Virus record (IMG/VR): IMGVR_UViG_3300044591_000753
Location: 1-30,880 of that record
DNA: 30,880 nucleotides
Direction: 5' to 3' (one strand)
From: a virus
Under the pieces are notes generated by a model. It was not told the origin of the DNA. It saw only the letters and a program-made list of their open reading frames with translations, and did no database searches. Below, in pieces: positions 1-30,880 of the stretch. The translations under genes and the position numbers were made by a program. The first letter of the stretch is position 1. Every line of letters begins with the position of its first letter.

Positions 1-6
1 TAAAAT

Positions 7-145
7 TGCCACTCAAATGACGGGGCGTGGGATGATTGAGAACCCGACAATGAACACTGCTAGATGCTCCCTCACCCCGCCACTTGAATGGCAGATTAAT
101 ATTTATTGTTAGAGTAGTGTTCATATTAAATCGTCTGGGTTCTCA
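7..145. repeat. Two interlocking inverted repeats (possible pseudoknot)
   Basis: Arm A (7-29) matches the reverse complement of 71-93 at 18 of 23 positions, and four of the five differences are transitions. Arm B has two blocks: TGAGAACCC at 37-45 pairs with GGGTTCTCA at 137-145, and ATGAACACT at 50-58 pairs with AGTGTTCAT at 116-124. The order is A, B, A', B', so the two stems cannot nest as a simple hairpin and would form an H-type pseudoknot if both pair in one RNA. In arm A the four transition differences become G-U pairs only in a minus-strand transcript. The pairing is seen directly; any function is inference. Confidence 0.6.
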
Positions 146-217
146 CATCAGACTGTTGTAACTTCTCACAAAGGGTCAGACATGGCAAGTTCAAAAACGC
201 TCAAAAAAACATTGAAC

Positions 218-230
218 GCCCCGAAGGGGC
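218..230. other. GC hairpin with UUCG-type loop on the minus strand
   Basis: The sequence GCCCCGAAGGGGC forms a five-pair stem. Read on the minus strand it gives the stable C(UUCG)G loop, and a run of seven T residues follows about nine bases later (complement of 202-208). This resembles a loose intrinsic terminator for leftward transcription, but the U-tract is too far away to be a standard one. On the + strand it lies about 80 bases before the first gene and could shape its leader. Confidence 0.35.
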
Positions 231-312
231 TATGGTCTATGTCTATATGAATACTTTTGGAGGCGGGGAGACTCGGCATGAAAATGCGAAGGCTTCAAAG
301 GCTGGGGGGCCA

Positions 313-627
313 ATGAAGTTGCGCCACCCCGCTTCCAATCTTTTTATGAAACCACTACTACTAATACCCCTATTACTGAGTAATACCCTTGCCCAAGATG
401 GATCGTTCAATGGGACGGTCTATGATTTGGATTCGGGGCGGATACAGGTCATCAGCGGATCTGTGGATATCAAACCCAAAGAGGACACCTATCTTTCTAC
501 CCTTCGCCGTATTAATGCGGAGTTGGCGGAATCAAACGCCCGTATGAGTGCGGAGATTACAGCCAACAATCAACTTTATGAACTGCGCGAGCAGACAAGG
601 CTCTTGCGTAAAATTGCCGACCAATGA
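313..627 (+). CDS. Small exported protein with C-terminal coiled coil
   Basis: This protein of about 104 residues is not recognised. The N-terminus has basic residues and then a hydrophobic stretch (LLLIPLLLSNTLA) ending at a plausible signal peptidase site before QDGSF, so export is likely. The C-terminal half, from about residue 60, is a charged heptad-like helix rich in Glu, Arg and Leu, which predicts a coiled coil. I chose the ATG at 313 because GGGGGG lies just upstream. An in-frame ATG at 346 would give a tidier signal peptide, and the frame is open back to 232. The stop overlaps the next start as ATGA, implying translational coupling. A spanin-like or periplasmic structural role is possible but unproven. 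Confidence 0.6.
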   Translation: MKLRHPASNLFMKPLLLIPLLLSNTLAQDGSFNGTVYDLDSGRIQVISGSVDIKPKEDTYLSTLRRINAELAESNARMSAEITANNQLYELREQTRLLRKIADQ

Positions 628-1274
628 GCAACTATCTCAACGTCAATATCCCCACCTTCTTTGCTTTTGTAGATGAAGGGTTCTTTTATGACTTGGAACC
701 TTGTGTCAGCAGGGAGAGACAACTAGTCGAGGTATTTGCCTTCACCTCCATCCCCCAACGATGTGGATTGTTTAGCGTGATGACTGAATACGGAAGCCAA
801 CATGCCCGTGTCCCGATCCATTACCTCCATGCAGAGGATACAGGAGGATCGTCTTACCCATTGGACTGGATACAGCTATGGGATTCCATGAGCTACTATT
901 GCTCGGTTAACATCTTGGACTACTGCAAGAATCGGGCAGCAAACATCATGCTAAAGAACAAAACCTTTGAAAGGGCTAAGTATATGTTCACCTTGGACTG
1001 GTGTTTCGGCCCCCAGTATACCTCTGGCTACGGCGAGATGGCGGCTGGGCATAAGTGCGGTCATGTATTAGTAGGAGAAGGTGGTCAATATTTTTTACAA
1101 CCTAACAACCGTGTGCTGTGGATGGATGGGGGATCGTTTATTGCCAAGCAATTCCCCATGAAGCCTGACTGGAGGGTCTTTAGCCAAGAGTTTAGCTGCG
1201 AGCATACGGGTAGTAGGTGGGTTAGCGAAAGCGAGGAGGAACTATGGTTCTACGATTTCAAAGAGCAGGGATAG
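624..1274 (+). CDS. Conserved-looking phage protein of unknown function
   Basis: This 216-residue protein is not recognised. It starts with an ATGA overlap on the upstream gene. It is rich in aromatic residues and cysteines (for example CSVNILDYC and DWCFGP), has no signal peptide or membrane segment, and looks like a compact globular protein. His and Cys residues are scattered (SQHARVPIHYLH, AGHKCGH, CEHTG), so metal binding is possible, but there is no classical zinc-finger spacing. It sits in a run of small coupled genes. No enzymatic function can be assigned. Confidence 0.7.
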   Translation: MSNYLNVNIPTFFAFVDEGFFYDLEPCVSRERQLVEVFAFTSIPQRCGLFSVMTEYGSQHARVPIHYLHAEDTGGSSYPLDWIQLWDSMSYYCSVNILDYCKNRAANIMLKNKTFERAKYMFTLDWCFGPQYTSGYGEMAAGHKCGHVLVGEGGQYFLQPNNRVLWMDGGSFIAKQFPMKPDWRVFSQEFSCEHTGSRWVSESEEELWFYDFKEQG

Positions 1275-1534
1275 TAATCGCACTACTTATTACAAGTGGT
1301 TGTGTTTCCTATCCACCCCGCCCCTATCCTTGGAACTTTCCCCCAGAACATGAATGGAATGCACCCTTGGAGACTAGCTGGGTCAATGCCGTTGATGCCT
1401 TCCGTAACTGGACAGCCCCCAAGGGGAGAGTCTGGAATCCGATTATTCGGCAGTATGAGCCTGATTTTGGCTATGAGATTGAACTGATGAAGGTTCTTGA
1501 GAAGGATATTGAAGAGCATGAAATGTATCAATAA
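1244..1534 (+). CDS. Predicted lipoprotein
   Basis: This 96-residue protein begins with MVLRFQRAG, a hydrophobic segment (IVIALLITSG) and a cysteine at residue 20, which fits a lipoprotein signal (ITSGC). The mature part is Pro/Trp/Tyr-rich (YPPRPYPWNFPPEHEW) and ends in an acidic helix. The gene overlaps the end of the upstream CDS by 31 bases. Its 3' end overlaps the antisense HNH gene. Phage lipoproteins of this size are known as outer-membrane spanins or as superinfection-exclusion proteins. The preceding exported protein could be a partner, but that is inference. Confidence 0.65.
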   Translation: MVLRFQRAGIVIALLITSGCVSYPPRPYPWNFPPEHEWNAPLETSWVNAVDAFRNWTAPKGRVWNPIIRQYEPDFGYEIELMKVLEKDIEEHEMYQ

Positions 1535-1829
1535 TCCATCCCTGCTTTCGGGCCTCTCGTCCATTAGCGTGGCACCAATCATGGCAACCCCGACAAAGCG
1601 CGGCAAACAGACTGTAATCACAAAGGTATCGACCAACCCTGCCCGCCTTATGATGGATGTCTTGACTCTTCGACTTCTTGCACTTCTCACACATGGGATG
1701 CAGTGCCAAGTAAGCTTTCTTCACCTTTGCATACTCCTTGTATTCACTCTGGCGCTTGGGGGATGCATGCCGCAACCTTCCGCTGCGTTTAAGTGGAGTT
1801 TTTGAACGAAGTGGAGTTTTTCTTGTCAT
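1443..1829 (-). CDS. HNH endonuclease-like protein, antisense to its neighbours
   Basis: This 128-residue protein has a very basic N-terminus (MTRKTPLRSKTPLKRSG) and then a zinc-bound HNH core: CEKC (47-50), an IHHKAGR motif with His59/His60, and CRGC (79-82) followed by HDWCHANG with His87. The residue order and the text REARKQGW fit small phage HNH nucleases. The ATG at 1829 follows GTAGGT; an in-frame GTG at 1844 is an alternative start. It is transcribed against the surrounding operon. Its 3' 92 bases overlap the lipoprotein gene and its start is 7 bases from the next + strand start. It may act in recombination or be a mobile homing nuclease. Confidence 0.75.
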   Translation of the reverse strand: MTRKTPLRSKTPLKRSGRLRHASPKRQSEYKEYAKVKKAYLALHPMCEKCKKSKSQDIHHKAGRVGRYLCDYSLFAALCRGCHDWCHANGREARKQGWIIDTFHALQYPSQEPSSVQSHSQNQAHTAE

Positions 1830-1836
1830 ACCTACT

Positions 1837-2025
1837 ATGATCACTTGGAACGATTACAATGATACAAAACCTGATGCAGAGGGAATCTACCTCATCAAAA
1901 ACGATGAGTCAAACCCTCCATTAAAATGGGCCTGCCACTACCACCCCCACCATGGATGGAGCGGGGTTGGACATATCCTTGAACGTGTGATTAAGTATTG
2001 GACACCATGGCCCGATTCAAAGTAG
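1837..2025 (+). CDS. DUF551-like small protein
   Basis: This 62-residue protein begins MITWNDYNDTKPDAEGIYLI and ends VIKYWTPWPDSK. The pattern W...P..G.YL, a central aromatic GW, and a C-terminal YW.PWP resembles the DUF551 family of small phage proteins. No biochemical role is known for that family. The start is the ATG at 1837. The frame is open further upstream, but that stretch is antisense to the HNH gene and does not look coding. The gene overlaps the next one by 19 bases. Confidence 0.6.
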   Translation: MITWNDYNDTKPDAEGIYLIKNDESNPPLKWACHYHPHHGWSGVGHILERVIKYWTPWPDSK

Positions 2026-2234
2026 TCCTTACGGTAATCAATGAAGACTCCGTTTCTCCATTCGTTGTCGGCCCAAGATTTCGTAGGGGCGGGCCCATGC
2101 CGATGGAAGCACTCTACGCTGAACGTGGTGGCTACTTCTTCGACCCAGAATCAGAAATCGAGATGGCCAGAGATTGCGCTGAACAGTTTACCAAATACCT
2201 CAATCAAGCAGAAACCAAGAAAAAGAAAAAATGA
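2007..2234 (+). CDS. Small unknown protein with lysine tail
   Basis: This 75-residue protein starts MARFKVVLTV and ends with five consecutive lysines. I chose the ATG at 2007 over an in-frame TTG three codons earlier. The first half looks like beta strand (FKVVLTVINED) and the second like an amphipathic helix (EIEMARDCAEQFTKYLNQ). It overlaps both neighbours and its stop forms an ATGA overlap with the next start. The function is unknown; the basic tail could contact nucleic acid. Confidence 0.6.
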   Translation: MARFKVVLTVINEDSVSPFVVGPRFRRGGPMPMEALYAERGGYFFDPESEIEMARDCAEQFTKYLNQAETKKKKK

Positions 2235-2419
2235 CTAAAGACAAAACATTCATTGTGTGCTACGGGGATAAAGTTGTGGAACTCCATGCCTCTGGACTAA
2301 GCAAGGAAGAAGCAACCATTGAGTCTGAAAGGCTAACAGGCAAAGGATATAACAACGTTCGTATTCGCTTGGAAGATCCTGTTCATCCGACTTGGCCGCT
2401 CAACTTCGACGCACAGTGA
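2231..2419 (+). CDS. Small unknown phage protein
   Basis: This 62-residue protein has an alternating beta-alpha-beta look: TFIVCYGDKVVELHA, then an acidic helix (SKEEATIESERLTGKG), then NNVRIRLED. It resembles the many small phage ORFans that modulate host functions, but no family is recognised. Start and stop both use four-base overlaps (ATGA upstream, GTGA downstream), so it is probably translated in a coupled series. Confidence 0.6.
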   Translation: MTKDKTFIVCYGDKVVELHASGLSKEEATIESERLTGKGYNNVRIRLEDPVHPTWPLNFDAQ

Positions 2420-3399
2420 ATATTGCTTTTGCTTATCACAACGGGGACGCCGAATTAGCCATGGAGTCGGCCAAAGCGATTACGGCTTTTGGCATCAACA
2501 TGCGACATAAAGCGACCCTATGCTGTACGAAGGATACATTTGGAGCTTCTGATATCATCCATGAACTAAAGAAGAGCTTTCCCGAAGTAGACCAATTGTT
2601 CACCCAAGACGGGTTTGATGGCTGGCCAATTGGCCCTAACCAGATGTTTGCCGATGTGGCCGCTGCCATGTATTCAACCAATGTTCCATTCTACTTCTGG
2701 GAGCCAGATTGCGTTCCCATGAAAGAGGGGTGGGTTGACGATCTCGACGCCGAATACCACAAACAGGTTGGTATCCTTGGTCACCTTTACGAAGGGGGTA
2801 TGGCATCCAATGGTAAAAACATCTACAAGATGATCGTTGGAAGCGCGGTCTACCCTCCTAATTTCTTGGACTTCTGCCCTTCGGCCCAATCTCTATCAAC
2901 CTACAATTTGGCCTATAGGGAATCGGGAAATGTTCCAGAGCCTTGGGACGTTCGTTGTCGCTGGAACTTCATGGAGATTGGCCGCGACACACCCCTCATC
3001 CGAACCTACTGGAAAAGCGTGAACTACCAGTGGAAGGATGGAAAGATTGTATTCTACGCTGAAGACCCCGAAGCCCAAGCGGTTCAGGGTGTTACTTGCC
3101 AAGACAGAATCATCTCCAGCCAAGCGGTGGTCATCCACGGATGTAAAGACGGGTCTCTCCACAAAATGGCACAAGAGGGGTTTCCAATGCCGTCAGATTC
3201 GACGGGATTAGTGCAAAGCGTCAACAATGATGCACAAAGTGGGGCGGTTTGTGATAAAGCATCTAAAGTGGTGCGTAAACCGCCCAAAAAAACCAAGAAG
3301 AAGCGGGTAATCTCGGAAGTAGAGCGCGAACGCCGCAGGCAGGCGATGATGGAAATTTTGCAAAGAAAGCGTGAACGAAAGGCCCAAGAGGCTGTCTAA
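2416..3399 (+). CDS. GT-A-like (glycosyltransferase-type) protein with basic tail
   Basis: This protein is about 327 residues. The GTG at 2416 is chosen because it overlaps the previous TGA as GTGA; a TTG eight codons upstream is the alternative. The N-terminus reads as a Rossmann-type strand (NIAFAYHNGD). The segment FYFWEPDCVPMKEGW, around residue 95, puts an acidic E-x-D pair at the end of a hydrophobic strand, as in the metal-binding motif of GT-A glycosyltransferases. A later HGCKDGS (His near residue 241) matches the position of the usual third metal ligand. The last 45 residues are strongly basic (PPKKTKKKR). Donor and acceptor are unknown, and fold membership is inferred from motifs only. 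Confidence 0.55.
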   Translation: MNIAFAYHNGDAELAMESAKAITAFGINMRHKATLCCTKDTFGASDIIHELKKSFPEVDQLFTQDGFDGWPIGPNQMFADVAAAMYSTNVPFYFWEPDCVPMKEGWVDDLDAEYHKQVGILGHLYEGGMASNGKNIYKMIVGSAVYPPNFLDFCPSAQSLSTYNLAYRESGNVPEPWDVRCRWNFMEIGRDTPLIRTYWKSVNYQWKDGKIVFYAEDPEAQAVQGVTCQDRIISSQAVVIHGCKDGSLHKMAQEGFPMPSDSTGLVQSVNNDAQSGAVCDKASKVVRKPPKKTKKKRVISEVERERRRQAMMEILQRKRERKAQEAV

Positions 3400-3407
3400 C
3401 GCTTCCT

Positions 3408-4712
3408 ATGCAAGAAGTCATCTTTGAACCATCCGCCGAAACCGCCATCCTTTCCTGCCTCTGTCATGCTCCGTCAGAGGATCAGCGTGAGATCCTTTTA
3501 TCTATAAAGGAAGATCACTTTTACCTTCAGGAGAACAAGATCATCTTTCGGGCAGTCATGCGCTGTATCGCCAAAGGGATGCAGGCAGACATCATTAATG
3601 TTAAGGGAGAGATCGAAGCTGCCAACGAATACGATATCGTCGGGGGTGAACAAAAGATTACAGAAGTTGCAACTTCGTGTGTAGCCCACAACAACTGGAA
3701 ACGTTACTATCCCAAGTTGGAAGAAGCCCGCTACAGAAGGTCGCTGGAATACTTGGCCAACGACATGGTTCACAAGGCCAGAGACCGCGAATTAAAGATC
3801 GAAGAACTCAAGAACTGGTCGGAGACCACTGTCATGCGGGCTGACTATGAGATGGATGATGGCAGCAAGCTTTCTATTAACAATGCCTTGGATCGTGCTG
3901 CCCAGAACATCGAATCCACGATCGCTGGAAAACCCTGTATAGGCATTCGCACTGGCATCACTCCATTGGATGACCTTCTCATGTTTGGCTTGCGCGGCGG
4001 AGACATGGTTGTCTTGGCCGCAAGACCAGCAGTTGGCAAGACGGCCAGCGCCCTTCAAATTGCCGAAAACGTGGCACTCAACCAAAAGAAGCGGGTCTTG
4101 ATCTTCTCTTTGGAGATGACAAGCGTTGCCCTCATGGAGCGCATGATCCGCTCGCGGGCGCGTGTGGGCGCTGCTGACATCTTGTCTGGTCGGGTAACCC
4201 CGCATCAGAAGCAATCTCTCGGAAGGGCCGTGCAGGAAATCCAAGCATCCGAAATCATCTGTGACGATAGCTCGGCCAAATCTATCGGCTATCTCAAGGC
4301 GGTAGCTCGCCGCGCCCATCAGCGCACACCGCTAGATCTCATCATCATTGACTACCTTCAGTTGGTCAAGGGCGATAGCAAGCGTGGAAAAGACAATCGC
4401 GTGTGCGAAGTGGAAGAGATTAGCGGCGGCATCAAGGATCTGGCCAAGACCCTCAAGGTTCCTGTTCTGGTGCTGGCTCAACTCAATCGCGACCCAGACA
4501 AGCGCGGAGGACGCCCCAGCCTTTCAGACCTCAAGGGATCTGGAGCCATCGAGCAAGATAGCGACATTGTCATCATGCTTCACAGTGAAGACGCCCAAGA
4601 CCATGAGCAGAATCCCACCATGGAGTTTATTGTCGGCAAGCATCGTGACGGGCCCACAGGCGTAGCCAACATGAGCTTCAATAAGGGGATTACCCGATTT
4701 GAGGTGGCGTAG
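3408..4712 (+). CDS. dnaB: DnaB-family replicative helicase
   Basis: This 434-residue protein has the usual DnaB plan: an N-terminal helical domain (about 1-100), a linker, and a RecA-like ATPase domain from about 175. Walker A is ARPAVGKTA (205-213), followed by SLEM (234-237), Walker B LIIIDYLQL (311-319, Asp315), and AQLNR (357-361). The stretch RGGRPSLSDLKGSGAIEQDSD is a family hallmark. It would be the hexameric 5'-3' helicase unwinding the phage replication fork. No primase domain is present and no separate primase is seen in the window. The start is the ATG at 3408, eight bases after the upstream stop, without a Shine-Dalgarno sequence. Its end overlaps the convergent next gene by 23 bases. 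Confidence 0.95.
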   Translation: MQEVIFEPSAETAILSCLCHAPSEDQREILLSIKEDHFYLQENKIIFRAVMRCIAKGMQADIINVKGEIEAANEYDIVGGEQKITEVATSCVAHNNWKRYYPKLEEARYRRSLEYLANDMVHKARDRELKIEELKNWSETTVMRADYEMDDGSKLSINNALDRAAQNIESTIAGKPCIGIRTGITPLDDLLMFGLRGGDMVVLAARPAVGKTASALQIAENVALNQKKRVLIFSLEMTSVALMERMIRSRARVGAADILSGRVTPHQKQSLGRAVQEIQASEIICDDSSAKSIGYLKAVARRAHQRTPLDLIIIDYLQLVKGDSKRGKDNRVCEVEEISGGIKDLAKTLKVPVLVLAQLNRDPDKRGGRPSLSDLKGSGAIEQDSDIVIMLHSEDAQDHEQNPTMEFIVGKHRDGPTGVANMSFNKGITRFEVA

Positions 4713-5292
4713 CCTTCCAGCAGAAGGCTGGGAAGTTCAACCCTTCCCCACCTTGTGTGTCAACTGGAAGATGGACAGAGACTGCATTGTAACAGCCACA
4801 AATTCCACAGGCTTTAAGCTGCTGGTCATAAGATGTTGTTTTTGCTCCCGCAATATGGGGTAGCATTCCAGCAATTCCCTTGCACCCCCAACAGCCAGAA
4901 GTGGAAATTTGATGTGGGCAGGCTGCACAAATCTTGGCCCTGCGCTCCGCCTCCTCTTGATCGACTAGCTGGAATTTGTTGTCTTTGGCAAAGTGATACA
5001 TTGCCTTGACCCAGCGGACAATTTGAGAGAACCCCAAAGTTTGTTTTTCTTGGGTGCATGGCACACAGTTTTCGTTTCCAGCCATTCTGTCGCAAAGATT
5101 GTGTTCTATTTGTGACACAAGATCCACTGGCGGTGTAATGCCCTTGGAGATTAATAGCTTCTCGCAATTCGCAACCATGTCATGCCAATCGCCTCCGCGA
5201 ACGGGCTCGTCCACAATCGGACAATTTACCCACCATCCCTGTGGGGGAACACTTGATTTTCTCTCGTAGCAAAATTTTGGTACCTCATTCAT
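4690..5292 (-). CDS. Cysteine-rich zinc-ribbon phage protein
   Basis: This 200-residue protein is Cys-rich in its second half: CAAC (122-125), CWGC (134-137) and CGICGC (162-167), with more cysteines at 76, 79 and 191. The pairs indicate one or two structural zinc sites. The pattern CAACPH...GCWGCKG...CGICGC recurs in uncharacterised phage proteins. Start is taken as the ATG at 5292, eight bases inside the upstream gene; an in-frame TTG at 5298 also exists. It forms a two-gene leftward unit with the probable small terminase gene and converges on the helicase gene. A regulatory or DNA-binding role is possible but not shown. Confidence 0.7.
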   Translation of the reverse strand: MNEVPKFCYERKSSVPPQGWWVNCPIVDEPVRGGDWHDMVANCEKLLISKGITPPVDLVSQIEHNLCDRMAGNENCVPCTQEKQTLGFSQIVRWVKAMYHFAKDNKFQLVDQEEAERRAKICAACPHQISTSGCWGCKGIAGMLPHIAGAKTTSYDQQLKACGICGCYNAVSVHLPVDTQGGEGLNFPAFCWKATPPQIG

Positions 5293-6055
5293 TGACAACT
5301 AACTCCGCTTCATAGGTGTTGTTTTCTGGAATCTTCATGGATTCCAACTTGGTAGCAATGTTAATTTGAATTGCATTCTGTTGGTTGTTGCCCTCAGAAA
5401 AGTTGATGGCGGCAGCTTCTGCCAACTGCTTGATGTTCCGCATCATTCCAAGAGCTTCCATACCATCTAGGTCTTGCGCGGCATCAGCGGCCTTGACCAA
5501 TACCTTACCAGTCAGAAACTTGATCGACTTCTTCATGGTTTCCAGAGACGCCGTGATTTCTGACATCACAGAAGGAACTCCATCATCTTCCCAAGGAGCG
5601 GGAGATTGTTCGTTTACCAAACGCTCCCTACACTGAATCCAGCGTTGGGTATCCCGCCATAGGCAAACAGTAGACTCGCTTACCTTTAGTTCCTCGGCAA
5701 TATCCCGCAGGGTGCGCCCAGAACAGTACATGGAGAACCCCTTGATACATTCCATTCTACGCTTCTTGTCCATCTCCTCCATTCTGGAAGGAGGTGTAAC
5801 CAAGGCTACGGGACGTTCTTTATCCCAAGGGTAGAGGTTTTCCACTTCGGGATTTTCCTGCCATACCTTGACATACTCGTCCCACTTCTCGCTATAAATT
5901 AGTTTTTCCAGAGTTGGTTTATGCTTTGTTTCCAAAGCTTTCATTACCTCTGGCAATCCCCTCCCAGCGGCGTAGAGCCTAAATGCATTCTGTTTTTTGA
6001 TGCGGTTTTCTGGCGTATCCCAATCCCGCTCTCCGCTCTTGCGCTTTTTCTCCAT
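5285..6055 (-). CDS. terS: Probable terminase small subunit with duplicated HTH
   Basis: This 256-residue protein has two similar helix-turn-helix-like segments. The first is at about 24-62 (AFRLYAAGRGLPEVMKALE...SEKWDEYV). The second and more canonical is at 106-142 (GFSMYCSGRTLRDIAEELKV, then SESTVCLWRDTQRW). A helical C-terminal half follows (about 160-225), suited to oligomerisation. Small terminase subunits recognise the packaging site on phage DNA through such HTH domains and form rings. Its position directly beside the large subunit supports the call. The orientation is unusual: it is divergent from the large subunit, with 28 bp between start codons. A phage transcription regulator is the main alternative. 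Confidence 0.65.
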   Translation of the reverse strand: MEKKRKSGERDWDTPENRIKKQNAFRLYAAGRGLPEVMKALETKHKPTLEKLIYSEKWDEYVKVWQENPEVENLYPWDKERPVALVTPPSRMEEMDKKRRMECIKGFSMYCSGRTLRDIAEELKVSESTVCLWRDTQRWIQCRERLVNEQSPAPWEDDGVPSVMSEITASLETMKKSIKFLTGKVLVKAADAAQDLDGMEALGMMRNIKQLAEAAAINFSEGNNQQNAIQINIATKLESMKIPENNTYEAELVVNE

Positions 6056-6083
6056 TCGGATTAGTTTAGTATAAATTTCATAA
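6056..6083. promoter_or_regulatory. 28-bp divergent start region between terS and terL
   Basis: Only 28 bases separate the two start codons. The + strand holds TATAAAT at 6070-6076, eight bases before the terL ATG. If this is a -10 element, transcription would start at or next to the ATG and give a leaderless message. No Shine-Dalgarno sequence is present for terL. The call rests on spacing and the TATAAAT match. Confidence 0.4.
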
Positions 6084-7925
6084 ATGGCAACAGTTGATCA
6101 AGGGATAGAGAAATACGGGAGGTTGTGGTTACCTAAAGACGGACAGGCAATTACGCCAATCCGCATTGAGATGGACGCCTTCTTGCAGGGGCTTACCCCC
6201 GAAGAAGGTGGGCTCGGCAAGGCTCGACATTATCGCAATGTTGTCTCGGCAATCTGGCCAACCTTCCAGTGGCATAGGTGGGCGGAACTTAGCGCACAGG
6301 CATTCTGCAACCAGATCTACGAGGTGGATGAGGCTACGGGCAATCGATTTGTCCGAAGTGTTACTGGTCTCGCTGGTGGCACCGACTCTGGAAAGTCCTA
6401 CGGGATGGCGGCGTTTGCGCTGGTCAACTGGTTCTGCGATCCGATCAATACAATGACCATTGTGGTCTCTACGTCCAAAATTGACGCCAAACAGCGTATC
6501 TGGGCGGCACTGGTCAAGATGTATCGCGAAGCCCGAAACATGGGACTGGCTTCTGGAAGACTCATTGAGTCCATGGATATCATCAAGCTTTCGGATGAGG
6601 AGGGGGCTATTATTGATCCCGAAACAGGAGTGAGTGACGCATCTTCCATCATGCTTTTGGCGGCTGGCGATGAATATAAAGATGATGCCCAAAAACGACT
6701 TCAGGGTAAAAAGAATCGTCGTATCGTGTTGATAATAGACGAGTTACAGGACTGTTCTGCTTCCGTAATTAACGAAGCGGTCTGGGGATTCAAGGGCGCA
6801 CAAGAACTCTACATTGTCGGCGCTGGCAATCCCTCCTCCATCTTTGACCCCCATGGAAAGTTCTGCGAACCCATCAAGGGATGGATGAGTGTGGACGAGC
6901 AAACCCCGAATTGGAAGATACGGGTGGCTGGTATTGAGGGAGTATGTATCAGGTTTGATTCTGAAAACGACAACCCGAACCAACAATCGTTCGATGCGGG
7001 CAAGGGACTGCGTTATCCGTTTCTCCCCAAACCTAATGATGTGGCCTTGGCCCGAAAGGAACTCGGAGAACTTAACCCCCAGTATTGGAGGAAGTTTCGG
7101 GGCTTCTGGCCTCCTGCTGACGCTGACGATTCCACGATTGTCTCGGACATCCTGCTGGCCCGCCATGGGGCACTGGATAAGCCGATCTGGGATGGAACCC
7201 CGAAAGATATTGCAGGGATTGATCCAAGTTACACTGAGGGAGGTGACCGATTCGTCTTTACCCACCTCAAGTATGGCAAGCTGATTAGTGGCAAGTGGGC
7301 GATAGCTGTCGAAAAACAGTATGTCCTTAACCGAAGGGCTGGGTCTCAGGAAGACTTCCAATACGAAATGATCCAACAAATCCACGATCTCTCTCTTAAG
7401 TTGGGAATTCCAAATCAATGGATGGGCGTAGACGCCTCGGCTGGTGGTATCTTTTGGTCGATTGGAGAAAGGGAACTGCTAAAGGGTTGGCACGCAGTAA
7501 GTTTTGCAGGAGCGGCTTCAGATCTTCCAGTAAGCGCCCAATACGCCATGAGGAACGAAGCCACGGGAAAACCCCAAGTAGGCAAGGAATTGTTCCACAA
7601 CATGGCTTCAGAACTTTGTTTCGCCTCCCGATACTTCTTGGAGTGTGAGCAACTCAAGGGGATTACCCCTGATCTGGCATGGGAAATGACTCAGAGAAAG
7701 TATGTACGAAGGACTCGGAAGATTATTATTGAGTCCAAGACCGACATGAAAAAGCGGATTGGAAAGTCTCCCGACTTATTTGACTCATTTGCAGTAGGAT
7801 TGTTTGTTGCTCGTAAGGTATTTGGAGCCATGGCTGGTAGTGAGGCGATTGAGGAAAAGAAACGGATCAACAAAGAGACGTTTAAAAAACTCAAACAAGC
7901 CTTGACTATAAGGAAGAATTGGTAG
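6084..7925 (+). CDS. terL: Terminase large subunit
   Basis: This 613-residue protein is the ATP-driven DNA packaging motor and nuclease. The ATPase domain has Walker A GGTDSGKS (98-105) and Walker B IVLIIDELQD (214-223, Asp219-Glu220). The C-terminal RNase H-like nuclease domain shows three acidic positions: Asp380 in GIDPSY, Asp450 in GVDASAGG, and Asp564/Asp567 in SPDLFDSF. The length is normal for a two-domain terminase. The start at 6084 is preceded by an A/T-rich leader and no Shine-Dalgarno sequence. It opens the structural half of the window and works with the divergent small subunit and the portal encoded about 9 kb downstream. Confidence 0.95.
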   Translation: MATVDQGIEKYGRLWLPKDGQAITPIRIEMDAFLQGLTPEEGGLGKARHYRNVVSAIWPTFQWHRWAELSAQAFCNQIYEVDEATGNRFVRSVTGLAGGTDSGKSYGMAAFALVNWFCDPINTMTIVVSTSKIDAKQRIWAALVKMYREARNMGLASGRLIESMDIIKLSDEEGAIIDPETGVSDASSIMLLAAGDEYKDDAQKRLQGKKNRRIVLIIDELQDCSASVINEAVWGFKGAQELYIVGAGNPSSIFDPHGKFCEPIKGWMSVDEQTPNWKIRVAGIEGVCIRFDSENDNPNQQSFDAGKGLRYPFLPKPNDVALARKELGELNPQYWRKFRGFWPPADADDSTIVSDILLARHGALDKPIWDGTPKDIAGIDPSYTEGGDRFVFTHLKYGKLISGKWAIAVEKQYVLNRRAGSQEDFQYEMIQQIHDLSLKLGIPNQWMGVDASAGGIFWSIGERELLKGWHAVSFAGAASDLPVSAQYAMRNEATGKPQVGKELFHNMASELCFASRYFLECEQLKGITPDLAWEMTQRKYVRRTRKIIIESKTDMKKRIGKSPDLFDSFAVGLFVARKVFGAMAGSEAIEEKKRINKETFKKLKQALTIRKNW

Positions 7926-7941
7926 ATTCTATTTGCCATTT

Positions 7942-8304
7942 ATGGCTCAACTACCGATTGCGGAAGCGGACATCTGCGTGTTTCAAGGTGCCACTTTCAA
8001 TCAGACTTTATTCTATGAGACGGGCGAACCATCGGCTCCCGTGGATCTTGCGGGATTTACGGCCAAGATGCATATTCGGTCAAAACCCGAATCCAAGGCA
8101 CTAATTCTTGAATTGTCTACAACTAATGGTAGAATTGTTTTGAATGAAGCTACTGGATCTATTAGGCTTACTATATCGGCGTCTGACACGGCATCGCTCT
8201 CGGTTTGTGATAAAGCCGTATATGACCTTGAGCTTTACAACGGGGCCGTCACAACCCGAATCCTGCAAGGCAATGTTATCATTTCACCAGAGGTTACCCG
8301 CTAA
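7942..8304 (+). CDS. Small beta-rich tail/adhesion accessory protein
   Basis: This 120-residue protein has the pattern QGATFNQTLFY, PVDLAGFTAKMHIR, LILELSTTNGRIVL and YDLELYNG, ending in GNVIISPEVTR. It resembles an N-terminal baseplate-type beta domain often encoded beside phage tail fibres. A paralogue with the same pattern is encoded at 10555-10923. The ATG at 7942 is preferred to an in-frame TTG three codons upstream. The stop abuts the next ATG directly. It probably helps attach or organise the fibres encoded next, but this comes from position and paralogy rather than a named function. Confidence 0.6.
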   Translation: MAQLPIAEADICVFQGATFNQTLFYETGEPSAPVDLAGFTAKMHIRSKPESKALILELSTTNGRIVLNEATGSIRLTISASDTASLSVCDKAVYDLELYNGAVTTRILQGNVIISPEVTR

Positions 8305-8628
8305 ATGAGCAAGATCTGTATCCCTATTCCTTCTTCCAGTGTTATCGGCGTTTCCTCAACCCCGATTCAAACTCCCAGCGTCAATATCCTTCGTGTCGAG
8401 CCATCAATCACTGGACTAGAAGGTGGTGGATCAGCAAATCTTGATGGATTGGCCACAGTTAGTGGAACCTATGCAGTTGGGATTGTTATCTTTTTGGTGA
8501 TTGCTGGGCTTCCTGCCATTTATCAACTAACAAATGGCACCGATGCCGAAAATTTGCCATTCGTAGTCAGGCCCAATGATTATGATAGCCAAACAGGAAC
8601 TAAAAGGGTTTGGAAGCGACTAATGTAA
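8305..8628 (+). CDS. Unknown protein in the tail-fibre block
   Basis: This 107-residue protein starts on the base after the previous stop. The first half is Ser/Pro/Thr-rich with low complexity. A short hydrophobic stretch (YAVGIVIFLVIAGLPAIYQL) is followed by NGTDAENLPFVVRPNDY and a final KRVWKRL. The hydrophobic run could be a membrane segment, but it includes strand-like residues and may be beta structure in a fibre connector. It lies between a baseplate-like protein and a fibre. No family is recognised. Confidence 0.6.
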   Translation: MSKICIPIPSSSVIGVSSTPIQTPSVNILRVEPSITGLEGGGSANLDGLATVSGTYAVGIVIFLVIAGLPAIYQLTNGTDAENLPFVVRPNDYDSQTGTKRVWKRLM

Positions 8629-8630
8629 CA

Positions 8631-10541
8631 ATGAAATATATTCTCTCACTTATTATCAGTGGAGCCTTGGTGGTTTCGGGCTTCGGTCAAACGCGCAATG
8701 TTCTGGTTGGAACCAACAACGCTGTAGTCCAGCCCACCAACTTTTGGAGTGCGGACGCTTCCAACGCTCGCACGGGACTCGGTTTGGGAACCGCAGCCAC
8801 AAACCCAGCATCCGCATTCCAATCTTCTTCTGCCACGCTTTCCAACTTGGCTGCGAGTAATGGCGGAAATTTAACGAATCTTCAGTCCGCAAATTTGGTT
8901 GGCATTATTCCAGCGTCCAATATTCCGTCAACTACATTAACCAATATTTCTGGAACTCTTTCGATTGCTTCTGGTGGAACAGGAGCCACCAACGCCGCAA
9001 CAGCAAGAACTAACCTTGGATTGGGCTGGTCTGCGCTTACGAATACAGATGCCACAAACTTCCGCAATGCCATCGGGCTTGGAGTTTTAGATAGTGTTGA
9101 ATTTACAGATATAACTGCTGTTAATATTTTGGGAAGTGGAAATACCAATATAGTAATTGACTTGGATGATTCTTGGTTGTTGGCAGAAGGTTCAATTGTT
9201 TTTGAATGGCAAACAGAAGCAATAACTTTTTATACTCCAATTGCGTTTGGGGGAACAAATTCAAGTCTTCAGGCATCAAAAAGTCGCACAAATCTTGGCC
9301 TACCTTGGAGTGGGCTAACCAATACCAACGCTGTTGGATTTCGCAATGCTTTGGAAATAGGGACAACCAATACTCTTACAATTGCTGGAATTACTGCTCA
9401 AAATATTACGGTTACGGCGGGAGGTGGTATTACATTGCAGTCTGTTATTACAAATGCCGCATCGTTTAGGACTAATATTAGCCTTCCTTGGTCTGGTCTC
9501 ACAAATGCAAATTCTTCAACATTCCAAGCGGCATTATTTGGATCTAATACCAATCCAGTTTTGGTTAATACCAACGGAGAAGTGGTTAGTCCAACCAACT
9601 TCTGGGCAGTGGCTCCCATTTCCACAACTGTCCAATATCAGACAAATGTTACTGGAACATCAACAAATGATGCAACAAACAGTCGCAATCTATTTCTGTT
9701 CAGTCTTTCTCCTTCGGTGTCGGGAATTACCAATACGGTGACATTGCCCACGAACCCCGCAACCACATTTGAAGGAGATAGAGCAACTATTATTCATCTA
9801 GCCCAAACAACCAATGCTGTAACAGCTATTAGGCAATTGGGCGCAGCAACCAATATTATTACGCTCAACCAGCTTGATGAAACGGTTCTATTGATGTATC
9901 GCAGCGGAGCATGGATACTGGCCGACAACATCTCTTATGTTGAGCCTATCTTCTTTTCAGGAACCAATGCAGCAGCTAATGCGGCGGCAAGTAGGGCAAA
10001 TTTGGGATTGGGCGCGACCAATCAAGTTGTGTTCTCAAATGTTGTTGCACAACAAATACAAACAGCCGCCGTTGCGCCAATCTATACACTCGATTTATTT
10101 AACGCAAGCATCCTTTTTAACACAAACATCCTTCTTAGTTGGTCTGACACAGAATTTACATTCGCAATTCCCGTTGAATTTGGTAACACCACTAACGCCG
10201 CAACTACTCGCACCAACCTCGGCCTTGGCCAAACCAATAGCGTCACATTTTCTTCGCTAACTCTTTCAAGTGATCTAACTTTTGGCAGTGGAGATAACAT
10301 TGTTCTGTCCACAACAAATGGAACAAAGATTGGAACAGCAACAAACCAGCTTCTTGGCTTTTATAATCAAACTCCTATTGTGCAACCATCCACAACGGGA
10401 GTTACCACCAACGGATTTACTCAGGGAAGCGGAAACAATGTCCACCCAAATAGCACATTTACTGGTGGCATAGGAACAAATGCATACACGATTTCGGATA
10501 TTGTAGCGCATTTGAAATCTCTTGGACTGATCGCTCCTTAA
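8631..10541 (+). CDS. Tail-fibre-like repeat protein with an export signal
   Basis: This 636-residue protein opens with a typical signal peptide: MKYILSLIISGALVVSGFGQ, with probable cleavage near residue 19-20. This is unexpected for a virion fibre. The remainder has fibre repeats built on RTNLGL...W..LTNT...FRNAL, at about 122-150, 215-244 and 276-304, with shorter copies near 451-461 and 522-533. A beta segment at about 152-205 recurs at 463-515. VVQPTNFW (32-39) recurs as VVSPTNFW (318-325). The C-terminus (TNAYTISDIVAHLKSLGLIA) is a common fibre ending. The ATG at 8631 lies two bases after the upstream stop. It could be a host-recognition fibre or a surface-displayed phage protein. Confidence 0.7.
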   Translation: MKYILSLIISGALVVSGFGQTRNVLVGTNNAVVQPTNFWSADASNARTGLGLGTAATNPASAFQSSSATLSNLAASNGGNLTNLQSANLVGIIPASNIPSTTLTNISGTLSIASGGTGATNAATARTNLGLGWSALTNTDATNFRNAIGLGVLDSVEFTDITAVNILGSGNTNIVIDLDDSWLLAEGSIVFEWQTEAITFYTPIAFGGTNSSLQASKSRTNLGLPWSGLTNTNAVGFRNALEIGTTNTLTIAGITAQNITVTAGGGITLQSVITNAASFRTNISLPWSGLTNANSSTFQAALFGSNTNPVLVNTNGEVVSPTNFWAVAPISTTVQYQTNVTGTSTNDATNSRNLFLFSLSPSVSGITNTVTLPTNPATTFEGDRATIIHLAQTTNAVTAIRQLGAATNIITLNQLDETVLLMYRSGAWILADNISYVEPIFFSGTNAAANAAASRANLGLGATNQVVFSNVVAQQIQTAAVAPIYTLDLFNASILFNTNILLSWSDTEFTFAIPVEFGNTTNAATTRTNLGLGQTNSVTFSSLTLSSDLTFGSGDNIVLSTTNGTKIGTATNQLLGFYNQTPIVQPSTTGVTTNGFTQGSGNNVHPNSTFTGGIGTNAYTISDIVAHLKSLGLIAP

Positions 10542-10554
10542 GCACATTTTATAA

Positions 10555-10923
10555 ATGACTAACTACTGGAGACTTGAAAGAGATATTGAAATCGTCCAAG
10601 GAAAAACATGGACGGCGAAGTTTCGTTATCTGACCAAGTCTTGTAAGGGGAAGTCTAATGTCCCAGTCAATCTTTCGGGCTACGGGGCCAACATGGTCAT
10701 CCGTGAGTGCGCCAAGGATAGTGCCACTTTGCTCACATTGACCTCTGGAAGCGGGATTACGCTCGGCGGGAGCGCGGGCACCATCGAAATCGAAATCACC
10801 GCTACACAGGCCGCAAACCTCACCGCAGGCGACAACGTCTACGAAATCGAACTCTACCTCGGCTATACCTATATCGCATTTGCTACGGGTAAGGCCAAGG
10901 TCTATCAGGAGATTGCCCGATGA
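10555..10923 (+). CDS. Paralogue of the small beta-rich adhesion protein
   Basis: This 122-residue protein shares its plan with the protein at 7942-8304: [26 protein letters not shown], a central [20 protein letters not shown], and [10 protein letters not shown]. The match is in spacing and hydrophobic pattern rather than strict identity. It directly precedes the largest fibre gene and overlaps it by four bases (ATGA). The start ATG at 10555 follows TTTTATAA, with no Shine-Dalgarno sequence. The repeated arrangement of small protein then fibre suggests a duplicated attachment module. Confidence 0.65.
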
Positions 10924-13900
10924 GCCAAGAAGTCATTGAGGTAACAGAAAGAGAAGTAGAAGTTATTGAGATTGTGGAGCGCGGCCCCGTTGGGCCAACT
11001 GGCCCGCAACCAGATATTAACTATACTGTAGTTTCTTCTAATACCACATTGCAGGCAGCAGATCTTATTGCTGCCGATACTTCTGGAGGGTCTTTTACTC
11101 TTACTCTTCCACTAAATCCTAGTAACGGTGATGCGGTAGACATCTTCGATTTCTCTGACACTTTCGACACCAACAATCTGACTATCGCCAGAAACGGAAC
11201 CAAGATTGAGGGAATTGAAGAGAATTTAGTCTGTAACATTGAAGGAGCCTACTTCACGATGATTTATACGGGAGCAACCCGTGGATGGCAGATTCTTCCG
11301 CGCTACGGCACTTCTGGCGGTGCTGGAGAGTCTACACTTACCACAACTGGTGACATGCTCTATCGGGCTACAGGCGTCAATGCCCGACTCCCAATAGGAA
11401 CCGCAGGACAGGTTCTGAAAGTAAACAGTGGAGCCACTGCTCCCGAATGGGGAACCATCTCCACCGCACCTAGCGGCCCCGCAGGCGGAGACCTCACTGG
11501 AACCTATCCTAATCCAACTTTAACTACTACGGGGGTTGTTGCTGGTACCTACACCAAAGTCACCGTTGATGCCAAGGGGCGGGCTACTGTCGGAGCTTCC
11601 GCCACAAAGTCTGATGTCGGATTAAGCAATGTGGACAATACGTCTGATGCCAACAAGCCCGTATCCACAGCTACCCAGACGGCACTAAATCTCAAAGCCA
11701 ATCTAGAATCTCCCGCTCTCACGGGAACCCCGACAGCACCTACTGCTGCTGCTGGAACTGATACTACTCAGATTGCTACTACGGCATTTACGCTGGCGAA
11801 TCGCGGAGACCGATATCTAACAACCAGCACATCTTCCCACTCTCTTACTACTGGTTCCAAGACATTTACTGTACAGTCGGGACTTAGTTATACTCCAACA
11901 CAGGACGTTACCATTGTATACGATGCAGCCCGTCATATGCATGCTTTTGTTACCAGCTATTCTGGAACATCATTGGTTGTTAATGTCGATACCGTAGAAG
12001 GTAGCGGAGGGCCATTCACAGCTTGGACGATCAATGTTGGCGGGCTTTTGACGGCGCAAGGGGCGCTTCTAGAGGTTAACAATCTCAGTGATGTCAGCAA
12101 CCCCGCAACCGCACTAACTAATATCGGAGGTGTGCCAACATCCCGAAGTATTAGTGCTGGCACTGGATTGACTGGCGGCGGCGACCTCACGGCCAACAGG
12201 ACTTTGGCCGTATCTTACGGAACCACAGCGGGAACCGCTTGCGAGGGGAATGATGCGCGGCTTTCGGATGACCGCGACCCGAATCTTCATGCCGCAAGTC
12301 ACCTCCCCGATGGCGCGGATGAGCTTTTTGATCAGTCGTTGAATACGGGGGATAACGTTGAGTTCGCTAATGTAATATCCACTAGCGGCGTCGAAACTTT
12401 CGATCTCATTGTTAATGCTAGTTTTGAGTTTAAGGACTCAGCAAACGAATTTTCTGCAACAATATCCGCTCAAGACAAACTTAGCGCAAACAGGCAAATT
12501 GATATACCCAACGCCAGCGGAACACTCGCCCTCCAAGGAGCCATCACCACCTCTGGCCTAACCCAAGCCACCGCCCGCATCCTCGGACGCACGACCGCGA
12601 GCACGGGTGCCGTCGAGGAGATCACAATCGGATCGGGATTGAGCCTGTCGGCGGGGGAGTTGTCTTCCACCGTCAGCGCGGGCATCCCTGCAACCCTCCT
12701 TGACGCCAAAGGCGACCTCATCGTGGCCTCGGCAGCGGATACGGCGGCACGGCTGGCAGTCGGAGGCACCAACGGCCATGTGCTGACAGTCGATTCGGCT
12801 GAGACTTTGGGAGTGAAGTGGGCGGCGGCGGCTGGAGGCATCGGCGGCGGCACAGGCTCCACCGACAACGCCATCCTCCGCGCTGACGGCACAGGGGGCA
12901 GCACGTTGCAGTCGAGCGGACTCGTCATCGAAGACGCAGTGACCGCTTTCGCCACAGTCACAGGCGACGCGGGCACCGACATTATCACCGCCACTGGCTC
13001 GGCTTTCGCCAACGGCCAAAAGGTGCGCTTCACGGCCCTCACTGGAGGCGCGGGGCTTAACACCACTACCAACTACTTCGTCATCAACGTCAGTGGAGCG
13101 ACATTCCAGTTGTCTACGACAGAAGGCGGATCGGCCTCGCTTTTCACAACCAACATCACGGCTGGCACTTTGCTCACGGGACACTCCGCCCAAGCTCATG
13201 TTCAAGTAAGAAACGCAGCAAGCGATACTAATTCGGCCTTGGTGCTAACACCGAAAGGAACTGGGGCATTTATTGTTGGGCCTACTCCAGATGGAACCGC
13301 AACTGGCGGAAATGCAAGAGGCGCAAATGCTATTGATATTTCTGCAAACAGATCAACAGCAGATCAGGTGGCGAGCGGGAGTAGTTCTTTGGTAATCGGC
13401 CAAGGAAGTCGAGCAAGCGCGTCATTTGCAATCGCTTTTGGACAAAACATAAATTCATCAGGCCAAGAAGGCGTTGCGGTGGGATATAATTCAAACTCTT
13501 CTGCATTTCAGTCTTGTGCGTTTGGGCCAAATTCAAATGCTAACACATCTACTGGAGCGTGTGCTGTTGGCCGAAACGCATCATGCAGTGGAGATACCGC
13601 ATCAGCTTTAGGAAGTTCCTCAACTGCCAGCGCCACTAATGCAGCAGCAGTAGGGGCAGCAACAGCAAGTCTCCGCGCACAGTTAGCAAGCCGCCCATTC
13701 AATGCAATTTATTGGGGCGGCGAAACCACCACCGCAACCCCGCTCATTCTCAACTTAGATGCAACGGCCACCAACCGCTTCACCATCGCCGCCTCCACCG
13801 CGCTGGCCGTGGACATCCTGCTCGTCGCCCGCCGCTCGGACACGCAGGACAAATGGCTCGTCGCCCGCCGCTTCCTCGGCATCCGCCGCGATGGCTCAAA

Positions 13901-14078
13901 CAACACTTCGCTCATCGGCAGCGTCCAGACACTCGGCGTCGATCAAAGTGACGGCTCGCCATCGTGGACGTTTGCGCTGACTGCCGACAATACCAACGAA
14001 GCCCTGCAACTGGAAGTCACGGGCGCGGCCTCCGAGACGATCCAATGGCGTGCCACCGCATTTTACCGAGTCGCTTAA
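10920..14078 (+). CDS. Giant mosaic tail fibre with YadA-like repeats
   Basis: This 1052-residue protein is a modular fibre. The N-terminus is acidic and then collagen-like (GPVGPTGP, about 22-29). Typical fibre segments follow, such as [13 protein letters not shown] and [15 protein letters not shown], then [11 protein letters not shown] near 620. YadA-head-type repeats ([20 protein letters not shown] and neighbours) span about 810-910. A C-terminal domain from about 920 contains [13 protein letters not shown]. That domain and the preceding repeats are shared with the fibre at 14658-15818. Base composition changes sharply along the gene, consistent with module exchange. It probably binds the host surface. 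Receptor and trimer state are not known. Confidence 0.8.
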
Positions 14079-14079
14079 T

Positions 14080-14616
14080 ATGAACTCCGAACAAATCTAC
14101 AACGTCCTCTTGGCCGAACCCCGCAGCATAGACGGCAAGACATGGCACGGCTTCAGCTACCAGATAACCCGCGATGATAGCGGCAAGATCGAAGTGCGCG
14201 AGCATGGCTGGCCGACAAAGCTGACGCTTTGGGAATCGGACGGCCCCGAACTCGACACCTTGGACGAAGCCACGGTCAAGGCCGCTATCGAAGACGCACT
14301 GCCTGTGGATGAGAGCTATGTGATTCCGCCGCCGCCTGTGCCGTATGTGGAGACATTCACGGCAGAGCAAGTGGTCGCCAAGTATTTCTCGGCCTACCAG
14401 ATCGCCGCACTGCAACGCTTGGAGATGGCCTTGCTTCAAGCAGGCAAGCCCCTCGGCGTGAAGATGTCGGCCTGCAAGCAATGGCTGGAATCCGTGATGC
14501 TTGGCTGGGCGCTCGATCCTACGCCGAAGGAGAGCTTTGGAAGTCCTACGGCTACGTTTGAAGAGGCCAGCGCCGAGGCCGTTGCCGATCTATCGAGCCC
14601 GAACCCCGAAACATAA
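14080..14616 (+). CDS. Unknown fibre-associated protein
   Basis: This 178-residue protein starts MNSEQIYNVLLAEPRSIDGK just after the giant fibre stop. It has a beta-type N-terminal half and a Pro-rich hinge (VIPPPPVPYVETF, near 86-97). A helical segment (AEQVVAKYFSAYQIAALQRL) and an acidic tail follow. Like the end of the upstream fibre gene, it is GC-rich. The position suggests a fibre chaperone, a connector or a small tail protein. None of these can be chosen from sequence alone. Confidence 0.6.
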   Translation: MNSEQIYNVLLAEPRSIDGKTWHGFSYQITRDDSGKIEVREHGWPTKLTLWESDGPELDTLDEATVKAAIEDALPVDESYVIPPPPVPYVETFTAEQVVAKYFSAYQIAALQRLEMALLQAGKPLGVKMSACKQWLESVMLGWALDPTPKESFGSPTATFEEASAEAVADLSSPNPET

Positions 14617-14657
14617 TAGTCGCCTCCAACCCCGAATCCAGATATACTAAATAGTCA

Positions 14658-15818
14658 ATGGCCTCCCTCTCTGCATATTACCCATTACCAGTAGTAGCTG
14701 GCACCACCGCAGGAACCTATGCGGAAGGAGATGACCCAAGGTTTGGAGACGGTCTCACCGAAGCCCCAGAAGACGGAATCATATACGGCAGGAAAGATGC
14801 CGACTGGGTTGATATTACAGAGCCTGCTAATCTTCAGGTTCGGCGCGGCACCGCAACAGAAGTAGCAGCCATCACCCCCTTGGAGGGGGAGCCAGTTTGG
14901 GAGACCGACACCAAAAAACTAAAAGTTGGAGACGGAATTGTTGCTGGTGGATTCCCCGCTTCAAAATTTCCTCTTGACGGAACTCTGATGACATTTCCCA
15001 CAGGGCCAAATTCAAGGGGCGCGGGTTCTGTGTTTATAGGTGGCGATGTAGAGGCCATTGGTGGAACATTTTTAGGCGGGCCATTTGTTGCTGGTAACGC
15101 GAGAGGTAGATCGGCTGTAGATTTACAGGGTGAGAGAACAGAGGCAACTCAGGTTGCTTCTGGCCAGTATTCCCTTATTGCTGGCTCTTCAAGATGCACG
15201 GTAAGCGCGAACAATTCGTGTATTATAGGCTCTTTAACTTCCACTGTTAGCGGATTTTCATCTTGTTTAATTTCTGGAGATAGTGGTACTACGGTTAGCG
15301 GCTCTGGTTCTTTTGCATTTCGCTCAAACATTACTTCTAATGAGTCGGTCGCCTTTACAGGTAGGGCAGATCGACGAAACATGCTTGCCCATGGATCAAG
15401 TGGCACGTTAGCAAATTTTAATTTTTCAGAGAGGGCGCAAGCTGTTCAGTTTATCCTTAAGGGCAGGACAACAAACTCCACTCCAACCGAATTAATCATC
15501 CACACTGAAACTTATCTCACCATACCAACGGATGTTGCATTATTCGGTCAGGTTGAGATTTGTGCTATTGAGGAGGCCACGGCCACAGAAGCAGCGCACT
15601 ATATCCGCAAGTTTGCCATCCAGAATTTAGGTGGCACTACCTCATTAATCGGATCAGTGACAACTGTCGGAACAGACCATGAATCTCAGGCTGGATATGA
15701 TGTTTCTATTACCGCTGATAATACTTCGGATTACTTGAAGATTTCTGTAACTGGGGATAGTTCTAAAACTCTTCGCTGGCTTGCCGTTGTGCGCGGCTGC
15801 GAGATGGATATTGCATAG
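14658..15818 (+). CDS. Tail fibre / receptor-binding protein
   Basis: This 386-residue protein has the segment LQVRRGTATEVAAITPLEGE followed by VWETDTKKLKVGDG (about 60-93), a widespread N-terminal fibre module. A GNARG hinge is followed by YadA-like repeats (about 162-225, ASGQYSLIAGSSR and similar). A C-terminal tip domain from about 258 contains TSLIGSVTTVGTD. The hinge, repeats and tip match the end of the giant fibre in order and key residues. The motif TATACT lies nine bases before the ATG and no Shine-Dalgarno sequence is seen. It is a likely second host-range determinant. Confidence 0.8.
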   Translation: MASLSAYYPLPVVAGTTAGTYAEGDDPRFGDGLTEAPEDGIIYGRKDADWVDITEPANLQVRRGTATEVAAITPLEGEPVWETDTKKLKVGDGIVAGGFPASKFPLDGTLMTFPTGPNSRGAGSVFIGGDVEAIGGTFLGGPFVAGNARGRSAVDLQGERTEATQVASGQYSLIAGSSRCTVSANNSCIIGSLTSTVSGFSSCLISGDSGTTVSGSGSFAFRSNITSNESVAFTGRADRRNMLAHGSSGTLANFNFSERAQAVQFILKGRTTNSTPTELIIHTETYLTIPTDVALFGQVEICAIEEATATEAAHYIRKFAIQNLGGTTSLIGSVTTVGTDHESQAGYDVSITADNTSDYLKISVTGDSSKTLRWLAVVRGCEMDIA

Positions 15819-15820
15819 CC

Positions 15821-17155
15821 ATGGCTATTGAGCCAGCTATTAACTGTCCTATTGATTGTGGGGTTGCCACAACTCCTACTTTTGCTAGGCAATTTTCCAA
15901 GCAAACCGTTGCAGACAGAACGGCAGACCTTGATTTTGTTATAGAATACACGCCATTATCATCTGGATCATCCCAATCTGATATGTTGGGGGATATTAAT
16001 CTTATCAGAGACACATATCCAACATCAGCAACTAATGTTAGGGCTATTGTTAATTTTCGACCAGAAAAGTTTGGCTTTGTTGAGTCTTATGCCAGTGAAA
16101 ACACATCAATTCTTTCAAATTCATCAGAAGAATCAAATCTCTTTGAATATGAATCTACTGGGACTACGTCATTAACGGTAGCTTTTGGTACTAATGAAAA
16201 AATAACAAAAGCCGTAACAACTTCCACGTTGTCAGAATCGGCCACAAAAGAAGTTTTCCAATCTTTTCTTAATGGTTCTTTGGGGCGTCACATCTATGAT
16301 CAGATAAGACAATACGCCGATGGATCAACTTCTCCTCCAAATCATTATCCGCTATATTCCACATTTGACTATACGAATAATATTTATGTTAGAAATACAG
16401 GAAGTTGGACTTATCCATTGGATTTTTCTGGTTTAACAGTCAATAAATCTGGTAGCGGAGGAGTTACAAATGTAACGGCAATAACACCATATCATGCGAT
16501 TGGTGCGGGGCATTATCCTCCAGAAGTTGGCGATATATTATATTTTTGCGATACAAACAATCAACTCGTTTCAAGGACAGTTGAAAGCAGAATTCTTTCT
16601 GGGGATTTCGATGGGGTGGTAGTTAAATTTTCAGAGCCACTTCCATCAACTGTAAAAAAATACAAAACACTACCATCAAATTTTGAAAATTATCTACCAA
16701 TCAATAGGAATATTTATCGAACTGATGGAACCAGTAGGTCATTAAGATCTTCTGGTATTCCGATAGTCGTTTGTAGCCATTACCGATGGGACTCTGAATG
16801 GCCCTTACAGAGGCCCAATAGATATGCTTATTTTTATGAAACTGGTGAAATCATAAATCCTTTATTTGGATTAGACGTAATTTATTATATTTCAGCAAAT
16901 TTCATAGCATATGCAAATAACTTGCCAAATTATAACGGAGATCCATCAAATATTCGTGGCGGGGACAGTGGAAGTCCTTGTTTTTTTATTATTAACAATG
17001 ATTTAGTCCTTGTTAGCCATCATGCCACAGGAAATAGTGGTCCGTTTCATCCTGATTGCCTTTCATTTATTCAAAGCATGATTAATACACTTGGCCCAAG
17101 TGGACAAACTTATGAAACTGTAGATCTTTCAGAATTTACCAACTTTTCTTCCTAG
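15821..17155 (+). CDS. Trypsin-like (PA-clan) serine protease in the tail block
   Basis: This 444-residue protein has the three blocks of a chymotrypsin-fold serine protease in the right order: His225 in ITPYHAIGAGH, Asp264 in DGVVVKFSEPLP (matching the classical DIALLKL pattern), and Ser383 in RGGDSGSPCF, followed by LVLVSHHATG. The first 200 residues are Ser/Thr-rich and could be a pro-region or virion-attachment domain. No signal peptide is visible. The gene starts two bases after the fibre stop and ends 38 bases before the portal gene. It is strikingly AT-rich (one 60-base line, 16861-16920, counts 22% GC). It may digest host surface protein or mature virion proteins. The triad is seen; the role is inferred. 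Confidence 0.7.
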   Translation: MAIEPAINCPIDCGVATTPTFARQFSKQTVADRTADLDFVIEYTPLSSGSSQSDMLGDINLIRDTYPTSATNVRAIVNFRPEKFGFVESYASENTSILSNSSEESNLFEYESTGTTSLTVAFGTNEKITKAVTTSTLSESATKEVFQSFLNGSLGRHIYDQIRQYADGSTSPPNHYPLYSTFDYTNNIYVRNTGSWTYPLDFSGLTVNKSGSGGVTNVTAITPYHAIGAGHYPPEVGDILYFCDTNNQLVSRTVESRILSGDFDGVVVKFSEPLPSTVKKYKTLPSNFENYLPINRNIYRTDGTSRSLRSSGIPIVVCSHYRWDSEWPLQRPNRYAYFYETGEIINPLFGLDVIYYISANFIAYANNLPNYNGDPSNIRGGDSGSPCFFIINNDLVLVSHHATGNSGPFHPDCLSFIQSMINTLGPSGQTYETVDLSEFTNFSS

Positions 17156-17184
17156 TTGACTTTATATAACAATCAACCTAAACT

Positions 17185-17196
17185 TATACTTTAATG
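17185..17196 (+). promoter_or_regulatory. TATACT motif three bases before the portal start
   Basis: The sequence TATACTTTAATG places TATACT exactly three bases before the ATG. The same arrangement precedes the scaffold and capsid genes. No Shine-Dalgarno sequence is present. TTGACT at 17156-17161 lies 23 bases before the motif, which is too far for a standard -35/-10 pair. Confidence 0.5.
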
Positions 17197-19467
17197 GCAT
17201 CTCAAGGATCAGCAGAACTAGAAAACCTACCAGAGAGTGGTAGTCCCCCAAAAAAGCGTATCAAATCATCCGATAGCCTTGTGGCCATCGCTAACAAGTA
17301 TATCGAACAAGATGAGGATGCGGCCTATCTTCGGGCGCGGGCGCAAGCCTTGGTCAACGGGGAAGCACCCTATGATGCCGAAGAGCTTAAATCAAAGGGG
17401 TTAACCCATGTAGTCAACGCCAACTTTGGAGAGGCCAATGCCATCATGGAAGCCGCCTTGGCTCCGTATATCGAACTCCAGAACGGAGTACCCCGCATTG
17501 CCAACGTCATTATGAATTCCTATGATGGGGATTCTAACGAGGACTCCGAAATCATCTCTGAAGAGTTTGACTGGATGCTTAAGGAGTGGAGCGACCATGC
17601 TTATAACATGCAGCTTCTTTCCCGCGAATTTGTGGGTGATGGGGTCGGGGTAGCCATGTGGCCTGACGAACGCTCTATCTTCTGGGAGCCTTGCGGTCTC
17701 AAGGATTTCAAGGTAGCTCGCGATACAAAGGTATCAGATGAGGCTATCGAGGTTGGAATTGTTCAACGCTCCATGAGCGTGAGTGAACTTTACCGCTACA
17801 TCCGCAATCCCAAAGCCGCGAAAGAACTTGGTTGGAACCTCAATGCCGTAAAGCAGGCTATCTGGAAAGCTTCGACCAAGCGGGATCAGTGGAAGAACTA
17901 CACCGCCCACTGGGAAGACTTTGAACGCGAAATCAAGGAGAATGACCTCTATGCTGGGGAATCGGCCTACCACCGCGCCCAGCTAATCTACGGCTACAAT
18001 CGCGAATTCGATGGAAAGTTTACCCAGCTTATCGGGTCTCGTGATTCTTCGGACTTCCTCTACGAGCGTTATTCCCGCTACGGAAACGTGAACCAGTGCT
18101 TCGTCATCTTCACCTACGGAGTTGGACAGGGAACCTTCCATACGATTCGCGGACTCAAGCAGAAGATCTACAACCAGATCCAGATTTCTAACAGGGTTCT
18201 GTGTCAGTCAGCCCAAGCCGCCATTACCTCTGGACTTATCCAGTTGCAGGGTGACGCCGAAGCCATCCAAGACTTTCAATATATTGAGGTCGGGCCTTAC
18301 ACGTTCATCCCTAGCGGACTGACCCCAATCCAACTTCAACCTCCGTCGATTGCCACTCAGGGTCTTCCTGTCTACAATCTTATGAGTCAAGTGTTGCAGA
18401 ATAACACGGGCAGCTATCGTTCTCGCCAAACCACCCCCGAAGGCCAAGCCCGTTCTGCTACGGAAGTTGTCCAACAGGCCCGCCAAGAATCCACGCTCAA
18501 CGCCGCAGCACTGGAACTCTTCTATACTCCCTACAACAAGCTTCTAACCGAACAATACCGTAGGGCGGTCAATCCTCTCCTTACGGCCAATGATAAGGGA
18601 GGGCAACTTGCCCTTGAATTCCGTAGGCGCTGTGCGCGTCGAGGAGTTTCCATTGAGCGTATGCGCCAGTTCCTCAAGGTTACGGCATTCCGCGCCATGG
18701 GTGACGGAAGCCCCGTGATGACCGAAATGGCGAGCAAGCAATTGATGGAACTTTATTCCTTGATGGACGAGAAGGGGAAAGAAAACACTCTACGTTCCGT
18801 CATTGCTGGCATCTCTGGTGTGGGTTGGCAGAAGGTCAATCTCTTCGTCTCCGACAAGGGTCCGCGCCGTGTGGTGGACTTTGACATCGCCAACCTTGAG
18901 AATGGTAACCTCCGTCAGGGTATTCCGCAGATGGTTCACGATAGTCAGAACCATGCGGTGCATATTGAGGCCCATATCCCGATGATTGCCGAGATTATTG
19001 AGGCCCACCGCCAACAGCAAATGGCTGATGAGCAGGCGATGCAGATCTTGCGTCCTGCTGCTGACCATGTGACCGAACACCTCGTCTTCTTCTCCAATAA
19101 TAGCTATCGGGCGCAAGAAGTCCGCGAACTCAAACGCCAACTCCAAAACCTCACAGCTTATATCGATGAGCTTGAGCAACAGGTGATCAACCGCATGATG
19201 GCTCAACAGAGCCAAGCACAAGAGCAAGCCATGCAGGAAGCCCCGCAAGGACAGATTGATCCCCGATCCGAAATGGAACTCCAGAAGGCCCAGTTGAAAC
19301 TGGCTGAGATGCAGGAAAAGCGCATGATGAACCAAGAGACGCACCAGCAGAAAATGGAGACCATTCGTCAACAAATGGCTCTTAATGATCTTAAAACCCG
19401 CAGTTCCATTCTTGAGAAAACAGCCAGACCCGCAGGCCGACCCCCGATGGCCGCACAAACAGTATAA
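17194..19467 (+). CDS. Portal (head-tail connector) protein
   Basis: This 757-residue protein is identified as the portal by its long helical and beta core and its genome position. It is followed within 2 kb by scaffold-like and major capsid genes. The central part has the pattern GVGQGTFHTIRGLKQKIYNQ and later YTPYNKLLTEQYRRAVNPLL, typical of connector proteins. Residues from about 640 to 745 form a Gln-rich coiled coil (EMELQKAQLKLAEMQEKRMM). That is longer than in many portals and may act as an internal barrel. The portal forms the dodecameric ring through which the terminase pumps DNA. No catalytic motif is expected, so the call rests on context and overall pattern. Confidence 0.8.
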   Translation: MASQGSAELENLPESGSPPKKRIKSSDSLVAIANKYIEQDEDAAYLRARAQALVNGEAPYDAEELKSKGLTHVVNANFGEANAIMEAALAPYIELQNGVPRIANVIMNSYDGDSNEDSEIISEEFDWMLKEWSDHAYNMQLLSREFVGDGVGVAMWPDERSIFWEPCGLKDFKVARDTKVSDEAIEVGIVQRSMSVSELYRYIRNPKAAKELGWNLNAVKQAIWKASTKRDQWKNYTAHWEDFEREIKENDLYAGESAYHRAQLIYGYNREFDGKFTQLIGSRDSSDFLYERYSRYGNVNQCFVIFTYGVGQGTFHTIRGLKQKIYNQIQISNRVLCQSAQAAITSGLIQLQGDAEAIQDFQYIEVGPYTFIPSGLTPIQLQPPSIATQGLPVYNLMSQVLQNNTGSYRSRQTTPEGQARSATEVVQQARQESTLNAAALELFYTPYNKLLTEQYRRAVNPLLTANDKGGQLALEFRRRCARRGVSIERMRQFLKVTAFRAMGDGSPVMTEMASKQLMELYSLMDEKGKENTLRSVIAGISGVGWQKVNLFVSDKGPRRVVDFDIANLENGNLRQGIPQMVHDSQNHAVHIEAHIPMIAEIIEAHRQQQMADEQAMQILRPAADHVTEHLVFFSNNSYRAQEVRELKRQLQNLTAYIDELEQQVINRMMAQQSQAQEQAMQEAPQGQIDPRSEMELQKAQLKLAEMQEKRMMNQETHQQKMETIRQQMALNDLKTRSSILEKTARPAGRPPMAAQTV

Positions 19468-19524
19468 TTTTTAAGCTATTTGTGCTAGACAAAGTTAGAA
19501 TCTGAGTATAGTTAGACTTTATTA

Positions 19525-19812
19525 ATGGATTGGACAGATCAGGATTCGCGTGAGTGGAGCAAAACTTGGGCTATGCCCCATATGCAAAAGGGGCTTAAGT
19601 TTATCTCCAAACGGGTTCGCCCGAAACGGAGCAGTAGTCCTGTGGCGCAGGGTTTTGATCTGTCGCCAGTGTTCATTAAGAGCGCGGGTTTTTATGAGGG
19701 CAGTCAAGAGGTTATGGATCTCATTGATACCTTGGGGCAGGGACAGGTAAATAAACCTAAATTTGACTTGCCAGAACCCTTCTCTCATATAACTTCAGAA
19801 GAAACCAACTAA
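19525..19812 (+). CDS. Small unknown protein between portal and scaffold
   Basis: This 95-residue protein starts MDWTDQDSREWSKTWAMPHM. It has a basic middle (FISKRVRPKRSSS) and an acidic end. It is not recognised. Genes in this position often encode head-associated decoration or connector factors. The A/T-rich leader contains TATAGT (19506-19511) and a TAGACA box 15 bases before it, a weak promoter candidate. GTTAGA occurs twice in the leader. No Shine-Dalgarno sequence is visible. Confidence 0.6.
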   Translation: MDWTDQDSREWSKTWAMPHMQKGLKFISKRVRPKRSSSPVAQGFDLSPVFIKSAGFYEGSQEVMDLIDTLGQGQVNKPKFDLPEPFSHITSEETN

Positions 19813-19821
19813 CATAACTAA

Positions 19822-19833
19822 TATACTATTATG
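19822..19833 (+). promoter_or_regulatory. TATACT motif three bases before the scaffold start
   Basis: TATACTATTATG repeats the spacing seen at the portal and capsid genes: the hexamer, three bases, then ATG. The leader is otherwise A/T-rich and has no Shine-Dalgarno sequence. It could be a translation signal or a -10 type element. Confidence 0.5.
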
Positions 19834-21150
19834 GCCGATATCCTCAATTCAGCCCTCACGGGTGACGCAGACTTTGCTGGCACAATCTTTGGCGGCAAAA
19901 ATCAAGAACCTGTAGAGCCGACTCCAAGTGAGACGCCCGCCCCCGAAACTCAGCAAGAAGAGCCCAAGCCCGCCGCCGAAATCCCGAAAGAGGAAACTCC
20001 CAAGGCGGAGAAAAAAGCTCCCGTTAAGGCGGAGCCCAAGGCCAAGACAACCAAGGAAGAGGTAGAGAAGAAGGTTGCCGATATCACCAAGGAAGTGTCT
20101 TCGGAGAACACTACAGAGAAATCAAATGAAAATACTTCGGATGATGATCTTCCGCTAAACCCCCACTTTTCCGACAAGCCTGTCTCTGATAAACCCGAAG
20201 GTGATGATTCTGAGAAGGGGGTCTCAAGCTGGAAAGAGATCAAAAGCGAAATGAAAAAAGCCCGCGAAGAGCGGGATCGCTTGAAGGCCGAATTGGACGC
20301 CACCAAAGAGAAGGTGGGTAAATATGAGGGTGAGACAGTCAAAAGCCTTCAGGAAGAACTGGAAAACTACAAAACTCGCATGGCAGAGCTTAATCGCGAG
20401 CTAAAGACCGCAAACTTTGAGCGAAGCCCCGAATACGTCGAAACGATCAAAAAGCCTCTCAGTGGCCTTCAGGGCGATTTAAAGGCTATTGCGGAAGCCA
20501 ATGACGCAGACTTCTCCAAACTCTGGCAAGCCATCACTGAGCCCGATGCCCGAAAACGTATCGACTCCTTGGAAGACCTGACCAGCGACTTTAAGCGCAT
20601 GGAACAGTTGTCCATTGTCAAGATGGCCGATAAATACCATGAGTTGGCCCAATACCATGAGCGTTTCCAGAGCGAGGCCGAGTCCCTTGCCGAAGCCGAA
20701 AACGCCCGAAAGGCCCAATCTGAGCAGGAGTTTATCGAGAATGACCAGAGGCTTCAGAAGGCGTTTACAGCCAAGACTTGGACAAATCTGGAAGACCGCT
20801 ACAACTTCCTTCAAGAGATTGATGGGCAGGATGAATGGAATGGCAGCATCCGCAGCGCAAAAAAAAACGCCGCCGAGACCAATTTGGATCGCTTGAGCGT
20901 CGAAGACCGAAGCGCCATCCTTGCGCGGGCTGCTGTTGTACCCTTCCTTGAGTCGGCTATCAACCACTACTCTGCCCAATTGCAGAAGGTTAGCGAGACC
21001 AAGGACGCCGAAATCAAAGAACTTAAAACCCAACTGGAAGGACTAGTTGGAGCCACTCCGAGTCTTGGTAAGGCCACCGAAACGGATACCAACGAAGAAG
21101 ACGAAGATGTGGATAGCTTGATGAATTTCGGAAAATCTATATTCCGTTAA
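19831..21150 (+). CDS. Capsid scaffolding protein
   Basis: This 439-residue protein is highly charged and helical, as phage scaffolding proteins are. Residues 20-150 are a Pro/Glu/Lys-rich disordered region (TPSETPAPETQQEEPKPAA). Long coiled coils follow from about 135 to 205 (KKAREERDRLKAELDATKEK) and again near 390-415. It lies directly before the major capsid gene, the usual place for a scaffold that templates the procapsid and is then removed. No protease motif is seen. The N-terminus (LTGDADFAGTIFGG) may be a conserved binding peptide. Confidence 0.75.
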   Translation: MADILNSALTGDADFAGTIFGGKNQEPVEPTPSETPAPETQQEEPKPAAEIPKEETPKAEKKAPVKAEPKAKTTKEEVEKKVADITKEVSSENTTEKSNENTSDDDLPLNPHFSDKPVSDKPEGDDSEKGVSSWKEIKSEMKKAREERDRLKAELDATKEKVGKYEGETVKSLQEELENYKTRMAELNRELKTANFERSPEYVETIKKPLSGLQGDLKAIAEANDADFSKLWQAITEPDARKRIDSLEDLTSDFKRMEQLSIVKMADKYHELAQYHERFQSEAESLAEAENARKAQSEQEFIENDQRLQKAFTAKTWTNLEDRYNFLQEIDGQDEWNGSIRSAKKNAAETNLDRLSVEDRSAILARAAVVPFLESAINHYSAQLQKVSETKDAEIKELKTQLEGLVGATPSLGKATETDTNEEDEDVDSLMNFGKSIFR

Positions 21151-21160
21151 AATTCTGCTA

Positions 21161-21189
21161 TTGACAATTTGGCGTAAATGTAATAGTTT
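21161..21189 (+). promoter_or_regulatory. Candidate promoter for the capsid gene
   Basis: A perfect TTGACA (21161-21166) is followed after 17 bases by TAGTTT (21184-21189), which matches the -10 consensus at three of six positions. The predicted start near 21196 would give a capsid leader of about 165 bases. Spacing and the perfect -35 favour a host sigma-70-type promoter, but the -10 is weak. Confidence 0.4.
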
Positions 21190-21192
21190 GCG

Positions 21193-21283
21193 CTCAAGAC
21201 TTAAGTCTGAGTTGGTCGCAGACGCCTCGCTGGCTGGTTAGCCTTCAAAATTTGTAGCCGTAAATCTCTGGTCGCGGCCCAGA
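21193..21283 (+). promoter_or_regulatory. Structured 5' leader of the capsid gene
   Basis: Three dyads lie close together. CTCAAGACTTAAGTCTGAG (21193-21211) is a near-perfect palindrome with a single bulged A and sits over the predicted transcription start, so it may be an operator. GGCT-GGTT-AGCC (21232-21243) and TCTGG/CCAGA (21267-21283, seven-base loop) are short RNA hairpins. Together they fill most of the 211 non-coding bases before the capsid gene. They may stabilise the message or control the very high expression capsid needs. Confidence 0.4.
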
Positions 21284-21352
21284 AAATCAACCGATAGACG
21301 GACATTCTATGCCCATCAATCAAACCTAACCCTTAAACTAAATAGAAAAAAA

Positions 21353-21364
21353 TATACTAATATG
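21353..21364 (+). promoter_or_regulatory. TATACT motif three bases before the capsid start
   Basis: TATACTAATATG is the third case of TATACT exactly three bases before an ATG in consecutive head genes. The upstream bases are A-rich (AATAGAAAAAAA), which favours unstructured, Shine-Dalgarno-independent ribosome binding. Confidence 0.5.
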
Positions 21365-22588
21365 TCAGCACAAACTGCTACCACCTGTGAAGCCATTAGT
21401 GATCAGTTTCAACGCGAAACTGGACGTATCGCTCTTGGCACACATCGCTTGGGTCTTTATAAAGATCCCTATATGCGTTTCGTAACGCAATCCGCTTTCC
21501 CCGACAATATGGGCGCGGTTATCACCAACACCATCGCCCAGCGCACTGTTGCCGTTGGTAGCGGTTGGGAAGATGTCGGCGTCACTGGCGTTGATGGCGA
21601 AGCCAACTCCTGCTTGGCCCCCGTCAAAACCGTTGGCTATGCCTTCGATCAGAAAACCTTCAAGCTCCGCCATCAGGCGATTGAGTCGAACTGGATCTGC
21701 TTGGAAGACGTTCGTACTTCGGCGTTCCCGATTGACGATGTCAACAACTACATCAAGATCCTTGCCGACAACGTCAACAAAGAGTGGGTTGAGCGTTATG
21801 ACAATGACTACTACGCAGCCGTGACGAAAGTCTCTGTGGAACCTGGCCTTGCCGAGTCCACGGGATCGACTTTTGGTTCGCTGCCGAACCCGACCTCCGT
21901 CCTCACGGTTGGCGTCCTTCGCGAACTCTATGATCGTCTCTACCAGAACAACGCTGGTGATGACGGTGATGCGGTGACCGATGACGGATCGCCTGTTTTC
22001 AACGTGTTCGCTGAACGCGCCACGATTGAGAACCTGATCAAGCTCAACGACGATGTTCGTCAGGACATCCGTTGGAGTGATCGTGTTAATGATCTGCTTG
22101 GTGCCAACGGCTCCTCGCTCCTGCCCCGTAAGGCTTATGGTGGATTCGTGTTCCATAGTCGCCCGTTCCCGAAGCGTTTCAACGACAACGGTTCTGGTGG
22201 TTATACCGAAGTTGCTCCTTATGTCTCCACGACAGGTGCGACCAAAGGCACGAAGTTCATCATCAACCCCGCCTACAAGGCTGCGAAATACACCTCCACG
22301 GTTGTTTTCCATCCGAAAGCGGTTGAGTGGCTCGTCCCGAATCCTAACCTCAAAGTTGGAAAGCTCGTTTACGATGCCCAAAACTATCGTGGCGATTTCC
22401 GCTGGATCAACGAGTTCGACCGCAATTGTAACCCTGACAAAAACAGCGGTTACTGGCGGGCGAAGATGGCGTGTGCCGCGAAACAGGTGTTCCCTGAATT
22501 CGGCTATTACATCCTCCACTTGCGCTGCAACCTTGCGGCTGACTTGGTGGCATGTCCTAGCGCGTCAGGCTACGGTTACCTCGCGTAA
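21362..22588 (+). CDS. Major capsid protein
   Basis: This 408-residue protein follows the portal and scaffold genes and has the size and composition of a major capsid protein, probably with the HK97 fold. The N-terminal arm (MSAQTATTCEAISDQFQRET) precedes a beta-rich core. It contains KTFKLRHQAIESNWICLEDV and, near the C-terminus, FIINPAYKAAKYTSTVVFHP and NPDKNSGYWRAKMACAAKQV. No N-terminal protease or delta domain is obvious, in keeping with a separate scaffold. Codon choice is strongly biased, giving long antisense open frames, as expected for an abundantly made protein. The fold is inferred, not shown by a motif. Confidence 0.85.
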   Translation: MSAQTATTCEAISDQFQRETGRIALGTHRLGLYKDPYMRFVTQSAFPDNMGAVITNTIAQRTVAVGSGWEDVGVTGVDGEANSCLAPVKTVGYAFDQKTFKLRHQAIESNWICLEDVRTSAFPIDDVNNYIKILADNVNKEWVERYDNDYYAAVTKVSVEPGLAESTGSTFGSLPNPTSVLTVGVLRELYDRLYQNNAGDDGDAVTDDGSPVFNVFAERATIENLIKLNDDVRQDIRWSDRVNDLLGANGSSLLPRKAYGGFVFHSRPFPKRFNDNGSGGYTEVAPYVSTTGATKGTKFIINPAYKAAKYTSTVVFHPKAVEWLVPNPNLKVGKLVYDAQNYRGDFRWINEFDRNCNPDKNSGYWRAKMACAAKQVFPEFGYYILHLRCNLAADLVACPSASGYGYLA

Positions 22589-22611
22589 TTAGTTAGTCTC
22601 TATTCATCAAG

Positions 22612-22641
22612 GCTTGCCTTGGAGTAAAATCTAAGGCAAGC
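22612..22641 (+). terminator. 12-bp hairpin after the capsid gene
   Basis: GCTTGCCTTGGA (22612-22623) pairs with 22630-22641 over 12 bases, with one G-U pair and a GTAAAA loop. It lies 24 bases after the capsid stop. There is no T-run after it, so it is a weak candidate for an intrinsic terminator. It may instead protect the 3' end of the capsid message or mark an RNA processing site. Confidence 0.45.
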
Positions 22642-22702
22642 TCTATGAGGAGAGAATAACTAAAGGGTTGCAGTGTCTTCTGGAATGGTGTAGTCTTTCA
22701 CC

Positions 22703-23611
22703 ATGTCCTATAAAGAGTGGAAACAGAAGTGGACAGCGGAATACAATGCCCGTCCCGATGTTAAAGAAAAGAAGCGCCTGTATGCCCAGCGCCCAGAAAA
22801 CAAGCTGAAAGAAAAGCTAAGAAAACAGAAGTATAATCAGCGTCCAGAAGTTAAGGTGCGGAATCTTGCGCGGCAAAACACGCCTGAAGCCAAAGAAAAG
22901 AAAAGGCTGTATTCCCAAAGGCCAGAAGTTAAAGAACGCCACAAACTTTCTATAGAAAAATACAAAGAGAAAAACAAAGACCTTGTCAAAGCTTGGGCAA
23001 AAGCATATAGCAAAAAGAAAAAAACTGATCCCGAAGCTATTAGAAAAAGAAAAGAATACGAAAAGAAAAGATATCAAAATCCAGAATATCAGCGTTCCAA
23101 AAAAGAATATGTTAAAAACAATATTTCAAGAATCAGAGAATACAGAAAACAATATGCCCTCAAGAAAAAAGATTCTTTGGCCCAAAAAAGAAAACAAAGA
23201 CGCTTAACAGACAGTCACTACAAGCTTAAATTGGCGTTAAGAAGCAGGCTATCAAACGCGGTAAGGCGACATCAAAAATGCAACTCAACTCTCAATCTTT
23301 TAGGGTGCGATATTGATTTTTTAAAGCGACACTTGGAATCTCAATTTAAAGAAGGAATGTCTTGGGATAATTGGTCTACACATGGATGGCACATTGATCA
23401 TATTGTCCCTTTTGGACAATTCGATTTGTCCGATCCAATACATCAAATAGCAGCGTGTAATTGGCGTAATCTCCAACCTTTGTGGGCCAAAGACAATCAT
23501 TCTAAACTTAACAAATTAACCTCAAAAGGCTCAAAACTTAAATCTAATCTTTTAAGTGTTGCAAAAGAAATATATTTCAAACAATGCGGCTTGACTATTA
23601 GATCTATTTAA
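22703..23611 (+). CDS. HNH endonuclease with repeated basic N-terminus
   Basis: This 302-residue protein ends in an HNH nuclease domain: HGWHIDHIVPFGQFDLSD, then ACNWRNLQPLWAKDNHSKLN. The two domains suit a homing-type DNA endonuclease. The N-terminal 120 residues are repeated, Lys/Arg-rich units (RPEVKE, KEKKRLYAQRPE, KEKKRLYSQRPE), probably a DNA-binding region. The gene is AT-rich compared with its neighbours and sits between the capsid gene and the small structural gene. This is a common insertion point for intron-less (free-standing) homing nucleases. It is probably a selfish element; the host gene does not look interrupted. A long non-coding gap precedes the ATG. Confidence 0.85.
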   Translation: MSYKEWKQKWTAEYNARPDVKEKKRLYAQRPENKLKEKLRKQKYNQRPEVKVRNLARQNTPEAKEKKRLYSQRPEVKERHKLSIEKYKEKNKDLVKAWAKAYSKKKKTDPEAIRKRKEYEKKRYQNPEYQRSKKEYVKNNISRIREYRKQYALKKKDSLAQKRKQRRLTDSHYKLKLALRSRLSNAVRRHQKCNSTLNLLGCDIDFLKRHLESQFKEGMSWDNWSTHGWHIDHIVPFGQFDLSDPIHQIAACNWRNLQPLWAKDNHSKLNKLTSKGSKLKSNLLSVAKEIYFKQCGLTIRSI

Positions 23612-23646
23612 AATAATCTACCTGAACATCTAATCAATTTATTATT

Positions 23647-23895
23647 ATGAACAAAATCGAAATCCCAGAGGGCTACACGCTCCCCGCAGAAACCGAGGAT
23701 GGGCAATCCTTTGAAGAATTGGTGACCTTCCGAGTCGAAGGCGAATACCTTGTTCCTACCATGATTGCTGGCGTCGAGATCGCGGCTGAAGAGGCCGAAG
23801 ACGAAGACGAGATGGAGGACGAGGCCGCTGACGAAATGGAAGCTGGCGTGTCCCCTATGGCTGGCATGGGTGAGCGTATCATGGGCATGGCTTAA
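23647..23895 (+). CDS. Small acidic phage protein
   Basis: This 82-residue protein starts MNKIEIPEGYTLPAETEDGQ and becomes very acidic (EEAEDEDEMEDEAADEMEAG) before a Met-rich end (SPMAGMGERIMGMA). It is not recognised. Small acidic proteins near the capsid gene can be head-stabilising or decoration factors, but no evidence chooses between options. The leader TTTATTATTATG is A/T-rich. Confidence 0.6.
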   Translation: MNKIEIPEGYTLPAETEDGQSFEELVTFRVEGEYLVPTMIAGVEIAAEEAEDEDEMEDEAADEMEAGVSPMAGMGERIMGMA

Positions 23896-23914
23896 AGGAC
23901 GGAGACCATAGGCT

Positions 23915-24310
23915 ATGGCTCTCCCTACTTTAGATGCGGTGTTTGCTTCGGCGGCGGATCTGCCCCGAAGGATGATGCTTGCCCAATGGTTGGTAAATGA
24001 GTTGGGTTCGGGGTCGGTCGCTAATTACGTTACCCTCCCAGAACGCTATCTCTGGGCTAAGATTGCCGTAGCTGCTGGCGCACCTAGAAGCGAAGTGGAC
24101 TACATCTCACTTCCTAAACAATATGTCTGGAAGGCTATCTATGATGCGGTTTCGGGGTCGAGCCTTGGCACTATCGATTGGAGTGAGAAACAAGCCTTGG
24201 GGCATATCGCCGCCGCCTATCGCGGAGATACGGCCAACCCCGCAAACCTAGCCACATACATTGACTGGCCTTGGCGCTATCAAGTGGCTTCAATTATTAC
24301 AGCACTATGA
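23915..24310 (+). CDS. Triple-repeat small protein near the capsid genes
   Basis: This 131-residue protein contains three copies of a unit Y..LP..Y.W..I..A. They are ANYVTLPERYLWAKIAVAAG, VDYISLPKQYVWKAIYDAVS and LATYIDWPWRYQVASIITAL. The repeats are separated by about 30-40 residues and suggest a solenoid or tandem helical bundle. No family is recognised. It may be a head-completion or tail-connector protein by position. The stop overlaps the next ATG as ATGA. Confidence 0.65.
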   Translation: MALPTLDAVFASAADLPRRMMLAQWLVNELGSGSVANYVTLPERYLWAKIAVAAGAPRSEVDYISLPKQYVWKAIYDAVSGSSLGTIDWSEKQALGHIAAAYRGDTANPANLATYIDWPWRYQVASIITAL

Positions 24311-24591
24311 GCGTAGAAGATATACCAAGACGCAGAGGGATGGAGCGCGGGGTAAAACTCACAATGAGCGAGTTGATTGCGGGAATTGCCCTGATGGTTA
24401 CTTTGTTTTCGGCACTCAATGGTTGGGTTGTCCTGCCCGAACAAATGCGCTCTATCCAAGCCAATGACGCTAAACAGGATGCGCGGATTGAGATGATCAA
24501 TAAGGAAAACCAAGAGAGATCTGAGACCCTAGCCCGCATTGATGAGCGCACAAAAAGAATCGAAGATTACTTGAAATCCAAAGGATTCTAG
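24307..24591 (+). CDS. Single-pass membrane protein with coiled coil (lysis-type)
   Basis: This 95-residue protein has a short polar N-terminus, one membrane helix (about 20-40, MSELIAGIALMVTLFSALNG), and a long charged coiled coil (ERSETLARIDERTKRIEDYL). The shape resembles inner-membrane spanins or holin-associated proteins. The start is taken as the ATG at 24307, which overlaps the upstream stop as ATGA. It opens a cluster of small membrane genes ahead of the endolysin. Confidence 0.65.
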   Translation: MSVEDIPRRRGMERGVKLTMSELIAGIALMVTLFSALNGWVVLPEQMRSIQANDAKQDARIEMINKENQERSETLARIDERTKRIEDYLKSKGF

Positions 24592-24606
24592 TTTAGCTTT
24601 AAATCT

Positions 24607-24891
24607 ATGAAATCATTCTTTGCCAAAATCTGGGGTATTACCTCAAACGTCTTTAACTTCTTCCTTCCCGTCCTTCGGGAAATTGCTTCCTCTTCGGTAG
24701 CAGTTCTTCTCCCGATTGCGCTGGAGATCGTCCAATCGCTGGCCTCCACCGACAAAACTGGGGCCGAAAAGCGCGAAGCCGCAGTCAAAAAACTCACTGC
24801 TGCTGCCAAAAAGCAGGGCGTCAGTGCTTCGGAGTCCCTGATTCGTTTCACGATTGAGTCGGCGGTTCAACGCTACAAACTGGAGCAATAA
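24607..24891 (+). CDS. Putative holin (LL-H-like)
   Basis: This 94-residue protein has one hydrophobic segment (about 26-46, ASSSVAVLLPIALEIVQSLA) followed by a charged tail reading KTGAEKREAAVKKLTAAAKK and ending in SLIRFTIESAVQRYKLE. That C-terminal pattern resembles the LL-H family of phage holins. Holins form lesions in the cytoplasmic membrane that release or activate the endolysin. It sits between two other small membrane proteins and two genes before the amidase. There is no Shine-Dalgarno sequence. Confidence 0.55.
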   Translation: MKSFFAKIWGITSNVFNFFLPVLREIASSSVAVLLPIALEIVQSLASTDKTGAEKREAAVKKLTAAAKKQGVSASESLIRFTIESAVQRYKLEQ

Positions 24892-24895
24892 CCAA

Positions 24896-25228
24896 ATGAA
24901 AGATAAAATCCTCGCATTTCTAGTCAGTAAATTGGGCGGAGTCATCACTCCCCTCATTGCCATGGTGGTTGCCGCCATCGTATCCCGTCTCGCCATGGTT
25001 GACCCCAAATTGGCAGAGTCCGTCGATCAGGTCAGTCTTACTGGCTTCATTGTGGCCCTCCTTATCTCTATCGTTAACTACGTTACAAACGAAGTAAACG
25101 TCAGGGGCGTCAAAAAGATCCAAGCCTTGGTTCATACTGACGAGGACGGAGTGGCTGGGCCGATTACCTACACTGAAGTTCGTCGGGCTATCGCTATCAA
25201 AAAGCCTGTTCGCCGTAAGAAGAAATGA
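24896..25228 (+). CDS. Two-pass membrane protein, candidate holin
   Basis: This 110-residue protein has two membrane helices (about 11-32, SKLGGVITPLIAMVVAAIVS, and about 49-64, GFIVALLISIVNYV) and a basic C-terminal tail (KKPVRRKKK). The topology fits a class II holin with both ends inside. The ATG at 24896 lies four bases after the previous stop. The stop overlaps the next start as ATGA. Together with the two upstream genes it gives three membrane proteins in a row. Which one is the true holin cannot be decided here. Confidence 0.6.
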   Translation: MKDKILAFLVSKLGGVITPLIAMVVAAIVSRLAMVDPKLAESVDQVSLTGFIVALLISIVNYVTNEVNVRGVKKIQALVHTDEDGVAGPITYTEVRRAIAIKKPVRRKKK

Positions 25229-25401
25229 GATTATCCCATGAAACCCTCAAAGCAATACTCGTCCCAATCCCGCCCAAAGAAGATCGCAGAAATTTCTTTG
25301 TCCGTCTATTCAGTTCCCTCAAAGTTGGAATCCAAATCAAGCGGGGCCATGATGGAAAGGTTGCCAAGTCCTACCGAATCGGAGGTAGAGCGGATTTCTA
25401 G
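25225..25401 (+). CDS. 58-residue protein in the lysis block
   Basis: This short gene reads MRLSHETLKAILVPIPPKED, then a basic, strand-rich part (FFVRLFSSLKVGIQIKRG) ending in RIGGRADF. The start overlaps the upstream stop as ATGA, which strongly suggests coupled translation. A second frame over the same bases (start 25238) has no coupling and a poorer composition. The function is unknown. The position suggests a lysis regulator. Confidence 0.55.
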   Translation: MRLSHETLKAILVPIPPKEDRRNFFVRLFSSLKVGIQIKRGHDGKVAKSYRIGGRADF

Positions 25402-25455
25402 GAACTGGGATATTGGGCGGCGTAAGTGTTGCTGGTAACCTGATGGGGTCTACCC

Positions 25456-26049
25456 ATGTGGAAATCAATCCTGAAACTACTTGGGCTAGAGTCAAAAAGT
25501 GGCCAAGTGCCGTCCTTGCCGAATTCGCCATCCGTATCCAAGCCGAACTCCATGACAGAGCCGAAGCCCGAAAAGAAAACCTATCGGGAGACCAAGGTAA
25601 CAACCCCGAACAAAAGCCGAAAGCCCATAAAGCCACAGGCCATCGTCCTCCACCACAGCGGGGGAACCTACAACGGGGGAGTAAGCTGGATCAAAAACCC
25701 CGCAAGTAAGGTCTCCTACCATTGTCTGATTGCGCGAGATGGCCGCAGGACGGTCTTCGGTAACGACACAGATAGGATGTGGCATGCAGGGGTCAGCAGC
25801 TACAGGGGGAAAAAGGACGCCAATAGTTGGTCAATCGGGGTGAGCTTTGAGGGGGACAGCTACAAGGAACCCCTAAGTGATGATATGATTGAGAGTGCTA
25901 TTGAGTACATCAAGCCAAGGATGGAAAAGTGGGGAATAGGACTAGACATGATGCTGGATCATCGTATTATTTCCTCACCAAGGAAGAATGACCTCAATCC
26001 CGAAGAGTATCGAAAATTTATCACCCGTCTTAAAAAAGCAGTAAAATGA
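25456..26049 (+). CDS. N-acetylmuramoyl-L-alanine amidase endolysin
   Basis: This 197-residue protein has the amidase_2 (T7-lysozyme-like) domain from about residue 60. It cuts the bond between muramic acid and the peptide stem of peptidoglycan. Zinc ligands are His66 in VLHHSGG, His169 in MLDHRIIS and Asp179 in PRKNDL. Tyr88 (VSYH) and Lys177 match the T7 lysozyme catalytic Tyr and Lys. The N-terminal 55 residues are a Ser/Pro/Lys-rich extension that may be flexible or help export. The start at 25456 follows GGGG seven bases upstream; an ATG at 25552 would give just the catalytic domain. It ends the lysis block. Confidence 0.9.
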   Translation: MWKSILKLLGLESKSGQVPSLPNSPSVSKPNSMTEPKPEKKTYRETKVTTPNKSRKPIKPQAIVLHHSGGTYNGGVSWIKNPASKVSYHCLIARDGRRTVFGNDTDRMWHAGVSSYRGKKDANSWSIGVSFEGDSYKEPLSDDMIESAIEYIKPRMEKWGIGLDMMLDHRIISSPRKNDLNPEEYRKFITRLKKAVK

Positions 26050-26201
26050 GCAAGCCGTTGAAGCCCAAGAAGAAAAGCTACCCGAAAAAGCCCGAAGTCA
26101 AATCCTGCTACTATTGCGGGTCAAATAATATTGAACAAATCAGAGTGGCGCATGTCGGAGTTATTCGTACATGCAAAGATTGCAAAGAACAGCTAGACTA
26201 A
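26046..26201 (+). CDS. 51-residue zinc-ribbon miniprotein
   Basis: This short gene begins with an ATGA overlap on the amidase stop. It encodes a Lys-rich N-terminus (MSKPLKPKKKSYPKKPEVKS), then CYYC and later CKDC, a two-CxxC zinc ribbon. The basic arm plus zinc ribbon suits a nucleic acid- or protein-binding function, perhaps a regulator of transcription. No family is recognised. It is easily missed because of its length. Confidence 0.65.
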   Translation: MSKPLKPKKKSYPKKPEVKSCYYCGSNNIEQIRVAHVGVIRTCKDCKEQLD

Positions 26202-26205
26202 GTCT

Positions 26206-26469
26206 ATGGCCTCTCACGATCAGAGACTCCAGAAGGTATTGGACAAACTATGTCGGGATCTGGTTGAATACTTTGATTCGGGCTTTGTCGTTGCCACTTT
26301 TCAAGACGGCGACGAAACCAAAAACGCCTTCCTCAAGTTCGGCAATGATTACGCCATCGAAGGCATTGTATCCAATATCCATGACATCCTCTACGGGCAA
26401 GAAGAGGACGAGGACGGGGATGACGATCTGGATGACGGGGATTTGAAGAAGATCATCAAGGACTCTTAA
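26206..26469 (+). CDS. Small protein with acidic tail
   Basis: This 87-residue protein starts MASHDQRLQKVLDKLCRDLV and has a beta-type middle (GFVVATFQDGDETKNAFLKF). It ends in a strongly acidic segment (EEDEDGDDDLDDGD). It is not recognised. An acidic tail next to a compact domain is seen in DNA-mimic and inhibitor proteins of phages, but that is only a possibility. The ATG follows the previous stop by four bases with no Shine-Dalgarno sequence. Confidence 0.6.
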   Translation: MASHDQRLQKVLDKLCRDLVEYFDSGFVVATFQDGDETKNAFLKFGNDYAIEGIVSNIHDILYGQEEDEDGDDDLDDGDLKKIIKDS

Positions 26470-26473
26470 TACA

Positions 26474-26695
26474 ATGGCTAATGGAACCCTATCTTTCTCC
26501 CTTCCAGAAGAGCGACAAGAGTTTGAAGATGCTTGCAAAGCAGGGGATTTTCGCACTGTTCTTGACAATTTTGATAATGAGTTACGCTCTCATCTTCGCC
26601 ATAATTCTCATCCCGATTGGGATAGTGCAACTGTTGAAAAAGTTAGGAAAACTCTTTACGATTTGATTGCCGACTACGGCATTCAAGTCCACTAA
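26474..26695 (+). CDS. Small helical phage protein
   Basis: This 73-residue protein has the pattern LSFSLPEERQEFEDACKAG, FRTVLDNFDNELRSHLRH and VRKTLYDLIADYGI. A short strand is followed by two helices. Similar small proteins with a SLPEE...L..LR...YG.. pattern occur widely in phages without an assigned function. It sits four bases after the previous gene and before the nucleotide-metabolism-like gene. Confidence 0.6.
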   Translation: MANGTLSFSLPEERQEFEDACKAGDFRTVLDNFDNELRSHLRHNSHPDWDSATVEKVRKTLYDLIADYGIQVH

Positions 26696-26709
26696 CCACA
26701 CACACACCT

Positions 26710-27312
26710 ATGACTACAGTATACATCTGTGGGGCCATGCGCGGCATTCCACAACTCAATCATCCTGCATTCTTTGAGGCCGAAGAAACCCTACTGAAAG
26801 CAGGGCATAAAGTGATCAACCCCGCAAGGATGGATCAGGAGCTAGGGTTAGATCCCCACAACTCCCAAATGGATAGCAAGTTCATTGAGGACTGTGCCCG
26901 AAGGGACATTGATGCGGTCTTTGAGTGCGACGAGTTGGTTCTTCTTCCCAAATGGGAGAAGTCCAAGGGAGCCAGAGCGGAGGTCGCTGTGGCCCAATGG
27001 CTGGAAAAACCCTTGCGTCTCTACCCATCTATGGTTAGGTTGGACAAAGAAGATGTGTGCGATATTGCCAAGCGTCTTACTTCCTATGATCGTCAAAGCG
27101 ACTACGGAAGCCCGATTGATGACTTCACCAAACAGGCTAAAATGTGGGGAGCCATCCTTGGAGTCAATGTGACCCCGCAACAAATCGCCATGTGCATGAT
27201 CGCGGTCAAACTTTCCAGACTCACCAATTCACCCCGTCATAAGGATAGCTGCGTAGACATCGTAGGCTATGCACGGTGTTTAGATCTCTGTAACCAAGCA
27301 ACATCTCTATGA
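26710..27312 (+). CDS. Fusion of DUF4406-like and DUF6378-like domains
   Basis: This 200-residue protein has two parts. The first 100 residues start VYICGAMRG and continue with INPAR and CDELVLLPKWEKSKGARAEV, as in DUF4406. That family is related to nucleoside 2-deoxyribosyltransferases. The second part contains DYGSPIDDFTKQAKMWGAIL and ends with KDSCVDIVGYARC, resembling DUF6378, a small phage and bacterial domain. The fusion suggests one protein acting on nucleotides or modified bases. The activity is inferred from fold relatives. A CA-rich leader (CCACACACACACCT) precedes the ATG, without a Shine-Dalgarno sequence. Confidence 0.7.
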   Translation: MTTVYICGAMRGIPQLNHPAFFEAEETLLKAGHKVINPARMDQELGLDPHNSQMDSKFIEDCARRDIDAVFECDELVLLPKWEKSKGARAEVAVAQWLEKPLRLYPSMVRLDKEDVCDIAKRLTSYDRQSDYGSPIDDFTKQAKMWGAILGVNVTPQQIAMCMIAVKLSRLTNSPRHKDSCVDIVGYARCLDLCNQATSL

Positions 27313-28097
27313 GCAAAAAAATAGCAGTCCTTTCGGACTTTCATTGCGGCCACAAGGTCGGACTGACCCCAAAGGGTTATCTACCTGAAGAGCCAGCAGA
27401 CGAGCGGGCACGTTGGGTCAATGCCAACAAAGCCTACTACAACTGGTATAGCCAGAACATCCGCAAAAACGGCCCATACGATATCATCTTTATCAACGGG
27501 GATCTCGTAGATGGGACTGGTAAGAAGTCGGGCGGAACAGAGCAGATCACTACTGACATGGAAGAGCAGTGTGATATGGCGGTTAAGATTATCCGCGAAA
27601 TCCCGAAATCCAAAAACTGCAAGATTGTTATTACTAGGGGCACCCCCTACCATACAGGGGATTCGGAAGACTGGGAGAACATCATTGCAGAGCGTGTGGA
27701 CGCCACAATCGGAGAACATGAGTGGGTGGATGTGGAAGGAGTTGTTTTTGATCTTAAACACCATCCAGCGGGCTCTAGCGGCATTCCACATGGCAGACAC
27801 TCAGGAGTGGCCAGAGATCGCCTCTGGAACCTCATATGGTCTGAAAAGGAGCTACAGCCCAAGGGGGATGTCTTTATCCGCTCCCATGTCCATTACCACA
27901 ACTTTGCAGGAGGCCCAGACTGGCTGGCTATTACCACTCCTGCCCTTCAGGGGTTTGGTAGTCGTTTCGGGGCTAGACGATGCACGGGTATCGTGGACTT
28001 CGGATTCTTGATCTTTACAGTCAACAAAGGAACATACACATGGCAACCCATTATAGCAAAACTAGAGGAGCAAAAAGCTCCAATGATAAAATTGTAG
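27309..28097 (+). CDS. Calcineurin-like metallophosphoesterase
   Basis: This 262-residue protein has the metallophosphoesterase signature: Asp10-His12 in LSDFHCGH, GDLVDG (64-69, Asp65), His115 in RGTPYHTG, His151/152, and the end motif RSHVHYH (His193, His195). The third motif normally reads GNHE, and here it is GTPYH, so the usual Asn is missing. Members of the family cleave phosphodiesters in DNA or nucleotides. It starts with an ATGA overlap on the upstream gene and overlaps the downstream gene by 58 bases. A role in DNA processing is likely; the substrate is unknown. Confidence 0.8.
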   Translation: MSKKIAVLSDFHCGHKVGLTPKGYLPEEPADERARWVNANKAYYNWYSQNIRKNGPYDIIFINGDLVDGTGKKSGGTEQITTDMEEQCDMAVKIIREIPKSKNCKIVITRGTPYHTGDSEDWENIIAERVDATIGEHEWVDVEGVVFDLKHHPAGSSGIPHGRHSGVARDRLWNLIWSEKELQPKGDVFIRSHVHYHNFAGGPDWLAITTPALQGFGSRFGARRCTGIVDFGFLIFTVNKGTYTWQPIIAKLEEQKAPMIKL

Positions 28098-28330
28098 TCC
28101 CGTCTTGGGATAGCGTCTGGGATTCCTTCAAGGAAGCCCGAATTAAGACCACTACAGAAGACATGGAGGCAGAGGGATGGAAGCTCGCCATCCATGCCGC
28201 CAGAGAGGTTGGTCTTTCCAGACAGGCAATGTTTGACCTTATTTCCAAAGATATGGTTGAGTCAACCAAGAAAAAGATTAATTACGGTGGCAAAACCAGA
28301 GAAATGGTGTTTGTCAGGCCAAAATGTTAG
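28040..28330 (+). CDS. HTH-like small DNA-binding protein candidate
   Basis: This 96-residue protein starts at ATG 28040, behind a clear AAAGGAAC, one of the few Shine-Dalgarno-like signals in the window. It overlaps the end of the phosphoesterase gene by 58 bases. The part HAAREVGLSRQAMFDLISKD could be a helix-turn-helix. A basic, strand-like end (KKKINYGGKTREMVFVRP) follows. It may regulate the downstream sugar genes, but this is conjecture. Confidence 0.5.
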   Translation: MATHYSKTRGAKSSNDKIVVPSWDSVWDSFKEARIKTTTEDMEAEGWKLAIHAAREVGLSRQAMFDLISKDMVESTKKKINYGGKTREMVFVRPKC

Positions 28331-28752
28331 CACATATCAAACAACTTAAAGCCAATATTGATGATCGTGGCTGTCTTACGGAGATCTTCCGACTTACAGA
28401 CGATTCATATGGTTTTGGTCAGGCTTATATTACAACCTGTACACAAGGAGTTATTAAGGCTTGGCACCGCCATAAAAAACAGGTGGATCGCTGGTATTGT
28501 GTAAATGGAGCGGCAAGGCTTGGTCTATACAATAGTGAATCGGGAGTTAGTCAAACCATCATTCTGTCATCTTCTGTTCCCATGCTTGTGACAATTCCTG
28601 CTGGTATTTGGCATGGTTTTACTCCAGCTTGGGGATATCGTGAAGCAGCTATAATTAATATGCCATCTACTCCATACAATATTGAGAATCCCGATGAAGA
28701 CAGGATTGGCCCATATGCGTTCAATTATAACTGGAGTCCCGAATCACGATGA
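28324..28752 (+). CDS. RmlC-like cupin (sugar epimerase/isomerase family)
   Basis: This 142-residue protein has the RmlC-type pattern: an N-terminal DDRGCLTEIFR, GVIKAWHRHKKQVDRWYCVN around residue 43-61 with His48, VTIPAGIWHGF (89-99), and NMPSTPYNIENPDEDRI ending the domain. RmlC enzymes act on dTDP-4-keto sugars, inverting carbons 3 and 5; related cupins isomerise the keto group. It is shorter than a full RmlC, so the exact reaction cannot be read. It overlaps the downstream GT-A-like gene by four bases, so the pair is likely to work together on a sugar. Confidence 0.75.
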   Translation: MLAHIKQLKANIDDRGCLTEIFRLTDDSYGFGQAYITTCTQGVIKAWHRHKKQVDRWYCVNGAARLGLYNSESGVSQTIILSSSVPMLVTIPAGIWHGFTPAWGYREAAIINMPSTPYNIENPDEDRIGPYAFNYNWSPESR

Positions 28753-29780
28753 TTGCTATAGCTACATACGCCACTAAAAAGTATTTCTACTGTTGGAAAC
28801 AGGTATTGCGCCACATCACCGCAGCAGCCGCCCATCACAAGGAGGCGCACTTTATCTTGGCTACGGATACCAGCAAAGAGGCCAAAGAAGCATTGGAAAT
28901 AGCCCGCCATGAACTACCAGAAGGATGGAAGGTGGCATCCATCAATATGGAGGTTGATGACTCAGAAGGAGAAAAATACAAAGAGAAAAGCCAGATTCTA
29001 ATTGCTGCTCTTCAGGGTGCGGCGTTCGGCCTTGCCCGTAAAATCAGGGCCACTTCTCTATGGAGCGTGGAAAGCGACATGCTGGTTAGCGCCGAAAGCC
29101 TGAGAGTGGCGGAGTGGGTGTTACAGATGCCACAGGCAGACGGAACTCCTTATTATGATGTGGCGGCGGTGACCTATCCCAACGGACTTTTCTTGGGGGG
29201 ATTCGGAAGCCCGCAATCGGCCATTAATGAAGACTTTACCATGGAAGAGCGCAAGGTTCCCGAAAGATTAAAGAATGCATTCAAAGCCTGCGAAGCCCGA
29301 TTCAAAGAATGCAAAGACAAAAAAGTGGCTGAGAAGGAAATGAAACGCATGGGCAGGCTGCGAGACCGAATCAAAAAATGTCCACCAGATGGTAATATAT
29401 GGGAGATTACAGCAAAATATGGGTGGAGAAGGAGAGGGTGGATGGACTTTGCCTATCCAGCTATTGGAAGAGGATCGATTGTTCCATCTGATTGGTGCGG
29501 ACTTGGATGCACTTTGCTGAGTCAGAAAGCTCTTTCTTTAGCCACATTTGAGGGCTATGATGGTCGGGGCACTCAGGATCTTTATTTGTGCTGGCATAGG
29601 TGGCATCCAGCGGGAATCCGAATCGCCTGTGTTCCGCATACAACATGCGACCATGTGAAGCGCAAAACAAAAGAATCAACCATGGATTCTGAAATCATTC
29701 ATCACATGGCTTATCACGAAACGAAGGGCGAACACAAGGGACATTTGCGATGCGAGCAAAAATCTTGGATAGGATTTTAG
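28749..29780 (+). CDS. GT-A-like glycosyltransferase
   Basis: This 343-residue protein resembles a GT-A (GT2-type) transferase. A hydrophobic start (MIAIATYATKKYFYCW) precedes SVESDM (Glu108-x-Asp110), in the place of the metal-binding DxD. GLGCTLLSQKAL follows at about 251-262. GTQDLYLCWH has Asp277, the likely base. HTTCDHVK has His302, the usual last metal ligand. A charged helical insert (about 165-210) interrupts the core. The start overlaps the cupin stop as ATGA. It probably transfers a sugar to a phage protein, DNA base or host surface; donor and acceptor are unknown. Confidence 0.65.
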   Translation: MIAIATYATKKYFYCWKQVLRHITAAAAHHKEAHFILATDTSKEAKEALEIARHELPEGWKVASINMEVDDSEGEKYKEKSQILIAALQGAAFGLARKIRATSLWSVESDMLVSAESLRVAEWVLQMPQADGTPYYDVAAVTYPNGLFLGGFGSPQSAINEDFTMEERKVPERLKNAFKACEARFKECKDKKVAEKEMKRMGRLRDRIKKCPPDGNIWEITAKYGWRRRGWMDFAYPAIGRGSIVPSDWCGLGCTLLSQKALSLATFEGYDGRGTQDLYLCWHRWHPAGIRIACVPHTTCDHVKRKTKESTMDSEIIHHMAYHETKGEHKGHLRCEQKSWIGF

Positions 29781-30880
29781 GGGATAAAGGATTCTGGAAC
29801 TATTCTGTAATAGTTTCCAGCGTATGATTTTGTGACTAGTCCGAATCCTCCGCCAAATTCTCCATCGTTAACAATATCTGCAAAAGCAGGCTCAAATGTA
29901 TTATACACAACAAAATTTGAATTTGTATAAGTAGATCCACTTTCATAAGAAACGGTTCCACTTGTTTCATTATTGGAAGTGGCGTAAAATGTTGGATATC
30001 TAAATATTGTTGGTTTTTGGCTTGATATTGGAGATTGCGTGTAAGCAGCCATGAATTTAACATTCGGAGCAGAATTAACATTTTTTATTTCTTGATTTTG
30101 GCCAATGTAAGAAAAGACCTCTCTTGAGCCTCTTGTGAAAATTCTTGTTTGTTCGTTTCCAACCACAGCCCAAGGCACAATAGTTGAATCTGTCCCCTCG
30201 GTAATACTTACGTTTGCACCAAAACCATAAGTTGTGTTTCCGCTTGAAAATGATGTTGGCCTTATTCCTCTTGCGGCTTCAGCAAACGAGATAGCCAATG
30301 TTGAGTCATTGAACCCAAACGTCCTTCCTTGTATGGATAAATTTGTTCCATAATTGTTGCTATTGGGCGCTCCAAAATTTTCAAAATATGTTTTATCGGC
30401 AATTTCTGGAAACCATCCAAATCCAGTTCCGTATCCAACAGATATAATACTATCTCTGAAAACAATTTCATGAAGGGATTCGGCTTCTTTTTCCTCTGTA
30501 GTTAAATTGTTGTAGGAATAACTACCATTTCCCTCAATAAATAATTCAAACATTATTTTATCTGTGATTGTGTCATTTTCATTAAATTCTGAAGTTAAAA
30601 CCTCCAAAGCATCAAAAACAGTGCTTACTGTTGTTGGGCTTGCAATCCAGCCATCAATTGTGGTCGAGGAAAAAAGCTTCGGATATTTTGTAAATGTTGA
30701 AAAACCAAAATTCTTACTTGTTGTATATGCCGTTATGGCCGTTATAGCCCCAACAACATTTTCAACAGTATTTACCGTAGTTCCAGTAGTTATTCTAGAT
30801 GTTTTAGGTGTCGCTGGAAGACTGTAAATTGGAGGTTCAGTTCCAATTTTTCTTAAGTCGGCATATGTGGATGATACGGT
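29777..30880 (-). CDS. Tail/structural-type protein, 5' end beyond the window
   Basis: The reading frame stays open from the stop at 29777 to the right edge, so the N-terminus is missing and at least 368 residues are present. A TTG at 30607 is not a believable start because the upstream codons look coding (ADLRKIGTEPPIYSLPATP and further). The protein is Thr/Ser/Asn/Gly-rich and beta-type, with aromatic residues (GFGWFPEIADKTYFENFG). It has no catalytic motif and looks like a virion or receptor-binding protein. It is AT-rich, converges on the GT-A-like gene with stop codons sharing three bases, and no terminator separates them. Confidence 0.65.
   Translation of the reverse strand, partial: TVSSTYADLRKIGTEPPIYSLPATPKTSRITTGTTVNTVENVVGAITAITAYTTSKNFGFSTFTKYPKLFSSTTIDGWIASPTTVSTVFDALEVLTSEFNENDTITDKIMFELFIEGNGSYSYNNLTTEEKEAESLHEIVFRDSIISVGYGTGFGWFPEIADKTYFENFGAPNSNNYGTNLSIQGRTFGFNDSTLAISFAEAARGIRPTSFSSGNTTYGFGANVSITEGTDSTIVPWAVVGNEQTRIFTRGSREVFSYIGQNQEIKNVNSAPNVKFMAAYTQSPISSQKPTIFRYPTFYATSNNETSGTVSYESGSTYTNSNFVVYNTFEPAFADIVNDGEFGGGFGLVTKSYAGNYYRIVPESFIP

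Follow-up and report, generated by a model that had tools for sequence, protein, structure and literature searches.

Conserved signal peptides on receptor-binding-type fibres of uncultured phages point to fibre export and a possible role at the envelope of the infected cell

The stretch of DNA analysed here (the window) is a virus record of 30,880 bases from IMG/VR that carries DnaB, terminase, holin and amidase genes. On its plus strand, which also encodes the neighbouring proteins named next, an ORF at positions 8631..10541 specifies a fibre-like protein of 636 aa with an N-terminal signal peptide, as judged from the ORF, its translation and its relatives. Immediately 5' of the fibre gene lies one encoding a protein of 107 aa that has a single hydrophobic segment (8305..8628), an arrangement found in 77 loci, and further upstream an LtfC-like protein is encoded (7933..8304) that matches phrog_1084 (E 1e-23) and phrog_3304, L-shaped tail fibre assembly (E 4e-8). 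A second phrog_1084 protein (10555..10923; E 2e-16) is encoded between this fibre gene and that of a conventional 1052-aa tail fibre (10920..14078). The conventional fibre gave PHROG tail-fibre matches, was negative in our signal test and matched cultured phages by a short segment only.

Positions 8631-8700 hold the codons for residues 1-23 of the ORF ending at 10541, and the N-terminus of the protein reads MKYILSLIISGALVVSGFGQTRNVLVGTNNAVVQPTNFW. Residues 1-19 (MKYILSLIISGALVVSGFG; 8631..8687) have Lys as their second residue, a hydrophobic core free of charges and small residues at -3/-1, with Gln at +1, and the cut is predicted between Gly19 and Gln20. The N-terminus thus has the sequence features of a type I (Sec/SPI) signal according to a home-made type I heuristic, which was used instead of SignalP. 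In the window this test was positive for the fibre and for one other gene among 32; the background was 20 of 528 non-fibre genes of the phage group and 33 of 641 overlapping spurious ORFs. A later translation start was ruled out, because the next Met is residue 422, and starts at the TTG/GTG codons 13, 14 and 52 would remove part of the core or of the mature motif. An in-frame TTG is present upstream at 8610, yet in many relatives a stop codon immediately precedes the ATG. On the sequence evidence, the signal peptide is neither a chance resemblance nor a mis-called start.

The search for relatives used peptide patterns lying outside the signal and found 79 viral loci. In this set, all relatives with a complete 5' end had a hydrophobic signal, a small residue and then Gln, and the heuristic test was positive in 51/51 true fibre genes. 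Four fibres that seemed to lack a signal turned out to be unrelated ORFs picked up by a loose pattern. When the mature motif V-x-V-x-TN-x...PTNFW was followed, 93 of the 94 distinct genes bearing it passed the test, and the last one has a signal by eye. We also chose loci by their terminase and not by the fibre (78 examined, 9 too short, 69 left). All 69 had a signal-peptide gene at the fibre position, although the loci are related, and neither this count nor the others given for signals and selection consists of independent trials. The picked ORF carried the motif in 68; the remaining locus, L292, has two tandem ORFs, each with its own signal, the first containing MKKLSTIAILLASSFFAGAQTRNVIVDTNSIVVSPTNFW and the second starting MKFNKLAAAIIWATSVSGLAQ and ending in the usual tip. 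Should these ORFs be the parts of a split fibre, each part would carry a signal. The 61 scored signals fell into 21 classes (<50% identical) ahead of one mature motif, and Gln20 was invariant in A1. The preliminary description had proposed a fibre-type protein with a secretion signal, to be abandoned if homologues lacked the hydrophobic start or were translated from a later Met. The heuristic test and the relatives show the signal to be real and conserved; no homologue without the hydrophobic start was found among the relatives examined, and no later Met lies near the N-terminus. Its suggestion that the signal was captured from a host gene is not supported as a recent event: the signal is old, occurs in all relatives and is common to divergent paralogues and other phage types.

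Selection was compared along 73 distinct 5' ends in the same register. The hydrophobic core gave a dN/dS of 0.63, against 0.18 for the cleavage region together with Gln and 0.05 for residues 21-42, which belong to the conserved mature start (residues 20-42, QTRNVLVGTNNAVVQPTNFWSAD; 8688..8756). A packed structural helix would be expected to conserve its sequence and a cleaved signal to drift, and drift was seen. A drifting core with a held cleavage site and mature start is the pattern that a cleaved export signal predicts, which would lend indirect support to export.

The protein contains fibre repeats of the NAATARTNLGLG type, and its PHROG tail-fibre matches are weak. It is encoded in the tail/structural gene region, which together with the repeats marks it as a fibre, and it combines a conserved N-terminal part with exchangeable C-terminal tips in the manner of receptor-binding proteins. 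Members of the group share 92-99% identity in the terminase; for the fibre, identity in the best segments is mostly 35-75%, and its length varies. The tip of the window protein (10449..10538) is one of at least five exchangeable cassettes from which the C-termini of the relatives are drawn, and 117 of 120 tip-sharing proteins have a signal peptide, one exception being a start-calling artefact. Within residues 303-446 (9537..9968) the TNG...PTNFW motif occurs once more, and a beta module comes after it. The model of this segment (pLDDT 79) matched the N-terminal region of CBA120 TSP4, T4 gp9 and baseplate chains with VIA Z scores of 8.0-10.9 at 11-16% identity, and the best Foldseek E value was 6e-4. 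As modelled, the segment has a T4 gp9/gp10-like, tailspike-like fold, which is evidence for a common fold but not for a function; the full-length monomer model was of low confidence and was not used for fold. CBA120 TSP4, gp9 and gp10, whose fold residues 303-446 share, are virion proteins assembled in the cytoplasm and are not known to have signal peptides. A Pfam search detected no enzyme domain in the window fibre, and no cultured-phage homologues of the fibre, terminase, portal or MCP were found.

The conserved mature start carries a motif common to fibres in Verrucomicrobiota genomes. When about 85,000 species were scanned with this motif, the sole genome match lay on a contig of a Verrucomicrobia MAG; this contig encodes tape-measure and tail-tip proteins and may be a mis-binned viral one. 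A genome scan with the whole fibre protein as query returned nothing. The two neighbouring fibres of the MAG contig start MKKILIVLLACFTCTHVYS/A and MKKLLSSLIFTAVVASASA/A (the slash marks the predicted cut), and one of them matches GDSL with a score under the Pfam cut-off. Among 388 Verrucomicrobiota genomes two more had the motif, and their tail modules look Mu-like by gene order. In the relative L143, the signal-peptide protein of a Mu-like module has a Tail Collar domain (E 2e-19) and a C-terminal part matching 1,266 phage records, which together identify it as a tail-fibre protein with a signal. The signal is present in the IMG/VR relative L191 too, and in 16/16 further viral loci found with the Verrucomicrobial motif. 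In one of these (L195), a tailspike without a signal, whose N-terminus matches phage tail-protein N-termini, is encoded just upstream. In another (L206), a lectin-domain protein (4499-5314; Laminin_G_3, E 3e-14) lies beside signal-peptide fibres and starts MRRRQFIKRTAAAGAGLWLPKAFAQ, which is twin-arginine-like (TIGR01409 15.4 bits versus a cut-off of 16.7). As a separate observation from a Verrucomicrobiota genome, the signal-peptide fibre in a Mu-like module has as its neighbour an FGE-sulfatase-domain protein with a signal-like start (L144, 2165-3673, minus strand; E 4e-37).

The +1 residue bears on the host. In the window fibre Gln directly follows the predicted signal peptidase I cut, as in the Q-rule, and 17 of the 20 signal-positive genes among the 528 non-fibre genes tested in the window's phage group have Gln at a permitted +1 position. 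Gln at +1 averages 71% in Bacteroidetes (Bochtler et al., PMC5837995); in Verrucomicrobiota stretches we found it in 12/133. The occurrence of +1 Gln in unrelated signal-peptide families hints at Bacteroidota as the host of the window phage, but the only relatives of the motif in genomes come from Verrucomicrobiota. A search of the 388 Verrucomicrobiota genomes for a host by terminase match, run without a positive control, gave nothing. The idea that Bacteroidota phages generally use such signals was rejected on the basis of four cultured phages, FCL-2, P2559S, phi38:1 (first 50 kb) and B40-8, in which no listed tail fibre has a signal and few genes score in the test, several of them lipoprotein-like. 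In phage signal peptides, the +1 residue may also be of use as an indicator of the host phylum.

From these sequence comparisons it is very probable that infected cells pass the fibres through the inner membrane rather than retaining them at the usual place of virion assembly, and the fibres most probably act outside the cytoplasm. We put at roughly even the chance that the window protein is a Sec-exported receptor-binding-type fibre acting on the envelope of the infected cell, beside conventional unexported fibres. The 19 N-terminal residues would, with high probability, direct the protein to the Sec translocon, where signal peptidase I would cut after Gly19 and expose Gln20. In a Bacteroidota-like host Gln20 would then probably, though with less assurance, be cyclised to pyroglutamate, as in most exported proteins there. 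The mature protein, consisting of the conserved start, T4 gp9/gp10-like shaft modules and the exchangeable tip, would fold in the periplasm. Finally, the fibre could, in what we regard as an evenly balanced proposal, bind or mask surface receptors on the infected cell's own envelope; superinfection would be reduced and fewer progeny lost on the cell or on debris, while separate unexported fibres would serve the virion. We favour an envelope role because conventional unexported fibres or tailspikes coexist with the exported ones (window 10920-14078; L195), because tips circulate among signal-peptide proteins, and because relatives or neighbours bear lectin, FGE-sulfatase or weak GDSL domains. 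Against it, the gene is in the virion structural region with fibre-assembly-like neighbours, and both the strong conservation of the mature start and the gp9/gp10-like module would be in keeping with a part of the virion. In addition, the window fibre has no Cys at all and hence no lipobox with Cys at +1 of the Llp type, no outer-membrane anchor was found in it, and no type IX C-terminal sorting domain was present among NCBIfam matches with E up to 1 or Pfam matches with E up to 0.1, a search that could miss a divergent domain. None of these features would thus account for a step from the periplasm to the surface.

The same observations could mean that the protein is an exported virion fibre, which would be held in the periplasm after cleavage until it is added to particles, during lysis or later. 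Part of the receptor-binding apparatus of the virion would then mature outside the cytoplasm. This is possible but less likely than an envelope role. It accords with the location in the tail module and the LtfC-like neighbours, with the gp9/gp10-like fold, with a conserved mature start (dN/dS as above) joined to exchangeable tips, which is the usual plan of a receptor-binding protein, and with L143, where the Tail Collar protein itself has the signal peptide. However, conventional unexported fibres are present alongside in several genomes, no tips are exchanged with them, and late extracellular fitting would need to work with diluted fibres. A broader form of this explanation is a class of tailed phages that includes several tail types, probably infects more than one host phylum and has Sec-exported, cleaved virion receptor-binding fibres that are fitted only outside the cytoplasm, at or after lysis; we consider it a shade less likely again. 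It is rather improbable that the protein is a secreted or surface-displayed adhesin or surface modifier with a community role (cell binding, surface sugars) in place of phage blocking: the GDSL-like, lectin and FGE-sulfatase domains of relatives or neighbours and the hypervariable tips would suit such a role, but the window protein has no enzyme domain and shows no sign of transport past the periplasm. Hydrophobic termini do occur on some virion proteins, but a structural or membrane-active helix that is signal-like only is very improbable here, given that drift affects the core but spares the cleavage region and Gln, that 21 unrelated signal classes precede one motif, and that other unrelated families in these phages follow the same signal grammar.

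The envelope role of the exported fibre can be set beside known phage systems. In the T5 Llp type, small exported receptor-blocking lipoproteins mask the receptor on the infected cell, which is the way of working proposed for the window fibre; Llp is a small lipoprotein, whereas the window fibre lacks both a lipobox and Cys. Lambda Lom, an outer-membrane protein of a phage, has an N-terminal signal peptide, and its gene lies between those for the tail spike and the tail fibre (PMC12309495). It resembles the window protein in having a signal peptide and a gene among tail-fibre genes, but Lom is a beta-barrel made in lysogens, and the window protein has fibre repeats and exchangeable tips. Phages of Porphyromonas gingivalis encode Q-rule proteins with signal peptides, of unknown functions (PMC10367356); these share the signal peptide and the Gln at +1, a likeness in signal pattern, and are not reported there as tail fibres. 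Phage tail-type proteins that also serve the bacterium in platelet binding are cited in PMC3055811. Their host is Gram-positive. These proteins reach the surface through lysis and are not known to use a signal peptide. We found no report of conserved signal-peptide tail fibres in the open-access literature, a search that excluded most subscription papers and all preprints. If export is true, either a late extra-cytoplasmic step of fibre assembly is missing from current morphogenesis models, or some tailed phages use receptor-binding fibres in a widespread programme of envelope modification; in both cases, the annotation of signal-peptide fibre genes in uncultured phages would change.

Several other genes were noted in passing. 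The window encodes a 93-aa signal-peptide protein unrelated to the fibre (346..627, plus strand; MKPLLLIPLLLSNTLA/QDG, from an internal ATG and with Gln at +1), and near it a 96-aa protein with a lipobox-like ITSGC start (1244-1534); the two are possibly an envelope pair such as spanins. An HNH-like gene directly 3' of the major capsid gene (22703-23611) is missing from the 79 relatives and is probably a mobile endonuclease. A 444-aa protein with a serine-protease-like GGDSGSP motif and no Pfam match (15821-17155) has relatives in only 7 loci and occupies the variable slot before the portal gene. In the slot upstream of the portal, other signal-peptide proteins were seen at L004 18708-19553, L022 9091-9921, L033 16811-17776, L061 18860-19423 and L074 12846-13667; several have the same motif or tips, and many genomes thus carry two exported fibre-like proteins.
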